From assembly GCA_026986575.1 (NCBI GenBank), contig JALSOH010000006.1:248001-312000 (forward strand): a stretch of 64,000 bases of DNA, written 5' to 3'. The first letter of the stretch is position 1. The number at the start of each line of letters is the position of its first letter. A model generated the notes under the pieces. It searched no databases, had not been told where the DNA came from, and saw only the letters and a list, made by a program, of their open reading frames with translations. The stretch is from Thermoproteota archaeon. GTDB lineage: Archaea > Korarchaeota > Korarchaeia > Korarchaeales > Korarchaeaceae. This document shows, piece by piece, positions 1-64,000 of this stretch. The translations under genes and the position numbers were made by a program.

Positions 1-327
1 CTGCTGGTAGCGAACGAGAAAGGAGCATATGTGCTCTCGGACATAGGCACGTTCCTCAAGTACAGCAAGGACGGCAAAGTTCCCGACTTAGCCATCCTTT
101 TCGAGGGTGGTGATGATCTCCTCAACATATACAGCGTTTACCTCGTTCCCTCCTGCACGGGGAAGGAGGCCAGCTACGCTAAAGCCTTTGCTGATTTCGT
201 CGTGGGAGGCGCTCAAGATATGATCGCCCACTACGGTGTCTCCGAGTACGGACAGCCCCTCTTCTATCCCGCAAGGGATAAGTTGAATTGGCTTAGGGAG
301 AGGTGGCAGGCGCTGGCTGGAGGGTGA
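1..327 (+). CDS. tupA: Tungstate-type ABC transporter substrate-binding protein, C-terminal part
   Basis: Open from the first base, so the gene enters from the left; only the last 108 residues are present. They match the end of the TupA family: a VLSDIGT segment near residue 15, and GQPLFYP close to the C-terminus. In the family this extracytoplasmic protein binds tungstate (or molybdate) and delivers it to the membrane permease. The permease (starting 5 bases downstream) and the ATPase follow in order, which strongly supports the assignment. Tungstate versus molybdate specificity is inferred from family likeness, mainly of the permease, and cannot be decided from this fragment. Confidence 0.82.
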   Translation: MLVANEKGAYVLSDIGTFLKYSKDGKVPDLAILFEGGDDLLNIYSVYLVPSCTGKEASYAKAFADFVVGGAQDMIAHYGVSEYGQPLFYPARDKLNWLRERWQALAGG

Positions 328-331
328 TCCG

Positions 332-967
332 GTGGGGGAGGTCCTAGAGATCGTACTCAGGAGCTTGGTGGTGTCAGGAACGGCGACGCTACTGGCCTCC
401 ATTTGGAGTATTGCCCTAGCTTACCTGCTCGTGCGATCTCCTAGGGCCTCCCGACCCCTCATTCCCCTATTAGAGGGCATGGTGGGCATACCCACCGTCT
501 TGATAGGGCTCCTCCTCTACCTGCTTCTCAGCAGGCAGGGTCCTCTTGGTATGCTGAGGTTACTCTATTCCCCCCAAGCCATAGTAATCGGACAGGCCAT
601 CTTGATAACCCCCCTAATAACTTCTGTTGCCTACAGGGTCCTCTCCCACTCTTGGAACATTTATGGGGAGCTGACTCTCTCCTTGGGCGCTGCCGAGGGT
701 CAGGCGGCCAAGATAGTGATATCCGAGTCCCTCCCAGGAGTAGCTGCTGCCGTGGTGATGGGCTTCTCTAGGGCTCTTGGGGAGTTAGGCGTCGCTCTGA
801 TGGTGGGAGGTAACATAAAGGGCTACACGAGGGTCATGACCACTGCCATAGCGCTTGAGGTGTCAAAGGGGGAGTTCGAGCTAGCCATGTCTCTGGGCAT
901 CATCCTGCTGCTTATGCTGGCCATGATCTCCCTCACCCTCAGGTTCTTGGGGAGGCTCAGGGAATGA
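332..967 (+). CDS. tupB: Tungstate-type ABC transporter permease
   Basis: A 211-residue membrane protein with about five hydrophobic segments, starting at GTG 5 bases after the tupA stop. The cytoplasmic coupling (EAA) loop lies around residues 128-155 (GAAEGQAAKIVISESLPG). It is followed by FSRALGELGVALMVGGNI, and the MVGGNI ending is typical of TupB permeases. In the family it forms the homodimeric channel that carries tungstate into the cell. Its stop overlaps the ATPase start by four bases (ATGA), so the two are translationally coupled. Confidence 0.86.
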   Translation: MGEVLEIVLRSLVVSGTATLLASIWSIALAYLLVRSPRASRPLIPLLEGMVGIPTVLIGLLLYLLLSRQGPLGMLRLLYSPQAIVIGQAILITPLITSVAYRVLSHSWNIYGELTLSLGAAEGQAAKIVISESLPGVAAAVVMGFSRALGELGVALMVGGNIKGYTRVMTTAIALEVSKGEFELAMSLGIILLLMLAMISLTLRFLGRLRE

Positions 968-1665
968 ACGGAATAGAATTGAGAGAAGTCTGGTTCAGGT
1001 ATCCAGGATCTAGGGAGTGGACCCTGAGAGGGGTGAGCTTGGAGATCAGGCGGGGTGAGGTGCTCGCCCTAGTGGGCCCAAATGGCTCCGGGAAGACCAC
1101 CATCCTGAAGTTAGCTGGAGGCCTCTACAGACCCTCTAGGGGAAAGGTCAAGTTCTGGAGATCGAACATATGGGAGGTAAATGGATCTAGGAGGCTTGAG
1201 CTCAGGAGAATGGTGGTTTACGTCCACGAGAGGCCTATCCTCCTGAGAGGAACGGCCTTGGATAATATAGCCTTCGCCCCTCTACTGAGAGGCATGCCTA
1301 GGGAGGAGGCGGTTAGGAGGGCGGAAGAACTGCTCAGTGATACGGAATCGGCCTACTTATCGAGGAAGGATAGGAGAGAGATGTCGGCAGGGGAGGCACA
1401 GGTAGTGTCGATTCTCAGGGCAGTGGCTGCTAGCCCTAGGATACTCCTGCTGGATGAACCTACTGCCCATCTGGATAGGGAGAAGAGGGGGGTCATGACG
1501 GGCCTCATAGGGAAGTTGAGGTCAGAGGGGATGGGGATAGCTATTGCCACTCATGATCACTTGCTGGCTCTGAGGACGGCGGACAGGGTTGCAGTCGTTG
1601 AGAATGGGGTGATTGGGTCCATAGGTAGACCCTCAGAGGTCTTAGACTTTTTTAAGATATATTAA
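964..1665 (+). CDS. tupC: Tungstate-type ABC transporter ATP-binding protein
   Basis: A 233-residue ABC ATPase. Walker A is GPNGSGKTT near residues 39-47, Walker B with the D-loop is ILLLDEPTAHLD, and the switch histidine lies in ATHDH. The signature is MSAGEAQ instead of the usual LSGGQ, a tolerated but uncommon variant in which the second Gly of the loop is replaced by Ala. It should power uptake through TupB. It is the last gene of the tup operon; no following gene is close on this strand. Confidence 0.86.
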   Translation: MNGIELREVWFRYPGSREWTLRGVSLEIRRGEVLALVGPNGSGKTTILKLAGGLYRPSRGKVKFWRSNIWEVNGSRRLELRRMVVYVHERPILLRGTALDNIAFAPLLRGMPREEAVRRAEELLSDTESAYLSRKDRREMSAGEAQVVSILRAVAASPRILLLDEPTAHLDREKRGVMTGLIGKLRSEGMGIAIATHDHLLALRTADRVAVVENGVIGSIGRPSEVLDFFKIY

Positions 1666-1802
1666 GCAAGATGGCTCATAATATTTGAGAAACCATTGGA
1701 CCCCACTTCTCAGTAAACCCTCCTCAGATCAAGGTTTGAACGATTTTCGCGGACAGAAATCAATAAATAGTAAATAATTACACAATATTAAGGTTGCTAG
1801 AT

Positions 1803-2120
1803 ATGGGGACCCTAACCGTCGTGATACCTGATGACCTGCTCCGGAGACTAAGGGAGCATCTCAAGGAGAGGGGAGCTGGAAGAGGAGCGCTATCAAAGTT
1901 CGTCTCATCGGCTATAGAGAGGGCCCTGTTAGAATCTGAGTTTAGACGGGTGTTTATAGCTGAAGTGGGGGGAAGAGAGGTAGCTAGGGCACCTTCCCTC
2001 AAGGAGCTCGCTGAGGTCCTGAAATCCAAGGGTATTGATCCCAGCACCGTCACGGTAAGGGCCTTGCCTCCTCCCAAGCCCTTAGCTCGGGCAGGTGCTA
2101 GGGTAATTGAGCGTGGTTGA
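1803..2120 (+). CDS. Ribbon-helix-helix-like small protein, probable partner of the protease-fold protein
   Basis: The ATG at 1803 is chosen because an AT-rich TATA element (1771-1780) lies 26 bases upstream, as for a leaderless mRNA; a TTG at 1794 in the same frame is the alternative. The protein has 105 residues. The N-terminus (TLTVVIPDDLLRRLREHL, then ALSKFVSSAIERAL) has the strand-helix-helix pattern of RHH DNA-binding antitoxins. The rest is an acidic/basic helical tail with a Pro-rich end. It overlaps the next gene by 14 bases. An antitoxin-like role is inferred from size, fold pattern and overlap, not from a recognised family. Confidence 0.6.
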   Translation: MGTLTVVIPDDLLRRLREHLKERGAGRGALSKFVSSAIERALLESEFRRVFIAEVGGREVARAPSLKELAEVLKSKGIDPSTVTVRALPPPKPLARAGARVIERG

Positions 2121-2481
2121 TCAAATTCCTTACATTAGAGTCAAGTTTTACAATCCGCTCAGCGGGAAAGTATATCCAGAATTGGGGGAGGAGTGGGGTG
2201 TCCTCGATACAGGATATGAAGGCTTCGCTCTGGTACCAAGCGAAGTTCTCCACAAGCTAAGTATAAGGCCTTCAACCGAGAGGCACTTGGTTCTACCGGA
2301 TGGCAGAGTCATCAAATCTATGGGAGGGTATTCCACACTTATCTCAGGCGACTACGAGGTTGATGGTCTGCTGGAGAGCTATAAGGGGTTAAACGAGATC
2401 ATAATAGGTGGAGAAGCTCTGGAAAGGGCTAGAGTGGAGATAGACTACTGCATTAAGTCCGTAACAGTGATTAGGTGCTGA
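2107..2481 (+). CDS. Clan AA (retropepsin-like) aspartic protease-fold protein
   Basis: A 124-residue protein starting at TTG 2107 (GTG 2113 also possible) and overlapping the upstream RHH-like gene. It carries the retropepsin active-site pattern GVLDTGYEG with the aspartate at residue 34. A second signature, NEIIIGGEALERARVEIDY, lies near the C-terminus and resembles the hydrophobic-hydrophobic-Gly segment of the fold. Single-domain proteins of this kind would have to dimerise to make an active site. They are known in archaea and bacteria as small 'clan AA aspartic protease' proteins of uncertain function. The pairing with an RHH-like gene suggests a two-gene cassette. Confidence 0.7.
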   Translation: MSVVDQIPYIRVKFYNPLSGKVYPELGEEWGVLDTGYEGFALVPSEVLHKLSIRPSTERHLVLPDGRVIKSMGGYSTLISGDYEVDGLLESYKGLNEIIIGGEALERARVEIDYCIKSVTVIRC

Positions 2482-2519
2482 TTCCCCACCTCATCATAGT
2501 TCATTTCAGCGGATAACTA

Positions 2520-3950
2520 TCAGGAAAGTTCAACTCCCCGCTGCACCACCTTCCCTGTCACTTCGGGGGAGCTGTACACGTATCTTATCCCGAAGAGCTT
2601 CGAGAGGTCCCTGTTAAGGGCGCCTACATCCTCCCTAGATAGCCTGTCCATGTAGTACTTTCCTAGGGCGGAGGTGAGCATCTTGACCTCGTTCTCCACG
2701 CTCTTCAGGTAGTTCACCACACCCTTGGTGCAGCTCTCTCCCCTTACCCCCCATCTCAGGGCCATCTTACCTAGTTCCCTCAGCAATGGATTCCTGAAAA
2801 GTTCCCTCCTTATGAAAGTAGGGGCGAAGGGTATGCTTCCCAAACAGGCGTACACCAAGGGCCTGCCGAACGCCACCGCGCTGGCTCCTAACGCTAGGGA
2901 CTTGACCACATGGGAGCCGTCGTACAGCCTGCCCGAAATTATGAGGCTGGTCTTTACCCTCTTGTCCCTCGCCCTCGCGATGGCCCCTAGGCAGGCCACG
3001 GTGGGGAGGCCTAGGTCCCTCATGCCCGCTATGGGGCTCATCCCAGTCCCTCCCTCCTTCCCATCTATCGTTATGGCGTCCACTCCCTCCCTGCTTGCTA
3101 TCTCTATCACTCTGTCCAAGTCCCTGTAGGGCCCGGTCTTCAGGAACACCTTCACTCGGGGGAAGTTGTTCTTTATCAGCCTGATCTGACTGGCCAGTAT
3201 GTCTTCGGTGAATGTTCCAGGTGCTGAATGCCTCTCGTAGTAGTCCTTGACCTCCTTCTCCGGATCCTCCGGTATGTAGTAATGGTCCTTTATCCTCAAA
3301 GCCACCTCCCTGCTGACCAGTACCTCTCCTCCTAAGCCGGGCTTGGCGCCCTGCCCTGCCTTGATCTCGAAGGCTATCAATCCCTTCTCCACGTACTGAT
3401 CGAAGTCCGGATCCGTGTAGACCTTCTCCCAGAGCTTCATGTTCTCGTCCTCAACGCTCTGCTGTATGACGAGCCCTCCATACCCGTCTTTCAGGTTCTC
3501 CAAGTAGGCTAGGGCCCTCTCCTTGAATGATGGCTGGTCAGTGAGCCTCTCATCGTATCCCCTGATGGCGGCTATGTTCTCCCCCAAAGAGTAGACGACG
3601 CCCATCTCGGCGCATCCCCTAGCTATCTTGGGCCCTATCAGGTTGGCGATGTGCGTGCCCCCCATGGCGGCGCAGACGACGGGCATTCTCACCCTGAACC
3701 CGCCCACGGAAGTCTCTGTACTCACATCCGTGTAGAGGGGTTCCCTGAGTAACTCAATGCCCTTCTCGAGCCTCTCAGGCGTGAACTGAGGAGGAAGCAG
3801 AACTATGTCATCCAGAAGGAGGAACCTCCTCGGCTTCGTATAAACGTCAGCTCCAAATACATTGTAACCGAACTCGTCCTTGGGGGGATATACAGCTTGC
3901 TCACCCAGCTTGGCCCTCCTGAATATCTCATCTATCGGGTAGTCCGTCAT
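2520..3950 (-). CDS. FMN-binding glutamate synthase-type protein (GltB central domain)
   Basis: A 476-residue protein of the archaeal glutamate synthase alpha-domain family: an FMN-binding TIM barrel without the N-terminal glutaminase domain. Visible hallmarks are KAGQGAKPGLGGEV near residue 198, IDGKEGGTG near residue 295, and ALGASAVAFGRPL in the C-terminal phosphate-binding part of the barrel. The family transfers ammonia to 2-oxoglutarate, with separate proteins supplying glutamine hydrolysis and electrons; none is in this window. It overlaps the upstream asparagine synthetase gene by four bases (ATGA), so the pair is an operon for nitrogen assimilation. Specific function as glutamate synthase is inferred from the family. 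Confidence 0.82.
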   Translation of the reverse strand: MTDYPIDEIFRRAKLGEQAVYPPKDEFGYNVFGADVYTKPRRFLLLDDIVLLPPQFTPERLEKGIELLREPLYTDVSTETSVGGFRVRMPVVCAAMGGTHIANLIGPKIARGCAEMGVVYSLGENIAAIRGYDERLTDQPSFKERALAYLENLKDGYGGLVIQQSVEDENMKLWEKVYTDPDFDQYVEKGLIAFEIKAGQGAKPGLGGEVLVSREVALRIKDHYYIPEDPEKEVKDYYERHSAPGTFTEDILASQIRLIKNNFPRVKVFLKTGPYRDLDRVIEIASREGVDAITIDGKEGGTGMSPIAGMRDLGLPTVACLGAIARARDKRVKTSLIISGRLYDGSHVVKSLALGASAVAFGRPLVYACLGSIPFAPTFIRRELFRNPLLRELGKMALRWGVRGESCTKGVVNYLKSVENEVKMLTSALGKYYMDRLSREDVGALNRDLSKLFGIRYVYSSPEVTGKVVQRGVELS

Positions 3951-5032
3951 GGCGAGTGCACCCCCGGTATCTTGGGAGCCGGTCTGGCGAGGTGCACGGA
4001 CGGGAGATCACAGATGTACTTCACCAACCTCTCCATTCCTATGCCGAATCCAGCCGTTGGCTTCCCGTGATCGCGGAGGAACTGGAGGTACCAGCGGTAA
4101 AGCTCGGGGTTCTCGTTGGTCTCCCTCATCCTAGCGAAAACCCTCGACACCTCGTACTCTCTCGCCGCACCCGAAGAGAGCTCCCCGTGACCTTCCGGAG
4201 CGAGCAGGTCAAAGTCCATCAGTATACCTGGCTTGTCAGGGTACTCGCGGTCGTAGAAGCCCCTCGCCCCCCTCGGGTAATCATGAATGAAGAAGGGTCG
4301 CTTATGTATCTTGGACAGGTACCACTCCCACTCCCAGGGAATCTCGGCCTTGAAACTGAGCCTGTCTTGGGGTCTTCTGACGCCGAACCTTCTCTCCAGA
4401 TCTTTGATGACCTTGTCATCCTTAGCATGCTCCATTAAAAGCTCTACCGCTTCCCTATGGGTCATCCTCTTCAAGGGGAGCTTCACATCTGGTAGGCTCT
4501 TCCTCTCAGAGCCGAAGAACTCCCATATCTTTCGGAGACGGTTCTCGTACTTTTTCATCTCATCGATAACGTGCTTGAGCAGCCTCTCCGCTATCTCCAT
4601 CACTTGGAAGTGGTCCGCATCCCTGACCTCCAAGTCTATCTGGACGAACTCCACGAGGTGGCGCCCGGTCTTGGCAGCGTCTATCGGCTCATGCCTCAGG
4701 TTGGGGTAGAAGAAGTAAATCTTACCCTCCTCCATTGCCGCAGCCAGAAGCTGCTTGTACAGGATACCGCTCCTCATTAACCTGTACTCCCTTCCGTAGT
4801 AGGGGATCCGGAACTCGAACGCGCCTCTCGTGCCGGGATCCGTTACTGGACCGACCATTATTGGATCGAACTCCACGAAACCCTCTCCATCCAAGAAGTC
4901 CCTCATGGCCTTGGCTATGAGGTGCCTGAATCGGTAGACTTCCTGCATGACGGGATGGCTCACTATCCTGAATATGTCTTCGGCGAAAGCCTGGGGTTCG
5001 AGGGGGAGCTCGAGCTTCTGGGACATGATCAT
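3947..5032 (-). CDS. Archaeal asparagine synthetase (AsnRS-like, class II aaRS paralogue)
   Basis: A class II aminoacyl-tRNA synthetase catalytic core without the N-terminal anticodon-binding domain. This is the form of archaeal asparagine synthetase A (AS-AR), which makes asparagine from aspartate and ammonia with ATP. Motif 2 is LRHEPIDAAKTGRH, and motif 3 is GFGIGMERLVKYI near the C-terminus. The frame is open to an ATG at 5143. The ATG at 5032 (361 residues) is preferred because a TATA element (CTTTTTTAT on this strand, 5055-5063) lies 27 bases upstream and conservation begins just after it; ATG 5026 is also possible. It is the first gene of an operon with the glutamate synthase-type gene. 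A true AsnRS is unlikely without the anticodon domain. Confidence 0.83.
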   Translation of the reverse strand: MIMSQKLELPLEPQAFAEDIFRIVSHPVMQEVYRFRHLIAKAMRDFLDGEGFVEFDPIMVGPVTDPGTRGAFEFRIPYYGREYRLMRSGILYKQLLAAAMEEGKIYFFYPNLRHEPIDAAKTGRHLVEFVQIDLEVRDADHFQVMEIAERLLKHVIDEMKKYENRLRKIWEFFGSERKSLPDVKLPLKRMTHREAVELLMEHAKDDKVIKDLERRFGVRRPQDRLSFKAEIPWEWEWYLSKIHKRPFFIHDYPRGARGFYDREYPDKPGILMDFDLLAPEGHGELSSGAAREYEVSRVFARMRETNENPELYRWYLQFLRDHGKPTAGFGIGMERLVKYICDLPSVHLARPAPKIPGVHSP

Positions 5033-5054
5033 CTCGCTGTCATCCCAACCGACA

Positions 5055-5063
5055 ATAAAAAAG
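5055..5063 (-). promoter_or_regulatory. TATA element deciding the asparagine synthetase start
   Basis: Read on the minus strand the sequence is CTTTTTTAT, centred 27 bases before the ATG at 5032. This is the spacing seen repeatedly in this window for leaderless genes. It argues against translation from the upstream in-frame ATG at 5143, which would lie upstream of this promoter. Confidence 0.5.
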
Positions 5064-5235
5064 TTACTATCAGTATGACTTCTACTAATGAAATAATAGG
5101 TATAAAAGACTATAAACTCACAGCTATCAGGTATAATATCCAACTAGATACGATAAATGGGGTCGAACTAACTTTATAAAAGAGAGCTTTCGATATATCG
5201 CTATACTAATATAGGTATAGGGCTATAGAGATCGA

Positions 5236-5469
5236 ATGATGGGTAAAGTAATCTCGGTTAGGGAGGACACTTACAGGAGGCTCAAATCTCTCAAGGAGAG
5301 ATTGAGGGCTAAAAGCCTGGGTGAGACCATAGACAGGCTTATAGACGAATATCTGAAGAGGAAGAGGGAAAGACTGAAGGATCTCGTCAGGAGCTCGAGA
5401 CTGAGTGAGGAAGAGGCCGATAAAGTTGAGGAGATCGTCAAAGAGGTCGAGGCACGTGAGTGGTGGTAA
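5236..5469 (+). CDS. vapB: VapB-type antitoxin
   Basis: A 77-residue protein with an N-terminal strand and helices (KVISVREDTYRRLKSLK, then SLGETIDRLIDEYLKRKRERL) typical of RHH VapB antitoxins, and an acidic helical C-terminus expected to wrap the toxin. The ATG at 5236 lies 26 bases after the centre of a TATA-like element (5204-5214); the next codon is also ATG. It overlaps the PIN toxin gene by 14 bases. In the family VapB neutralises the toxin and represses the shared promoter. Confidence 0.85.
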   Translation: MMGKVISVREDTYRRLKSLKERLRAKSLGETIDRLIDEYLKRKRERLKDLVRSSRLSEEEADKVEEIVKEVEAREWW

Positions 5470-5848
5470 CGTCGTTTTGGACACATCCTTCCTGATCGAA
5501 CTGCTGGACAGAGGCCGGGAAGAACTCGTTGATCTGATCGCCGAGTATGAAAGGATAATGATCCCTTGGGTGGTGGCCTACGAATATCTCTTCGGCCACT
5601 ATCTGGCTAGAGGACCTGATGCAGCAATGGGTAGGAAGGATCTACTTCACGAAATTGGGATGATCGTGGAACCAGACCAAGACATCCTGGTCAGGGCCTT
5701 AGAACTTGATACCAAGCTGAGGAGGAAGGGAAGACCGATACCCTTCAGCGACATCTTGGTGGCCGCCACCGCGTCCGTTTCAGGATCGGACCTAGCCACC
5801 ATGGATAGGAAGCACTTCGACGGACTCAGGATCAGGTTGATCCCCTGA
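5456..5848 (+). CDS. vapC: VapC-type PIN-domain toxin ribonuclease
   Basis: A 130-residue PIN domain started at GTG 5456, inside the vapB reading frame; the frame is open further upstream but only as vapB overlap. The first acidic residue is in VVLDTSFLIEL (Asp9). Further acidic positions lie in WVVAYEYLFG (Glu), FSDILVAATA (Asp) and LATMDRKHF (Asp). The family cleaves RNA using Mg2+. Its location directly after vapB makes a complete toxin-antitoxin pair. Confidence 0.88.
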   Translation: MSGGNVVLDTSFLIELLDRGREELVDLIAEYERIMIPWVVAYEYLFGHYLARGPDAAMGRKDLLHEIGMIVEPDQDILVRALELDTKLRRKGRPIPFSDILVAATASVSGSDLATMDRKHFDGLRIRLIP

Positions 5849-5888
5849 CGATCTCCTGAACTGTCTCGAGATCTACTCAAGGATTGTA

Positions 5889-6305
5889 TTAGAGGCCTAG
5901 TTCTCTGAAGGGTCTCATGCCCCATGATTCAGGAGTCACCACGTAGATGGTCAGCAGCTGCAACAGGCTAGCTATCAATATCAGCAGGAAAGCCCTGACC
6001 CAGCTTGTGTCGTACCAGTACTTAGCAACCAGCGTCCACACCAACAGAACTGAGGCTACTCCGAAGAGGGACGGTAGCGGCAGTGGACGCACCGAGACCA
6101 CTCTCACGACGGTGAGGTAGGCGAGGCCGGACAGGAAGTTGCCCGCGACTACGAGGCCCATCAGGGAGAGAAAGCCCTTCCTCTCCCCCATGACGAATAT
6201 CTGAGCAACCCAGAAGTAGAAGGCTTGGGCGGCTATGGATAGGAGAGCAGCTAGGATGAAACCCATTATCCCAAAGAAGGCTCCGCCTACGGCATGAGGA
6301 ACCAT
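5889..6305 (-). CDS. Small four-helix membrane protein, unknown function
   Basis: A 138-residue, strongly hydrophobic protein with about four membrane segments (roughly residues 8-35, 45-65, 75-95 and 102-123). It ends in a short polar tail containing MRPFREL. I do not recognise a family; the pattern resembles the integral-membrane Yip1-like proteins only in a general way. A TATA-like CCTTAAATGG (minus strand, 6336-6345) lies about 35 bases upstream. It stands alone between vapC and the operon that begins at 6438. Confidence 0.6.
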   Translation of the reverse strand: MVPHAVGGAFFGIMGFILAALLSIAAQAFYFWVAQIFVMGERKGFLSLMGLVVAGNFLSGLAYLTVVRVVSVRPLPLPSLFGVASVLLVWTLVAKYWYDTSWVRAFLLILIASLLQLLTIYVVTPESWGMRPFRELGL

Positions 6306-6351
6306 TTCCGGTCACCATGGTAGAGTCCATACCGTCCATTTAAGGACAGAG

Positions 6352-6415
6352 GGCGCCCTCACGGCGCCTACCACTCACTCCGAGTGGCGAACCCTCCTGA
6401 GGAAAACTTTAGTAG
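6352..6415 (+). promoter_or_regulatory. Promoter with two inverted repeats ahead of the 6438-8167 operon
   Basis: A TATA-like AACTTTAGTAG (6406-6415) is centred 26 bases before the ATG at 6438. Upstream lie two short inverted repeats with identical 5-base spacing: GGCGCC-N5-GGCGCC (6352-6368) and CCACTC-N5-GAGTGG (6371-6387). Their closeness to the promoter suggests protein-binding sites, but which protein is unknown. They sit between this promoter and the divergent membrane-protein gene. Confidence 0.4.
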
Positions 6416-6437
6416 TCTGACGAAAACACGAATACCT

Positions 6438-6806
6438 ATGGGACATCTGGAACAAATCGAGGAGATACTGAGGGAGGAAGGGATCAACTACAGAAGGGTA
6501 GAGCAGGCCATCATTGCATCTTTCCGGGAGGGCGAGATCTCCTACAACGTCATCGTTCTGGCTGATGAGGACATGACCGTGATCGTGGGGAGGACCGATC
6601 CACCCCTCATCCCCACTGCCGAGATGGCCAAACTGCTGCTGGAGGAGAATTTCAAGATGAACTTCGCTTCCTACCAGCTGAGCGAAGATAATGAGGTCAT
6701 AGTGACATCCTTCCTAAGGAGCGAATGCATAGGGGAGTCCTTTAAGAGGAACTTCTACATAACGCTCACGTTCTTACGAAAATTGGGTGAGAACCTTGCT
6801 TCTTGA
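6438..6806 (+). CDS. Small alpha/beta protein, YbjN-like pattern, unknown function
   Basis: A 122-residue soluble protein from ATG 6438, placed 26 bases after a TATA centre. The in-frame extension upstream to 6384 is unlikely. It begins with a helix (HLEQIEEILREEGINY) followed by strands and a long helix (PTAEMAKLLLEENFKMNF). That order resembles the YbjN/type III secretion chaperone-like fold, but the likeness is only structural guesswork. It overlaps the next gene by 20 bases; the two proteins share size and helix-strand order and may be diverged tandem copies. Function unknown. Confidence 0.6.
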   Translation: MGHLEQIEEILREEGINYRRVEQAIIASFREGEISYNVIVLADEDMTVIVGRTDPPLIPTAEMAKLLLEENFKMNFASYQLSEDNEVIVTSFLRSECIGESFKRNFYITLTFLRKLGENLAS

Positions 6807-7206
6807 TGAGATAGAGTCCATGCTCAGGAGCGCCGGGCTGACCCCCCTCAGGGAGGAGGGCATGCTCGTGCTCATGATAGGGGAGGAAGGGAGGGATGTG
6901 GTCATCTACATAGTTGCCGAGGAGGAGAGGGGTGTCGCTTACGTTCTGGCCACTGCCTACCCACCCCTTAAGGCGGAGGGAAGGGAACTGGATCTCATGA
7001 GAGCCTCTTGGGACCTCGTGGACAAGGGAATACCGTGCAAGGTCGCTGTGGACAGGGGCTCCGCAGTAGTGGAGATGGACTTGGACAGGTGCCACCTGAA
7101 GAAGGACTACCTCCTCGAGAGCATATACTACGTGGCGGAGAGCATGCTGACCCTCTTGGAAAGGATGACCCATGTTGGTGAAGGTTCGAGTGATACCGAG
7201 GGCTAA
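6787..7206 (+). CDS. Small alpha/beta protein, possible diverged paralogue of the upstream gene
   Basis: A 139-residue protein starting at GTG 6787. It shows the same layout as its neighbour: an N-terminal helix (LLLDEIESMLRSAGL), several strands (VVIYIVAEEERGVAYVLATAYP), then a region of helix (LKKDYLLESIYYVAESMLTLLERM). No catalytic motif is evident. It overlaps both the upstream gene (20 bases) and the downstream DUF167 gene (35 bases), so it is firmly within the operon. Function unknown. Confidence 0.6.
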   Translation: MRTLLLDEIESMLRSAGLTPLREEGMLVLMIGEEGRDVVIYIVAEEERGVAYVLATAYPPLKAEGRELDLMRASWDLVDKGIPCKVAVDRGSAVVEMDLDRCHLKKDYLLESIYYVAESMLTLLERMTHVGEGSSDTEG

Positions 7207-7390
7207 GAGGGAGGAAGTCATCCCCGAGGGCGACTCCCTCGTGGTCAAGGTCAGGGAGCCTCCCGAAGGGGGAAGGGCCAACGGGAGAGTAATAGAACTT
7301 CTGGCCAAGCATTTCGGCGTGCCCAAGTCCCATGTGGAGATTGTGAGGGGTCACAGGTCTAGGGAGAAGCTGGTGAAGGTGGGCGAGTGA
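7172..7390 (+). CDS. DUF167/UPF0235 family protein (YggU-like)
   Basis: A 72-residue protein with the family's full pattern: an N-terminal strand (MLVKVRVIPRAKREEV), a central VKVREPPEGGRANGRVIELLA, and a C-terminal VPKSHVEIVRGHRSREKLVKV. The family is widespread in archaea and bacteria and its biochemical role is not established. It starts at ATG inside the upstream gene, and its stop is followed immediately by the xerA start. Confidence 0.88.
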   Translation: MLVKVRVIPRAKREEVIPEGDSLVVKVREPPEGGRANGRVIELLAKHFGVPKSHVEIVRGHRSREKLVKVGE

Positions 7391-8167
7391 ATGAATGCCC
7401 TCGTGGAAGCAGCCTTGGCGGGTTTAGCGCCCTCGAGTAAGAGGAAGTACAGGCCAGTTTTCACCTCCTTCTTAGAGATGGTGCCATTAGAGGAAGCTAA
7501 ACCTATTCATGTGAGGATATGGGCCTCTAAGAGAGAAGAAAAGGTGAGCAGGCGTACCTTGAAGCAGCAGCTCTATATGCTCTCGAGACTCTTCAATGTG
7601 GCAGGGAGAAAGGACTTGAGCGAGGAGGCTAGGGCCCTCGCGAAGGAGATAAGGGTTCCTCCTCCTCTTCCGAAGGTTAACGAGGATCTTCTGAAGACTT
7701 ATGAGGAGATAGATGAAATACTTTTGACGGCTAAACCCCTCCAGAGGGCGGCAATAATGATGCTAGCAGAGACTGGCATGAGGGTGGGCGAACTGGTCTC
7801 GTTAAGATGGGAGGATGTGGACCTAAACGGGAAGAGGGCTAGGGTGAGGGGTAAGGGAGGAAAGTTCAGGTACGTTTACTTCACCGAGCGCACCGCCGAA
7901 CTGTTGAGGGAGCTACCTAGGAATGGGAACGAGAGGATCTTCCCGGTGACGGATCGCACCATAAGGAGGTGGGTCTCCGAGCTGCTGAAGACCCATCCCC
8001 ATGCTGTGAGGCACGCCTTCGCCGTTTGGTTCCTCTCCAAGGGCGGCAATCCACGAGTATTACAGCGCATCTTGGGACACAGCAGCCTTCGAACCACCGA
8101 GATATACTTGGATCTAGCCCAGAGTCTTGTGGAGAGGGAGTACAGGAAGGTGGCTGGGAGGGGATGA
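7391..8167 (+). CDS. xerA: Tyrosine recombinase XerA
   Basis: A 258-residue tyrosine recombinase. An N-terminal core-binding helical domain covers residues 1-90. The catalytic domain carries Arg131 (TGMRVGEL), Lys155/158 (GKGGKFRYVYF), His204-x-x-Arg207 (HAVRH), His230 (LGHSS) and the nucleophile Tyr239 (EIYLDLA), so the full catalytic set is present. In archaea a single XerA resolves chromosome dimers at a dif site. I did not find a dif-like site in this window. It sits directly after the DUF167 gene rather than in an obvious mobile element, which favours a housekeeping role. Confidence 0.9.
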   Translation: MNALVEAALAGLAPSSKRKYRPVFTSFLEMVPLEEAKPIHVRIWASKREEKVSRRTLKQQLYMLSRLFNVAGRKDLSEEARALAKEIRVPPPLPKVNEDLLKTYEEIDEILLTAKPLQRAAIMMLAETGMRVGELVSLRWEDVDLNGKRARVRGKGGKFRYVYFTERTAELLRELPRNGNERIFPVTDRTIRRWVSELLKTHPHAVRHAFAVWFLSKGGNPRVLQRILGHSSLRTTEIYLDLAQSLVEREYRKVAGRG

Positions 8168-8207
8168 GGATTCCCACGGTTTTTAAGGTCTACTCTTGAA
8201 ATGGCAT

Positions 8208-10529
8208 ATGAGTAAATCCCCTATACTCGCGCTGGTTCTCGCGCTAGCTCTCCTATTACCAGTTCTACCGATTCACGCTCATCCTGTGGGCAGGTACCGA
8301 TACTACGTGGATGTGAGCGAGCTAGGAAACTACGAGCTAGCCGTGGACACAGTGAATCACGGTTTCCCATCCAACGAGACCCTGAACCCCCTCTCCGTCG
8401 AGGTGTTCTCTCCGGATGGATCTCCCCTACCCGTATCGGCGTCCTTCGAGAGGGAGACCGTGATCGAGTGGGAGCTCGAGCACAAGAATGCCGCCTCCTT
8501 CGTCGTGAACGATGAACTGTGCTTCTTCGCCACGGGGCCCGATCCTTACATCAAGGTCATGGTTGACAGGTCAGCCCTGGACGATGCGATAGGGTTCACC
8601 TTCTCGGCTAAGGGCAGGTTCAGAGCAGCGTTGAGGGACGCCTCCCTCATGAGGGTCATCTCCGAGGCTGAGGTATCCTCAGATGGCTACACCGATGTAT
8701 TCTTGGGATATTCCCGCTCCTCCTTGGAGAGAGACAGGCCCTACGCCTTCTTCATACTGCCCGGTCCTGAGTTAGCTTGCATATCAGATCTCAAGCTGGT
8801 ATCAGGGAACCTCCTGATCAGGTGGAGAGCTGACTCTCCCGGAGAGTACGTGGTCACCTTGGATGCGACCCCCTCCAATTCCGAGAGGATCGAGATAACC
8901 TCCGCGAAGAGGGTAGAGCCCACAAGGGTGGAAGCATTCGTAGTAGTGCCGTCCTTCCCGAGTAACTTGAGCGGAGTGGTCGATCTCTCAGTGGAGGTGT
9001 CGGGCAACCTCTCACCCGTTACCAAGGTACAGGCTAGGCTCGACTACGAGGGGCAGTATAACTGGACCGACGATAAGGGCGTGCTGATAGAGTTCGAGCC
9101 ATCAGGCGGCTCATGGAGGGCCAAATGGGACACCTTAACCACTTGGGACGGGAGACACGTGATGGTGATAAGGGCCTATGACTCCAACGGCGGGTATGCG
9201 GAGTTCAGGAAGTTCATCTGGGTCGAGAACGTCAGGAACGGGACCAAACTCTTCCCAAACAAGGATGCATTCTCATTCATCGTTCTGGGGGATAACAGAC
9301 CGTCAGGAGGTGCGAAACAGCCGGAGGTTTACAAGCAACTTCTAGAATACATTATCAGGGAGAATGCGGATTTCTACGCCAACGTGGGCGATATAGTCTA
9401 CAGCGGAGAGCTCAGGGAGTATGAGGACTTTGTGAGGGTCACCAGCGCTATAAGGATACCCCTCTTCATAGCCGAGGGCAACCACGAGAACCAGATTGGG
9501 AGGACCGCCCAGAGGAACTTCATGTCCTTTTTCGGCAAGCTCTTCTATTCCTTCGATTACGGGAACTCCCACTTCATCTTCCTGAACGCCAATGTGCCTG
9601 GCTTCAGGTACTCGATGAGCGATGAGCAAATAGAGTGGTTCGCGAAGGACTTGGATGCCACGGAGGCGGAGCACATCTTCGTCTTCATACACCAACCCAT
9701 CTACCCGTACGCCCACGGGATCGAGGACAAGTCGGCTCTCGAGAGGCTCAGAGCAGTGGTGAAACTCTACAAAGACAAGATAGATGCTATATTCCAGGGC
9801 CACGAGCACATGTACTACAGCGGTGAGAACGAGAGCATCAGGACCTTCATCTTGGGAGGTGGGGGCGCCGAGCTGGACAACCAGTATCCCAAGAAATACC
9901 TCTTCTTCCACTACATGGTGGTGAGGGTGAACGGAGGCGATGTGAGCTACCAACTGGTCAAGCCTCCTGTGCTGGAGGTCAACGATCTACCCGATGTGGT
10001 AGATACGCCCTCGCTCGAGGTGAGGGGTAGGGCCCAGCCCTTCGCCTTGGTAAAGGTTAATGGCCAGGAGGTCAGGCCATCGAACACTGGGACCTTCTCT
10101 TCAACAATAACCCTTACTCCGGGGGAGAACGATGTCATAGTGGAGGCCCTGTACAACAGCACGAGGTTGGAGAGGAGATTCAAGGTGACCTATCTCCCTC
10201 ACGCCCAGATCCTACTTCCGGATGAACTGGAGGGGAACACTGAGGCATCGATAGGGGTGACATGCCGTGGAGGGCCTGCTACCGGCCTTTTAGTCCTCAA
10301 CGGGACTGCTTATGAACTTGAGAACGGCGAGACTAGACTGAAGATTCCTGACATCGGTGAAGAGACTCAGGTCAAGATAGCCGCCTACGCCGAGGGCTGC
10401 TTCCCGTCAGAGATGTACACCTCCGTTAGACCGAAGCCTCCGTTCATATCAATCGGTGGCGTGGTGGCACTAGCGATTCTGATCGTGGCGATCCTCCTAT
10501 ACAGGAGAAGGCTTTCAGTGCGACGATGA
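8208..10529 (+). CDS. Secreted, membrane-anchored calcineurin-like metallophosphoesterase
   Basis: ATG 8208 is chosen because TTTTTAAGG (8180-8188) lies 24 bases upstream; an in-frame TTG exists at 8196. The protein has 773 residues. It has a signal peptide (ILALVLALALLLPVLPIHAHP) and a long beta-rich N-terminal region. The metallophosphoesterase core shows GDNRPSG, NVGDIVYSG, EGNHENQ, FIHQPIYPYAHG and FQGHEHMYYSG, together giving the metal ligands. Ig-like segments follow, then a C-terminal membrane helix (VVALAILIVAILLYRRR). It resembles purple acid phosphatase-like surface enzymes. The active site should face outside the cell. The substrate cannot be told from sequence. Confidence 0.85.
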   Translation: MSKSPILALVLALALLLPVLPIHAHPVGRYRYYVDVSELGNYELAVDTVNHGFPSNETLNPLSVEVFSPDGSPLPVSASFERETVIEWELEHKNAASFVVNDELCFFATGPDPYIKVMVDRSALDDAIGFTFSAKGRFRAALRDASLMRVISEAEVSSDGYTDVFLGYSRSSLERDRPYAFFILPGPELACISDLKLVSGNLLIRWRADSPGEYVVTLDATPSNSERIEITSAKRVEPTRVEAFVVVPSFPSNLSGVVDLSVEVSGNLSPVTKVQARLDYEGQYNWTDDKGVLIEFEPSGGSWRAKWDTLTTWDGRHVMVIRAYDSNGGYAEFRKFIWVENVRNGTKLFPNKDAFSFIVLGDNRPSGGAKQPEVYKQLLEYIIRENADFYANVGDIVYSGELREYEDFVRVTSAIRIPLFIAEGNHENQIGRTAQRNFMSFFGKLFYSFDYGNSHFIFLNANVPGFRYSMSDEQIEWFAKDLDATEAEHIFVFIHQPIYPYAHGIEDKSALERLRAVVKLYKDKIDAIFQGHEHMYYSGENESIRTFILGGGGAELDNQYPKKYLFFHYMVVRVNGGDVSYQLVKPPVLEVNDLPDVVDTPSLEVRGRAQPFALVKVNGQEVRPSNTGTFSSTITLTPGENDVIVEALYNSTRLERRFKVTYLPHAQILLPDELEGNTEASIGVTCRGGPATGLLVLNGTAYELENGETRLKIPDIGEETQVKIAAYAEGCFPSEMYTSVRPKPPFISIGGVVALAILIVAILLYRRRLSVRR

Positions 10530-10552
10530 ACTTGGATGTCAGTCACCCTCAC

Positions 10553-10557
10553 TTTTT
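10553..10557 (+). terminator. T-rich terminator after the phosphoesterase gene
   Basis: A run of five T residues 24 bases after the stop codon at 10529, before the next promoter. Archaeal RNA polymerase terminates at such runs without a hairpin. Confidence 0.35.
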
Positions 10558-10662
10558 GTACCTTCTAGATACCATCCCATAAGCACAATTAGCTATGGTT
10601 ATCCAGAAGGTCTTTGGCGTATAACGACGAGCTATTATAAATGGAACCCTGAAAGGAGGTTG

Positions 10663-11880
10663 ATGATGAATAGAGCGATCATACTACTTCTGCTGTCGAT
10701 GCTTTGTCTGCCCATCTTACCTACCTCCGCTTCCGGTTTCGAGGCCCCAATCTATGGAGGAGGAACCTTCAAGCTCTCTGATTACAGGGGAAAGGTCGTT
10801 GTTCTCATATTCAGTCAGCCCACCTGCTCCCACTGCAAGAAGTTCATACCCCTGCTGGCCGATGCTTGGAGGACTGACCCTGAACTCTCCAGTGGTCGTT
10901 ACATCGTAGCAGTCGCCATGTATTCACCCTCGAATCCCCAAGCTATTCTGCCAGCCTTTAGGAGCTATAATCCTCCGTCCAGCTGGATCCTCCTGACAGT
11001 CTCGTGGTCCCATCTCCTCCACTTCGGTGTCAAGTACACAGCCACGGTGGTGATAATAGACCCATCTGGCAACCTATTCGCCAAGATAGAACCTGAAGAC
11101 GTCCCTTACATTCCCGATATGGTATCAGTCACCGTTGAGAAAGTCAAGGAGGCCTATCACCGGCCGGTAGATCTGGAGGTAGACATCCCCAGTAGGGTGC
11201 AAGTGGGGGAGCCCTTAGTAGTTAGCGGAACCGCCACTGGCGTGAACAGCGTTAGGATAGTCTTGGTTTCCCCCGATGGAGTCAAGGGGGAATACTCAGC
11301 CATGGTCTCCTCAGGACACTTCCAGATATCCCTCACCCTTTCGGAGCCCGGGGAGTGGATCGTGAGGGTGATCGCTGGCTCCACCGTCGAGGAGCGCAGG
11401 GTCAGAGCCGAGATTCCATCTGAAGTACATTTCAGGGTCCTTTACGGAGAGCATGATCGTGAAGCGGCCTCGATCCTAGGTCTGGAGGCGATTAGATCCG
11501 GAGATGAACTACCAGACGGCGACCTCATAATACTTGGCGGCCCCAAGGCCAATGAGCTGGCGGCTCGACTCAACGAGGAGCTAGGGATAGTGGTGAACAT
11601 CAACGGCTCGAGAGGGATCATCAAGGTGGGAGGCCGTGTGTGGAGATTCCAAGTGGAGTACGGTCGCTCGGACTACGCCCTGATCGCATCCCTTGAGAGG
11701 GACGGGAGGAGGATAGTGCTGGGAGAGGGCCTCACTAGGTTCGGCACCCGGGCAGCGGCGATCAAGATAGCAGATGGAGGGATCGATGGAATCACTATAA
11801 TCAGGTGGATGGACGATAACGGGAACGGGGAGGTGGACCCGGAGGAGGTCGAGGTCATCTTCAGAGGATCATGGCCTTGA
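10663..11880 (+). CDS. Secreted thioredoxin-fold (TlpA-like) protein with additional beta domains
   Basis: The ATG at 10663 lies 26 bases after TATTATAAA (10633-10641); ATG 10666, with GGAGGT five bases upstream, is an alternative. After a signal peptide (AIILLLLSMLCLPILP) comes a thioredoxin-like domain. It contains DYRGKVVVLIF and a redox motif in QPTCSHCKK near residue 55. The fold's conserved cis-proline region (TATVVIID) follows. The domain is followed by an Ig-like region and a C-terminal domain with LIILGGPKANELAARLNEE, as in S-layer-like proteins that bind or order surface proteins. The domain order is unusual. An extracellular disulfide reductase/isomerase role is inferred. Confidence 0.72.
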   Translation: MMNRAIILLLLSMLCLPILPTSASGFEAPIYGGGTFKLSDYRGKVVVLIFSQPTCSHCKKFIPLLADAWRTDPELSSGRYIVAVAMYSPSNPQAILPAFRSYNPPSSWILLTVSWSHLLHFGVKYTATVVIIDPSGNLFAKIEPEDVPYIPDMVSVTVEKVKEAYHRPVDLEVDIPSRVQVGEPLVVSGTATGVNSVRIVLVSPDGVKGEYSAMVSSGHFQISLTLSEPGEWIVRVIAGSTVEERRVRAEIPSEVHFRVLYGEHDREAASILGLEAIRSGDELPDGDLIILGGPKANELAARLNEELGIVVNINGSRGIIKVGGRVWRFQVEYGRSDYALIASLERDGRRIVLGEGLTRFGTRAAAIKIADGGIDGITIIRWMDDNGNGEVDPEEVEVIFRGSWP

Positions 11881-12453
11881 CACGTATCTATTACCCTTCA
11901 AGTAGAATCTAAGGGGTAGGTCCGCATGCCTGCCGGCGTAATCCACCCCCACTCTCTTCGAGGCTACTATCTTCCGCTCGTCCACTCGCCCGTACTCCTC
12001 GAAATAGAGAGGCCCGTCCTCGACGCTCAGGCCGTTCATGTCTAGGGTGATGCCCAGTGCCTTGGTGAGCTTCCCAGGGCCGGAACACAGATTCCTCATA
12101 TCCTCAGTCCCCCTGTTCATCTTCATGAGATCCACGCCTTCCACGGGTTCCAGCGCCCTTATGAGGACGGCTGTGGGTTCGTTGGGTGGCGCGGTCGTCA
12201 CATTCAACATTGCGTATCCGTGGACTGGGTAGATGTAGAATAGGCCACATCCTTCGTAGAGAGGCCACATCCTTGGCGTCCTCTTCCCACCGAAACCGTG
12301 GGAGGCCCTGTCGTTCCTCCCCAGATAGGCTTCGGTCTCCACCACCACTCCTGATATCCTGTTCCCCCCGAACTCCCTGACTAGGAGCTTCCCAAGGAGA
12401 TCCCTAGCCACTACCACTGGATCCCTGCAGAAGAAATCTCTGCTCAGCCTCAT
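11869..12453 (-). CDS. 3-methyladenine DNA glycosylase (AAG/MPG family)
   Basis: A 194-residue protein matching the AAG family from start to end. It has LARDLLGKLLV, the catalytic VETEAYLGRNDRASH segment with the active-site Glu, YIYPVHGYAMLNV, CSGPGKLTKALGI, and the C-terminal RVGVDYAGRHADLPLRFY. It removes alkylated purines from DNA in base excision repair. Its 3' end overlaps the convergent thioredoxin-like gene by 12 bases. It begins 2 bases after the stop of the upstream gene on the same strand, so the two are probably cotranscribed. Confidence 0.93.
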   Translation of the reverse strand: MRLSRDFFCRDPVVVARDLLGKLLVREFGGNRISGVVVETEAYLGRNDRASHGFGGKRTPRMWPLYEGCGLFYIYPVHGYAMLNVTTAPPNEPTAVLIRALEPVEGVDLMKMNRGTEDMRNLCSGPGKLTKALGITLDMNGLSVEDGPLYFEEYGRVDERKIVASKRVGVDYAGRHADLPLRFYLKGNRYVSRP

Positions 12454-12455
12454 TA

Positions 12456-13400
12456 TCAGCCCCTAGTGACGAGGTAGCTGAGGTTGAGCGTATAAGTGAG
12501 CACCATATCCCCTATTGTCGGCAGGGATATGTTGGGCCTGTAGACCTTCACGGTCTTTCCCCTGTACCTGTCACTCCCTACGGTAATGAGGAAGCGCTCT
12601 ATCATCCTGGGAAGGACATCCCTCCAAAGGTAGGCCTTATCGATCCCTAGGACATGGGAGATCTCGCTCAATGAAAGGCCTTCCTTGGATTCCCTCTGGG
12701 ACAAGGACCTGACTAGCTTTCTTCTATCGAAGGTCTCCGACCTCAGTCCCAGCAGTTCTGAGAGAAGCGAGACAACCTTCCTCTCATCTAAACCGTACAG
12801 CCTGTCTATGGCCTCCTTGGCGGTGAGAGCGTTCAGGACCTTTATCTCCACCGGAGACAGCTGATCCACGTAGAAGAGATCTCTCTTACTCAGGGGCGGG
12901 GCCACGCCTATCACTGCTAAGGCTTTAAGTGCCCTGATCATCTCCGGCAGGTGATCAAGCTGACTCAGAAAGTGGAGGGCCTTCACGAAGGACCTGTACC
13001 TCTTCTCCAGCTCCAATCCCTCTGAGATCGCTGAGAAGGCTGCAGCCAGCTCTATGCCTGAAATCGCTGGATCAGACCACACACACGGGTTTAGGTAGAA
13101 GATCCCCGTCACTATAAGGTTCTCTCTCAGGCACATTAAGGGATCCCTATAGAGGTAAAGGGCGAGAGCCGCGAGCTCCGAAGCCAACAGCAGCATCTCC
13201 CTGTCCCCTTCCAATCTCACCTTGACCGATCTGCCTAGAGTCCTCACAATAACTTCTTCCCCTCCTAGGAACTTTAGACTAACTACCCAGTCTTCAACAG
13301 GCTCTGACCGTAGGGTAACACCCAGACCGAAGCTGAACTCGGCCTTCTGATCTTGATTGGTAATTAGGATGTTCCACTCCTCACCCAACCTCTCTACCAA
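12456..13400 (-). CDS. Unknown protein with probable helix-turn-helix C-terminus
   Basis: A 314-residue protein starting at TTG 13400. The N-terminal 80 residues are strand-rich and the middle is helical. The last 150 residues contain two possible DNA-binding segments: LSPVEIKVLNALTAKEAIDRLYGLDERKVVSLLSEL, and LSLSEISHVLGIDKAYLWRDVLPRMIERFLI. These are winged-helix-like. I do not recognise the family. It lies directly upstream of the 3-methyladenine glycosylase gene, so it may be a regulator or DNA-repair partner, but this rests only on position. Confidence 0.5.
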   Translation of the reverse strand: MVERLGEEWNILITNQDQKAEFSFGLGVTLRSEPVEDWVVSLKFLGGEEVIVRTLGRSVKVRLEGDREMLLLASELAALALYLYRDPLMCLRENLIVTGIFYLNPCVWSDPAISGIELAAAFSAISEGLELEKRYRSFVKALHFLSQLDHLPEMIRALKALAVIGVAPPLSKRDLFYVDQLSPVEIKVLNALTAKEAIDRLYGLDERKVVSLLSELLGLRSETFDRRKLVRSLSQRESKEGLSLSEISHVLGIDKAYLWRDVLPRMIERFLITVGSDRYRGKTVKVYRPNISLPTIGDMVLTYTLNLSYLVTRG

Positions 13401-13842
13401 GATTGAGGAGAGTGGCTCTAAAGGCTCAGCTCCATCTTTGATGAATTCTTTTACTATTGTAGCTGTGATGTAAATTGTATTGTCGGCTTTTCCCCCTTTG
13501 TACTCTATGGATCATCCCTTGGAGGAACTGAGCCTTCCCCCATTAAATGTTGTGTTCAGACATTTTTTCAATAAATACTGAAAGAGGAGAAAACCGATAG
13601 ATAAGAAAATAAGTGATGGAGAACTCACTTTACAGGGGGAGCGGGCGGGTGAATTGGCCCGATCATCATATCCATCAACCTCCTTCCTCCTTTACTACTT
13701 ACGTAGACCAAACCTATATGGTCTATACTTGCTCATTTTATTTAGTAGACCGACAAGAGCGTGTATTGCTGGTGTAATAAGTAACATTACAACCGATCTC
13801 ATGTGAAGAAAAACTTTATTAGCCCTAACGACACTAATTAGT
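13401..13842. other. AT-rich intergenic region of 442 bases
   Basis: A gene-free stretch between a minus-strand gene and the large DNA-binding protein at 13843. It is visibly richer in A and T than the flanking genes. It holds the TATA element for the downstream gene (CTTTATTAG, 13814-13822, centred 25 bases before the GTG start). It also holds a set of TAGACC repeats (13703-13752). I see no tRNA, C/D-box or coding signal. Confidence 0.5.
13703..13752. promoter_or_regulatory. TAGACC inverted and direct repeats, candidate operator
   Basis: GTAGACC (13703-13709) and GGTCTATAC (13720-13728) form an inverted repeat with 6-base arms and a 10-base spacer. A third copy, GTAGACC, occurs at 13746-13752. 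They lie 90-140 bases upstream of a gene for a protein with HTH-like segments, so autoregulation is possible. This is inference. Confidence 0.35.
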
Positions 13843-15420
13843 GTGCAACAGAAGAGACTTGAAAAAAATGAGGATCTGACTAAACTTTTCCAAGAGGAAA
13901 TCAGGAAGATCCAAAAAGAGCTAGGGATGGATCCCGTGAGGAGGATTCCCAAGAGAGTTTTACTGGCAGACGTTAAGATAGAGAAAAATCTTAGGAGTGG
14001 TGTTAAGGAGGAAGGCAGTGATCTTCTCTTAAGTGGGGACCTTTCGCCCGATAGAATTGGGATAGTCGTCAAAAGGGAAGCTTTCATCCGTTTTTTACCT
14101 CCTCTTGATTTCCCCCACATATATGATCTAGCATGGGCATACTCTAACGCTGATCCCTCGTGGTGGTCCGAGTGCTCACAGAGGGTAGGACTACCTACGG
14201 TCCCTCCTTACTACGCTCCTGAGATATTTCAGGCCTATAATATCAGAGAAAGGATTGGTGTTGTCAAGAGTGTTCTTAAGGCCATAAATTTTCTATATCT
14301 GGAGAGAGGGCGAGATATTAGCTTAGAGGACTATATACTCTTGGTTTCAATAGCTAGGAGATATCCGTCTATCAAGCTATCTAAGAGAGAACTACAGGTC
14401 CTAAGATCACTCGTCTACGTCACTCGTTCTGAAGATGCCAAGCTAGAGAATTTGGCAAAATACACAGGACTTTCTCTTGCTTCTATCTCAAGAGCTCTCA
14501 AGGATTTAATTGGAAGGAACATAGTTCATGGACCTTATACGATATTCCCTTTGAGAATGGGGCTGACCATTTATGTAACTGAATTAAGTGATCCCGCGCC
14601 TCAAGAAATAAAGTTCATAGAGAAATTCCCTTTCACTTACAATGTCTATGTAACTGAAGACAATACTTACTATATTCTATTCTTAGTACCTCTCAAGTAT
14701 GAGAGGGTATTTGCTAAATTATCAGGAGATGGGCTTCGAACAGGAAAGGAGGTTCTTTTCTCGTTTGATCTTCACTCTCTAGACGAAATACAATCCGAAG
14801 AAGTACTGGGCCTCATGGTTGACGGCTACTCCAGAGCATCGGATACCCCTCCTACTTGGAGGGAGGTTTACAGGGGAATCAAGCCCCCGATAAAACTGGA
14901 TAAAAAGGACATCCTTGCGCTCAGTGTGATCAACAGTCAGGGAAAGGCCTCTCGTTCCTACCTCAGAAGGATTGGCGTACCCAATGCAGCGGAGAGGTTC
15001 GCTAGGTACAGGAGAAACGGGCTAGTAGTTAAGGGATACTTCCCCACTGGAGTGGGTCTGGGAGAGGCGGTGCTAGCTAGATTCGATGCTCCCTATAAGG
15101 ACTTCCTGAGGATCGGGGAAGCTCTCTCCAAGGTATCTTCCCCGATAATGTTCTACACCGAAGGCTCCCTTACAGGGATAACCAGCGTCATCCTAGTTAA
15201 CGAGAAGATCTTAGGTACGCTCGTGAAGTCTCTGAGGACGCTCTTCAGCGATCAGCTGATAAAAGTCGAGCACCTATTGGTTGCTGGTCCCTCCAACTGG
15301 CAGATACCCGTTGATCTGTGGAACGAGGAGGAGCAGACATTTGAAATGGACGTGGATTCATTACTTGGAGCCTTCTCAGGCAGGTTAAAAGAAGAGGTCA
15401 GGAGGGAGCTTTTGAGGTGA
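13843..15420 (+). CDS. Large helix-turn-helix-containing protein, unknown function
   Basis: A 525-residue protein starting at GTG 13843, with a TATA element 25 bases upstream. The middle (about residues 185-230) is a clear winged helix: LSKRELQVLRSLVYV, then LENLAKYTGLSLASISRALKDLIGRNIV. A second weaker winged-helix pattern occurs near residues 350-390 (LDKKDILALSVINSQGKASRSYLRRIG). Between and after them are alpha/beta segments that could be Lrp-like ligand-binding domains. The first two thirds are AT-rich while the last 500 bases return to the local composition, which suggests a foreign or fused N-terminal part. No membrane segment. A transcription-regulator role is inferred. Confidence 0.6.
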   Translation: MQQKRLEKNEDLTKLFQEEIRKIQKELGMDPVRRIPKRVLLADVKIEKNLRSGVKEEGSDLLLSGDLSPDRIGIVVKREAFIRFLPPLDFPHIYDLAWAYSNADPSWWSECSQRVGLPTVPPYYAPEIFQAYNIRERIGVVKSVLKAINFLYLERGRDISLEDYILLVSIARRYPSIKLSKRELQVLRSLVYVTRSEDAKLENLAKYTGLSLASISRALKDLIGRNIVHGPYTIFPLRMGLTIYVTELSDPAPQEIKFIEKFPFTYNVYVTEDNTYYILFLVPLKYERVFAKLSGDGLRTGKEVLFSFDLHSLDEIQSEEVLGLMVDGYSRASDTPPTWREVYRGIKPPIKLDKKDILALSVINSQGKASRSYLRRIGVPNAAERFARYRRNGLVVKGYFPTGVGLGEAVLARFDAPYKDFLRIGEALSKVSSPIMFYTEGSLTGITSVILVNEKILGTLVKSLRTLFSDQLIKVEHLLVAGPSNWQIPVDLWNEEEQTFEMDVDSLLGAFSGRLKEEVRRELLR

Positions 15421-16480
15421 TCTTATTCAGAATCTCTCCTAACTGGGACAGCAGTAATTGAACGTCTTCCTCCGTGATACTGGCCATTGTAGCAGCTCTA
15501 AGTATCTTCCCCCTCAGGGGACCCTGTCCTCCCGCCACTAATATGCCCCTCTTAGCTAGCTCCCTCCTAACCACCTCTGGATCTGGGACCACGAAGGAGG
15601 TCACGGTATCAGACATCTTACCTAATTCACCGGGATGCGCGAACAGCTCCACTCCAAGTTCCCCCAATCCCTCCCTCAAGAGTTCGGCCGCCCTATGGTG
15701 CCTGAGGAACCTAGCTTCCAGCCTCTCTGAGTGTATCTCCCTGAGTGCGACCCTCAGAGCTGCGAAAAGTGGAAGTGCTGGGGTGAAGGGCGTCTGCCTG
15801 AGTTTACCCATCGCCGAGCTCCTGTACCTCGTCAGGTCGAGGTAGTAAGGGGCTCCCCTGTAGCCCTCCCAGTCCCTCACCATAACGGGTGCTAAGCCCG
15901 GTGGAGCACCTATGCACTTCTGAACTCCCCCCACTAGAGCTTTGGCCCTCCATCTATCTCCCTTCACCTCAATACCCCCTATCGAGCTCACAACGTCCAC
16001 CACGAGATCAACTCCTCTATCCGACGCTAGGTCCGCTATCAGATCCATGTCATGCTCGATACCCGTAGATGTCTCATTGTGGACTACTGCTAAGAGATCA
16101 GCACCTCTCAAGGAAGCCTCCAGCTCTTCCTGAGGGGGTGTCTTGCCCCACTCAGAACGGATCACCCTGACCTCTCTAGCGTAGAGGGATGATATCTCCG
16201 CTAACCTCTCCCCGAACTTGCCGTCGACTATAGCTACCACATTCCTGCCCCTTGAGAACCCCGCTAGGGCCGACTCGAGTCCGGCAGTGGAGGATCCGCT
16301 TATGACGATGACATCTCCCTCAGCACCGAAGAGAGGTTTAGTCCACTCGATTATCTCTTCGTACATCCTCGAGAACTCCTCTCCCCTGTGGTAGGGCATC
16401 GGCTCACTGAGCGCTCTCATAACCTCAGGACTCGGATTGACTGGTCCAGGGATGAAGCTAACCTTGGAACCATTTGCCAA
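15398..16480 (-). CDS. Class V aminotransferase (alanine-glyoxylate/serine-pyruvate type)
   Basis: A PLP enzyme of the alanine-glyoxylate aminotransferase subfamily. It shows FIPGPVNPSPEVMRAL at the N-terminus, the cofactor region SGSSTAGLESAL, the aspartate in VDVVSSIGGIEV, and the PLP-lysine in GGVQKCIGAPPG. TTG 16480 is preferred (360 residues, 23-base overlap with the upstream dehydrogenase). The frame remains open to 16534, but those residues lie before the conserved start. Pairing with a phosphoglycerate-dehydrogenase-like gene suggests a transaminase in serine formation, as proposed for such archaeal pairs. Glyoxylate metabolism is the alternative. Its 3' end overlaps the convergent gene by 23 bases. 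Confidence 0.83.
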   Translation of the reverse strand: MANGSKVSFIPGPVNPSPEVMRALSEPMPYHRGEEFSRMYEEIIEWTKPLFGAEGDVIVISGSSTAGLESALAGFSRGRNVVAIVDGKFGERLAEISSLYAREVRVIRSEWGKTPPQEELEASLRGADLLAVVHNETSTGIEHDMDLIADLASDRGVDLVVDVVSSIGGIEVKGDRWRAKALVGGVQKCIGAPPGLAPVMVRDWEGYRGAPYYLDLTRYRSSAMGKLRQTPFTPALPLFAALRVALREIHSERLEARFLRHHRAAELLREGLGELGVELFAHPGELGKMSDTVTSFVVPDPEVVRRELAKRGILVAGGQGPLRGKILRAATMASITEEDVQLLLSQLGEILNKITSKAPS

Positions 16481-17798
16481 GGATCCCCAGCACCTCCCTA
16501 ACAATTCTCCTGTCAGACTCCCTCGTGTTCCCACCTATGTGAGGCGTGAGGATCACGTTGTCCAGCTGGCTCAGCCTCTCGTAGGCATCCTCCCCAAACG
16601 GTGGCTCCTTGGGGAACACATCGAGAGCAGCTCCCGCGAGTTTACCGCTCTCCAAGGAATCTATGAGGGCCTCCAGATCGACGAGTTCTCCCCTTCCCAC
16701 ATTGACTAGGTAGGCACCGTCTTTCATGAGGGAGAGCTCTCTCCTCCCTATCATCCCCTTTGTCTCCTCCGTCAGGGGTGAGGCTAGGACTATTATGTCG
16801 CTCTCCCTGAGCAGATCATCTAGGGGTTTCCCTCCGTCCTTGTACTTGTCGTAAAAGCTGACCTCCATCCCTACAGCCCTGAGCAGGTTGGCTATCTCGG
16901 ATCCAACTATCCCCATCGATATTATGCCTACCCTCTTCCCAGATACCTCGAATCCCTTCAGCCTCTTCTTGGCCCACTCCCCCTTGCGCATCCTCCTGTC
17001 GCCCAAGCTGATGCCTCTGGCGAGATCGAGGATGAGGCCGAGAGTGAGCTCGGCCACAGCTCTAGCCCTCACGGGAGCCCTCTCAACTATAACAGCCCTC
17101 CTTCTGGCCTCTGAGACATCTATATGATCGAGACCGTGCGTGGCGGTGATCACAAGCTTGAGGCGTCTAGCCGTTTCGAACTCCTCCGGTCCTAGGCTCT
17201 TGCTGGTCCTGACCACGACCACCGTGGCCTCGTCCAACCTATTCCAGTCCCTCGTAACTTCACCCAAGTCCTCTAATCTACTATCCAGCTCTCTGGGGAG
17301 ATTATCTGCCAACAGGAAGAGTTCCTCACTATCGGGACTTATTGAGAAGTCGCCTCCGGGGTCAGCGTGAGTAACGCCCTCCAACCCGGTGTTCACGTCG
17401 CTCATGACGATTAACCTGTCTTTGAGCGTCCTGGTGACCCTCATGGCTGCCGTCAGTGAGGAACCGAAGTCGTCGTGTGGATTCAACAGGTCTTTAAGGT
17501 ACCCGGCCCTGAAGACAGGCTCAGATGCGGCGAGGAAGTCAGGTTCAGTCAGTATAGACGCCGTGGGCGCCAGTCCCCATCCGAGGGAGGCGACCACCCC
17601 CTTCTCCCTTACCTCGGGGAGCCAGTTCAACCTCTCGCGGGGAATTGCCAGTTCGTAGAACTCTTCCTCCCTCACGCCTGACAGGACCTTGGCCAACCTG
17701 TCTACGCAGGGCTTCCAAAAGTAGGAGCAGTCACTCAACTCTCCAAAGGACACCACCTCGGAGGTGCGAAAGGCTGACACCTCCAAGGAAGGCCCCAT
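16458..17798 (-). CDS. D-3-phosphoglycerate dehydrogenase-like protein with ~158-residue N-terminal extension
   Basis: Residues about 159-446 are a complete D-2-hydroxyacid dehydrogenase. It has substrate-side RTSK (Arg197), VNVGRGELVD (catalytic Arg369), DVFPKEPP (Glu398) and TPHIGGN (His420). The Rossmann loop reads ISMGIVG, with Ser294 where the family nearly always has the first Gly. Residues 1-158 precede this domain and match no family I know; they contain SDCSYFWKPC, DFGSSLTAAMRV and MSDVNTGLEGVTHADPGG. The start is firm: the codon before ATG 17798 is a stop (TAG), and GAGGT sits just upstream. There is no ACT domain. It is the first gene of an operon with the aminotransferase. Confidence 0.8.
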   Translation of the reverse strand: MGPSLEVSAFRTSEVVSFGELSDCSYFWKPCVDRLAKVLSGVREEEFYELAIPRERLNWLPEVREKGVVASLGWGLAPTASILTEPDFLAASEPVFRAGYLKDLLNPHDDFGSSLTAAMRVTRTLKDRLIVMSDVNTGLEGVTHADPGGDFSISPDSEELFLLADNLPRELDSRLEDLGEVTRDWNRLDEATVVVVRTSKSLGPEEFETARRLKLVITATHGLDHIDVSEARRRAVIVERAPVRARAVAELTLGLILDLARGISLGDRRMRKGEWAKKRLKGFEVSGKRVGIISMGIVGSEIANLLRAVGMEVSFYDKYKDGGKPLDDLLRESDIIVLASPLTEETKGMIGRRELSLMKDGAYLVNVGRGELVDLEALIDSLESGKLAGAALDVFPKEPPFGEDAYERLSQLDNVILTPHIGGNTRESDRRIVREVLGILGKWFQG

Positions 17799-17858
17799 CT
17801 AACCTCAGGGCGATGAGACCCCTCATGAGATCACCTCTGCATGCGTCACCCCAGCCAC

Positions 17859-17868
17859 TATATAAAGG
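17859..17868. promoter_or_regulatory. TATA element in the divergent 17.8/17.96 kb region
   Basis: TATATAAAGG on the plus strand, reading CCTTTATATA on the minus strand. It is well placed for the leftward dehydrogenase operon (about 65 bases before its ATG, giving a leader with a Shine-Dalgarno). It could also serve the rightward secreted protein gene at 17957. Confidence 0.4.
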
Positions 17869-17956
17869 TAATCCGCAAATACCCTTGGATGCCGTCCCAC
17901 CTCCGTTCCGCGCGCATCCCTAATCTATCCCCCCTCCTCCCTAATGGAGGGGGGAG

Positions 17957-18829
17957 ATGATGTGGAAAAAGTCCATTCTAGTCCTAGCCAGTATCTCGCT
18001 GATAGCTCTGCTGACTCTCCCCGTCTACGCCCAAGCGGGTACCGAGAAGCTGGCTAGAAGGTTGATACAGTCGTACGAGAACGTCAAGTCCTTTCTCCAG
18101 AGCATAATGGGTAATCTTGATGACGAGACGGCCAGCAAGGTCGAAGATGCCATAGCTAGGGCCGATCCACTGATCGAGGAAGCTAATACACTTCTCACCT
18201 CCGGAGATTACGAATCTGCGGTCGAAAAGGCTAGGGAGGCCCTTTCAGTGATAAGAGATGTGCTGAGGGAGATCAAGGATGTCGATGTGATAAGGGAGGG
18301 GGGAAGGCTTAGGATAGCTATTGGGAGGGTAAGCAGGGCGGTAGCTAGGGTTGAGAGAGTGATACAAGCCTTGGAGAACAGGGGAGTGGACACCACGAAC
18401 TTCACTTCCCAATTGGAAGAGGTAAGGTCGCTCTTGGAGGAGGCCAAATCCCTCCTCAAGTCCGGAGACTTAGAGGAGGCCCATGAGAAAATAGAAGAAG
18501 CAGTCAATGATCTGAGATCCCTTTACAGCGATGTGAGGGGAGCTGCTAAGGAGCACCTTAACCTAACTAGGGAGAAGGCCCTCAACAGGGTAAAGAGAAT
18601 CGAGAGGGCCTCTGAGAGATGCGTCGTCAGGCTGGACATGGTCTACAAGAAGCTAGTTAGGGAGAATAGGACGGAAGACGCTGAGAAGGTGCTAAAACTG
18701 AAGAATAGTATCGAAAGAACCCTACTTTCTCTGAAAAGGCATGTCGAGAATGGCCAGAGGTTCCTAGCGCTGGAAGATGTCAGGCAGCTTTTCAGGTACC
18801 TCAGGATCTGTCGCAGGATAGGTACCTGA
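17957..18829 (+). CDS. Secreted helical-repeat (coiled-coil) protein, unknown function
   Basis: A 290-residue protein with signal peptide (SILVLASISLIALLTLPVYAQA), started at ATG 17957 after a strong GGAGGGGGGAG; ATG 17960 is also possible. The mature part is almost wholly alpha-helical. It has two related segments, around residues 60-95 (IARADPLIEEANTLLTSGDYESAVEKA) and 140-175 (LEEVRSLLEEAKSLLKSGDLEEAHEKI), so it contains an internal duplication. There is no C-terminal membrane anchor. The C-terminus has two Cys (ERCVVR and RICRRI). No known function. Directly downstream is a membrane-anchored winged-helix protein. Confidence 0.65.
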   Translation: MMWKKSILVLASISLIALLTLPVYAQAGTEKLARRLIQSYENVKSFLQSIMGNLDDETASKVEDAIARADPLIEEANTLLTSGDYESAVEKAREALSVIRDVLREIKDVDVIREGGRLRIAIGRVSRAVARVERVIQALENRGVDTTNFTSQLEEVRSLLEEAKSLLKSGDLEEAHEKIEEAVNDLRSLYSDVRGAAKEHLNLTREKALNRVKRIERASERCVVRLDMVYKKLVRENRTEDAEKVLKLKNSIERTLLSLKRHVENGQRFLALEDVRQLFRYLRICRRIGT

Positions 18830-18842
18830 CCACATATTTTTT
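18792..18842 (+). terminator. Hairpin plus T6 terminator-like structure
   Basis: TCAGGTACCT (18792-18801) and AGGTACCTGA (18820-18829) are perfect 10-base inverted repeats with an 18-base loop. TTTTTT follows at 18837-18842. The right arm contains the stop codon of the upstream gene. This resembles an intrinsic terminator, unusual for an archaeal gene end, and could attenuate transcription into the next gene at 18862. Confidence 0.5.
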
Positions 18843-18861
18843 CCCCCGGAGGGACATCCCG

Positions 18862-19695
18862 ATGAGACGGGGTCTCCCACTATCACTACTTGCAACGATA
18901 TTGACGATAACGCTGGTTGTAGCAGTGGGAGGCTTGACAAACGCGATAATAGAGGTATACCCGGATGGGTGGTGCACAGTCAGCATCAGAGTGCCTGTTC
19001 AGGATCCTATAGTCGAGATCCCGCTTCTGGGCCATCCCACTCTCCTAACAGTCGTGGACGAGGAGGGCCTCCCCCTCAACTACACGCTGAAGGGTGACAG
19101 GATATTAGTAGATGCTGAGGCAGCCGACGAGATCAATATCTCCTACGAGACCCAGAGCCTGACCTACAAAAGGGGCCTCGTCTGGAGCCTGAACGTATCC
19201 ACCACATCGTATTTGCTCGTGTCGGTCAGGTTAATTGGAGATCCCGATGTGGTAGGGCTCTCCAAGATCCCCATCTCCATAAGGGAGGGATCCTCCTACT
19301 TGGAACTGACGCTAGAACCTCCTTTTACCTTGGATTATGTTTATACATCTCCTCCTAGGGAGGGTAGAGGTGAGGGGAATAACCTCTCTTATTACTTGCT
19401 GGCACTGCTGCCCGCTCTAGCGATAGCTCTCTTCATCCTGAATAAAGGGTCTCGCAGCAAGAAGTTCGAGCTAGATTCAACGGATATGAGGATCCTTGAT
19501 TCACTCGCGGAGGGTGAGAAGAGCCTCTCTACCATAAGAGAAGAGCTGTCCTTACCCAAGACCACTGCTTGGAGAAGGGTAAGGCGATTGGAGGGCAAGG
19601 GACTAGTGGAGGTGGAGCGAACTAGGTCTGGGAGCCTGATACGCCTGTCCAAGTTGGGTAGGGATGTGCTCAAGAATAGGGGGAGTAGTCGCTAG
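18862..19695 (+). CDS. Membrane-anchored winged-helix regulator with extracytoplasmic domain
   Basis: A 277-residue protein with a GGAGG 9 bases before its ATG. Order of parts: a signal/anchor helix (residues 5-28); a beta-rich outside domain of about 140 residues; a second membrane helix (YYLLALLPALAIALFIL, near 175-195); then a cytoplasmic winged-helix domain (STDMRILDSLAEGEKSLSTIREELSLPKTTAWRRVRRLEGKGLVEVER). This is the plan of one-component membrane sensors known in archaea. The outside domain may sense an envelope signal. The secreted helical protein just upstream is a possible partner. Target genes unknown. Confidence 0.75.
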   Translation: MRRGLPLSLLATILTITLVVAVGGLTNAIIEVYPDGWCTVSIRVPVQDPIVEIPLLGHPTLLTVVDEEGLPLNYTLKGDRILVDAEAADEINISYETQSLTYKRGLVWSLNVSTTSYLLVSVRLIGDPDVVGLSKIPISIREGSSYLELTLEPPFTLDYVYTSPPREGRGEGNNLSYYLLALLPALAIALFILNKGSRSKKFELDSTDMRILDSLAEGEKSLSTIREELSLPKTTAWRRVRRLEGKGLVEVERTRSGSLIRLSKLGRDVLKNRGSSR

Positions 19696-19730
19696 GGAAA
19701 GGAGATATTAAATCGGGGACCGCTTCCACG

Positions 19731-20885
19731 GTGAAGTCCATTCCGAAGATCAGGAGGGAACTACTCATAGTCCTGCTCAGCTCCTTCCTAGCAGGGATGA
19801 CGATCTCCCTCTACCAGCCAATATGGCCCTTCTTGGTGGAGGAGGCTGGCGTCGACGCAGCTACCTACGGGATCATAGCCTCTGGGGCCAACCTCATGGA
19901 GTTCGTTTTCAGATGGGCCTTCGCTGCCTTCGCCTCGCCTTCACTAACCTTCCTCATCGGTTCCCTTGGCATATCCCTCTCTTCCGGCCTACTGCTGGCG
20001 GACATATCACCTGTCATGATCTTCGGTTCCCTAGCCCTAGCAAGGATGGGCAGAGCTCTCCACATAATGGGGAGGAATCAGGTCACCAGTCTACTATTCA
20101 AAAAGAAGGTTGGGACCGCCTTTAGCTCAGTGAGGGTCTCGTGGCAGGTGGGAGCAATCCTTGGACCAGCTGCAGGGGCGCTCTTGGTGGCAATGGCGAC
20201 TAGGAACTTGGTCCTCGCGCTGGGCCTGTTCTTGGGACTGATCTCGGCTGCGCTGATCTCCCCTATGATAAGGGAATTCGGAGTCAGGGGCAAGGGGAAG
20301 ATCTCCTTCTGGAAGGGATCCCTCACTCCTGAAATCAAGGGGATAGTGGCTCTCACCATAGTCAACAACTTCGCGAGGAACTCATTCCTGCCGTTCCATC
20401 TAGTCATGGCCCCTGCAATCTTCGGTGCCGGTGTGGAGCACGTGGCCATGGCTGCGATCATCGAGACCCTGACATCCACCTTGGCAGGAGTACCTGTGGG
20501 GTGGCTCTCGGACAGGGTGAAGGATAAGAGGTCAGTCCTTGCCCTCTCGGAACTCTTCATGGTCTCCGGGATAGCGGTTTACATCGTGCCGAACGCTGGC
20601 ATACCTGGCTTTCTTATCTCAGCCTTCCTTTTGGGACTGGGCATGTCAAGCTACGCCCCCATAGCCACCGCCACGGTGTCTGAGATGGCCCCCGAAAATC
20701 CACAGGATGCAGTGGCGTTCCTCTCAACAGCTATATCATTCTCTAGACTGCCAGCACCGCTGGTGACCGGCGCGCTCATATCGGCGTTCAGTTACTCCGC
20801 CGCTTTCGGATTCTCGGCAGCCTGCCTGGCCTTTGTGGGCATATACATGGCCTTTTCATCCATTAGATCCGCAAGAGGATCCTAA
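19731..20885 (+). CDS. Major facilitator superfamily transporter
   Basis: A 384-residue protein with about 12 membrane segments. It starts at GTG 19731, 22 bases after the centre of ATATTAAAT (19705-19713). Family features include the loop 2-3 region ASPSLTFLIGS, the motif VSWQVGAILGPAAGALLV in helix 5, and GWLSDRVKDKRSV, a clear copy of MFS motif A, at the start of the second half. Substrate unknown. It follows the membrane regulator by 35 bases but seems to have its own promoter. Confidence 0.85.
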   Translation: MKSIPKIRRELLIVLLSSFLAGMTISLYQPIWPFLVEEAGVDAATYGIIASGANLMEFVFRWAFAAFASPSLTFLIGSLGISLSSGLLLADISPVMIFGSLALARMGRALHIMGRNQVTSLLFKKKVGTAFSSVRVSWQVGAILGPAAGALLVAMATRNLVLALGLFLGLISAALISPMIREFGVRGKGKISFWKGSLTPEIKGIVALTIVNNFARNSFLPFHLVMAPAIFGAGVEHVAMAAIIETLTSTLAGVPVGWLSDRVKDKRSVLALSELFMVSGIAVYIVPNAGIPGFLISAFLLGLGMSSYAPIATATVSEMAPENPQDAVAFLSTAISFSRLPAPLVTGALISAFSYSAAFGFSAACLAFVGIYMAFSSIRSARGS

Positions 20886-20985
20886 CCGCGATTTAAGACC
20901 ACCTCGTGGGGTTCACAAAAAGCTGAAAAAACGGTCGGTATACGACTGTAAAACATGGTGATCCGGAAAATCTGAGGAGGGGAAG

Positions 20986-21711
20986 TCAGCCGAGGCCGAA
21001 TTCCAGTAACTCTCCTAAGCCTACAACCGGTTCCTTGATTCCGACCTCCTTGAGGACCGCCCATAGGGTTGCGGAGTTGCTAGATATTACTGGTTTACCT
21101 AGATCCACCTCCAAGGCCTCCAGAACCTCGAACGTCCTGAAGTTGGTGCAGCTTATGAAAAGGCCGTCGGCGTCGTGGTGGAAGGCCGCCTTCCCCAACC
21201 TATAGGCGACCTCCGGTGCCTGCCTACCTATCTCTATGTTGTCCTGTATGCCCAGCCCTATCATGGAGACGACCTTGAACCCATTGCCCTCCAAGAACTC
21301 CTCCTCCTTCCTGTTCACCTCATCTATGTAGGGAGTGGCCACGGCCACGCTCTTCACATCCAGATGGCGGAGGGCTTCCAGCACCGCTGTGGCTGTAGCA
21401 ACGGCCTTGACCCCAGTAACCCTCTCTATCTTATCCGCTATCCTCTCGTCGTAGCCCACCCCACCAACCAAGCTCCCGGTGGTGCATCCGTAGGCTATGA
21501 CATCTACGCCAGCATCGGCCAACATGTCAGCAGCAAGCTCAACGAACTCCTCCATCCTCTTGAGTTCCTCGACGTTTACCTTCCTGAGCCTGACCCTAGC
21601 CACGTGGAGGGAGACTCCCTCGGGGAGTACGCTCCTGAACTCCTCCTCCATGGTGGTGTTGGAGGAGGGTACTATGAGACCGACCCGGGCCCTCCAACCG
21701 TACATCCTCAC
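20986..21711 (-). CDS. Maleate isomerase/Asp-Glu racemase superfamily enzyme
   Basis: A 241-residue enzyme of the Asp/Glu/hydantoin racemase-maleate isomerase-arylmalonate decarboxylase superfamily. Two catalytic cysteines lie at the expected places in YGCTTGS (near residue 77) and ISCTNFRT (near residue 190). N-terminal VGLIVPSSNTTMEEEF is characteristic of the maleate isomerase branch. It is the last gene of the liv operon, overlapping livF by four bases. In this setting a racemase/isomerase that prepares an imported substrate for hyuAB is the best guess; the exact substrate is unknown. Confidence 0.83.
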   Translation of the reverse strand: MRMYGWRARVGLIVPSSNTTMEEEFRSVLPEGVSLHVARVRLRKVNVEELKRMEEFVELAADMLADAGVDVIAYGCTTGSLVGGVGYDERIADKIERVTGVKAVATATAVLEALRHLDVKSVAVATPYIDEVNRKEEEFLEGNGFKVVSMIGLGIQDNIEIGRQAPEVAYRLGKAAFHHDADGLFISCTNFRTFEVLEALEVDLGKPVISSNSATLWAVLKEVGIKEPVVGLGELLEFGLG

Positions 21712-22418
21712 AACCCCAGGTAAGCTCTCTTCACGTCCTCGTCCCTTAATAACTCCTCACCAGTTCCGGATTTAACTATTCTCCCGGTTTCTAGGACGTA
21801 CGCCTTGTCGGAGAGCCTCAATGCCTGGTAGACGTTCTGCTCGACTAGTAGGATGGTATAGCCCTCCTCCTTCAGCTTCCTGACGAGGTTTAGGATCATT
21901 ATGACGAGCTTGGGCGCCAGGCCGAGAGAAGGCTCGTCGAGCATCAGGATCTCGGGTCTGAGTATCAGCCCCCTGGCTATGGCGAGCATCTGCTGCTCCC
22001 CACCGCTGAGCGTGCCAGCCAGCTGATTCCTCCTCTCCCTGAGGATGGGGAACAGGTTAAACACATCTTCCAGCGTGTCCTGAAACTTCTCCCTGGCCCT
22101 CTTGGTGTAGGCAGCTGCCCTCAGGTTCTCCATGACTGTGAGTCTCGGGAAAAGCTGTCTGCCCTCGGGAACATGGGCTATCCCCATTTCCACCCTCTTA
22201 TGGGGCTCCTCCCTAGTGATATCCCGATCCTTGAAGGTTATGATCCCGGACTTGGGGATCAGGAGACCCGAAATGGTCTTCATAATGGTAGTCTTTCCGG
22301 CCCCGTTTGCACCGACTATGGATGTTATGGTCCCCTTATCCACTTGGAAGGAGACGCCCCATAACGCTTGGGCGTCGCCATAAAAAACATCCACATCCCT
22401 GACATCCAAGAGGCTCAT
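21708..22418 (-). CDS. livF: Branched-chain-type ABC transporter ATP-binding protein LivF
   Basis: A 236-residue ABC ATPase. Walker A is GANGAGKTT, the signature is LSGGEQQM, and Walker B with D-loop is ILMLDEPSLGLAP. LivF-type features include HVPEGRQLFPRLTV and LVEQNVYQALRLSD. It pairs with LivG to power the permease. It overlaps livG and the racemase-family gene by four bases each. Confidence 0.93.
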   Translation of the reverse strand: MSLLDVRDVDVFYGDAQALWGVSFQVDKGTITSIVGANGAGKTTIMKTISGLLIPKSGIITFKDRDITREEPHKRVEMGIAHVPEGRQLFPRLTVMENLRAAAYTKRAREKFQDTLEDVFNLFPILRERRNQLAGTLSGGEQQMLAIARGLILRPEILMLDEPSLGLAPKLVIMILNLVRKLKEEGYTILLVEQNVYQALRLSDKAYVLETGRIVKSGTGEELLRDEDVKRAYLGL

Positions 22419-23134
22419 AGTTCCTCCCTCCCTAGGTAGGCCTCTATCACCCTTGGATCGCTCGCTATCTCCTGCGGCGTTCCTTCCGCTATCTTCACCC
22501 CGTAATCCATCACGATTATCCTCTCCGAGATGTTCATCACCGCCCTCATCACGTGCTCCACCATCAGGATCGTCACACCCGACTCGTTTATCTCCCTGAG
22601 CAGCTTCAGCAGCTCATCCACCTCCGAAGGATTGAGCCCAGCCACGACCTCATCCAGCAGGAGCAGTTTTGGTTCGGTCGCCAGCGCTCTAGAAAGCTCG
22701 AGCCTCTTCTTCTCGGGTAGGTTCAGGGAACCGGCCCTCATATTCCTCTTCTCGTAGAGGCCGGTGAGCTTCAGCACCTCTTCTGCACGCTTCCTTGCCT
22801 CATTCACATCTGGATGCCTCAGCAGGGCGCCGATCGCCACATTGTCGAGGACCGTGAGGTTCGACAGCGGCTTCACTATCTGGAAGGTGCGGCCCACTCC
22901 CAGCTTGGTTATCTCGTAAGGCTTCCGCCCCGTGATGTCCCTACCGTCGAAGAATATCCTGCCCTTGTCAGGCCTGTAGTAACCGGAGATCAGGTTAAAT
23001 AGGGTCGTCTTTCCCGCACCGTTGGGACCGATAAGCCCCACCCTCTCCCCCTCATCCATGGAGAAGGAAACGTCATTGACCGCCACCAGCCCGCCGAACC
23101 TCTTCACCACTCCCTTAACTTCCAGCAGGCTCAT
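22415..23134 (-). CDS. livG: Branched-chain-type ABC transporter ATP-binding protein LivG
   Basis: A 239-residue ABC ATPase. Walker A is GPNGAGKTT, Walker B with D-loop is LLLLDEVVAGLNP, and the switch His lies in MVEHVMRAVM. The signature region reads LNLPEKKRLELSRAL instead of LSGGQ; LivG proteins often deviate here. GVGRTFQIVKPLSNLTVLDN is the hallmark of the subfamily. It overlaps livM and livF by four bases each. Confidence 0.93.
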   Translation of the reverse strand: MSLLEVKGVVKRFGGLVAVNDVSFSMDEGERVGLIGPNGAGKTTLFNLISGYYRPDKGRIFFDGRDITGRKPYEITKLGVGRTFQIVKPLSNLTVLDNVAIGALLRHPDVNEARKRAEEVLKLTGLYEKRNMRAGSLNLPEKKRLELSRALATEPKLLLLDEVVAGLNPSEVDELLKLLREINESGVTILMVEHVMRAVMNISERIIVMDYGVKIAEGTPQEIASDPRVIEAYLGREEL

Positions 23135-24174
23135 TCCTTCCTCACCTCACCAGTCTCCTCCCTCTTCCTCAGGTAGCCCTTCTTCTCGAGCCAGCCCATG
23201 ATACCCTCGGGGGCGAGCAAAGATATGGCCAGCAGGATCACCCCCAGCACGAAGACATGGAGTCCGTAGAACCTTGGGAACCTAGACACTATGTACACCC
23301 TGACGTACTCGCTTATGGGGACAAACACAAAGGAGCCAACTATGGGACCGATGAAGGAGTATATGCCTCCCAAGATGCCGGCTATGGTTATGTAAACCGA
23401 GACGGATATCAGGTCAAAGACAGCGAAGGGGTCGACGAACCTGAACCTGACCGTGTATATTCCCCCTCCTATACCGGTGAAGAGAGCGCTGAAGAACATG
23501 GCTACCATCTTGTACTTGAACGGGTTGATCCCGAGGCTCATGGCCGCATCCTCGTCCTCTCTTATCGCTTGGAGGTAGTAGCCTATCCTGCTCTTTACCA
23601 ACGGATACATGATCAGGAGCTCGAGCCCCAGCAGGCCCAGAGCCAAGTATATGTAGACGTAGGAGCCAGCATACTGCAAGTAGTACAGCTTCTGCTCCTC
23701 CGGAACTATGGGGGACTGCAGGCCAGCCGATCCTCCGACGTAGTCCCAAGAGATGAATATAAGCTTGAATATCTCGCCCACGGCTATCGTAGCTAGAGCG
23801 AACCAGTGGCTCCTCAACCTGAAGAGCGGGACACCCAGAGCCAAGCCTACCAGAGCCGCCACCAGCCCTCCAACGAATATGCCCACCCAAGGCGTCACCC
23901 GGTAGTAGAGCATGAGGATCATGGTCGTGTAAGCGCCGACGCCGAAGAACACCGCGTGCCCGAAGCTGAGTTGCCCGGTGTAGCCCTCGAGCAGGTTCCA
24001 AGCCATTGCCATTATAGAGAACATTAGGCAGAGGAGCATGGCGTTGGCTGCGAATGGAAGGTCCAGCTTCCAGAAGATTAGGGGAGCTACCAGCATAACG
24101 GCAGCCACAATTGCGAAATACTGGCCGTTTCTATCTCTCAATCCCTCCTTTATGAATTGCAACATGCCCATCAC
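23131..24174 (-). CDS. livM: Branched-chain-type ABC transporter permease LivM
   Basis: A 347-residue membrane protein with about ten segments. Subfamily features are NLLEGYTGQLSFGHAVFFGVGAYTT and PLFRLRSHWFALATIAVGE. The coupling loop reads AIREDEDAAMSLGINPFKYK. It forms the channel with LivH. The C-terminal tail is charged (KKGYLRKREETGEVRKE). It overlaps both neighbours by four bases. Confidence 0.93.
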   Translation of the reverse strand: MMGMLQFIKEGLRDRNGQYFAIVAAVMLVAPLIFWKLDLPFAANAMLLCLMFSIMAMAWNLLEGYTGQLSFGHAVFFGVGAYTTMILMLYYRVTPWVGIFVGGLVAALVGLALGVPLFRLRSHWFALATIAVGEIFKLIFISWDYVGGSAGLQSPIVPEEQKLYYLQYAGSYVYIYLALGLLGLELLIMYPLVKSRIGYYLQAIREDEDAAMSLGINPFKYKMVAMFFSALFTGIGGGIYTVRFRFVDPFAVFDLISVSVYITIAGILGGIYSFIGPIVGSFVFVPISEYVRVYIVSRFPRFYGLHVFVLGVILLAISLLAPEGIMGWLEKKGYLRKREETGEVRKE

Positions 24175-25046
24175 CTCTGCTCGGTCCCGAATAGTCCGGT
24201 GGGCTTCACCAGAATTATGGCTATGAAGAGGAGGAACGCAACGACGTCTTTCAGCGACGGTGAGATGAAGAGGGCGCTGACTGACTCGGTGACCCCGATT
24301 ATGATCCCACTTATGTAAGCGCCGAAGACGCTCCCGAAGCCGCCAAACACCACCACTATGAATGCTATGAGCGCGTAGAACCCTCCCATCTCCGGGTGTA
24401 TCGGGAGGAACGTGGCGACCAAGGTACCGCCAACGGCAGAGATCCCTACCCCAATGCCGAATGCAATCCAGTACATCTTCCTCACATTTATGCCCATCAG
24501 GTAAGCGGCCATCCTGTTCTGGGATACTGCCCTCAAGGCGACTCCCGTGTACGTGGTCTTCAGAAAAACGTAGAAGGCCACGGCCACTCCTAGGGACACG
24601 AAGAAGGCTATCAGCCTGGGAAGCTGGAGGCTTATCGTCCCGAACCTGTATATCACATCCGCGTAGGTGACGTAGATCCTCTTGGTGTAGGGACCGAACG
24701 CGGCCTCAGCTCCGTACCTGATCATCAAGAGCACCGCGAATGTGGCAGTGATCTGGCTGACCATGGGAGCGTCTAGGACCCTCTCTATCACCACCCTCTG
24801 GGTGAGCACCCCCAGCGCGAAGGTCACTAGGAAAGAGAGGGGAACGCTCAGTAACGGATCCACTCCAGCTAGGGTGAAGGCCCAGTACGTCACGAAGGCT
24901 CCCAGCATCATGTAATCTCCCTGAGCGAAGTTTATCACGTCCATTATGCCCCAGATAAGCGCGAGACCCATTCCAACAAGGGAATAGACGCTCCCTATGA
25001 GGATACCACTGACTACCGCATTGGCGACGTAATCCAGACCTATCAA
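24171..25046 (-). CDS. livH: Branched-chain-type ABC transporter permease LivH
   Basis: A 291-residue permease with about eight segments. It has the family start SGILIGSVYSLVGMGLALIWGIMDVINFAQGDYMMLG, the coupling loop ALRAVSQNRMAAYLMGINVRK, and FGGFGSVFGAYISG. It starts 33 bases after the stop of the binding-protein gene. Substrates of the wider family include branched amino acids, urea and amides, so specificity is open. Confidence 0.93.
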   Translation of the reverse strand: MIGLDYVANAVVSGILIGSVYSLVGMGLALIWGIMDVINFAQGDYMMLGAFVTYWAFTLAGVDPLLSVPLSFLVTFALGVLTQRVVIERVLDAPMVSQITATFAVLLMIRYGAEAAFGPYTKRIYVTYADVIYRFGTISLQLPRLIAFFVSLGVAVAFYVFLKTTYTGVALRAVSQNRMAAYLMGINVRKMYWIAFGIGVGISAVGGTLVATFLPIHPEMGGFYALIAFIVVVFGGFGSVFGAYISGIIIGVTESVSALFISPSLKDVVAFLLFIAIILVKPTGLFGTEQR

Positions 25047-25079
25047 AGCCGACCCTCCGCAAAAATAGGGATGGGGAAG

Positions 25080-26429
25080 TCAGCCCCTCTCGCTCCACTT
25101 GGGCATGGGGAACACGGGTTCAGCAGTCGCGAACTCCTCAGGGAAGACGGTATGGTACTTCCCGTCATCCATCATCTGGACCACTATACCCTGACCTAGG
25201 GTGTTCTGGCCGTTGGAGTCGAACTTCACTCCCTTCCAAGGCATGATCAGCTTGTCTCCTGGGATGTTCAGACTCGCTAGTGCGTCCCTTATCGCCTTCC
25301 TGAACTCCTCCAAGTTGGCGGGGCTGGCCTTCTTGCCGGCCTCCTCCAGAGCGTAGTAGAGCACCCAGGCGCCGGTGTAGTCTCTAGCGGAGTTACCGTT
25401 GAGGTCCACCCCGTACTTGGCCTTGTACCTGTCGTTCACCTCCTTCAGCTTAGGTATCTTCTGGCCGAGGTCCCAGTTGAAGACCTCTCTGCTGAATATG
25501 TAGAACCCGTCCTTGCCCACCTGCTTGACGTAGCTCGGGTTTATGAAACCAGCGTCCTGAGCCAGTATGGCCTTCGGGTTGAAGTCCCTCTGCTTGGCGG
25601 TCTGGACGAAGAGTATGGCGTCCTGCACGTAGCTGGCCACCAGCACTAAATCGGGGTTGGCTGCTTTCAGCGTGTCTATCTCGCTGTCCATGGAGGTTAT
25701 CGTGGCAGCATGGTAGCTCACCACCTTCACTATCTGGTAGCCAGCCTCGCTGAAGTACTTCTGCCAAGCCTTGGCGGTGGCGGTTCCCCACTCGGTATCC
25801 TCGTGTATTATCGCTATCTTCTTTATCTGGTTACCGTACTTCTTGTTCAGCCAGTTCACGAAGTCTACATGCTGCTTGGCGAACATCTCATCGTGCGGGG
25901 TGGTCCTGAAGAACCACTTGTATCCCCTAGCTGTGAGGGTGGGCGATGTGGACTCGGGGTTGAGCATCGGGACGTGGTATCTCTCGCACACCTCGCTCAC
26001 GGTCTTGGTGACGGCGCTCTGGTAGGAACCGAGCATTGCAACTACCTTCTCCTCAGTTATTAGCCTTTCGGCCTCGGCAGCACCGGTCTCGGGCTTGCCG
26101 GCGCTATCTCCAAACACGAGAACGATCTTAGCCCCTCCTAGGCTCTTTATACCGCCAGCCTTGTTTATCTCCTCGACAGCGAACTCTAACCCTCTCTTCA
26201 AGTCAGCGCCGGTCTCAGCTAGCTTGCCCGACAGAGGGAGCACCACGCCGACCTTGACCTCCTTGACGGCACCCCCTCCTCCCTGCATCATCAGGACAGC
26301 GGCTGCCACAATAATGACAACGATTACAACTATAGCGGCCAGAAGGGACTTACTTAACCCCCTTCTCCTCACCAACGCGACCACCTTTGATCTAATTGTG
26401 TCGGCAGCCTTACATATATACCTTTCCAT
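25080..26429 (-). CDS. livK: ABC transporter substrate-binding protein (LivK/Peripla_BP_6 type)
   Basis: A 449-residue binding protein. An N-terminal membrane anchor (residues about 29-48) is followed by the type I periplasmic-binding fold. This has VKVGVVLPLSGKLAETGADLKRGLEFAVEEINKAGG, then VVAMLGSYQSAVTKTVSEVCERYHVPMLNPESTSPTL. The outermost ATG at 26429 lies 24 bases after a TATA-like TTTATTTTT (26449-26457), supporting a leaderless start. A second TATA-like sequence (TATATA near 26414) would instead favour GTG 26384, giving a more usual short signal region (RRRGLSK). The substrate is likely an amino acid or cyclic amide, judged from the hyuAB neighbours. Confidence 0.9.
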   Translation of the reverse strand: MERYICKAADTIRSKVVALVRRRGLSKSLLAAIVVIVVIIVAAAVLMMQGGGGAVKEVKVGVVLPLSGKLAETGADLKRGLEFAVEEINKAGGIKSLGGAKIVLVFGDSAGKPETGAAEAERLITEEKVVAMLGSYQSAVTKTVSEVCERYHVPMLNPESTSPTLTARGYKWFFRTTPHDEMFAKQHVDFVNWLNKKYGNQIKKIAIIHEDTEWGTATAKAWQKYFSEAGYQIVKVVSYHAATITSMDSEIDTLKAANPDLVLVASYVQDAILFVQTAKQRDFNPKAILAQDAGFINPSYVKQVGKDGFYIFSREVFNWDLGQKIPKLKEVNDRYKAKYGVDLNGNSARDYTGAWVLYYALEEAGKKASPANLEEFRKAIRDALASLNIPGDKLIMPWKGVKFDSNGQNTLGQGIVVQMMDDGKYHTVFPEEFATAEPVFPMPKWSERG

Positions 26430-26434
26430 CGAAA

Positions 26435-26504
26435 GGTAAAAATCTTTGAAAAATAAACGATTTTGACGACAGTAAAGATTAAAAGTTAGGTAAAGATCTT
26501 TGAT
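26435..26504. promoter_or_regulatory. Repeated GGTAAA-R-ATCTTTGA operator candidate between livK and hyuA
   Basis: GGTAAAAATCTTTGAA (26435-26450) and GGTAAAGATCTTTGAT (26489-26504) are direct copies 54 bases apart, about five helical turns. The second contains the perfect palindrome AAAGATCTTT. A partial third copy, AGTAAAGAT, occurs at 26471-26479. Each full copy lies between a TATA-like element and the expected start of transcription: TTTATTTTT (26449-26457, minus strand) for livK and ATTAAAAG (near 26478-26485) for hyuA. That is where archaeal repressors usually bind. Coordinated repression of both directions is inferred. Confidence 0.55.
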
Positions 26505-26534
26505 GGCAAAGAGTTGACTGGACTGGGATAGGAT

Positions 26535-28574
26535 ATGTGGAGGACGGGAGTCGACATCGGGGGGACCTTCACCGATATCGTCTTCCTAGATGAGGAATCC
26601 GGCAAATTAAAGGTTCTAAAAGTTCTAACAACTCCTAAGAGACCTAGCAAGGCTGTTCTATCTGGATTGGAGGAATCTGAGGTAGGGTTATCTGAAATCT
26701 CAACTCTAGTGCACGCCACGACCTTGGGTACCAATATGTTCTTGGGTCAGGAGGGGCTAATACCACCCAAGGTGGCCCTGATTACCACCAAAGGCTTCAG
26801 AGACGTCTTAGAAATAGGGAGGCAGCGCAGGCCCGAGCTCTATAACCTCTTCTTCGAGAAGCCACCGCCTCTAGTAAGGAGGAGGGACAGGTACGAGGTC
26901 GAAGAGAGAGTTGACGCTTGGGGAAACGTGCTAATCCCTCTCAACGTTGAAGAAGCCGAGAAACTGGCGGATCTCATCTGTGAGAGAGGATATGAGGTGG
27001 TTGCAGTATCTTTCCTCCACAGCTACATGAACCCAATCCATGAGGAGAGGATGCACCAGATACTCAAGGAAAGATGTCCTGATCTTGATATCATACTCTC
27101 ATCCAAGGTGAACCCCGAGCACAAGGAGTACGAGAGGACCAGCACCACAGTGGTCAACGCCTTCCTGAGGAAGCTCCTCTCAACCTACCTGACGAACTTG
27201 GAGAGGGAGCTCCGGGGAAAGGGGTTTAAGGGAAAGCTTTTGGTTATGCAGAGCAGTGGCGGGGTGTCAAAGGTCGAGTACGCTGTAGAGAGGCCTGCGG
27301 CCTTCATAGAATCCGGTCCTGCAGCAGGAGCGGTGGCCGTTGCGCACTACTCTAAACTGGCTGGAGATGAGAGGGTGATAGGCTTCGACATGGGCGGAAC
27401 CACCGCCAAGGCCTCGACGGTGATAGGGGGAGAGCCGACGGTCACCACTGAGTATGAGGTAGGTGGGAAGATCCACGCTGGTAGGCTGGTGAAGGGGTCT
27501 GGCTACCCCGTGCGATTCCCCTTCATAGATCTGGCGGAGGTCAGCGCCGGCGGTGGAACTATAGCTTGGATAGATGAGGGCGGAGCTTTAAGGGTCGGTC
27601 CCATAAGCGCAGGCGCCGAGCCAGGTCCGGCCTGCTACGGGAGAGGAGGGGATAAGGCCACGATAACGGATGCGAACTTCCTCTTGGGCAGGCTAGGGAA
27701 GAAACTCGCGGGAGGAAGCCTGATACTTAGGAAGGAGCTAGCAGAGAAGGCCATTGGCGATCTGGCCGTCGAATTGGGCTTGGAAATGGAGGAAGCCGCT
27801 ATGGGCATAATAAAGCTGGCCAACACCGTCATGGCCAAGGCCCTGAGGATAGTGACGGTGGAGAGGGGTCACGATCCTAGGGATTTCGTGATGTACGTCT
27901 TCGGCGGTGCTGGTCCCTTGCACGGAGTGGAGCTGGCGAGGGAACTGGAGGCGAGGGAGGTGCTAATACCCATCCATCCGGGGGTCTTCTCGGCGTTCGG
28001 CCTCCTCCTGACGGACTACAGGGTGGACACCGTCAGGAGCTTGATGAGGCTAGCTGAGGAGATCGAGGACAGGGAGGTGGAGGAGGCGCTCGCTCAGCTC
28101 GAGATGGAGGCCAGCAAGGAGCTCGAGGGAGTCAGGGAGGTACACGCAATCCCTAGTTTGGACATGAGGTACAGAGGGCAGGCCTACGATCTCAACGTAC
28201 CGTGGAGGGGATCGGTCGATCAGGCCATAAGGGATTTCCATGCCACTCACGGGAGGGTATACGGGTTCTCATCTCCGGATGAGCCTGTAGAGATAGTGAA
28301 TGTGAGATTGGCACTGATAGGATCCCTTAGGAAGCCCCAGTTCCCGAGAATGAGGGCCGAGGAATACAGGCCGGAGCCCGAGGGATCTAGAGAGGTGTAC
28401 TTCGGGGACAGAGGGTGGGTAGATGCGTCAGTTTACTCTAGGGAGAAGCTCAAGCCCGGCGCCACGCTTGAAGGCCCGGCTGTAGTGGAGGAGTACGACT
28501 CGACGACATTAGTCCCACCGGGACACCTGCTGAGGGTGGATGAGTTCAGGAACCTGAGGATAAGGGTGATGTGA
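26535..28574 (+). CDS. hyuA: Hydantoinase/oxoprolinase subunit A (HyuA family)
   Basis: A 679-residue protein with the complete HyuA architecture. An N-terminal ATPase-like segment (GVDIGGTFTDIVFLDEESG) is followed by LVHATTLGTNMFLGQEG. Later come MQSSGGVSKVEYAVERPA, the central IGFDMGGTTAKAS phosphate-binding motif, and FGGAGPLHGVELARELEAREVLIP. The family hydrolyses 5-oxoproline or hydantoins with ATP, or carboxylates ketones when a third subunit is present; none is seen here. It is divergent from livK with a shared control region and is followed without a gap by hyuB. Confidence 0.9.
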   Translation: MWRTGVDIGGTFTDIVFLDEESGKLKVLKVLTTPKRPSKAVLSGLEESEVGLSEISTLVHATTLGTNMFLGQEGLIPPKVALITTKGFRDVLEIGRQRRPELYNLFFEKPPPLVRRRDRYEVEERVDAWGNVLIPLNVEEAEKLADLICERGYEVVAVSFLHSYMNPIHEERMHQILKERCPDLDIILSSKVNPEHKEYERTSTTVVNAFLRKLLSTYLTNLERELRGKGFKGKLLVMQSSGGVSKVEYAVERPAAFIESGPAAGAVAVAHYSKLAGDERVIGFDMGGTTAKASTVIGGEPTVTTEYEVGGKIHAGRLVKGSGYPVRFPFIDLAEVSAGGGTIAWIDEGGALRVGPISAGAEPGPACYGRGGDKATITDANFLLGRLGKKLAGGSLILRKELAEKAIGDLAVELGLEMEEAAMGIIKLANTVMAKALRIVTVERGHDPRDFVMYVFGGAGPLHGVELARELEAREVLIPIHPGVFSAFGLLLTDYRVDTVRSLMRLAEEIEDREVEEALAQLEMEASKELEGVREVHAIPSLDMRYRGQAYDLNVPWRGSVDQAIRDFHATHGRVYGFSSPDEPVEIVNVRLALIGSLRKPQFPRMRAEEYRPEPEGSREVYFGDRGWVDASVYSREKLKPGATLEGPAVVEEYDSTTLVPPGHLLRVDEFRNLRIRVM

Positions 28575-30227
28575 ATGGTAGATCCGGTCACCGTGGAGGT
28601 GATCAGGAGCTCCTCCTCCTACATAGCTGAGGAGATGGGTATCGTGCTGAGGAACGCGGCCTACTCCCCGAACATAAGGGACAGGATGGACCACAGCTGC
28701 GCGATCCTCCTAGAGGACGGTGAGATGATAGCCCAAGCTGAGCACATACCCGTCCACCTGGGGAGCATGGCCGTAGGCGTCAAGAACACCATAGATTACC
28801 TGCAGAGATCCTCTATAGAGCTGGAGGAGGGAGACATAATCGTGCTGAACGACCCGTACATCGCGGGAACTCATCTGAACGATGTGACTATGGTGAAGCC
28901 CCTCTTCCACAGGGGAGAGGTATTCGGATATGTGGCGAATAAGGCCCACCATGTTGATATTGGGGGAATGGTCCCTGGAAGCATAAGCGGCAGCGCGAAG
29001 GAGCTGATTCAGGAGGGGCTGGTCCTCCCCCCGCTGAAGATAGTCAGGAGGGGCCAGCTCGACATAAGCGTGCTCAACCTGATTCTGAGCAACGTGAGGG
29101 TTCCCAGATACACAAGGGGTGACCTGAAGGCACAGATAGCTGCCCTGAATGTGGGTGAGAGGAGGCTGAGGGAGCTGATAGACAAGTACGGGCTAGAGAC
29201 CGTGATAGAGGCTTGGAACAGGACTATAGACTACACTGCCAACTACCTGAGGGAGAAGCTGAAGGAGGTGCCTCCTGGCCTCTACAGCGCTGAGGATTAC
29301 ATGGAGGCCGACGATAGGCTGCTGGCCATCAGGGTGAGGGTGCAGCTCTCTAGAGAGTCCATAAGGGTGGACTTTACTGAAACTGACGAGCAGGTTGACA
29401 TTCCCATAAACGCCGTATACGGCGTGACCGTCGCAGCCACCTCCTACGCGATAAAGGCGGCCTTGGATCCGGACCTGCCTATGAACTACGGGTTCTTCAA
29501 AGTTGTCAGGATAGAAACTAGGGAAGGGACGCTTGTCCACCCTAAGAAGCCCGCTCCCGTCGCTGCGGGCAACGTGGAGACCTCCCAGAGGATAGCTGAG
29601 ACCGTCCTGAAGGCGCTGTCCGAGCCGCTGAAGGGAAGGATACCCGCAGCCTCCCACGGGAGCATGAACAACGTGATGGTGGGAGGGATACATGAAGGAA
29701 GGAGCTGGGCGTTCTACGAGACTATAGGAGGCGGGATGGGGGGCAGGCCGGGTAAGGACGGAGTCGACGGCGTTCACACCCACATGACCAACACCATGAA
29801 CACTCCAATAGAGGTCATAGAGAGGGAGTGTCCGGTCCTCTTCGTAGAGTACAGCCTCAGGGATGACTCAGGAGGTCCTGGTCAGTTCAGGGGAGGGCTG
29901 GGGATAACTAGGGCATTCAAGATACTCTCTGACAGGGCCGTATTATCCATAGCAACTGAGAGGGTAAAGCTCAGACCTTGGGGATTGGAGGGAGGATTGG
30001 AGGGGAAGAGCGGCTTTCACTATGTCGAGAGAAATGGGGAGAGGATCGTGCTCGGGGCCAAGGCCACTATGGAGTTGATGAAGGGAGATGTGGTCTACAT
30101 AAACACCCCCGGTGGCGGAGGTTACGGGGATCCCAAGCTCAGGGACCCATCTCTCGTGAAGGAGGACTTGCTGGATGGAAAGATATCAGGGGAAACCGCT
30201 CGAAAAGTGTACGGACTGACAATCTAA
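28575..30227 (+). CDS. hyuB: Hydantoinase/oxoprolinase subunit B (HyuB family)
   Basis: A 550-residue HyuB protein starting right after the hyuA stop. Family motifs are DHSCAILLEDGEMIAQAEHIPVHLG, VLNDPYIAGTHLNDVTM, and ANKAHHVDIGGMVPGS, whose His and Asp residues are likely metal ligands. The C-terminus carries ETIGGGMGGRPGKDGVDGVHTHMTN and NTPGGGGYGDP. It forms the active enzyme with HyuA. The 5-oxoprolinase or hydantoinase activity is not separable from sequence. Confidence 0.9.
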   Translation: MVDPVTVEVIRSSSSYIAEEMGIVLRNAAYSPNIRDRMDHSCAILLEDGEMIAQAEHIPVHLGSMAVGVKNTIDYLQRSSIELEEGDIIVLNDPYIAGTHLNDVTMVKPLFHRGEVFGYVANKAHHVDIGGMVPGSISGSAKELIQEGLVLPPLKIVRRGQLDISVLNLILSNVRVPRYTRGDLKAQIAALNVGERRLRELIDKYGLETVIEAWNRTIDYTANYLREKLKEVPPGLYSAEDYMEADDRLLAIRVRVQLSRESIRVDFTETDEQVDIPINAVYGVTVAATSYAIKAALDPDLPMNYGFFKVVRIETREGTLVHPKKPAPVAAGNVETSQRIAETVLKALSEPLKGRIPAASHGSMNNVMVGGIHEGRSWAFYETIGGGMGGRPGKDGVDGVHTHMTNTMNTPIEVIERECPVLFVEYSLRDDSGGPGQFRGGLGITRAFKILSDRAVLSIATERVKLRPWGLEGGLEGKSGFHYVERNGERIVLGAKATMELMKGDVVYINTPGGGGYGDPKLRDPSLVKEDLLDGKISGETARKVYGLTI

Positions 30228-30228
30228 C

Positions 30229-30237
30229 TTTCTTTTT
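30229..30237 (+). terminator. T-rich terminator after hyuB
   Basis: TTTCTTTTT begins 2 bases after the hyuB stop codon, consistent with an archaeal oligo-T terminator. The next gene begins 250 bases later with its own AT-rich promoter. Confidence 0.4.
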
Positions 30238-30488
30238 ACGTCCAGTCCTTTCTATTGACGATGGACTGGGTGGCATCCAAGTTCAAACTCTCGAACTGAA
30301 GCGAGGCTGCATATGCTTATAGGCATCATTGCCTAGGTTGGGATTGGAGCGGAACACTAAAACAGACCCGTTATATTCGCCTTTATGTTATAAAGCTTTT
30401 CTCGATTTTAGCTGATCTCCTAACTTTAGTATCTAAATTAGACCCAATCTTTATATTATATTGAATCTTGAACGCTCGGTGCTCTCGT

Positions 30489-31508
30489 ATGAACAGGAGA
30501 GTAGCCCTCTTTCTAGCCCTATCGTTCGTACTCGTGTTCGGCGCCACCGTTTTTCCGTTGTCCGCCCAGAAGAAGAAAGTCGTTGGCTTAGACGTAGCCC
30601 CAGGAAGAGTCAAGGACCTAGACGCCGAGATCGGTCAGAAATATCTGAAGAAGCTCAAGGACTACCTGACGTCTTGGGGCTACGAGGTAAAGGAGCTGAC
30701 TCAGCTGACACCCGAGTCCCTGAAGGGCGTCGATGTACTGATAATCGGTAAGATGAAGGACTACAACAGCAAGTTCTCCCCATCCGAGGTGCAGGCTATC
30801 GCCAGCTGGTTCAAACAGGGAGGAAAGCTTCTATGGGTTGGAGCTGACTCCGACTACGTAGAGCCCTATCTCAAGCCCGAAGATGTTGGATTCAAGGCTG
30901 AGGAGCCCAACAAGATACTGTCGGCTGTAGGTTCGTCCATAAGGATAGAGTACGCTAGCCTGGAGGATCCTGAGTCCAACGCCGGTGCGGCCTACAGGGT
31001 CGTGAGCTACAAGGCCAATCATCAGGGATGGGCTGCAGAGATAACCAAGGGAGCCGATAAGGTCCTCTTCCACGGACCCACTCTCTTAGCCGGATACAAG
31101 GATGGAAAGTTCGTCCCGTTCGACCAGGTAGTGAGCGACACGTGTGTCTGGCTCTACAGGAGCAGTGACAAGGGAACGGTTGTGAGCCACGACGGCGTAG
31201 ACCCGAAGGCCTATAGGGTGGGACAGACCGGTAGCTTCGTCGAAGCCGCTGCCGAGAAGATAGCTGTGGGCTCAACCTACAGCAAGCTGATAGTAACTGG
31301 CGAGTCTCTCCTCGGTGACAGGACCATCATAAGCGAGGAGTATCACGGCGTCAAGCTGCAGGGCCCGACCTTCGTGAAGAACGCCCTGGCTTGGGGCACC
31401 ACAGTTGAGAGCGCCGGCCTGCCCATGGAGTGGATAGCTGCCATAATAGTGGTGATAATAATCGTCGTGGTCGGCGCCTACCTGGCCATGAAGAGGAAGA
31501 AGTCTTAA
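30489..31508 (+). CDS. Membrane-anchored surface protein with GATase1/DUF4350-like domain
   Basis: A 339-residue protein. ATG 30489 is preferred; it follows TTTATATTA (30451-30459) by about 34 bases and gives a clean signal peptide (ALFLALSFVLVFGATVFPLSAQ). The outside domain begins GLDVAPGRVKDLD and contains GVDVLIIGK, then IASWFKQGGKLLWVGADSDY. This is the strand-helix-strand pattern of glutamine-amidotransferase-like (DUF4350/GldG) domains, used as non-catalytic or carbohydrate-binding modules. A C-terminal helix (AAIIVVIIIVVVGAYLAM) and KRKKS anchor it. It is followed at 41 bases by a solute-binding protein gene, so it may dock or regulate transport at the surface. Function unknown. Confidence 0.65.
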   Translation: MNRRVALFLALSFVLVFGATVFPLSAQKKKVVGLDVAPGRVKDLDAEIGQKYLKKLKDYLTSWGYEVKELTQLTPESLKGVDVLIIGKMKDYNSKFSPSEVQAIASWFKQGGKLLWVGADSDYVEPYLKPEDVGFKAEEPNKILSAVGSSIRIEYASLEDPESNAGAAYRVVSYKANHQGWAAEITKGADKVLFHGPTLLAGYKDGKFVPFDQVVSDTCVWLYRSSDKGTVVSHDGVDPKAYRVGQTGSFVEAAAEKIAVGSTYSKLIVTGESLLGDRTIISEEYHGVKLQGPTFVKNALAWGTTVESAGLPMEWIAAIIVVIIIVVVGAYLAMKRKKS

Positions 31509-31549
31509 GTCTCCTCCTCCCCCCTCTTTTTCCCCGAAGGTGGTGCTCC

Positions 31550-32950
31550 GTGAACGCCAAGTATTTGCTTATAGTGGTCGCGATCTTGGTGATCGGTGTC
31601 GCGGCCCTTTTCCTGCTCAAGCCGAGCGGTGAGACGACAACCACTACTCAACAAACTCAGAAGGGCATAGTCCTGAAGATAATAACGAGGCATGCCAGCG
31701 AGATCCAAGAAGTAACTAGGGAGAGGTTTCTAAAGACGGACATAGCCAAGAAGTACAACATAGTTGATCTACAGTTCTACAGCCCCCATGTTGCCCTATG
31801 GAGAGATACTATACTCAAGCAGGAACCGGACGTGGCTTGGGGTGGGGGGCCTGCGTTATTCAATGAGCTGATCAGGCAGGGGCTCTTGGCACCGATAACA
31901 GACCCAGATGCTGTCAAAGAGATTGAGAGCCTTCCTGACAAGATAGGAGGCTCTGAGATAAAACACTACGAGAATGGTAAGCTCATGTGGGTCGCCGCTG
32001 CCATCTCCTCGTTCGGTTTCAGCGTAAACGAACCTCTACTCAAGAAGTACGGTCTACCGGAGCCTAAATCCTGGAAAGACTTGGCGAGCCCGGAGATGGC
32101 CAAGATCCTGCCCAAACCAGCTATATCCTATGCTAGGGCCCTCACCTCTACATCTCACACTAGGATATACCAGATCATACTCCAGAAGTACGGGTGGGAC
32201 GAGGGATGGGAGATCTTAGCTAGGATGGCCGCCAACGGCAGGCCGTACGGCGGTTCAGTGGAGGCTCTCACTGCTGTGGAGACTGGGGAGACCCCTATAG
32301 GCATAATGATCGATTTCTACGGATACGGGGCCCAGATCGAGTTCCCCGGACTGAAGTACATACTCCCGTACAATGAGTCCATAGTAAACGGTGATCCTAT
32401 CGCCCTCCTGAAAACTTCAAAGCATCCAGACGCCGCGCAGGCATTCATAAAGTGGGTGATTTCGGTGGAGGGCCAGGAGATATGGCTCCACAAGAAGATA
32501 AACAGGATGCCCGTCAGGGCCGATGTGTTCGACACTCCCGAGGGTAAGGAGAGGCCCGACCTCAAGAGGGCCTACGAGCAGACCGTCAACAACATAGGCA
32601 TACCCTTCGACGAGAAGTTAGCCACGGAGATCCTGTTCTCCCTCAAGTACTACTTCGACTCGGTGTACTGCGATCCTCACGACCAGCTCGTGAGGACATG
32701 GGCGAAGCTGGTCAAGGCATACAAGGCAGGCAAGCTGACCGAGGAGCAGTTCAAGGAGTTCTCTAGGGAGCTGGGAAGACCACTCACTTGGACCGAGGAC
32801 GGCAAGCAGGTCACCTTCACACTGGAATACGCCAAACAGATCAATGAGAAATTGAGGGACACAGCCTTCGCCAACAAGATGCAGAAGATCTGGAGACAGG
32901 CCGCGGTAGAAAGGTACGAGAAGCTTTACGAGGAGATACCCAACCCCTGA
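31550..32950 (+). CDS. Extracellular solute-binding protein (family 1 type), orphan
   Basis: A 466-residue protein started at GTG 31550 with AGGTGGT upstream; the frame is open further left but only through the preceding gene. An N-terminal hydrophobic anchor (YLLIVVAILVIGVAALFLL) is followed by a Thr-rich linker (ETTTTTQQTQ). The binding-protein fold shows KIITRHASEIQEVTRERFL, GLPEPKSWKDLASPEM, and NGDPIALLKTSKHPDAAQAFIKWV. It resembles iron(III)- or polyamine-type binding proteins. No permease or ATPase lies nearby, so it must share one encoded elsewhere or act otherwise. Ligand unknown. Confidence 0.8.
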   Translation: MNAKYLLIVVAILVIGVAALFLLKPSGETTTTTQQTQKGIVLKIITRHASEIQEVTRERFLKTDIAKKYNIVDLQFYSPHVALWRDTILKQEPDVAWGGGPALFNELIRQGLLAPITDPDAVKEIESLPDKIGGSEIKHYENGKLMWVAAAISSFGFSVNEPLLKKYGLPEPKSWKDLASPEMAKILPKPAISYARALTSTSHTRIYQIILQKYGWDEGWEILARMAANGRPYGGSVEALTAVETGETPIGIMIDFYGYGAQIEFPGLKYILPYNESIVNGDPIALLKTSKHPDAAQAFIKWVISVEGQEIWLHKKINRMPVRADVFDTPEGKERPDLKRAYEQTVNNIGIPFDEKLATEILFSLKYYFDSVYCDPHDQLVRTWAKLVKAYKAGKLTEEQFKEFSRELGRPLTWTEDGKQVTFTLEYAKQINEKLRDTAFANKMQKIWRQAAVERYEKLYEEIPNP

Positions 32951-32967
32951 CCTCCCATCACTCTAAA

Positions 32968-32972
32968 TTTTT
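32968..32972 (+). terminator. T5 terminator after the orphan solute-binding protein gene
   Basis: TTTTT 18 bases after the stop codon at 32950, preceding the promoter of the CBS gene. Weak, position-based evidence. Confidence 0.3.
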
Positions 32973-33037
32973 CACAGTCCTCCGTTCGAACCATAACTTT
33001 TTTAGAATTCCCCTCACTGGTGAAGGGGGCGAAGAGG

Positions 33038-33466
33038 ATGCCTTATATGAAGGTTGGAGATCTCCTGAAGGGGTATGGATTCATAAGCGTTACCCCCGAC
33101 AAGACTGTGAGAGAAGCGGCTAAGGTGATGGCGAACAAGGGGATCGGCTTCTTGGTGGTCGTGGACTCGAGTGATCCCCGAAGGGTGGTAGGGGTCCTCT
33201 CGGAGAGGGACATTATAAGGGCCTTAGCTAGCAACAAAGAGGACGCCAAGGTCGAGGAGCTCATGACCAAGGATGTCGTCACGGTAAAAGACACGGACAC
33301 CCTTTACAAGGCCGCTAAGCTTATGAGGGAGCACAGCATTAGGCACCTCGTCGTGGTTAATGAGGACGGAATCCCAGTAGGTGTGCTCAGCATAAGAGAT
33401 CTGACCTATGAGGAGGGCGCGCTCAAGGCCCTCGCCGAGGAAATAGAGAGCGAGTTCTCCCCCTGA
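33038..33466 (+). CDS. Two-CBS-domain protein
   Basis: A 142-residue protein from ATG 33038, with GAAGAGG just before it; GTG 33020 in frame is an alternative, since CTTTTTTAG lies near 33000. Two CBS domains fill the protein. The first reads ISVTPDKTVREAAKVMANKGIGFLVVVD with GVLSERDIIRAL. The second reads VTVKDTDTLYKAAKLMREHSIRHLVVV with GVLSIRDL. CBS pairs bind adenine nucleotides and regulate partners. No partner is fused. The 3' end overlaps the convergent phosphatase gene by 44 bases. Confidence 0.9.
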   Translation: MPYMKVGDLLKGYGFISVTPDKTVREAAKVMANKGIGFLVVVDSSDPRRVVGVLSERDIIRALASNKEDAKVEELMTKDVVTVKDTDTLYKAAKLMREHSIRHLVVVNEDGIPVGVLSIRDLTYEEGALKALAEEIESEFSP

Positions 33467-33923
33467 AGTAGGTGTAATAGAACCAGACCGCATCATACTG
33501 CTGTTGAGTCTCGATGGAGCATGGCCTCATGGATCTGAGGTGCTCGATGGCTTCATCCGGCCGCATTCCCTTTGAGACGAAGTAGGCGGCTAGGACGGTG
33601 CCAGTCCTCCCGCAACCCGCCAAGCAGTGGACCAACACCTTCCTTCCCTCCTCAACTTTCTGGTTGATCAGGTCGACTATCTGAGCGAGGAGTTCTACGG
33701 GCGGGGCCGAGAAGTTCTCGATGGGAAAGGAGTAATGCTCCATTCCCAACTCCTTTATCCTCTCGATCACCCGCTCGTCATACTCCTCCAGCCTCACGAG
33801 CGATACCACTACCTTTATCCCCTTGTTGGCCAGCCAGTCGATCTCTTCTGATGAGTAAGGAAGAGCGGAGCCAGCTACATGCTCGTCCACGAAGGAGAAG
33901 TTCCCCGGTTTTCTCAATCTCAT
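33423..33923 (-). CDS. Dual-specificity protein phosphatase-like enzyme
   Basis: A 166-residue protein started at ATG 33923, which overlaps the stop of the upstream fusion gene in an ATGA; a longer frame to 33932 exists. The cysteine phosphatase signature HCLAGCGRTGTV has Cys100 and Arg106. Upstream, FPIENFSAPP occupies the place of the general-acid loop, where an Asp is usual but Glu/Asn are seen here. It is the last gene of a long leftward operon that includes a metal ABC transporter, a NikR-like protein and the MFS-PhoU fusion. Substrate unknown; protein Ser/Thr/Tyr phosphate is typical of the family. Confidence 0.86.
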   Translation of the reverse strand: MRLRKPGNFSFVDEHVAGSALPYSSEEIDWLANKGIKVVVSLVRLEEYDERVIERIKELGMEHYSFPIENFSAPPVELLAQIVDLINQKVEEGRKVLVHCLAGCGRTGTVLAAYFVSKGMRPDEAIEHLRSMRPCSIETQQQYDAVWFYYTYFRGRTRSLFPRRGP

Positions 33924-35737
33924 ACCGGCCAAGCCATGTGCTTGAACGCTATAACCCTTAACACGTCTGACGCGTCTTCAACGGCGTCTATCATGTTCTC
34001 AAAGAGCTCCACAAAGTCCCTCAGGTTCATGAGCTTGACCACATTCATCTCCACGTGGAGCAGCTCCTCCATAGCCTGCTGGTGGAGCTCGTCGAACACC
34101 GACTCAAGCGTGTCGATCTCGCTCACAATCTCTAAGGATGACTCTATGTCCTCTCTCATGATCTCTATGGACCTAAAAAGCCTGTTTGAGATCCATTTGG
34201 AGATCCTAGCCATCTCCTCCATGAGCTTCCTTATTCTCTGGGGTATATCGTCTGGATCTAGAGTCCTTAGCCTCCTAGAGGCGCCTAGAGCGAAAGAGGC
34301 TACCCTGTCCACCCTGCCTACGAGCCTAGCGAAGTCAGCCTTATCTTGGCCCGAGAGGCTGCTGAACCAGAGCTGCCTGTCTATGGCTATCCTGATCTCA
34401 TCGGCCTGCCTCTCATACTCCTTAACCATCTTGAAATTCCTCTCATCTCTTACCCCTTTAGAGTAGCTGCTCACCATATCGGCAAAGCTCTCCACAGCTT
34501 TAACGACCTTGGAAGCGTGATCCACCACCATATCGTAGGCTGGCCAGAAGGGTCTCGTCTCCTTCATAAGGAAGATGAGGAATGATCCAGCAGCCATCAT
34601 CAGGGCAGTGAGCATGAAGGTACCTCCGAACCCATAGACCTCGCCCACGACTCCTAGGGTCAGGGCACCGGTCATATAGCCGAAGTCCCTGAGCGACGTA
34701 TACAGGCCCATTGAACGCCCCCTTACCGTGGGCGGGGCTGCGTCAGCCGAGATGGCGGGAAGGATGGGGTAGTAGAGGCCCACACCCAGCCCCAAGGTGG
34801 CGGAGGCCAGAGCTAGGTAGAGGGGATCTCTCAGGGAGTGGAGGAGATATATGCTGGCGGCCTTGATGGAGAACCCCATGAAGATGGGGATCCTCCTACC
34901 GAAAACATCCGATATCCTCCCGGAGAACGGCATCAGGAGGGCCCAAGAGAGGGTGTTCAGACCCTGTATGAAACCTATTTGGGTGGTCCCTAACCCCAAG
35001 GAACTCAAGTAAAGGGGTAAGAGCCCCCATACGAGCGCATCAGAGAACTGAGCCACGTGGCCTAGGAAGTAGGTGAGCCTCAGGGTCCCGCTTCTCAAAC
35101 ACATGGAATACGCTTGCACCGTGGGTATCTCCTCTATTTCTGCTTCCTCGACCCTTGTTTCGGAGATGCCCACCAAGGAAAGAACAAGGGCTAGGGCCGA
35201 GGCGACCAATGTTATGTAGAAGGCATCAGGTATGTTCCTGACCTCGGACACGTAGCCTCCTAGAAACGATCCCACAGTATATCCGCCGTAAACTGAGGCC
35301 TCCATTATGCCTAGGCTGAGCCCGTGCCTCTCCCTCCCTCCAGCCTCCGATAGAACTATCATCACGCCAGAATCGACCAACCCTTGGCTCCAACCCATCA
35401 TGAGAGAGGCGGCAGCCACCATTAACAGATCCTTGCTGTATATGAGCAGGAGGGTACCGGCGAAGAACACTCCCGCTCCCAAAACGACAGCTACCTTCCT
35501 GCCCAACTTGTCCGCTAGGTATCCGGCCAGCAAGTCAGCCAGACCCTTGAAGGCTCCGAATGAGAGTATGGGGAGGAGCACGATGAAGAGGTAAGAATAG
35601 GCCTCTTGGACGAATCCACCCACGTACAGCGGGAGGACCGCTCTCTGCACACCCATGCCCGCCCCTATGGACAGGGCAGTCATGGCAGCAGAGACCATTA
35701 TCCTTCCGGAGTCTCTCCCGCTCAATCCTCGAATCAC
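33920..35737 (-). CDS. MFS transporter fused to a C-terminal PhoU/DUF47-like domain
   Basis: A 605-residue fusion. Residues about 15-400 are a 12-helix MFS carrier; MFS motif A appears twice, as GYLADKLGRKVAV in the first half and GRISDVFGRRIP in the second. Residues about 405-605 are soluble and helical and match the DUF47/PhoU-related family. Examples are MVVDHASKVVKAVESFADMV, KEYERQADEIRIAIDRQLW with the family's E-x-x-A-D-E-I, and VELFENMIDAVEDASDVLRVIAF. DUF47 proteins are normally encoded beside Pit phosphate carriers and regulate them. Here the regulator is covalently joined to an MFS protein, so phosphate or another anion/metal is the likely cargo. It overlaps its neighbours in the operon by four bases on each side. 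Confidence 0.85.
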   Translation of the reverse strand: MIRGLSGRDSGRIMVSAAMTALSIGAGMGVQRAVLPLYVGGFVQEAYSYLFIVLLPILSFGAFKGLADLLAGYLADKLGRKVAVVLGAGVFFAGTLLLIYSKDLLMVAAASLMMGWSQGLVDSGVMIVLSEAGGRERHGLSLGIMEASVYGGYTVGSFLGGYVSEVRNIPDAFYITLVASALALVLSLVGISETRVEEAEIEEIPTVQAYSMCLRSGTLRLTYFLGHVAQFSDALVWGLLPLYLSSLGLGTTQIGFIQGLNTLSWALLMPFSGRISDVFGRRIPIFMGFSIKAASIYLLHSLRDPLYLALASATLGLGVGLYYPILPAISADAAPPTVRGRSMGLYTSLRDFGYMTGALTLGVVGEVYGFGGTFMLTALMMAAGSFLIFLMKETRPFWPAYDMVVDHASKVVKAVESFADMVSSYSKGVRDERNFKMVKEYERQADEIRIAIDRQLWFSSLSGQDKADFARLVGRVDRVASFALGASRRLRTLDPDDIPQRIRKLMEEMARISKWISNRLFRSIEIMREDIESSLEIVSEIDTLESVFDELHQQAMEELLHVEMNVVKLMNLRDFVELFENMIDAVEDASDVLRVIAFKHMAWPV

Positions 35738-36280
35738 CTGAGGGTCTCAAACTCCTCCTTGAGGAACTCGGGTAGAAGGGCGCACACCTCCCTATAAAAA
35801 TCGACCCGGGAATTGGCCCTCACGCACTCGCAGAACTGGGGCACCCACTGGAGCAGGTGGTCCTCCAAGAAGGATTTAGCCTCATCCAAGGCATCCTCCT
35901 CACCTAATAGATAGAGGTAGCGGAGGAATTCGAGCTCCGCTGATATATGTTCTGGGAGGTCCTTGAATTCGTCGGAAACATCGACGCCGAAGGCCCTCAT
36001 CCTGTCCTGAACGTCAACGGCTAGGTGGGACATGAGCACCTTATCCTCAGTCCTATATACCGATTCGTAGGGGGGAGGGTATATCCTTGCCAAATCTGAA
36101 GAGCCTTACGTACTCTTGATTCATTAAATGGGGATCCTCCACCCTTAAATCAGATTGGGGCCACCTCTCCCTAACTTTCTCCAGTAGAGACTCAATTTCC
36201 TTCACCCACTCTTCCGTGGGCCTCATGAACGCCAAGGTGAAGAACTCGAGCAGCTGGGCGCTCTCCTCTCTCCCACTCAT
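35734..36280 (-). pseudogene. TorD/DmsD-like redox-enzyme chaperone, split by a frameshift
   Basis: Two overlapping frames together make one TorD-family protein of about 181 residues. The N-terminal part from ATG 36280 reads GREESAQLLEFFTLAF then MNQEYVRLFRFGKDIPSP. The C-terminal part continues PYESVYRTEDKVLMSH, then HISAELEFLRYLYLL, and HLLQWVPQFCECV. The frame changes at a run of six G (plus strand, 36070-36075); removing one base restores one continuous family protein. The start is supported by CCTTAATATG (minus strand, 36301-36310). TorD proteins fold or proofread molybdoenzymes and related enzymes before Tat export. It may be a sequencing error, a real mutation, or programmed frameshifting. 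Confidence 0.78.
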
Positions 36281-36311
36281 AATCTGGGGTGGAAGCCCCC
36301 TCATATTAAGG

Positions 36312-36698
36312 TTATCTAAGACAGCCGAGCGGCAAGTATCTCTCGATGACACCCTTTATCTTCCTCAAGGAGCTCTCAAGCTCAAGGATAATTTGAGAAT
36401 CTCCCTCGACGAAGCTCACGTCCACGCACGCGCCCTTAGTGTGATGGTGCGTTCTTGTGATCACGCAGCTCCCATACCTCTCCAGCACTCTGGAGACCAG
36501 CTCGCTGCTCCTCCCCTCGGATACCACAATAAGCACGCCTCTGCATCTATGGGGGGTTAGGAGGTGAACCCTGTCTTCTATGACCTCCACCAATATGCTC
36601 TGTATTAGGGAGGACCTGCTCATCCCCAGCTTGGACGACAGCTCATCTATCTTCTCTACCAAGTCCTCGGGGAGGGAGATACCAAACCTCCTCTTCAT
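36312..36698 (-). CDS. NikR-like metal-responsive regulator
   Basis: A 128-residue protein. The N-terminal RHH domain is RRFGISLPEDLVEKIDELSSKLGMSRSSLIQS. The C-terminal ACT-like part has GVLIVVSEGR, and VITRTHHHTKGACVDVSFVEGD. Histidines 84-86 and Cys91 occupy the NikR nickel-site region (H-x-H-x5-C in classical NikR), but the spacing is not identical, so metal preference could differ. It lies 6 bases after the ABC permease gene. It probably controls the divergent transporter promoter, where GTGCAC repeats are found. Confidence 0.82.
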   Translation of the reverse strand: MKRRFGISLPEDLVEKIDELSSKLGMSRSSLIQSILVEVIEDRVHLLTPHRCRGVLIVVSEGRSSELVSRVLERYGSCVITRTHHHTKGACVDVSFVEGDSQIILELESSLRKIKGVIERYLPLGCLR

Positions 36699-36704
36699 AC
36701 TACC

Positions 36705-37511
36705 TTACCTTCCCCTCAGTAGGGATATCAGGTAGAATCCCAGCATAACGATACCTATAACCCCCGAAGGTGCCAATCCGGTGGCCACGCTTATCAGCAG
36801 GCCCATCAGGCCGCCAGCCAGCGACAGGAGGAACCCGAGTATCACTGCCACTCTACCGCTCTTGGCCAGAGCGGACGCGGTTATGCCAGGGAGGAGGACC
36901 ATCACGTGCTCGACCACGAATCCAACGGCCTTCAACAGTCCAACGGTGGCTATGGCTAAAGAGGCGACCATCATAGCATCGTAGAGGGAGGCCCTGACAC
37001 CCGACAGCCTGACGAAGTCCCTGTCCACCCCTATGAGTATGTGCTCCCTCAGGAAGGGAACTGTCAGGACGAGAACTATAGCAGAGACGGCGATTGTGAA
37101 CCAGACGTCCTCCCAAGTCACAAGTAGGGGATCCCCGATTATGTAGGACCAGACGCTGGTCTCCATCGGGAAGGCCGTTAATATGTAGTATAGGGATATG
37201 GTGGTAAGGGAGACGCTTACCGAGACGAATATCGCTGTGGCAGAGTCGGGCCTGACTCCCCTAGATATGAGGAGAGAGACCGTGGACACTAAGATGAGGC
37301 TGAAGACTATCGAGCAGATCTCGAAGGGGCACCCCAAGAGGTTCATCGTTATTATAGCCAGTAGAGCCGAGAGGAGGGCGGAGTGGGGAAGAGCTCCAGC
37401 TAGGAAGAGGAGCCTCCTCGCCACCACCACGGGGCTGAGCACCCCGTAGACAATGGAGGCGAGGCCCACCACTATGATCCATCTGGGATCCAGTACGAGC
37501 TCAAATGGCAT
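36705..37511 (-). CDS. Metal-type ABC transporter permease (ABC-3 family)
   Basis: A 268-residue membrane protein with seven to nine hydrophobic segments, of the ZnuB/MntB family. It has SPVVVARRLLFLAGALPHSALLS near the N-terminus and LIGVDRDFVRLSGVRASLYDAMMV in the middle. The C-terminal region has AVGFVVEHVMVLLPGITASALAKSG. ATG 37511 is preferred (11-base overlap with the ATPase gene). ATG 37517 and a longer frame to 37541 are possible. It works with the ATPase and the divergently encoded binding protein to import a divalent metal; which one is open. Confidence 0.88.
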   Translation of the reverse strand: MPFELVLDPRWIIVVGLASIVYGVLSPVVVARRLLFLAGALPHSALLSALLAIITMNLLGCPFEICSIVFSLILVSTVSLLISRGVRPDSATAIFVSVSVSLTTISLYYILTAFPMETSVWSYIIGDPLLVTWEDVWFTIAVSAIVLVLTVPFLREHILIGVDRDFVRLSGVRASLYDAMMVASLAIATVGLLKAVGFVVEHVMVLLPGITASALAKSGRVAVILGFLLSLAGGLMGLLISVATGLAPSGVIGIVMLGFYLISLLRGR

Positions 37512-38271
37512 AGCCATCCACCACGTGGACGCACTTTTCAACTATGAAGACGCTCCTACCGTACACCTTGCTTAGCAGCTCCTCCTTTATGACCTGATCG
37601 GGAGGACCCAGCGCGACTATCCCCCTGTTCACGACCATTATCAGCTTGGCCCTGTCGAGGAACATGCTTGGATCGTGGCTGCTCACCATCACCAGCTTGG
37701 ATGAGGACATCTCCTTGATCATCCTGACCAAGTCCACCCTTCCCATAGGGTCCACCGCAGTAAGGGGCTCGTCCATTATCAGGATGGAGGGATCCCAAAC
37801 TAGGGCCCTAGCTATGAAGACCCTCTGTCTCTGGCCCCCGGACAGCTCTGAAAGTGGTTTGCCTGCTATATCATCCACACCCATCCTTCTAAGAGCTGAC
37901 TCTATCCTCTCCCTCTCGTCCTTGGGGAAGGAGAGCCTAGGAGGCCTCCTCCTCAGGGCTATGGCCGACTCGACTATCTCCCTGACGCTAACAGGAAAGC
38001 CGTAATCCTCCCCCTTCCACTGAGGAACGTATCCTATGAGCTTGCCAGCCCTCTCTGGCCTGCCGGTCACATCCTCTCCGTTGATTAGGACTTTCCCCTT
38101 GACGGTTATCAGTCCCAAAAGCGCCTTGAACAGTGTGGTCTTTCCAGCGCCATTGGGACCCATCACCACCACTAGACCGGGCCCCTCGAGTCGAAATTCC
38201 TCGTTAGAGAATATCTCCTCATCACCGTAGCTTACCCGGAGCCCCCTCACCTCTAGGGTCAGCGCGCTCAT
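37501..38271 (-). CDS. Metal-type ABC transporter ATP-binding protein
   Basis: A 256-residue ABC ATPase. Walker A is GPNGAGKTT, the signature is LSGGQRQRV, and Walker B with D-loop is ILIMDEPLTAVDP. The switch region is MVSSHDPSMF. ATG 38271 is chosen because it lies 26 bases from the shared TATA centre (leaderless). The open frame continues to 38424, but only across the divergent promoter and gene. First gene of the leftward operon ATPase-permease-NikR-TorD-MFS/PhoU-phosphatase. Confidence 0.9.
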   Translation of the reverse strand: MSALTLEVRGLRVSYGDEEIFSNEEFRLEGPGLVVVMGPNGAGKTTLFKALLGLITVKGKVLINGEDVTGRPERAGKLIGYVPQWKGEDYGFPVSVREIVESAIALRRRPPRLSFPKDERERIESALRRMGVDDIAGKPLSELSGGQRQRVFIARALVWDPSILIMDEPLTAVDPMGRVDLVRMIKEMSSSKLVMVSSHDPSMFLDRAKLIMVVNRGIVALGPPDQVIKEELLSKVYGRSVFIVEKCVHVVDGYAI

Positions 38272-38324
38272 CGTGCACAAAGATGGCATATCAAATATAA
38301 AGGAGTGCACACTCCTAAGGGCGA
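38271..38324. promoter_or_regulatory. Symmetric divergent promoter with one shared TATA and GTGCAC repeats
   Basis: The AAATATAAA core (near 38293-38301) reads TTTATATTT on the other strand. Its centre is about 26 bases from the ATG at 38271 leftward and from the ATG at 38324 rightward. One element can therefore serve two leaderless transcripts. GTGCAC occurs at 38273-38278 and again at 38305-38310, exactly 32 bases apart (three helical turns) and overlapping the initiation zones. The NikR-like protein of the leftward operon is the natural candidate to bind them; this is inferred. Confidence 0.6.
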
Positions 38325-39286
38325 TGAGGGCGGGCGCTCTCTTACTGCTGCTGGCTCTAACTATGGCAGTGCAATCGACTGAGGGCTCACCTAAGGGCCT
38401 CAACTTAGTCGTGACCTTCTCCAATCTGAAGTACGATGTGGATCTCTTAGCATGCCCCTCCGACAGCGTGGCCTCCCTTGTACCACCCGGAGTCGATCCG
38501 CACGACTACGAGCTCAAACCGGAGGACGTAAACTTGCTAAGAGATGCGGACATCATAGTATCCACGGCTCATGCCCCCTTCGAGAGACTCATCAGGGATA
38601 AGGTTACCTCGGGTGAGATAAGAGCGGAGTTGGTGGAAATCCCCAAGCTGGGGCTCAAGATCCTAACGAATCCAGCAACTAAGCAGCCCAACTACCACAT
38701 GCCCATCTACGATCCCGACAACTACCTCAAGTTCATGGAGCGTCTGAGCGGGATAATGGCTAGGAAGAACCCCGAGTGCGCCTCCCAGTATATGGAGAGA
38801 TATGATCGGGTAAGGGAGAAGATCCTGAAGATAAAAATGGAAGCGCCCCGCTTGAACCTGTCGGCCGTCGCCGCGAGTCCCGTCGCTCAGTACGCGATTG
38901 AATGGACCGGGGTGAAGGTGAGGTACCTGCTCATAAAGGAGAGGGGGGTTCCAGCGACGCCTCCCGAGCTGGCGGAGATCAGGAGGAGGGCTCTCACCGG
39001 AGAGATAGGGGTCATGGTATTGGCAGGTAATGCGAGGACCCCGCTTAACAAGAAGGCTGTGGAAATGGCTGAGGAGATGGGCATACCTTGGATAAACGTC
39101 CCATCACCGCTCGAACCAAGGAGCATCCCTGAAAAGCTTGAGGACGTAGTAAGGTCCCTCTCTAACATTGGAGAAGTTAGATCGGCGGGGATGATATACG
39201 GGTATATCCCGCTGATCATCACAGTGGTTGTGATGATCGCCTCACTATCCGCGGCGTTCTACCTGCTTAGGAGGCAACCTAATTAG
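38324..39286 (+). CDS. Metal-type ABC transporter substrate-binding protein (cluster A-I), membrane anchored
   Basis: A 320-residue protein. ATG 38324 is 26 bases from the TATA centre; the frame is open to 38273 but only across the promoter. A signal peptide (GALLLLLALTMAVQSTEG) leads a ZnuA-like fold. Possible metal ligands are His60 (GVDPHDYEL), His83 (STAHAPFE) and His125 (NYHMP). There is no His-rich loop. A C-terminal helix (IPLIITVVVMIASLSAAFYLL) anchors it in the membrane, a common archaeal arrangement. It works with the divergent ATPase and permease genes. Confidence 0.85.
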   Translation: MRAGALLLLLALTMAVQSTEGSPKGLNLVVTFSNLKYDVDLLACPSDSVASLVPPGVDPHDYELKPEDVNLLRDADIIVSTAHAPFERLIRDKVTSGEIRAELVEIPKLGLKILTNPATKQPNYHMPIYDPDNYLKFMERLSGIMARKNPECASQYMERYDRVREKILKIKMEAPRLNLSAVAASPVAQYAIEWTGVKVRYLLIKERGVPATPPELAEIRRRALTGEIGVMVLAGNARTPLNKKAVEMAEEMGIPWINVPSPLEPRSIPEKLEDVVRSLSNIGEVRSAGMIYGYIPLIITVVVMIASLSAAFYLLRRQPN

Positions 39287-39308
39287 GTATGCCACTTCCC
39301 TTGAAGGG

Positions 39309-39557
39309 ATGAGTGAATGGGCTAGGAAGGCTCATCACTATCTCAATGTGACTGGGAGGTTCAGGGGCTTCAGGAAGCTGAGCGACGGACAGAGATATGA
39401 GGTCGTTAAGGAGGGCCTGCAGGAGTTCCTAAAGCAGAACCCCCTCACTAGAGAGGAGGCTGAGGAGGCCCTTGAGTGGTTTCTCTCTAGGAGGAGAGTT
39501 CACGAGGCCCGGGCCCTAGCGAAGCTGATGAAGCTCAAGCTCGGGAAGAGGAGGTGA
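39309..39557 (+). CDS. Small basic helical protein, unknown function
   Basis: An 82-residue protein, 22 bases after the binding-protein gene, made of three or four predicted helices (SDGQRYEVVKEGLQEFLKQ, LTREEAEEALEWFLSRRR, HEARALAKLMKLKLGKRR). It is rich in Lys and Arg at the end. No family is recognised. Probably cotranscribed with the binding protein. Its 3' end overlaps the convergent peptidase gene by 23 bases. Confidence 0.5.
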   Translation: MSEWARKAHHYLNVTGRFRGFRKLSDGQRYEVVKEGLQEFLKQNPLTREEAEEALEWFLSRRRVHEARALAKLMKLKLGKRR

Positions 39558-40136
39558 TCACATTCAACGCTATCTGGATAGCCCTCCCGATAGTGGGTAG
39601 GGGCAGGCTGGGGACCGGCTTATCCATCCTCGAGGCCATTTCTGAGGAGTAGGGGACGTGAATGAAGCCTGCTGGCGACCTGATGCCCATAACATCCAAT
39701 GTCCTCAGCGTCTTATACATGACGTAATTGCACAGGTAAGTCCCAGCCGAGTAGGACAGGAAGGCGGGTATCCCCCTTCCCTCAAGGCCTCCATTATCTC
39801 CCTAGTCGGGAGCGTGGAGAAGTAGCATGGCGGCCCATCTGGATCTATAGGCAAATCTACTGGCTGTTCCCCATCGTTATCTGGGATCCTTGCATCTATG
39901 AGATTTATTGCGACCCTTTCAATCCTGATAACGGGCCTCTCAGGCGCGAGACCGAGGTTAAGCACAGCATCAGGCCTTATCTCTCTTATGAGCTCCTCCA
40001 GCCTCTCGCCCGCCCTCCTGAACGAGACCGGCAGAACCTCACCTACTAATTCATCGCTCACAAGCTGTTCGACAAGTTCACTGGTGGGGTTGTAGGGCAC
40101 ATCACCCCAGCTCTCAAATCCGGTCAGTAGGATCAT
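39535..40136 (-). pseudogene. pcp: Pyrrolidone-carboxylate peptidase, split by a frameshift
   Basis: Two frames together give a full Pcp (about 200 residues). The N-terminal part has ILLTGFESWGDVPYNPTSELV and the conserved GLAPERPVIRIERVAINLIDARIPDNDG, including the catalytic-Glu region. The C-terminal part (other frame) reads SYSAGTYLCNYVMY with the catalytic Cys, then GFIHVPYSSE with the catalytic His. The frame is lost at a five-base run (CCCCC on the plus strand, 39772-39776); one extra base would restore it. The enzyme removes N-terminal pyroglutamate from peptides. It is either a homopolymer sequencing error or a true inactivation, because the fragment before the shift lacks Cys and His. 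Confidence 0.85.
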
Positions 40137-40404
40137 GAGATCACCCTAGTGGGCTCGGGTCGGCACTGCATCTTCATGGCTCCGCGCCCCTTCGCCACCT
40201 CATCGCCCTCACTGCTGGGGAAGCGTAGGAAGAAAAAGGTCCCGTCAAGGGTCGGTCAACACTCTCCGTTCGTTTGGCTTGCCTACATTTCTCTACAACA
40301 TGGGGGTTAAAACTAAAAAAGTGATTGGACCAAGGGCCTATGAAATGTATTAATTAACAATGAAGCACGCAAGACTAATAAAATTCCGGGTTTTCTTTCC
40401 TCCT

Positions 40405-41559
40405 ATGCAGAGGCGCGAGTTCCTCAAGATAGCGATAGCGGGCGTCGCCGGATTCGTAGCGGGCTCTCTGGTAGGATTGCCGATCAGGAGGGAGAAGATA
40501 ATTGGAGTCAGCGAGAAGGAGGTGACCTCTAAGATATCGGGAGTGTCTGCAAGGGTGGAGGCTCTGAAGGTATACAACTGGTCTTACTACATACAGGAGC
40601 TCCTCTTGGACATATTCGCTAAGGAAGTGGGCATGGACAGGGACAAGCTGGTTTACGACGTGTTCGAGGATCCAGTGGAACCTTTCTCTAAGCTTCAAGC
40701 TGGAGGAAGCGGATACGATCTTGTGGTCCTCCCGGACGCGGAGGCCGCCCTTGCGATAAGCAAGGGTTACGTCAGGAAGCTCGACAAGTCTCTGATACCA
40801 AATCTGAAGTTCGTGGATCCGGACTTCCTGAACCCACCCTTTGATCCCGATAACGAGTACAGCGTGGTCTACATGTGGGGTATAACCGCCTACTCTTGGA
40901 GGACCGACTTCGTGCCGGAGGGAGTGACGACCCTCAAGCAGATATTTGATCCAGAGTTTGGGTTCTTGGAGAAGCACAAGAAGAGGGTTATGATGCTGGA
41001 AGAGGCTACGGAGGTGGTCCTCTCAGCCAAGGCCTACTTGGGCAAGGATCCCTACGACTGGAGGGACAAGACCATGGAGGAGGTCAAGGAGGTACTGCTG
41101 AGGCAGAAGCCCTACCTAGCTGGCTACGGAGGGACCAGCGAATACTATGAGGGATTCGCAAACGGAAGTATAGATGTGGCACACGCCTATAACGGGGATA
41201 TAGCCCTGCTGAGGACTGAGGAGCATCCAGAACTGGCCGACAAGGTCAAGTTCGGCATACCTGAGGAAGGCGGGACCAGGTGGACGGACAACATGCTCAT
41301 ACCCAAGGACGCTCCTCACCCGGATGCGGCCCACCTCTTCATAAACTTCCTCTTGGACCCAGCCGTAGCAGCGGTTAACTCGCTCTATGTGAAGTACATG
41401 AGTCCCGTGAAGGATGCTAAGCCCCTGATAGAGAAGGTGCTCAGCGATCCCGAGATATACCCAATAGACATCAAGGATAGGACATGGTACGTTCCGCTCC
41501 TGACGGAGGAGGATCACACTAAGCTCATGGAGGTATGGGAGGAGGTTCAGAAGGCCTGA
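40405..41559 (+). CDS. Tat-exported PotD-like (polyamine-type) solute-binding protein, orphan
   Basis: A 384-residue protein starting at ATG 40405, 25 bases after TAATAAAAT (40376-40384). The N-terminus MQRREFLKIAIAGVAGFVAG is a twin-arginine signal. The mature part resembles spermidine/putrescine-binding proteins: KVYNWSYYIQELLLDIFAKE, GGSGYDLVVLPDAE, YMWGITAYSWRTDFVPEG, and DVAHAYNGDIALL. No permease or ATPase gene is adjacent. This is the second orphan binding protein in the window. Ligand unknown. Confidence 0.82.
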   Translation: MQRREFLKIAIAGVAGFVAGSLVGLPIRREKIIGVSEKEVTSKISGVSARVEALKVYNWSYYIQELLLDIFAKEVGMDRDKLVYDVFEDPVEPFSKLQAGGSGYDLVVLPDAEAALAISKGYVRKLDKSLIPNLKFVDPDFLNPPFDPDNEYSVVYMWGITAYSWRTDFVPEGVTTLKQIFDPEFGFLEKHKKRVMMLEEATEVVLSAKAYLGKDPYDWRDKTMEEVKEVLLRQKPYLAGYGGTSEYYEGFANGSIDVAHAYNGDIALLRTEEHPELADKVKFGIPEEGGTRWTDNMLIPKDAPHPDAAHLFINFLLDPAVAAVNSLYVKYMSPVKDAKPLIEKVLSDPEIYPIDIKDRTWYVPLLTEEDHTKLMEVWEEVQKA

Positions 41560-41842
41560 AAAATTGAAATGTGTATGGGGGGCTTAACTACCACGTGACC
41601 TTGAGTCGCGCGAGGTATCTTAATGACTATGACGGTGTCCCCTCTCATCTCCCATCCCCCAAACTCCTCAAGGGCCCCAAGAGTCGCTGAACTGTCAGGC
41701 GCCTAGACCGACAGCAGGCACCATTATGTTGAAGTGCCGGGGTACCTAGACTCTTGTGGCTTCCAGAAGCGCCCTCAGATGGACTCATGCCTAAAAAACA
41801 AAACGCTTATTACTCTCCACCCTGAGGGGGAGCTGAGGGCAA

Positions 41843-42268
41843 ATGGACGAAGTGGAGCAAATAGGGCTTAACTGGGATCGCTTCTCCCAGAGGATAAAGG
41901 AGGATCCCTATGAGTTCCTCGAGCTGGGTCCTGAGGAGCTCAGGAGGGTGATAATGGAGAACCTCACTCCCCTAGCCAAGTTCTTGGGGGTGAATGCGAT
42001 AATATACGAGTGCGGTAGGTGGTACGCTAGAATAGAGAGGATAGAGCTGGAGGATGAGGAGCCAGAGCTAAGCGAGGTCATGGATAAGGAATGCTATGTC
42101 TCCTTGGAAGACGAGAACGGATGTGATGTGGTGGTCTTGGCCATCAGGGAAGACGAGACCGGGGACGTGGAGGCGTTCGCTAGATCAGCTGGGGAGATAC
42201 TTGAGATAATATTCAACGGGAAGGCCTGTGAGAACCAGGACGTCCCGTGGGATGACTTCCAGTGGTGA
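41843..42268 (+). CDS. Small acidic protein, unknown function
   Basis: A 141-residue acidic protein with GGGGGAG upstream and a TATA-like CGCTTATTACT (41801-41811). It starts with a helical part (VEQIGLNWDRFSQRIKEDPYEFLELGPEELRRVIMENLTPLAKFLG) and continues with strands (IIYECGRWYARIERIELEDEE). It ends with ENQDVPWDDFQW. It has four Cys (YECGR, KECYV, NGCDV, KACEN) that might bind a metal, but spacing gives no clear motif. Family not recognised. It stands alone, 33 bases before the next gene. Confidence 0.5.
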   Translation: MDEVEQIGLNWDRFSQRIKEDPYEFLELGPEELRRVIMENLTPLAKFLGVNAIIYECGRWYARIERIELEDEEPELSEVMDKECYVSLEDENGCDVVVLAIREDETGDVEAFARSAGEILEIIFNGKACENQDVPWDDFQW

Positions 42269-42278
42269 TAAGCGTATA

Positions 42279-42283
42279 TTTTT
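42279..42283 (+). terminator. T5 run after the small acidic protein gene
   Basis: TATATTTTT ends at 42283, 15 bases after the stop codon. It may end the upstream transcript, and the AT-rich stretch may also be the TATA element of the gene starting at 42302. Confidence 0.3.
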
Positions 42284-42301
42284 CACCTTCTCCTCTACTC
42301 T

Positions 42302-43165
42302 ATGTCAGGATCATCTGAAGGAACTGTTGATAGACTTGAAGTTTACGTGCTGGCAGAAGAGCATGCTTCAGGCATGTTCTGGGCTCAACATGGCATATCT
42401 TTCCTGTTAAAGGTTCATTCCGGTGGGCAGGTTCACGAGATCCTTTTCGATACTGGAAACAGCTGGGAGCCTATCGAGCACAACCTCAGGTTACTGGGCG
42501 AGGATCTATCAAGGGTTAAGACGGTGGTGCTTTCACACAGGCACTATGACCACACGGGAGGTCTGAAGGGACTCCTGACCGATCTGAAAAGGGAGATCAC
42601 GATAATTTCGCATCCGGATCTCTTCAGACCGAACTTCGTCCTTCCCCTGAGGGAGATAGGTATACCCTTCACTAGAGAGGAGCTCAAGGGCTTAGGCGCG
42701 AGGTTCCTCTTGACTCGTGACCCTATAGAGGTGATATCCGGAGTTATGACGACTGGAGAAGTCCCCAGAATCTCTGAGGTAGAGAGGGAGATGACCATAG
42801 AGACCTACACGGTGGATGAGAATGGAAGATTGGTTAGGGATCCCATAATGGATGACGTGTCCCTCATTGTAAGGTTGAGAGGAGGATCCGTAGTGCTAAC
42901 CGGATGTTCCCACGCGGGAGTGGTGAACATAGTGAGGAGAGCATCCGAGATAGCCAATCCAGTGCGGACGGTGATAGGAGGCTTCCATCTCGTCAGTGCT
43001 TCGGAAGAGAGGATTGAGGCGACTGTTAAGGCCCTTCAAGAATTGGGCGTGGAGCAGGTAATTACCGGTCACTGCACAGGACTGGCAGCTGAGTGCGCGT
43101 TCAGGAGGGAATATGGAAGGGGTTTCGCACAACTGGCCGTGGGAAAGGTGCTCAAATTTCCATGA
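42302..43165 (+). CDS. Metallo-beta-lactamase-fold hydrolase (MJ0301/dihydropterin synthase-like)
   Basis: A 287-residue MBL-fold protein. Metal-binding motif SHRHYDHTGGL lies near residues 79-89, with GCSHAGVVNIV, GGFHLV and TGHCTGLAAE further on. It has the family's start (EHASGMFWAQHGISFLLKV) and EILFDTGNSWEP. This is the subfamily of archaeal 7,8-dihydropterin-6-methyl-4-(ribofuranosyl)aminobenzene 5'-phosphate synthase candidates linked to methanopterin formation. The biochemical role outside methanogens is uncertain. A methylene-tetrahydrofolate reductase-like gene at the window's end suggests C1 chemistry, but that link is loose. Confidence 0.82.
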   Translation: MSGSSEGTVDRLEVYVLAEEHASGMFWAQHGISFLLKVHSGGQVHEILFDTGNSWEPIEHNLRLLGEDLSRVKTVVLSHRHYDHTGGLKGLLTDLKREITIISHPDLFRPNFVLPLREIGIPFTREELKGLGARFLLTRDPIEVISGVMTTGEVPRISEVEREMTIETYTVDENGRLVRDPIMDDVSLIVRLRGGSVVLTGCSHAGVVNIVRRASEIANPVRTVIGGFHLVSASEERIEATVKALQELGVEQVITGHCTGLAAECAFRREYGRGFAQLAVGKVLKFP

Positions 43166-43171
43166 ATGGAA

Positions 43172-43861
43172 TCAGAGAACATCGGATAAGTAGAACTCGA
43201 TCATATTTCCCTTCCTCCTCTCCCAGACGAGGCCGCTCCTCTCTAGGACATTGAGGTGCCACCTCAGGCTTCCTAAACTCATTCCTAGATCCCTAGACAT
43301 CTGCCTCAGGTAAGCACCGGGGTTAACCCTCAGGTACTCTATTATGGCCCTTCTCGCACTGCTCGATGCGACTCCACGATGCGGCGATATGATTACCTTG
43401 AGCTGGCACTCCTTCAATTCGCAGCACCCGGACTCCTCAACGAGCACCAGCTGACCCGTGAGGGTGGAGAAGAACCCCGCTACGAATCCCCTGAGGAAGT
43501 TGCACCCGCCCATCCCCCCTTGTTTCCTGACCTCCTCGGCCCCCTTAACCCTGAGGAGCGCACCTTCTGGCCCGATATCCAGTACATCAATCCTCTCAGC
43601 CATGTTCAGATAAGAATTCACCTCCTCAAGGGAGATCCACGGGCTGATCGATGGATCGGCCTTTTTTACCGCTTCTCCAACTCTCTCACCGAGTCTCAGT
43701 CCGAACATATAGACTAGGAGACCCCCTTCTGGGGTGGAGGTCTCCACCAGACTCATCAGCGAGGAACAGGCGCTCCTCAACAGATGACTGGAGGACGGGC
43801 CCAAGACCTCCTCAAGCACTTTTCCGATATGATTTCCTCTCCTCGACCTATCTAGACTCAT
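43172..43861 (-). CDS. V4R-domain and winged-helix regulator
   Basis: A 229-residue protein. The N-terminal two thirds carry the V4R (4-vinyl reductase) small-molecule-binding domain, with GGCNFLRGFVAGFFSTLTG and ESGCCELKECQLKV; the Cys residues are the usual possible metal or ligand site. The C-terminal 60 residues are an ArsR-like winged helix (SSARRAIIEYLRVNPGAYLRQMSRDLGMSLGSLRWHLNVLERSGLV). The start codon is 26-30 bases from a TATA-like TTTAAGTAA. It is divergent from the DsrE-like gene, which it may control. Ligand unknown. Confidence 0.8.
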   Translation of the reverse strand: MSLDRSRRGNHIGKVLEEVLGPSSSHLLRSACSSLMSLVETSTPEGGLLVYMFGLRLGERVGEAVKKADPSISPWISLEEVNSYLNMAERIDVLDIGPEGALLRVKGAEEVRKQGGMGGCNFLRGFVAGFFSTLTGQLVLVEESGCCELKECQLKVIISPHRGVASSSARRAIIEYLRVNPGAYLRQMSRDLGMSLGSLRWHLNVLERSGLVWERRKGNMIEFYLSDVL

Positions 43862-43868
43862 TCGATCC

Positions 43869-43900
43869 TTACTATTACTTAATTACTTAAATGGGTTACT
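43869..43900. promoter_or_regulatory. Four TTACT repeats in the V4R/DsrE divergent region
   Basis: TTACT occurs at 43869-43873, 43875-43879, 43883-43887 and 43896-43900. They overlap the promoter of the leftward V4R regulator gene. The short repeated unit may be a binding site for autoregulation, though the AT-rich context makes chance copies likely. Confidence 0.25.
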
Positions 43901-43972
43901 GACGAGGGAGTTCTAGGATTCCTAGACGCTTGTGCTATATCTGTTATTCAAATCATATGATCAGCTCTCTAG

Positions 43973-44443
43973 GTGATATACTTGGTCAAGAGACTTATGA
44001 TCGTGGTCAGTAAGGGGACCTTAGACATGGCCTATCCTCCCCTTATATTGGCTCAGATCGGGGCGGCCATGGGCTTGGAGGTTGGTCTCTTCTTCACATT
44101 CTGGGGCTTTGACATAATAAGGAAAGACAGGGTTGATAATCTCAAGGTGACCCCGGTAGGAAATCCATCGATGGGAATGCCGAACATACTAGCCATACTC
44201 CCAGGAATGACTGCGATGGCAACTAACATGGTGAAGAAAAAGATAAAGGAGCTCAACATGCTCACCATAAGGGATATGATAAAGGAATGCAAGGACTTAG
44301 GAGTGAAGTTCTACGCCTGCTCAACTACAATGGAGATGTTCGGCCTGAAGAGGGAAGACCTGATAGATGAGGTGGATGATGTAGTCGGTGCGACGACTTT
44401 CATGAACATGGCCATGGAGGATGCTGTCGTGATGTTCGTGTAA
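43973..44443 (+). CDS. DsrE/DsrF-like sulfur-carrier family protein
   Basis: A 156-residue protein from GTG 43973, 26 bases after a TATA-like GTTATTCAA (43943-43951); TTG 43982 or ATG 43997 are later options. The DsrE3-type pattern is clear: LMIVVSKGTLDMAYPPLILAQIGAAMGLEVGLFFTFWG, then GVKFYACSTTMEMFGL with a Cys expected to carry persulfide. It ends with DDVVGATTFMNMAMEDAVVMFV. These proteins shuttle sulfur in oxidation or reduction pathways. No dsr/hdr genes are nearby. Confidence 0.85.
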   Translation: MIYLVKRLMIVVSKGTLDMAYPPLILAQIGAAMGLEVGLFFTFWGFDIIRKDRVDNLKVTPVGNPSMGMPNILAILPGMTAMATNMVKKKIKELNMLTIRDMIKECKDLGVKFYACSTTMEMFGLKREDLIDEVDDVVGATTFMNMAMEDAVVMFV

Positions 44444-44458
44444 CTACCTTAAATACTC

Positions 44459-44464
44459 TTTTTT
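44459..44464 (+). terminator. T6 terminator after the DsrE-like gene
   Basis: TTTTTT 16 bases after the stop codon, in the short gap between two convergent genes. Good position for an archaeal oligo-T terminator. Confidence 0.45.
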
Positions 44465-44485
44465 AAGGTGAATGGACCTCCGGCC

Positions 44486-45796
44486 TCATTCCATCCCATA
44501 CTTACTCATAGTCTGCTGCCTAGTGAGGAATCTTCTCTTGGTCAGCCTCCTGTACGCTAGCTCAATGGATGCAAAGGCTAGGACATTAATCCAGATCGTG
44601 TAGAAAACTCGCTGGTCTGTTTGCCACTGATAATACATTAGGAGGGAAAATATAGCTAGGACCACGACTAGGCTGAAGGCTACGAGGGATCTACTCGCTT
44701 TTGTCTCATCGATCAGCCTCAGGTGAGAAAGTATAGCGAACACATATACTAGGAGGAAGGTCGCACTGCAGATAGCTGCAATCCCCTCTATGTTGAAGAG
44801 CAACGCGAAGATAATCCCCAATCCGGCCGTTATGTAGAGACCCTCGGGAGCGGAGAACCAAGACTTCCTCTCAAACACGGGGGGTAACTCACCTTTCACG
44901 GCCAACGCGTAGGCTATGTTCGCGCCCCCGTACAGAGTAGCATTTATGGCCGATGAGGTAGAAAAGAGGGCGCCCACCGATATAAATGTGAAACCTAGGT
45001 TACCCAAGAACGGTCTGGCGGCCTCAGCAAGCGCGTACTCCTTAGCCTTGACCAACTCTTCCACCGGCAAGTTCCCTACAGCAACCACCGCTATGGACAC
45101 GTAAACCAAGGTTACTATCAGGAGGCTCAAGTATATAGCTCGGGAGACGTTCTTCTCAGGATCCTCTATGTCCTCGGACGCGTTAGTTATCAATCCAAAA
45201 CCAGTGTAGCTCAGGAAGAATATAGTGGCGGCGTACACGGCTCCCATGACATGCTCGGGATCGAGCTGTGGTGCTACATAATCCGGATTAATGGTCCACA
45301 ATCCTCCTAAGACAAATACCCCAAGAACGATGAGTTTGCCTAAGACAATGAGGGACTCGGCCCTCCCTACCGCCTTGGATCCGAAGAAATTTAGGACCAT
45401 GAAGACCGATATAACGACAACTTCAACTAATCCGAAGAGGAATTGATGCTGGACCTTGATCAGGGCGAGAAAATAACCTGCAAAAGCATTTGCGAACAGG
45501 GATAGTGAGACGACGTAACTCATCCACATGAGGAAGGCAAGAGTCCCAGTAATCTCATTATCTCCCATGCCCCGAAGGATGAACTCTATCGGGCCAGCAT
45601 TCGATATGAATTTCGAGCCCAGCTTGGCGTAGTTGTATGCCACCAAGTAGGCCGCCAGCGAGGATAGGATGAATGCTAGGGGAAGGTTTTTACCCGCTAT
45701 CTCAGCGCCAACTCCTAGGATAGAGAATATGCTGGCCCCTATTATTATACCAACCGCTATGGAAGTTGCTTCCCAGACCGATAATTTCCTCCCCAA
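44486..45796 (-). CDS. Amino-acid/polyamine (APC) superfamily permease
   Basis: A 436-residue membrane protein with about 12 segments, started at TTG 45796 after GGGTGAG. The helix 1 motif reads SIAVGIIIGASIFSILG and helix 6 FLSYTGFGLITNASEDIEDPEKNVSRAI, both typical of the APC superfamily. The substrate is probably an amino acid or related compound. It is divergent from the ferritin-like gene and ends in a basic tail. Confidence 0.88.
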   Translation of the reverse strand: MGRKLSVWEATSIAVGIIIGASIFSILGVGAEIAGKNLPLAFILSSLAAYLVAYNYAKLGSKFISNAGPIEFILRGMGDNEITGTLAFLMWMSYVVSLSLFANAFAGYFLALIKVQHQFLFGLVEVVVISVFMVLNFFGSKAVGRAESLIVLGKLIVLGVFVLGGLWTINPDYVAPQLDPEHVMGAVYAATIFFLSYTGFGLITNASEDIEDPEKNVSRAIYLSLLIVTLVYVSIAVVAVGNLPVEELVKAKEYALAEAARPFLGNLGFTFISVGALFSTSSAINATLYGGANIAYALAVKGELPPVFERKSWFSAPEGLYITAGLGIIFALLFNIEGIAAICSATFLLVYVFAILSHLRLIDETKASRSLVAFSLVVVLAIFSLLMYYQWQTDQRVFYTIWINVLAFASIELAYRRLTKRRFLTRQQTMSKYGME

Positions 45797-45876
45797 AATC
45801 TCACCCTCATGGAGTTTGCAGTTACAGGAGATCGCTATCCCTTAAATCTTCGACCCCGTATATCAAAGGGATCACC

Positions 45877-46746
45877 ATGAATGGTCTCAAGCCGGAAACC
45901 TTAGAGGTTCTGCTCGAATTTCAGAGGAACGAGATAACAGAATACAACGTTTACCTGAGTTTGGCCCAAAGGGCGGATGAAGAGAACAGGAAGGTTCTGG
46001 AGAGGATAGCTAGGGACGAGCTCAGGCACTACTCAATCTTGAGGAAGTACACAGGCAGGGATGCGGAGCCTAACGCTAAGAAAGTCCTCCTTTACTCGTT
46101 GGTGGCCAAGATATTTGGCGTCACCTTCGCGATAAAGCTTATGGAGAGGGGAGAAGAATTGGCTCAGGAAGGATACGAAAAGATAATAGATGAAATTCCA
46201 GAGGCAGCAACTCTTCTCCAAGAGGAGGAAGATCATGAAAACCAGCTGATACAGCTCCTGAAGGAAGAAAGGGTAGAATACGTGGGATCCATGGTTCTAG
46301 GCCTCAACGATGCACTGGTTGAGCTTACCGGGGCCCTTGCTGGCCTCACTTTCGCATTGCAGAACGCAAAACTCATAGGCATCGCGGGTCTTGTCATGGG
46401 AGTGGCAGCCAGCCTATCCATGGCGGCCTCCGAGTACCTATCTAGGAGGTCGGAGAGGGCCGGAAATCCGATCAAGGGAGCCCTCTACACAGGAGCCGCT
46501 TACATAATCACCGTTGCTCTGATGGTGTCTCCCTTTCTTGCTCTTCCCGATCCCTACGTAGCATTGACTTCGATGCTCAGCATAGCGATAGTGATAATCG
46601 GGATATTCTCGTTCTTCGTATCTGTCGTGAAGGACCAATCTTTCAAGAGGATGTTCTTGGAAATGCTGGCCATAAGCTTGGGTGTAGCCCTAATCTCGTT
46701 CGCTGTTGGGTGGATGGCTAGGGCCGCGTTCGGAGTTGAGATATGA
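45877..46746 (+). CDS. Ferritin-like domain fused to VIT1/CCC1-type membrane transporter (MbfA-like)
   Basis: A 289-residue protein. ATG 45877 follows TCCCTTAAATC (centred near 45845); longer frames overlap the divergent gene. Residues 1-135 form a rubrerythrin-like four-helix bundle with iron ligands in EFQRNEITEYNVY, ARDELRHYSIL and EEEDHENQL. Residues 140-289 are a VIT1/CCC1-type domain (GLNDALVELTGALAGLTFAL, then MAASEYLSRRSE, with four further helices). This is the layout of membrane-bound ferritin A, which exports iron or manganese. A role in protection against excess iron is inferred. Confidence 0.87.
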   Translation: MNGLKPETLEVLLEFQRNEITEYNVYLSLAQRADEENRKVLERIARDELRHYSILRKYTGRDAEPNAKKVLLYSLVAKIFGVTFAIKLMERGEELAQEGYEKIIDEIPEAATLLQEEEDHENQLIQLLKEERVEYVGSMVLGLNDALVELTGALAGLTFALQNAKLIGIAGLVMGVAASLSMAASEYLSRRSERAGNPIKGALYTGAAYIITVALMVSPFLALPDPYVALTSMLSIAIVIIGIFSFFVSVVKDQSFKRMFLEMLAISLGVALISFAVGWMARAAFGVEI

Positions 46747-46828
46747 TGTGATATAAAATTTAACCACTTTTTGGCGCTAACGGTAGAGAAATAAAAATAA
46801 TATAACGGAAAAAGACAGATAGTAGAAA

Positions 46829-47980
46829 TTATTTCTCTCTAAGGAGCAAGTAGAACAGAGCCGCCACCGCCGCCAGCAGAGGTATTAGGGAGGCCGCCGT
46901 GATCGCGTACAGCTCTGGAAGATTAGCTAGGGTGTTGACATTAGTTGTGAGTAAGGCCTTCCTGAAGATCTCCGGTAGAGAGCTTACTATCTCTGGCTGA
47001 GCCACGAAATAGGGAAGCTGGCTATGCATGTTGAGCATCTCACCCACGAGCACCGTCGTTAGGGCCACGGGACCTCCGATCTTCGCCCAGCTGATCTGTG
47101 TTTCCGTGAGCTCCTTGGGCCTGAAGACTTGGTAAAGGACGATGAACTGCACCAGTACCAAGATCATCTTCACTATGAAGAGCCAGCCGAAGTCCCTCTC
47201 ACCGGGCTTACCTATCAGAAAACCGAATACATTGTAGAACTTGTATGGGGTTGTTATGAGGCTCACCGAGTACCACGCACCGAAGAACATCATCAGAGCC
47301 AGGGAAGCGAAGCCGTAATTGGCGAACCTGCTCACCAACTCTAGATATCTCTCCTTAAGGGAGCTCTCGGAGGCCTCGTACCTGATGACGTACACAGTTA
47401 CCATCATGAGAGAGCCAGCAGCTAGGGCCCCGAAAACGCTCTTCAGGTACAGTGGGAGAAACGTCGGATTCATCAGAGCCTCAACGACATCAAGGTAGGG
47501 TTTGGGCTCCAAGTGAAGCCCAGAAGGGACATTGAGGAAGGCGAACACGGCGCGGAAGCCGAAGGGTATAAGGTACCCGGAGAGGGCCATCAGGCCCCCG
47601 ACGGCCAGATGTATCTGCTGCGATGACCTGTCCCAGAGGTACCAGTAGAGCACTATGGTCAGGAACCTCAAGGCTATCATCAGGATAGCGAGTCCGAAGG
47701 GAACCCAAGTGAGGTGACCCGCCAGCCCTATGAATTGCGGGTAGAAGCTCAGCAGCATGACGGTGAAGGCCGTGCCGAAGACCCCTGCAATGGCATAGGT
47801 ACTCGCGTAGTACCTCATCAGGACCTTAGCTCTCTCCATTAGGAAGTCGTCGTCCTTCTTCCTTGCGAGCCACTCCATTAGAGGGATGAACGTGGCTATG
47901 GCCATGTCCAGATTGACGAGGACTATGTGCACACCGAATGATAGGGACAGGAGGGCGGATATCGGCAGGGGAGCCTGCAT
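46829..47980 (-). CDS. Cytochrome bd-type oxidase second subunit (CydA-like, CydA')
   Basis: A 383-residue membrane protein with about nine segments. Its N-terminus (LSLSFGVHIVLVNLDMAIATFIPLMEWLARKKDD) resembles CydA rather than CydB, with His18 where CydA has a heme ligand. Later parts include MMFFGAWYSVSL and GEMLNMHSQLPYF. It follows the subunit I gene by 6 bases. In many archaea the bd oxidase is made of CydA plus a CydA homologue (CydAA'), and this pair fits that plan. It lacks CydA's long Q-loop. Exact heme content cannot be read from sequence. Confidence 0.75.
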   Translation of the reverse strand: MQAPLPISALLSLSFGVHIVLVNLDMAIATFIPLMEWLARKKDDDFLMERAKVLMRYYASTYAIAGVFGTAFTVMLLSFYPQFIGLAGHLTWVPFGLAILMIALRFLTIVLYWYLWDRSSQQIHLAVGGLMALSGYLIPFGFRAVFAFLNVPSGLHLEPKPYLDVVEALMNPTFLPLYLKSVFGALAAGSLMMVTVYVIRYEASESSLKERYLELVSRFANYGFASLALMMFFGAWYSVSLITTPYKFYNVFGFLIGKPGERDFGWLFIVKMILVLVQFIVLYQVFRPKELTETQISWAKIGGPVALTTVLVGEMLNMHSQLPYFVAQPEIVSSLPEIFRKALLTTNVNTLANLPELYAITAASLIPLLAAVAALFYLLLREK

Positions 47981-47986
47981 TACCCA

Positions 47987-49585
47987 TCACCTCCTCCACA
48001 GGAACCAGTACACGGCCAGCACTAGCACAACGAGTATTAGCGATAGGTAGAGGGCTACTCCCATCAGGTGCCAGGCAGGCGGGGGATTGATCGTGAGCTC
48101 TGTCTGAACATCCATTATCCCGTAGATGGCCCACGGCTTTCTTCCCATCTCCCTGACCCCCCATCCGAGGAAGCTAGTGATCTGCGCGATGGCAGGAGAT
48201 ATCACAGCTATCCAGAGGACCCATGAGGGCCATTCCTCCTTTCTAAACGCGTAGAAGACGGCTAGCAGACCTATCAACCCTAAGAGGACGCCCAGTCCTA
48301 TTTTCGTATAGTACAGGTAGTGGATTATCAGGGGCGGTCTGTACTCGGCGGCGATTACATCATAGGACGGAAGCTTCGCATTGGGGTCTCCGTATGCCAG
48401 CAGGGGCATGAACTGCTCCACCAATTGCTTCATGCCTAGCATGCTGGGTAGGCTGGTTATCTGGGTGGTGGTGGCCTCCATGGCCGCGAACTTCTCCGGG
48501 TTATACTTGGCCACGGCAGCGCCCATGGCGTGGCCAGACCCGGTTCCCTGAATGGCTATCAGGATCAAGGCCACCACGGCGGCGAACTTCATGGCCCTCA
48601 GGAAGTATCTCCTGTCTCTGTCGTCCTTGGATGTCCTGAGAAGCCTCAGAGCGTAGCCGCCAAGAAGGGTGAATGCTGACACGGTGAGGGCAGCGCCCAA
48701 GGCATGGATGTACGTGGCTAGGTATCCCTTGGAGAGGAAGGTTATCATGAATATTCCGGCATTCTTTACCGTGTTCGCCACTATGGCATCGATCACCGTC
48801 TTTAGGGGCACGGATGAGAGGGACTGCAGGGCTTCGGGCTTGATGACGGCCGCGAGTGTGCTCTCACCTATCGTCTTACCGGCGAAGGCCTCCCTCATGA
48901 GCACCCTGACCAAGCCTGAGGGGAGAGTAACGGTTACCTGCTCTGGAGTGGCACTGATGACTTTGGCACCCACCGCTGCCAGCTTATTCACATCTAGGGC
49001 TTGGGCTATCTGGGCTGGCACGAAAAGGAGAACATCCGGAGGTGCCCAGCTGGAAGGACCTGCTAGCGGGTCGTAGTGGGCTATCACGTTGACTGGAGCT
49101 TGCATGAAAGAGTTGACGCTGAGTATCATGGCTCCCGAGTACCATGCACCCACGAAGGCCAGAATACCTATGATGAGGTGCGTCCTCGGGGATACCTTGT
49201 CCTCCGCATAGAAGTACATGTATATGAAGATCCCCTCCATGAGGAACGCGAATATCTCCATGTACAGCGGGAAGTATATGTACCTACCCGCTGCCTCCGT
49301 CAAGTTAGGCCATAGCAGGACGAGGCCGAACTCTGAGGCGGTTCCCGTGGCGGCCCCTACCGCGAAGACCGCCACGAAGGCCTTTGCTAAGGTCCTTGAG
49401 AGCCTCTTCCAATCATCATTACGGGTCCTGAGCCATATAGCTTCAGTGACCACTGCTAAAAAAGACAAGCCTAACACGTACTGCAGGATGAACCAGTGAA
49501 CCTCTATGCCTATCATTGAGAGCAGTCTTTCCCAGCCAGCTGGGTAACCGGAAAACCACTGCTGTATCAAGCCGAAGGGGTCCAT
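47987..49585 (-). CDS. cydA: Cytochrome bd-type quinol oxidase subunit I (CydA)
   Basis: A 532-residue membrane protein with CydA hallmarks. They are GIEVHWFILQYVLGLSFLAV with His30 (heme ligand), MEIFAFLMEGIFIYMYFY, SVNSFMQAPVNV (the NSWMQ-P motif), YIHALGAALTV, GTGSGHAMGAAVAKYNPEKFAAMEA (the G-x-x-M-a-x-x-Q-P-x-K-x-A-x-x-E region) and GVREMGRKPWAIYGIM (the GRQPW motif). It oxidises quinol and reduces O2 in the membrane. The ATG is preceded by AAGGGGATC and a TATA-like AGTTTTAAATCC. It is the first gene of a two-gene operon. Confidence 0.86.
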   Translation of the reverse strand: MDPFGLIQQWFSGYPAGWERLLSMIGIEVHWFILQYVLGLSFLAVVTEAIWLRTRNDDWKRLSRTLAKAFVAVFAVGAATGTASEFGLVLLWPNLTEAAGRYIYFPLYMEIFAFLMEGIFIYMYFYAEDKVSPRTHLIIGILAFVGAWYSGAMILSVNSFMQAPVNVIAHYDPLAGPSSWAPPDVLLFVPAQIAQALDVNKLAAVGAKVISATPEQVTVTLPSGLVRVLMREAFAGKTIGESTLAAVIKPEALQSLSSVPLKTVIDAIVANTVKNAGIFMITFLSKGYLATYIHALGAALTVSAFTLLGGYALRLLRTSKDDRDRRYFLRAMKFAAVVALILIAIQGTGSGHAMGAAVAKYNPEKFAAMEATTTQITSLPSMLGMKQLVEQFMPLLAYGDPNAKLPSYDVIAAEYRPPLIIHYLYYTKIGLGVLLGLIGLLAVFYAFRKEEWPSWVLWIAVISPAIAQITSFLGWGVREMGRKPWAIYGIMDVQTELTINPPPAWHLMGVALYLSLILVVLVLAVYWFLWRR

Positions 49586-50339
49586 CTAGATCCCCTTCGA
49601 GAAGCCTAACTTTTTTGGATTTAAAACTATTGGTTAGACGTATTAACCATCTAAATTCAGGATCATTTATGTAGATATGTCGACTTATTATGAAATAAAG
49701 TGCTTTATATGTAACAAAATTTATACACCGCTGAATAAAAGTAATCGGATTTTCTCATGTTGATAATCGAAGGTACCATCTGCATTAGGCGAAAACATTG
49801 CCTAAAATAATTCATGATAACGAATTCGGCAACCACTCCCATGGCCATCTTCTCTCACGCTATTTCCTGCAGTTCTCAGGTATCATCTCATCATTCACGA
49901 TGAATATCGTGACGTCCGTGGCTAACCTCGTAATGAAGGGAGATGAGGCTCCTGATAAGTATCACTGAGCAGGCTCCTATTAACCCCCTAAGGGTCCTAC
50001 CAGCTCGGTCACGTGCCATAGAGGACAGCCTACCGTCCCTCATAGCCCTCATGAAGGGCGCTGGGACCTATGTTCCTTAAAGTATGCCCTATTCCAGATG
50101 GCCATGTAAGGCTAGAGCTGCTCTAAGGACTCTCTCCAAAAGGGCTATATCAATCCCCTCCCCTAAGCAGGAACTGGTGGGCTGAAAGCACTGGCTGCTA
50201 GCGTGACTTCAGCAAACACTATACATGATGTCTATCAGCTTGTCTGGACTTTCTCTCCCAGAGTCAGCTCGAGCATAGCCTTAGGTGCCGTCACCAGCTC
50301 CACGGAGCAGCGAGGAATGTGAGGAAGATGAGATCCATC
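49586..50339. other. 754-base gap: cyd promoter, AT-rich DNA and possible decayed coding sequence
   Basis: The left part (to about 49830) is AT-rich. It has the cyd promoter and the inverted repeat TTAGGC-N9-GCCTAA (49785-49805). From about 49860 to 50330 the composition returns to that of genes, but no frame stays open. Short fragments look coding, for example a plus-strand piece with IISSFTMNIVTSVANLVMKG (near 49880) and another with SVTSANTIHDVYQLVWTF (near 50205). They suggest a degraded, unidentified gene. No RNA gene or insertion sequence is seen. Confidence 0.4.
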
Positions 50340-51209
50340 TCACTTTTTCATGCTCTCGTAGACTATGCGGTTTCTTGTCCTACCAACTCGCCATACCTCT
50401 ATCTCCACGATATCGCCATGTTTGAGGAGTCTTGGAGGATTGGAGAAGCCACCCACTCCTGAAGGAGTTCCAGTGGCTATGATGTCCCCTGGCTCTAGGG
50501 TCATCCCAGTGCTCAGTATGGTAATTATATCCCAAGGTTTGAATATCATCTGACTCGAGCTGGCATGCTGCCTCCTCTCCCCGTTAACCCATGTGGTCAC
50601 CCCTAGCTCCTCGAAGTCCACTGAAACGTCTATCCAAGGGCCTATTGGGGCAAATGTATCGATACTCTTACCCCTGACCCACTGACCATCCCTCCTCTGA
50701 AGATCCCTGGCCGTGACGTCGTTGAATACCATGTAACCCAGAATGGACTCCCTAGCCTCCCCCTCGTTGAGTCTGCGTCCACCCTTCTTCATGACGAAGG
50801 CTATCTCCCCTTCATAATCCACCTCCCTAACGTAGTCGTCAGGTACTATCACATCGTCGTAGGGGCCGTTTAGGGATGTGCGGGCCTTCATGAAGATAAC
50901 GGGCTCCTTTGGAGGTTCGAAACCAGTTTCAGCCGCATGCTCGGCATAATTCTTTCCCAGACAGATTATCTTGGGCGGAGAAGTGAGGGGCCTGAGGAGC
51001 TTCACCTCTTCCAGAGGTATGGTTCGATCCAGTGTCTTATCCTCAAGTTTAAGCACCTCATCTATGAGGGGGAGGTTTATTAATGCCTCCAGACTTGGAG
51101 GTAATTCCCTCCCTATCTTCTCAGAGATGACGTTAGAGGGGGCTATTTCACCATCCTGCTCCACACCGTAGTCCATGGTCCTGCCGTGGACGAACCTGAC
51201 CAGGCGCAT
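50340..51209 (-). CDS. Fumarylacetoacetate hydrolase family protein
   Basis: A 289-residue enzyme with the FAH fold. It has IICLGKNYAEHAAETG, PVIFMKARTSLNGP, the metal-binding VDYEGEIAFVMKKGG (E-x-E), GYMVFNDVTARDLQRRDGQW, SIDTFAPIGPWI and IIATGTPSGVG. Members act as 2-oxo-hydrate hydrolases, decarboxylases or acylpyruvases on beta-diketo-acids. The start is supported by GATTTTAAGTAAGG (minus strand) 26 bases upstream. It stands alone with decayed DNA on one side. Confidence 0.9.
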   Translation of the reverse strand: MRLVRFVHGRTMDYGVEQDGEIAPSNVISEKIGRELPPSLEALINLPLIDEVLKLEDKTLDRTIPLEEVKLLRPLTSPPKIICLGKNYAEHAAETGFEPPKEPVIFMKARTSLNGPYDDVIVPDDYVREVDYEGEIAFVMKKGGRRLNEGEARESILGYMVFNDVTARDLQRRDGQWVRGKSIDTFAPIGPWIDVSVDFEELGVTTWVNGERRQHASSSQMIFKPWDIITILSTGMTLEPGDIIATGTPSGVGGFSNPPRLLKHGDIVEIEVWRVGRTRNRIVYESMKK

Positions 51210-51287
51210 AGGTCCTTCGTGAAGTCCTTACTTAAAATCAGAGGACTAGTTTATTAGGTGGGTATAAACTATATATGGTGGGGTAAA

Positions 51288-51536
51288 ATGTCGGTTGTGG
51301 GTGTAGACGAGAGGGGCAGGATAACGCTTCCGAAGAGGTTGAGAGAGGGAGTCAAGAGGGTGGTAATAATACCAGTGGGCACCCACTTAGTCCTAATCCC
51401 CCTGAGAGGGGAGCCTGAGAAATACGCAGAGGGGTGGCTTGACACAGATAGGGATAGGAGGGAGTTAAAAGCGGAGGCTGAAAGGCTAGCTAGAGAGGAT
51501 GCGGTTAAGAGGGCCAAGAGGAGGAAGCAGCTGTGA
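51288..51536 (+). CDS. AbrB/MazE-type antitoxin (SpoVT-AbrB fold)
   Basis: An 82-residue protein from ATG 51288, after a TATA region (GGTATAAACTATATATGG, 51260-51277); a longer frame from 51258 is unlikely. The N-terminus SVVGVDERGRITLPKRLREGV is a classic AbrB swapped-hairpin DNA-binding domain. The C-terminus is highly charged and helical. It is 36 bases before a PIN-domain gene, so it is the probable antitoxin of that pair. Confidence 0.85.
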   Translation: MSVVGVDERGRITLPKRLREGVKRVVIIPVGTHLVLIPLRGEPEKYAEGWLDTDRDRRELKAEAERLAREDAVKRAKRRKQL

Positions 51537-51572
51537 CCTCTCCTATCTATACCTCAACTCTTGGTGATTGCC

Positions 51573-51992
51573 ATGATAGTTGAAACTGATGTACTATACG
51601 CCTACGTGAAGAGAGAGGACTGGCTGAAACCAGTGGCCCGCAGGCTGATCAAGATGATTATAGGCGGCGAATTAGGGGAAGTCAAGGCATCTAGGGAGGT
51701 GCTTCATGAGATCTACTACGTCTCCTTAGAAGAGGGGGTGGCTTTGGATGAGATCTTGGAGCGGTTAACCCATCTCACCCTTATTGAGAACTTGAGGTTT
51801 GTGGAGACCACTTGGGAGGACGATCTAGCGGCTATCTCCTTGATGAGGCAGTATGGTCTTTCCTCTATTTTCGACGCTTACTACGCTGCCCTAGCTCTAA
51901 GGGAGGGCGAACCCCTAATCTCTACTGATAGAGCTTACGATAAGATACCTGGGATCAAGAGAGTAGATCCTAGGGACATCGTGAATCGGTAA
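51573..51992 (+). CDS. PIN-domain toxin ribonuclease (VapC-like)
   Basis: A 139-residue PIN domain from ATG 51573 with GGTGAT upstream. The first acidic residue is in IVETDVLYAYV (Asp5), followed by Glu in ASREVLHEIYYV, then SSIFDAYYAALAL and LISTDRAYDKI, which supply the remaining acidic residues. It pairs with the AbrB-type antitoxin gene, a common archaeal combination. Confidence 0.86.
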   Translation: MIVETDVLYAYVKREDWLKPVARRLIKMIIGGELGEVKASREVLHEIYYVSLEEGVALDEILERLTHLTLIENLRFVETTWEDDLAAISLMRQYGLSSIFDAYYAALALREGEPLISTDRAYDKIPGIKRVDPRDIVNR

Positions 51993-52030
51993 TCACTTCA
52001 TCAGTAATCAGACCGCTAAATTAGGAAAGT

Positions 52031-52813
52031 TTACAGTCTTCTGCTCAGGGAAACGACCTCCCTCAGCTCAACCACCACAGCATCGGGTATCATCATTTCC
52101 TCAGGGATGAATCCATACAGGATATCTTTCTTCATTAAATCTCTGAGGTATCCGCTTTTCAGAAGTAGATCTACCCTCTTGAATGGATCTACTTCCCTCA
52201 GATGGTTCAGTTCCCTAACCATCAGGAACGCAGCTAGGCCAGCGCCTTTAGCTCCAGCCACATCGTGACTTGGGGAATCCCCGGTGTGAAATGCGGCAGA
52301 GCAGCCGCATATCTCCATGGCTTTAGTGAACGCCTCGGGCCTTACTTTGAGGACCCCAAGCCTATCTGTGGTCAAGACAGCGTCAAACATATTTCTAATC
52401 CCCAGCTCACTCAGGATGGCTTCTTGGTACTTGGAAAGACCGCCGGTCATTAGGCAGACCTTGTGATCCCGTCTGAGCTCTTGGATAGCTTCCACAGAAT
52501 CGGGATAAACGCTAGTAGCACCACTCCTCACGGCCTCCAGCAGGAGTGACAGGGCGTCGAACTCACTCGTCCTCAAACCCAGTCGCCTTAGTGCTTCAGG
52601 GATTACGACATCCCAGTCGAAGGCATGCAGATAATCTCCATTCAGGATCTTCTCCCTCATGATCTCCCTCACTTTTTCTCTCAGAGCGAGAATAGCCTCA
52701 TCACCCGGAACACCTAGCCTCCTAGAGAGTAAGCGAGCAGGTCTACCTATGAGGTACTCTCTATATCCGGTCTTTATCACGGTATGGTCTAGGTCTAGGA
52801 AGGCGCATCTCAT
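52031..52813 (-). CDS. HAD-superfamily hydrolase
   Basis: A 260-residue HAD protein with motif I FLDLDHTVIKTG (nucleophile Asp7, Asp9), motif II CLMTGGLSKYQ, motif III with Lys in VLKVRPEAF, and motif IV FHTGDSPSHDVAGAKGAG. A helical cap (residues about 15-90) marks subclass I. It is a probable phosphatase of a small metabolite, such as phosphoglycolate phosphatase-like; the substrate is unknown. It is a single gene with a promoter AACTTTTTCC upstream. Confidence 0.86.
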   Translation of the reverse strand: MRCAFLDLDHTVIKTGYREYLIGRPARLLSRRLGVPGDEAILALREKVREIMREKILNGDYLHAFDWDVVIPEALRRLGLRTSEFDALSLLLEAVRSGATSVYPDSVEAIQELRRDHKVCLMTGGLSKYQEAILSELGIRNMFDAVLTTDRLGVLKVRPEAFTKAMEICGCSAAFHTGDSPSHDVAGAKGAGLAAFLMVRELNHLREVDPFKRVDLLLKSGYLRDLMKKDILYGFIPEEMMIPDAVVVELREVVSLSRRL

Positions 52814-52933
52814 CCTAGTAAGTGGATTCGGAAATGGGAAAAAGTTAGCTGGCGAGCAGCTGAGGTCCTGAAATCGCGCGCCTGAGCTGATTAGGCCCCC
52901 TCTATCTCAGGGATCCATCCCTTCTTTCTCCAT

Positions 52934-53334
52934 CTAGCCCAGTATTACGGACATTATCCGCTCTAGCTCCTCCACTTGGCCGAGTAGCGATAGCAGGATC
53001 TCGTGATTCACCTCGGAATATGAGTGAACGAGGGGATTCCTCAATCCCGCTAGAGAAGATACCATCTCTCCATCTGCCCTGTCGAGGACTCCCATATTAA
53101 CTAAGAGTGGCCCTATCTCCCTGTACTTCGAGGGAACTGGACCTCCCTTCTTAGCGATTATGAAGCTCCCTACGTCAAGTATGGCCTCGATGGCCACTTG
53201 GAAGTCCCTCTCGGCTGAGTCCATACGAAGGGATTGCTGAAGTAACCCTCTCTACCCATCGATCTGATGATCTTCAGCTTGGACACAGCCGTCCTGAACC
53301 TGCTAATCCTCCCCACAAGCCCGGGACTAGGCAT
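52934..53334 (-). pseudogene. HEPN-domain (HepT/DUF86) toxin-like protein, split by a frameshift
   Basis: From ATG 53334 the frame reads GLVGRISRFRTAVSKLKIIRSMGREGYFSNPFVW. After a shift at 53221-53222 the other frame continues DSAERDFQVAIEAILDVGSFIIAKKGG, and ends near the HEPN catalytic motif LRNPLVHSY (R-N-x4-H). Adding one base at the GG restores the typical DUF86 sequence. In the family this RNase is neutralised by an MNT nucleotidyltransferase, which lies just upstream. Annotated from the second frame alone, it would appear as a truncated 96-residue protein. Confidence 0.75.
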
Positions 53335-53726
53335 TCGTTATCGCCCTCATCATGCCTTTAACCATTCTCTCGTAATAGGGCTTGAAGTCCAAGTACTCCA
53401 TTATGGCCCTTGCCTTATCCTCAGCCATGAGAGTCTCATCTCTCACCAGGATTGTGATGCCAGTCCTGAAGATCTCATACCTCGGGGGGCGGAGCCGTAC
53501 CCACATCAACTATGTGGATGGGTCTCCCTACGGCGGATTCCATTAGGGAGGAGAGCCTTCCTAGCTCCAAGGGTTCGGGCCTCACGAAGAATTTGATGGC
53601 GACATCCACATCACTATCCTCCCTCAACCTTCCCCCCACGGCTGATCCGAAGAGTATGGCGTAAATGACGTTATCCTCTACTGAGAGAACCCTTCTCAAT
53701 TCAATTACAATTTTCTCAACGCTCAT
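53327..53726 (-). pseudogene. MNT-type nucleotidyltransferase antitoxin, split by a frameshift
   Basis: From ATG 53726 (26 bases after the TATA-like GATTATATC, 53749-53757) the frame has the minimal nucleotidyltransferase motif AILFGSAVGGRLREDSDVDVAI, then GRPIHIVDVGTAPPP, and stops. A second frame continues PPRYEIFRTGITILVRDETL and ends with MEYLDFKPYYERMVKGMMRAI, the usual end of the family. The switch is at a six-G run (plus strand 53484-53489); removing one base joins the two parts. It overlaps the HEPN partner by 8 bases, forming an MNT-HEPN toxin-antitoxin pair. Confidence 0.8.
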
Positions 53727-54357
53727 CCACGATATCTAGGAGGGGCTAGATATAATCGCTCTGCCATATCTTGGGAATGAGATGAGGTCCACAAGGCACT
53801 CAGTGGGATTGATGATCTCAAGGAAATTCTCTTGATCAATTAGGCCGTTCTAACATAATCCCCAACACATCCAAAAAACAAAAAATAATGTGTTAATAGG
53901 TAACGGGATTCCGCTTCAACTTTGTTTGATGCTGATGATGTATTCAAGCTCGGACCCCTTGGGCCTTCCATAGGACGCTGTGGCCAGCCTGATCAAGCTG
54001 GCTGATGAGACCGGAATGAGCAAGGAGACTCTCCTGAAGGTGCCAGATGCTCTAGGAGAAATACAAGTTGGTCTTCTCGGTGAAACTGTGCAGTGAGCTC
54101 GCTTCTCGACTAGGAAAGCGATGTCCTCCTCAGAGAGCGCTGGCCTTGTTGGGGACGTAGACCCTCCTCCCTCTGTCTGGCGCGCTGAATTTCGGAGAGA
54201 AACTTGACGACCCTCGCTGATGTTACCTGATGCCTCAGTGGTAAAGTTGGGCGCTTCCATTAAGCTGAAATTCAGTAAGATTCCTCTTCTTAGGCAATAG
54301 GTCTCCCACTAACTTTGAGACCGCATTAACAGCTTCATTTAAGGTCTAAGGGATCGA
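53727..54357. other. 631-base gap with promoter and gene-like fragments
   Basis: The left end holds the TATA element of the MNT gene. The rest has no open frame that looks like a real gene. One plus-strand fragment near 53970-54090 (VASLIKLADETGMSKETLLKV) and one minus-strand fragment near 54110-54170 (KASALSEEDIAFLVEK) have coding character but are interrupted by stops. I read it as decayed DNA. No RNA gene was recognised. Confidence 0.35.
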
Positions 54358-55341
54358 TCACCTAGATACGAGATCTCTCACGCTAGCACAGACTTCCCAA
54401 GTTTTCATCTTTCCTCCGACATCTGGAGTAGTGTATCCGAGTTCGCATGCTCTCCACACAGCCCTCTCTAGGTCCTCACCTACCTCCCTGTACCCAAGCC
54501 ATTTGAACATCATCGCTGCAGAGAGTAGGGTAGCCATCGGATTAGCTACTCCCCTGCCAGCTATGTCAGGGGCTGTCCCGTGAACTGGCTCGAATACAGC
54601 GTTCTCGTCCCCTATGTTCCCGCTGGGGTACATGCCCAACCCACCAATGTAAGCTGCTGCAAGGTCAGCTAAGATATCGCCGAACATGTTGGTAGTTATT
54701 ATGATATCGAAGGGTCTGTCCATGGCAAGTCTCATCGCCGCGGCATCCACGTACATCTCCCTGTACTCGAATCCCTCCTCCGCCGCTACGGAGGAGCACA
54801 CTTCTCTGAAAAGCCTGCAGCCTAGGAGGACGTTGGCCTTGTGAACCACGTAGACCCTCTCCTTCTCCGCCTCTCTTGCGTACCTATACCCATACTTGCA
54901 GATACGTTCACTCCCTCTCCTAGTAACTACTCTCAGATCCACAGCCGTCTCCCCGTTAGTCCAGCCTGCCCTGACGTACAGCCCCTCGGTGTTCTCCCTC
55001 ACTATTGTGACATCGAAGTCCTGAACGGCGTTAGGTACCGGATAGGACTTGGCCGGCCTCAAATTCACGTATAGGTCTAGCTCTTGTCTGATCGGTAGGA
55101 TAACCTCCCTCGCCGTCTCACCAACAGCCACCATCAGCGTCGCATCGGCCTTGCGAACTCCCTCGAACGTGTCCTCCGGGAGGGCAACCCCCCTCCTCCT
55201 CTTAGTCTCATCCCCTGCTTCGTAAACCTCCATATGCAAGGGTATCCCGTGTTTATCCGCTAGCGTCTCTAGAACTGGGGTCACTGCCTCCATTATCTCG
55301 GGACCTATTCCATCACCCGGTATCAGAGCTATCCTTGGCAT
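54358..55341 (-). CDS. leuB: 3-isopropylmalate dehydrogenase
   Basis: A 327-residue beta-decarboxylating dehydrogenase. It has [16 protein letters not shown], the substrate loop ELDLYVNLRPAKSYP, VRENTEGLYVRAGW, the metal-binding TTNMFGDILADLAAAYIGGLGM and FEPVHGTAPDIAGRGVANPMA. It catalyses the third committed step of leucine formation. Isocitrate or homoisocitrate dehydrogenases are close relatives, but operon position with leuC, leuD and leuA settles the role. It overlaps leuD by 29 bases and is the last gene of the operon. Confidence 0.9.
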   Translation of the reverse strand: MPRIALIPGDGIGPEIMEAVTPVLETLADKHGIPLHMEVYEAGDETKRRRGVALPEDTFEGVRKADATLMVAVGETAREVILPIRQELDLYVNLRPAKSYPVPNAVQDFDVTIVRENTEGLYVRAGWTNGETAVDLRVVTRRGSERICKYGYRYAREAEKERVYVVHKANVLLGCRLFREVCSSVAAEEGFEYREMYVDAAAMRLAMDRPFDIIITTNMFGDILADLAAAYIGGLGMYPSGNIGDENAVFEPVHGTAPDIAGRGVANPMATLLSAAMMFKWLGYREVGEDLERAVWRACELGYTTPDVGGKMKTWEVCASVRDLVSR

Positions 55342-55825
55342 GGAATCTCCTCCTCAAGTAGGGAACTAGGCCTCCGGCCTCCAGTATCTCCATAAGGGAG
55401 TCCGGCATCCTCGTGCCCTTGAGCTCTCCCTTACCCGTAACCTTCACCACTCCCGATCTGAGGTCGACCTCCACCTCATCGCCGTCCTCCACAACCTCAC
55501 TTATGCCCGGGACCTCCATTACCGGCAACCCCACGTTGATCGCGTTCCTGAAGAAGATCCTAGCGAAGCTCTCCGCTAGCACGATCTTGACACCGGCGTA
55601 CTTGAGGGCTAGAGGAGCCTGCTCCCTGCTCGAGCCGTAGCCGAAATTCCTCCCTGCCACGATGATTTTCCTCTCCTTCACCTTCTCCCCGAACTCCGGA
55701 TCCAGATCCTCCATCGCGTGCTTCCTGAGTACCTCGGGATCCGCCCCATGCTTCAGGTAGCGGGCAGGGATTATCACATCCGTATCGACATCGTCGCCAT
55801 ACTTGATCACTCTACCCCTTATCAA
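55313..55825 (-). CDS. leuD: 3-isopropylmalate dehydratase small subunit
   Basis: A 170-residue protein of the archaeal LeuD/HacB type. It starts with [21 protein letters not shown]. The substrate-specificity loop region is [21 protein letters not shown], followed by [17 protein letters not shown]. With LeuC it isomerises 2-isopropylmalate to 3-isopropylmalate. It overlaps leuC by four bases. Confidence 0.92.
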
Positions 55826-57072
55826 GAAACCACCTCCCTCGGGTCGGTCACTCGCCCGGTAAGGGCGCTGGCAGCGACTGTGCTTGGGCTAGCTAGGTAG
55901 ACGCGCGAATCGGGGTGTCCCATCCTGCCCCTGAAGTTCCTGTTGGATGAGGAGATACCAACCTCGTTTGGCCCTAGCACGCCCAGATGGGCGCCTAGGC
56001 AGGGACCGCAGCTCGGAGGTCCTATCGCTGCCCCGCTCTCGACCAAAGCGTCTATGAGCCCAATTCTCAACGCCTCCCTGTACACCCTCTGACTCCCCGG
56101 TATCACGATCAGCCTGACCCTCTCGCTCACCCTTCTGCCCCTCAGGATTCTGACGGCCGCCTTCAAATCGCTTAGCCTTCCCCCAGTGCAAGAGCCTATG
56201 AAGGCCTGGTCTATCTCCTCATCAACCTCCCCTGCCGCCCTCACATTCGCAGGAGAGTGAGGAGCGGCCACCAAGGGTTCTAGGGAACTCACATCGAAGA
56301 TAAGCTCGTCCTCGAAGCTCCCTTTATCGGAGTACTCTGGTCTGGGCGGCTTTGAAGTCCTTCCCTCTAGGTAGCGGAAGGTGACCTCGTCCGGGGAGAT
56401 GAATCCCGTCTTCGCGCCGGCCTCGACCGACATGTTGGTGAGCACGAACCTCTCGTCCATCTCCAGCTCCCTCACAGCTGGCCCATCGAACTCCAGCACT
56501 TTGTATATGGCCCCATCGGTTCCTATCATCGATATCACCTCAAGGATAAGGTCCTTGGCGTGCACGAGAGGGGGGAAGGATCCCTCGCCCCTTATCAGGA
56601 TGGTAGGGGGCACCTTGAACCAGAGCCTGCCGAGGGCCATTGCTGCAGCCATCTCCGTCGCTCCTATCCCGACCGCAAACGCCCCTAAAGCTCCCGATGT
56701 GGGGGTGTGAGAGTCGGTGCCCACTACCACGTCGCCTGGAACGACATGTCCTTCCTCCGGCATGACGATGTGGCATATCCCTCCTCTCCCCACCTCGTAG
56801 TACGCGCCGAAGTTGAACCTCCTGTGAAACTCCCTCAACCTCATGCTCAGCACCGCAGACTCTATGTCCTTCGCCGGCACGAAGTGGTCCTGTATGGCCA
56901 CCACCCTCTCTGGATACTTCACCTCGACACCTATCTCGTTCAACGCGTCCTCGACCAGCGCACCCATGGGATCATGGGTCATGTAGACATCAATCTCAGC
57001 CTCTACTATGTCGCCCGCACTCACGTCCTTACCCGAGGCCCTCGCCAGTATCTTCTCAATTGCCGTTTTCAA
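55822..57072 (-). CDS. leuC: 3-isopropylmalate dehydratase large subunit
   Basis: A 416-residue aconitase-family protein. The [4Fe-4S] cluster cysteines lie in FIGSCTGGR and GPPSCGPCLGAHLG. Other family motifs are HFVPAKDIESA, VVGTDSHTPTSGALGAFAVGIGATEMA and SSNRNFRGRMGHPDSRVYLASPSTVAASAL. It works as a heterodimer with LeuD. Its start overlaps the end of leuA by 17 bases. Confidence 0.93.
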   Translation of the reverse strand: MKTAIEKILARASGKDVSAGDIVEAEIDVYMTHDPMGALVEDALNEIGVEVKYPERVVAIQDHFVPAKDIESAVLSMRLREFHRRFNFGAYYEVGRGGICHIVMPEEGHVVPGDVVVGTDSHTPTSGALGAFAVGIGATEMAAAMALGRLWFKVPPTILIRGEGSFPPLVHAKDLILEVISMIGTDGAIYKVLEFDGPAVRELEMDERFVLTNMSVEAGAKTGFISPDEVTFRYLEGRTSKPPRPEYSDKGSFEDELIFDVSSLEPLVAAPHSPANVRAAGEVDEEIDQAFIGSCTGGRLSDLKAAVRILRGRRVSERVRLIVIPGSQRVYREALRIGLIDALVESGAAIGPPSCGPCLGAHLGVLGPNEVGISSSNRNFRGRMGHPDSRVYLASPSTVAASALTGRVTDPREVVS

Positions 57073-58639
57073 GGGTCATCACCTTGTTCAGGGCATCGAC
57101 CAGCGCCTCTATGCTGGCATCAACTATATCATCGCTGAGCCCGAATCCCTCGGCCGCCACTCCGTTCGATTCCACCCTGACGTAGACCTCGCCCACAGCT
57201 TCAGTTCCCCTGCTGACAGCGTTGAGCTTGAACCTAATCAGCCTGAACTCGGGCATCCCCTCTATGGACTTGAGGGCGTTGGCTATGGCATCGACGGGAC
57301 CCACGCCCCAGCCGGCGCTCCTCCTCTCCTCACCCCTGAGCCTGACCCTCACCCAAGCGGAGGGAGTTATGCTGCTCCCTGTGACCACGGTCCACTCGGG
57401 CACCTCCATCAGCCTGGCGCCGGGCCTCCCACCTACGACCTCAGCAACTATCTTGGAGAACCTTCTCTCGGTCACCTTGACGCCCTTATCCCCTAGCTCC
57501 TTCACCCTCTGGACTATAAGGTCCAGTTCTTCCTTGCTCACATCATAGCCGAGCTGCTTGACTGCCTGTTCCACTGCATGCCTCCCCGTGTGCTTCCCCA
57601 GCACGATGCGCCTCCTCATCCCCACGACCTCCGGGCTGAGCGGCTCGTAGGTCCCAGGATGGCCGAGAACCCCGTGCACGTGTATGCCTGACTCGTGGGA
57701 GAAAGCGTTGTCCCCTATGATGGGGGCGTTTGGAGGCACCTGTATGCCAGTGAACTTCTCCACAAGCTCCGATACGGATCTGAGCTTCGATAGGTCCACA
57801 CCAGTCTCCACCCCATAGAGGAACTTCAGGGCCGTGACGAACTGCTCTAGAGAGGCGTTTCCGGCCCTCTCCCCTATCCCGTTAATGGTTACATGCGCCT
57901 GCTGGGCGCCCGCCTCCACCCCAGCCAAGGAATTGGCCACCGCCAGCCCGAAGTCGTTGTGGCAGTGGACGCTCACAGGTATGCCGAGCTCGTCAACAAC
58001 CCTCCCGACCAAGGCCCTCATGGCCGGAGGCGACATCACTCCTACGGTATCGGGTATGTCGACCCTGTCGGCCCCAGCCTCCTCCACGGCCTTGAACACC
58101 TCGATTAGGAAGTCCACCTCCGTCCTAGTCGCGTCCTCCGCGGAGAACTCTACCTTTACGCCCCTTGACTTCGCGTACTCCACTGCTCGGACGGCCCTCT
58201 CTAGCACCTCCTCCTTGCTCATTCTAAGTTTGTACTCCCTGTGCAGGGGGGAGGTGGCTATGAAGATATGGACCGAGTCGACGCCCGCATCCACGGCTAT
58301 GTCTATATCCTTGGGAGTTGACCTAGCCAGCGCGCAGATCTCGGCCTTGGTGCTGCCCTCTATCTCCTTGACAGCCTTCGCTATCTCCCTGACGGACTGG
58401 GTCTCTCCCTTGGAGGTGATTGGGAAGCCCGCCTCTATCACATCCACGCCCAGCTCGTCCAAGGTCATTGCAATCTCTATCTTCTCCTCCGGCGTGAGTG
58501 AGACCCCAGGTGTCTGCTCACCGTCCCTCAAAGTGGTATCAAAAACCCTCGCTCTATCGGGGAGCCTCAGCGCTCCCCTAACCGAGGAGTTGATATCGGA
58601 AACGTAGGCTACTCTAGTTCCAAGGGACCACCTGCCCAT
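57056..58639 (-). CDS. leuA: 2-isopropylmalate synthase
   Basis: A 527-residue protein. The N-terminal TIM barrel has ARVFDTTLRDGEQTPGVSLT, HCHNDFGLAVANSLAGVEAGA and SHESGIHVHGV. The C-terminal leucine-feedback (LeuA dimer) domain covers about residues 395-520. It condenses acetyl-CoA with 2-oxoisovalerate. Citramalate synthase is the alternative, since both share this plan, but the operon leuA-leuC-leuD-leuB favours leucine. The ATG at 58639 is about 20 bases from the TATA-like TTTTTAATT (minus strand). Confidence 0.88.
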   Translation of the reverse strand: MGRWSLGTRVAYVSDINSSVRGALRLPDRARVFDTTLRDGEQTPGVSLTPEEKIEIAMTLDELGVDVIEAGFPITSKGETQSVREIAKAVKEIEGSTKAEICALARSTPKDIDIAVDAGVDSVHIFIATSPLHREYKLRMSKEEVLERAVRAVEYAKSRGVKVEFSAEDATRTEVDFLIEVFKAVEEAGADRVDIPDTVGVMSPPAMRALVGRVVDELGIPVSVHCHNDFGLAVANSLAGVEAGAQQAHVTINGIGERAGNASLEQFVTALKFLYGVETGVDLSKLRSVSELVEKFTGIQVPPNAPIIGDNAFSHESGIHVHGVLGHPGTYEPLSPEVVGMRRRIVLGKHTGRHAVEQAVKQLGYDVSKEELDLIVQRVKELGDKGVKVTERRFSKIVAEVVGGRPGARLMEVPEWTVVTGSSITPSAWVRVRLRGEERRSAGWGVGPVDAIANALKSIEGMPEFRLIRFKLNAVSRGTEAVGEVYVRVESNGVAAEGFGLSDDIVDASIEALVDALNKVMTLENGN

Positions 58640-58725
58640 CGCTAAGTAGGTCCAATTAAAAAGGTATACTCATTCGGCGCTGAGCATCGACACCGTTATT
58701 ATCTCTCCCCACCTATACACGCGCC

Positions 58726-59577
58726 ATGAGATTCAAGAGCGCCGAGCATCCCGAGATGGAGGGTGGTAAGCAGTATCACATCCAGATATCTGGGGAGGAG
58801 GCTGAGAGGTACGCGTTACTCCCGGGCGATCCGGATAGGGTCCCCAAGATATCGAGGCAGTGGGACTGGTTCGAGGAGGTAGCTAGGCACAGGCAGTACG
58901 TGGTCCACAGGGGGGCCTACAAGGGTGTGAGGCTGCTGGCGATATCGACGGGCATAGGAGCCCCGGCCACGGCTATAGCGGTGGAGGAGCTGGCTAGGGT
59001 GGGAGTGGACACCTTCATAAGGGTAGGGAGTACAGGTGCAATACAGCCCGAGATAGAGCTTGGGGATCTGGTGATCACATCGGCTGCCGTTAGAATGGAG
59101 GGAACAAGCGATCAGTACGTGCTGAAGGGCTACCCGGCTCACGCCAGCTACGAGGTCCTCCTGGCCCTGATAGAGGCGGCCGATTCCTTGGGGTACAGGT
59201 ACCATGTGGGTATCACGGCCACGACGGACAGCTTCTACACGGGCCAAGGGAGGCATGGTTTCAACGGGTATGAGCAAAGCTGGCATAAGAACCTGATAGG
59301 AGATCTCAGAGCCGCTAGGGTCCTCAACTTCGAGATGGAGTCCTCAGCCCTCTTCGTCCTAGCCTCCCTCTTCGGTCTCAGGGCCGGAGCTGTCCACGCC
59401 GTCTTCGCCCAGAGGAACAGGAACGAGTTCGACGTGAGAGGCGAGGAGGAGGCGATAAGGGTGGCGAATGAGGCCATCAAGATACTTAGTGAGTGGGACT
59501 CACTCAAGGAAGGTGAGGGGAAGGGGTACCTGACCCCATCGCTCCTGAGAGAATGGTCGAGGAAAAAGGAGAGATGA
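58726..59577 (+). CDS. udp: Uridine phosphorylase-type nucleoside phosphorylase
   Basis: A 283-residue enzyme of the NP-I family. It has YALLPGDPDRVPKIS (phosphate-binding), STGIGAPATAIAVEELARVGVDTFIRVGSTGAIQ and the nucleoside-binding VLNFEMESSALFVLASLFG. FNGYEQSWHKN fits the uridine phosphorylase branch. It splits uridine into uracil and ribose-1-phosphate for salvage. The ATG lies 26 bases after the TATA-like GTTATTATC (58695-58703), so it is probably leaderless. Confidence 0.86.
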   Translation: MRFKSAEHPEMEGGKQYHIQISGEEAERYALLPGDPDRVPKISRQWDWFEEVARHRQYVVHRGAYKGVRLLAISTGIGAPATAIAVEELARVGVDTFIRVGSTGAIQPEIELGDLVITSAAVRMEGTSDQYVLKGYPAHASYEVLLALIEAADSLGYRYHVGITATTDSFYTGQGRHGFNGYEQSWHKNLIGDLRAARVLNFEMESSALFVLASLFGLRAGAVHAVFAQRNRNEFDVRGEEEAIRVANEAIKILSEWDSLKEGEGKGYLTPSLLREWSRKKER

Positions 59578-59596
59578 GTAGGGGCCACGGTCAGTA

Positions 59597-61837
59597 TCAG
59601 TAGACGTAGGACTCCTCCCTCCTCTCCTCTGGAGTGGTGGCTGCCCTTAGGGTCTTCTTGACCTCCTCGTAGTACTTGAGCATATCGTCAGTGAGGCTGG
59701 GCTTCACCTTGGTGAGAGCCTGCTCGAAGTGTCTCATCTCCACCCTCTCCACATCGATGTCCTCCCTCAGGGCAGCCATTGCAGCTTCCCTCACAAGAGC
59801 TGCGAGGTCGGCTCCACTGAATCTCTCCGTTGCCAGTGCTATCTTCCAGAGATCCACATCGTCTGAGAGAGGCATCTCCCTCGTCAGGACTTTGAGTATC
59901 TCGAACCTAGTGTTGAGGTCAGGTGGTCCAACGTAGACAAGCCTCTCTAGCCTCCCAGGTCTGAGAACCGCTGGATCCACGAGATCAGGCCTGTTCGTCG
60001 CTCCTATCACGACAACATCCCTCAGCGGCTGTATTCCATCGATTTCAGTGAGCATCTGGCTCACCACCCTCTCCGTCACTCCGGAATCGAAGCTGGTACC
60101 CCTTCTCGGGAAGAGGGAATCTATCTCATCGATGAATATGATGGCCGGAGCCACCTGTCTCGCCTTCCTGAAGATCTGCCTCACGGCCTTCTCGCTCTCT
60201 CCAACCCACTTGCTCAGGAGCTCAGGACCCTTCACGCTTATGAAGTTCGCCTCGCTCTCATTAGCGACGGCCTTAGCCAGCAACGTTTTACCGCAGCCCG
60301 GTGGTCCATAAAGCAGCACTCCCTTGGGCGGCTCAATCCCTAGCCTCCTGAAGGCGTCGGGGTTCTTCAAAGGCAGCTCCACGACCTCCCTGAGCTCCCT
60401 CTTTACCTCCTCCAATCCGCCTATATCGTCCCATGAAATGTCCGGGACCTCTATCGAGATCTCCCTAAGAGCGGAGGGCTGTACCAGCTTCAGAGCCTCC
60501 ATGAAGTCGTCCTTCGTGACCTGAAGTTCCTCCAGAATTTCTATGGGGATTGTCTCGGCGTCCAGATCTATCTTGGGGAGGACCCTCCTCAGGGCAGCCA
60601 TTGCAGCTTCCCTCACAAGGGCCGCGAGGTCGGCGCCCACGAACCCGTGGGTTATGTCAGCCAGCTCGTCCAAGTCCACATCGTCAGCGAGGGGAACGTT
60701 CCTCGTGTGTATCTGCAGTATCTCCTTCCTGCCCTCCCTGTCCGGCACTCCTATCTCTATCTCCCTGTCGAACCTGCCGGGCCTCCTCAGTGCTGGATCG
60801 AGGGCCTCGGGCCTGTTCGTGGCTCCTATAACTATTACCTCTCCCCTTCCCTTCAGGCCGTCCATGAGGGCGAGGAGCTGGGCCACGACACGCCTCTCTA
60901 CCTCTCCGGTGACCTCATTCCTGTTCGGCGCAATGGAGTCAATCTCATCTATGAATATTATCGAGGGGGCGTTCTTCTCAGCCTCCTCGAATATCTCCCT
61001 GAGCCTCTTCTCGCTCTCACCGTAGTACTTGGACATTATCTCGGGGCCTGAGATGCTTATGAAGTGGGCGTTGCTCTCATTAGCGACGGCCTTAGCCAGC
61101 AACGTTTTACCGCAGCCCGGTGGTCCGTAAAGCAGCACTCCCTTGGGCGGCTCAATCCCGAGGTGCCTGAAGAGCTCGGGATGCTTGAGCGGGAGCTCCA
61201 CCATCTCCCTTATCCTCTGTATCTCCTCCTTCAGCCCTCCTATGTCCTCGTATGTTACGGTGGGCACTATTATCTTGGAGAGCTCCACGGGCCTCTCTCT
61301 GACCTCTATGACGGTGTTCGCCCCGACCTTCCCGAAGGTGCCGGGCGTGACGCTGACCACCACTAAGGGGATGAACCTCTGGAATATGGGGATGAGGACG
61401 ATATCGCCCTTGGTAACCACGAAGTCATAGAGCCTCCTCTTTACCCAGTTGTGAAAATCCGGCGCCACCCTTATCATGTGGTCTTGTGGGGCTAATACTA
61501 CCTTGCTGGCCTCTCCAACCTCCACAGGTCTTACTCTGACCTTCTCCCCGGTCCTCACACCCGCGTTCCCCTTGATGATCTTGTCCATCCTGATGTACCT
61601 AGTGCCCACATCCATGCTCACGGACGGCATGACCCTAGCGTGAGTCACTCTAGAACCGTAGATCCTCACGTAATCGCCGCTGGTCAGGTTGAGCTGCTTC
61701 ATCACCTCGGGATCTATTCTCACTATCCCCCTGCCGAAGTCCGCCTGCTTCACCACATCCGCCACTATGAGCGTTACATCCTTTACCTCCTTGTCGTCCC
61801 TCTTATCTCCCTTCTTAGGGGGCTGTTTCCTCCCCAA
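59597..61837 (-). CDS. CDC48/VAT family AAA ATPase
   Basis: A 746-residue protein from TTG 61837, with GAGGTG about 8 bases upstream. An N-terminal double-psi-barrel substrate domain (about residues 25-185) is followed by two AAA domains, each with [18 protein letters not shown] (Walker A), FIDEIDS (Walker B) and arginine-finger regions. It is the archaeal unfoldase that feeds the proteasome and remodels proteins. The C-terminus ends with SYVY, close to the hydrophobic-x-tyrosine type used for proteasome contact. The DNA of the two AAA domains has near-identical blocks (see findings). Confidence 0.94.
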
Positions 61838-61871
61838 CGATCACACCTCGAATCCATCTTCCGCGGAAGGG

Positions 61872-61943
61872 TTTATTAATTTTGCATAAGGGCGGCAGCC
61901 GCCCATGAGAACGGATATATTTAGGTGGTGAGCGCTCACAGGG
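61872..61943. promoter_or_regulatory. Divergent promoter region cdc48/ade with two perfect palindromes
   Basis: Leftward TATA ATTAATAAA (minus strand, 61872-61880) lies ahead of the CDC48 gene. Rightward TATATTTAG (61916-61924) is centred 25 bases before the ATG at 61944. Between them GGGCGGCAGCCGCCC (61890-61904) is a perfect inverted repeat with 7-base arms. GTGAGCGCTCAC (61928-61939) is a perfect 12-base palindrome between the rightward TATA and start codon. Both are candidate regulator sites. Confidence 0.45.
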
Positions 61944-63605
61944 ATGGAACTGAAGGCAGACCTCCTGCTGGATGGTCAGTACTTGAACGTCTACACGGGC
62001 GAACTTCTCGACGGACCCGTGGCCATTCTAGGAGATCGGATCCTCTGCGTCGGGGAGAGGATCGAGGCCAAAAAGGTGGAGAGAGTAGATGGGATAATCA
62101 TTCCTGGATTTAAAGACGGCCATATCCACATAGAGAGCAGCAAACTCCCTCCCGGGGAGTTCGCTCGGCTGGTAGTACCTAGGGGCACCACCTCGGTCTT
62201 CGCGGATCCCCATGAGATAGTGAATGTCGCCGGAAAGGCTGGCTTCAAGTTCATGCTCGAGGAATCTAGCAAGACCCCACTAAGGGTCCACCTGATGGTT
62301 CCCTCATGCGTTCCTGCCTCCCCTCTCGAGGAATCTCCCTTCCAGCTCGACGCTACTGCTGTCGCGGAACTCTTGGACGAGGGAGCCGGGTTAGGGGAAG
62401 TGATGAACTTCCCCGGAGTGATCTCTGGTGAGGAGGATCTTCTCCGTAAGTTGGAAGAGGCGAGGAGGAGGCGGATGCCGATCGACGGGCATGCGCCCCT
62501 CCTCATGGGTGAGGAACTCTGTCTCTACCTCTTCAGGGGCATAGAGTCCGATCACGAGTCTACTACCGAGGAGGAGGTCTTGGATAAGGCCAGAAAGGGC
62601 ATGTATGTAATGGTGAGGGAGGGAACCGCATCCAAGGACATGAGAATAATTAAGGGGCTCCTCAGAGTCCATAAGAGGAGGATCCTACTAGTATCAGATG
62701 ACAGGAGTGCGTCTGACCTTATGAGGGAGGGACATGTGGATCATCTCCTCAGGAGGGCCGTTGAGGAGGGCCTCGACCCCGTCGAAGCGGTTCAGGCTGT
62801 GACGATAAATGTGGCTGAGAGGTTCGGCATAAGAGAGCTGGACGGCATCGCTCCTGGCAGGCTCGCTGACCTGGTAGTGGTGAGAGATCTCAAGAGGTTC
62901 GAGGCCCTCAGGGTCTACATAGGGGGCAAGCTCGTGGCCTCCAACGGTGAACCTCTATTCAGCGCGGTGAGGGTCAGGAGGATAGGTACGATGAAGCTCC
63001 CTCCCCTCTCACCTAGGGACCTCGCCCTGAAGGTCCAGGGAAGGAGGGCTAGGGTTAGGATCATAGAGCTTACGGGCTCTCTCCTCACCGAGGAGGGCGA
63101 GGAGTGGCTCCCCATCGAGGAAGGTATGGTCAGGGCATGTGGAGAGGTCCAGCATTTGGCGGTAGTGGAGAGGCATGGGAAGACGGGGCACATCGGGAGG
63201 GGATTCGTGAGGGGCTTCGGAATGAGTGGAGCGATAGCCTCCACGATCGCACACGATAGCCACAACCTGATAATGGCTGGCAGCGACCTGAAGGACATGG
63301 TCGTGGCGGCCCGCGAGCTGGAGCGTGTCGGGGGCGGTCAGGTGGTTGTCTCGAACGGCAAATCGATCTCCATCCTTCCACTTCCCGTGGGAGGCCTCAT
63401 GTCTGACAGGCCAGCAGAGGAGGTGGCTTCGCTGGAGGAGGAGCTGAATAGGGCATACAGGTCCCTCGGAGGTACTAGGGAGGATCCTTTCATGGAACTC
63501 TCCTTCTTGGCTCTCTCGGTGATCCCAAAGCTAAAGCTGACCCCAAAGGGACTGGTCGATGTAAACAGGCAGGAGATAGTTTCCCCTCTCTTGGAGGTGA
63601 TTTGA
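61944..63605 (+). CDS. ade: Adenine deaminase
   Basis: A 553-residue amidohydrolase with the adenine deaminase pattern. It has IIPGFKDGHIHIESSKL (H-x-H metal site), RGTTSVFADPHEIVNVAG, PIDGHAPLL, GIESDHESTTEEE and LLVSDDRSASDL. The C-terminal beta region carries RGFGMSGAIASTIAHDSHN. It converts adenine to hypoxanthine in purine salvage. The ATG is leaderless-type relative to the TATA at 61916-61924. It is followed immediately by a methylenetetrahydrofolate reductase-like gene. Confidence 0.92.
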   Translation: MELKADLLLDGQYLNVYTGELLDGPVAILGDRILCVGERIEAKKVERVDGIIIPGFKDGHIHIESSKLPPGEFARLVVPRGTTSVFADPHEIVNVAGKAGFKFMLEESSKTPLRVHLMVPSCVPASPLEESPFQLDATAVAELLDEGAGLGEVMNFPGVISGEEDLLRKLEEARRRRMPIDGHAPLLMGEELCLYLFRGIESDHESTTEEEVLDKARKGMYVMVREGTASKDMRIIKGLLRVHKRRILLVSDDRSASDLMREGHVDHLLRRAVEEGLDPVEAVQAVTINVAERFGIRELDGIAPGRLADLVVVRDLKRFEALRVYIGGKLVASNGEPLFSAVRVRRIGTMKLPPLSPRDLALKVQGRRARVRIIELTGSLLTEEGEEWLPIEEGMVRACGEVQHLAVVERHGKTGHIGRGFVRGFGMSGAIASTIAHDSHNLIMAGSDLKDMVVAARELERVGGGQVVVSNGKSISILPLPVGGLMSDRPAEEVASLEEELNRAYRSLGGTREDPFMELSFLALSVIPKLKLTPKGLVDVNRQEIVSPLLEVI

Positions 63606-64000
63606 TTGGAGATAGGAGTGGAGGTTCCCCCTTCCTCGAAACCGAGGTTTCTCAGGAGAGTTTCCTCCCTTATAGGGAAGGCGGATTTCATTTCCATACC
63701 TGATTCTCCCTTCGGAAAGCCAGCACCCTCCTCCTTGGCCTTGGCAGTCCTGCTCAGGGGTATAGGGGTGGATGCGGTCCCCAACTACAGGCTGATGGAC
63801 AGGAACGAGCTTGCCCTGCTCTCAGAGATGATGGGTCTAGCTGAGCTGGGTATTGAGAGGGTCCTTTTGGTGGGAGGAGACCCCCCCAGCATAGGCAGGC
63901 CCACGGGCCTCGACGCCGTGAGGGCGATAACCCTCGTTAGGGAGTGGGGGGTGAGGGTGAAGCTGGGTGTGGCCACCTCCCTCAAGCCAAGGGAGAGGCT
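63606..64000 (+). CDS. Methylenetetrahydrofolate reductase-like protein, N-terminal part
   Basis: The frame starts at TTG 63606, right after the ade stop, and is cut by the window end after 131 codons. The N-terminus resembles the MetF TIM barrel: KADFISIPDSPFGKPAPSSLALAVLL, then VDAVPNYRLMDRNELALLSEM, and GIERVLLVGGDPPSIGRP, the folate/FAD-binding region where bacterial enzymes have a ..GDPP.. loop. It would reduce methylene-folate (or a pterin analogue) to the methyl form. The rest of the gene is outside the window. Confidence 0.75.
   Translation, partial: MEIGVEVPPSSKPRFLRRVSSLIGKADFISIPDSPFGKPAPSSLALAVLLRGIGVDAVPNYRLMDRNELALLSEMMGLAELGIERVLLVGGDPPSIGRPTGLDAVRAITLVREWGVRVKLGVATSLKPRER

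Follow-up and report, generated by a model that had tools for sequence, protein, structure and literature searches.

A Major Facilitator Carrier Fused to a DUF47/PhoU-Type Domain in Archaea: A Candidate Self-Regulated Carrier

In the 64,000-nucleotide stretch of DNA from a Thermoproteota archaeon that we analysed (hereafter the window), an MFS carrier and a DUF47 domain are joined in one chain, and the join is genuine. This MFS-DUF47 fusion is best read as an added form of the known design in which a transporter is combined with a PhoU domain. We propose, with a probability of roughly 40%, that it is an ion-coupled MFS carrier that exports a phosphate-type anion and has a regulatory domain of the PitR (DUF47) type built into the same chain. 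PhoU-type proteins are believed to sense the state of phosphate transporters and to restrain them, by a mechanism that is poorly understood; a protein that unites a carrier with such a domain and is conserved across archaeal phyla would allow this coupling to be seen directly.

Domain Architecture and Structural Models

The claim that one 605-residue frame holds both an MFS carrier and a DUF47 domain was borne out by Pfam, which places significant matches to MFS_1 and to PhoU_div/DUF47 (PF01865) in the N-terminal and C-terminal parts of the same protein (Table 1). The first half belongs to the MFS superfamily by its profile match, its 12-helix fold and its two copies of motif A, and the tail belongs to DUF47/PhoU_div by its six-helix PhoU fold and by a profile score (74.2 bits) above the PF01865 gathering cut-off of 24.4 bits. 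Against TIGR00153, the equivalog model for stand-alone DUF47 proteins, the fusion scores 55-56 bits, below the curated cut-off of 104.3.

AlphaFold was run on the window protein together with nine relatives. The model of the whole fusion is a confident two-domain arrangement, with the predicted 12 MFS helices followed by a six-helix tail, and in Foldseek searches it falls on MFS structures, with OxlT as the best match, followed by NorA and others. The tail modelled alone matches the solved PhoU-like DUF47 proteins 3l39, 2iiu and 2olt (E 5.5e-7 to 4e-5; TM 0.73-0.81), with PhoU itself ranking after these three, and searching PDB sequences with the tail also retrieved 3l39, at 2e-5. Predicted models matched to solved structures thereby establish the folds of both domains, in agreement with the original prediction. 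A reading of the C-terminal approximately 200 residues as a generic coiled coil is ruled out by the PF01865 match and by the PhoU-like structures found with Foldseek.

Table 1. Features of the fusion gene and its surroundings (positions in the window)
Feature	Position	Strand	Details
MFS-DUF47 fusion gene	33920..35737	-	605 aa, GTG start; model mean pLDDT 87.7, pTM 0.80
MFS carrier, aa 1-395, 12 transmembrane helices	34553..35737	-	MFS_1, E 7.2e-39; model helices; Foldseek OxlT, NorA, VMAT2
DUF47/PhoU_div domain, aa 402-597, six helices	33947..34534	-	PF01865, E 1.2e-20; model pLDDT 94.1 (tail alone); Foldseek 2iiu, 2olt, 3l39
Motif A, copy 1, GYLADKLGRK, aa 72-81	35495..35524	-	Sequence; degenerate in some relatives
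Motif A, copy 2, GRISDVFGRR, aa 273-282	34892..34921	-	Sequence; conserved in relatives
Antiporter-type motif C, TM5, aa 143-161	35255..35311	-	G-x8-G-x3-G-[SA]-x2-[GA]-G
First E(D)xxxD motif, E442-RQA-D446	34400..34414	-	Invariant, 31 fusions
Second E(D)xxxD motif, D477-xxx-S481	34295..34309	-	Degenerate; position 481 compared across DUF47 sets
Third E(D)xxxD motif, E545-SVF-D549	34091..34105	-	Invariant, 31 fusions
Fourth acidic motif, E580-xxx-D584-xx-E587-D588-xx-D591	33965..34000	-	D584 is N in 8/31
Dual-specificity-type cysteine phosphatase gene (PTP-SAK/DSPc)	33423..33923	-	Adjoins the fusion also in L002-L007, L040, L046
TorD-like chaperone gene	35734..36352	-	Frameshift-split in the window
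NikR-like ribbon-helix-helix regulator	36312..36698	-	Between metal ABC genes and fusion
ZnuB/SloB-like metal ABC permease	36705..37541	-
MntA/ZnuC-like metal ABC ATPase	37501..38424	-

Distribution of the Fusion Among Archaea

Six close loci hold the full fusion in the named genome contigs that were scanned, and it is present in genera g1, g2, g4 and g5 of the window's family, with identity falling to approximately 33% in g5. Searching with a profile built from the fused DUF47 domains revealed the same architecture outside the window's phylum, in genomes G139 and G343. Within the phylum of G139, 27 genomes match a profile of the MFS half strongly; 25 of them have frames of 620-730 aa, all 15 of the long frames that were fetched carry both domains, and the two shorter matches (363 and 434 aa) begin close to contig ends. 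Across 345 archaeal genomes, 16 matches reached 4e-141 or lower, every one of them in a long, fused frame, and the nearest clearly unfused relative is a 400-aa protein (G050; 3e-52). The distinct fused copies number 31, from two archaeal phyla and with identity down to approximately 25%. The gene is missing in several genomes of family f1, some of them near-complete and from the same genus.

Because the single-chain architecture recurs in independent assemblies, the fusion is neither a chance event nor an assembly artefact of two separate genes, and the conservation in relatives that the original prediction had named as support extends to a second archaeal phylum. Genus members that lack the fusion gave weak DUF47 matches of 405-443 aa, of which one was checked (L048, 1195-2403, minus strand) and proved to be a PhoU-TrkA_C protein of 402 aa.

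A Second Attachment of DUF47 to an MFS Carrier

DUF47 is also joined to a different MFS, for which the best NCBIfam model in G048 and G034 is TIGR00887 (2.4e-125 and 2.6e-92); the same TIGR00887-like MFS plus DUF47 architecture occurs in G129 and G206, and other TIGR00887-like carriers are unfused, with frames of 466-495 aa. Phosphate:H+ symporter-like MFS proteins of this kind were found in other archaeal families at L038 (1749-3848, minus strand), L039 (4142-6091, plus strand), L069 and L078, with the TIGR00887 matches at L038 and L039 lying below the curated cut-off. They resemble the window-type fusion in having an MFS and a C-terminal DUF47 in one chain, but they belong to the TIGR00887/Sugar_tr MFS subfamily, form a separate DUF47 clade and retain the second acidic motif. 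A tree of 42 DUF47 domains, whose long branches make exact placement unsure, keeps the two fused sets separate and puts one stand-alone domain nearest the PHS set. Since the carrier halves come from different MFS subfamilies and the fused sets stand apart in this tree, DUF47 has been attached to MFS carriers at least twice. The transporter types paired with PhoU-family domains thereby come to include MFS carriers, and these from two independent lineages.

Conserved Residues of the Two Domains

Both copies of motif A named in the original prediction are present, and the second is highly conserved among the fusions (G280 and R281 in 31/31, G273 and D277 in 30/31). TM5 retains the spacing of what we take to be the antiporter motif C, with Ser/Ala replacing Pro and with the invariant Glu146 inside the motif; this modified motif is one of the exporter-like features of the MFS half, yet the antiporter reading drawn from it is weak, as the motif is without its proline. 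Charged residues in the predicted membrane helices are likewise conserved, R32, E146, D233 and D351 in all 31 fusions and K64 and H227 in 30 of them.

The tail acids E442, D446, E545, D549 and E580 are present in every one of the 31 fusions from the two phyla. E(D)xxxD is a motif associated with iron clusters in the Thermotoga PhoU protein (PMC5686610). Among the four such motifs of the fused tails, the first and third are invariant, the fourth is mostly kept and the second is lost at position 481, which is S, A or G in 31/31 distinct window-type fusions versus Asp in the full comparison set of 27 other DUF47 copies (23/23 stand-alone, 4/4 PHS-fused). Since all fusions have one degenerate DUF47 motif, the fused tail may have lost the ability to bind the usual metals.

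Gene Neighbourhood and a Possible Role in Metal Homeostasis

The fusion lies in a one-strand run consisting of a metal ABC ATPase, its permease, a NikR-like regulator, a TorD-like chaperone, the fusion and a phosphatase. At each end it shares four bases with a neighbour, its start with the stop of the upstream torD gene and its stop with the ATG of the phosphatase gene (..GTATGAGA..); the phosphatase carries the signature HCLAGCGR. This run is kept in L002, L003, L005/L046 and L007, and in L004 and L006 without torD, which was not found at these two fusion loci; L040 retains the phosphatase only, and none of the window's fusion neighbours is kept in g2, g4, g5 or the second phylum. The overlap with a phosphatase that might produce or sense phosphate, as had been suggested for it, thus stands, but the neighbour is kept only within the genus; it lends weak support to a phosphate role, and a phosphatase partnership as a general feature was rejected beyond the genus.

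Several further observations concern these loci. The TorD-like gene of the window has its frameshift near a C run (about 36062-36072), either a sequencing error or a true mutation; torD is in one frame in L002, L003, L005/L046 and L007. The NikR-like ribbon-helix-helix regulator is short and scores below all curated NikR cut-offs. In genus g5 (L041, 3051-3797 and 5583-7671; L042; L044), the fusion closely follows a TIM-barrel gene, with a creatininase-family gene and a conserved gene of 440-450 aa facing it, a neighbourhood quite unlike that of the window.

The gene run could be taken to mean that the fusion belongs to a NikR-like/ZnuCB-like operon and is a carrier for metal homeostasis, one that moves a divalent metal or a metal-phosphate complex and is regulated by its acidic DUF47 tail. 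Both in the window and at the closely related loci L002-L007, a NikR-like regulator precedes the fusion on the same strand, with the metal ABC genes also upstream where the contig reaches far enough; the acids E146, D233 and D351 of the predicted membrane helices are invariant, and Pit carriers move metal:phosphate complexes (PMC11389368). However, no metal operon surrounds the fusion in G001, g2, g4, g5 or the second phylum, and we regard a metal carrier as unlikely. As to the original prediction of a self-regulated carrier for phosphate or a metal-phosphate complex, the fusion architecture fits the self-regulated carrier, and the metal-phosphate part draws some support from this operon, in close relatives only.

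Phosphate Transport Genes of the Host Genome

The host genome has Pst and PhoU proteins, and the fusion is its sole DUF47 match. Searches of this genome gave no match to Pit (PF01384), none to the NptA-type domain PF02690, in place of which the fusion carries an MFS, and none to TIGR00887 at 1e-60. As the genome has no Pit, the fused DUF47 is without a Pit partner.

The fusion might accordingly be a phosphate importer that replaces the missing low-affinity uptake by Pit or NptA, with the DUF47 tail acting as its PitR. Besides the lack of both systems in the host genome, this reading can draw on the PHS-type carriers, which are importers in yeast and which likewise acquired DUF47. It is nonetheless improbable: the MFS half is exporter-like, Pst is present in the same genome, and Pit is also missing in genus members without the fusion. 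Replacement of a lost Pit is further unsupported in g2, which has both.

Relationship of the MFS Half

No curated phosphate-transporter model in NCBIfam matched the MFS half; all of its NCBIfam matches were below cut-off, with models of the multidrug type among them, and TIGR00887 was not among the best 25 NCBIfam matches of the fusion. The nearest solved MFS structures by profile are NorA (1.7e-18), YajR (3.9e-17) and VMAT. YajR and NorA, DHA1-type H+-coupled exporters, are thus the nearest solved relatives of the MFS half, but they differ from the fusion in having no DUF47 domain, and identity is low. Judged by such comparisons, the MFS half appears nearer to H+-coupled exporters (NorA, YajR, VMAT) and to OxlT than to known phosphate carriers. 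An exporter of drugs or metabolites unrelated to phosphate, its tail a structural or generic regulatory bundle, would suit these relatives, the C-terminal soluble domain that YajR also has and the one degenerate acidic motif of the tail, but it is doubtful given that the other acidic motifs are invariant, or nearly so, over two phyla and that DUF47 was independently attached to a phosphate:H+ symporter-like MFS.

Discussion

Transporters with a PhoU-type domain in one chain are already known (NptA), as are plant proteins that combine an MFS with a phosphate-regulatory domain (SPX-MFS), the SPX domain being, to our knowledge, unrelated to DUF47. NptA-type Na/Pi transporters and the related YjbB resemble the fusion as phosphate-linked transporters with a C-terminal, covalent PhoU-type domain, but they possess the Na_Pi_cotrans fold (PF02690) and not that of an MFS; in S. 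aureus, the PhoU domain of NptA affects Pi homeostasis (PMC13170248). There is precedent for the pairing of Pit with PitR (PMC13170248), and the regulatory domain of PitA-PitR stems from the same DUF47/PF01865 family, but the carrier has the Pit fold (PF01384) and the two are encoded by separate genes. The plant SPX-MFS proteins (PHT5/VPT) are Pi transporters that, like the fusion, hold an MFS and a phosphate-regulatory domain in one chain (PMC4821872); they differ in residing in a eukaryotic vacuolar membrane, and the likeness is one of domain layout. In open-licence papers, we found no description of the MFS-DUF47 architecture.

A DUF47 domain joined to a carrier most simply means a self-regulated carrier, and a regulated carrier with built-in control of the PhoU type is indeed what we consider quite probable. 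In the exporter that we propose, the DUF47 regulatory domain would sit on the cytoplasmic C-terminus, and the MFS half would carry an anion outward by proton antiport, the likeliest anion being inorganic phosphate or an ion that contains phosphate. Such an outward carrier could complement the Pst importer in the manner of a relief valve. The tail would sense the intracellular phosphate or metal status and open or close the carrier, a role that we liken to that of PhoU in NptA-type transporters or of SPX in the plant SPX-MFS proteins.

Phosphate is a plausible substrate, favoured by the DUF47 domain, by the independent fusion of DUF47 to a phosphate:H+ symporter-like MFS and by the conserved basic residues of the membrane helices; it is disfavoured by the MFS half, which matches no phosphate-transporter model, and by the presence of the fusion, which does not follow the loss of Pit. 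For a substrate that is phosphate or phosphorylated, we see the odds as evenly balanced. Export is slightly preferred over import, since exporter-like relatives and a Pst importer weakly favour it, as with YjbB, a Pi exporter (PMC11389368). The gene neighbourhood of the fusion, which differs between genera, counts against the proposed exporter, as do the missing proline of motif C and the degenerate second motif of the tail. Somewhat more tentatively still, the fusion may represent a fourth transporter-accessory pairing in phosphate homeostasis, in addition to Pst-PhoU, Pit-PitR and NptA-PhoU, namely an MFS exporter of phosphate or metal-phosphate with its own DUF47 regulator, widespread in archaea and joined at least two times.

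Two minor observations concern other genes of the host genome. An ABC substrate-binding protein is encoded in the window at 31430-32950 (plus strand), and its best NCBIfam model is phnS2 (2-aminoethylphosphonate binding), with a score below cut-off. Outside the window, contig C6 (343761-344624) encodes a PhoU protein of a length similar to that of the L048 protein.
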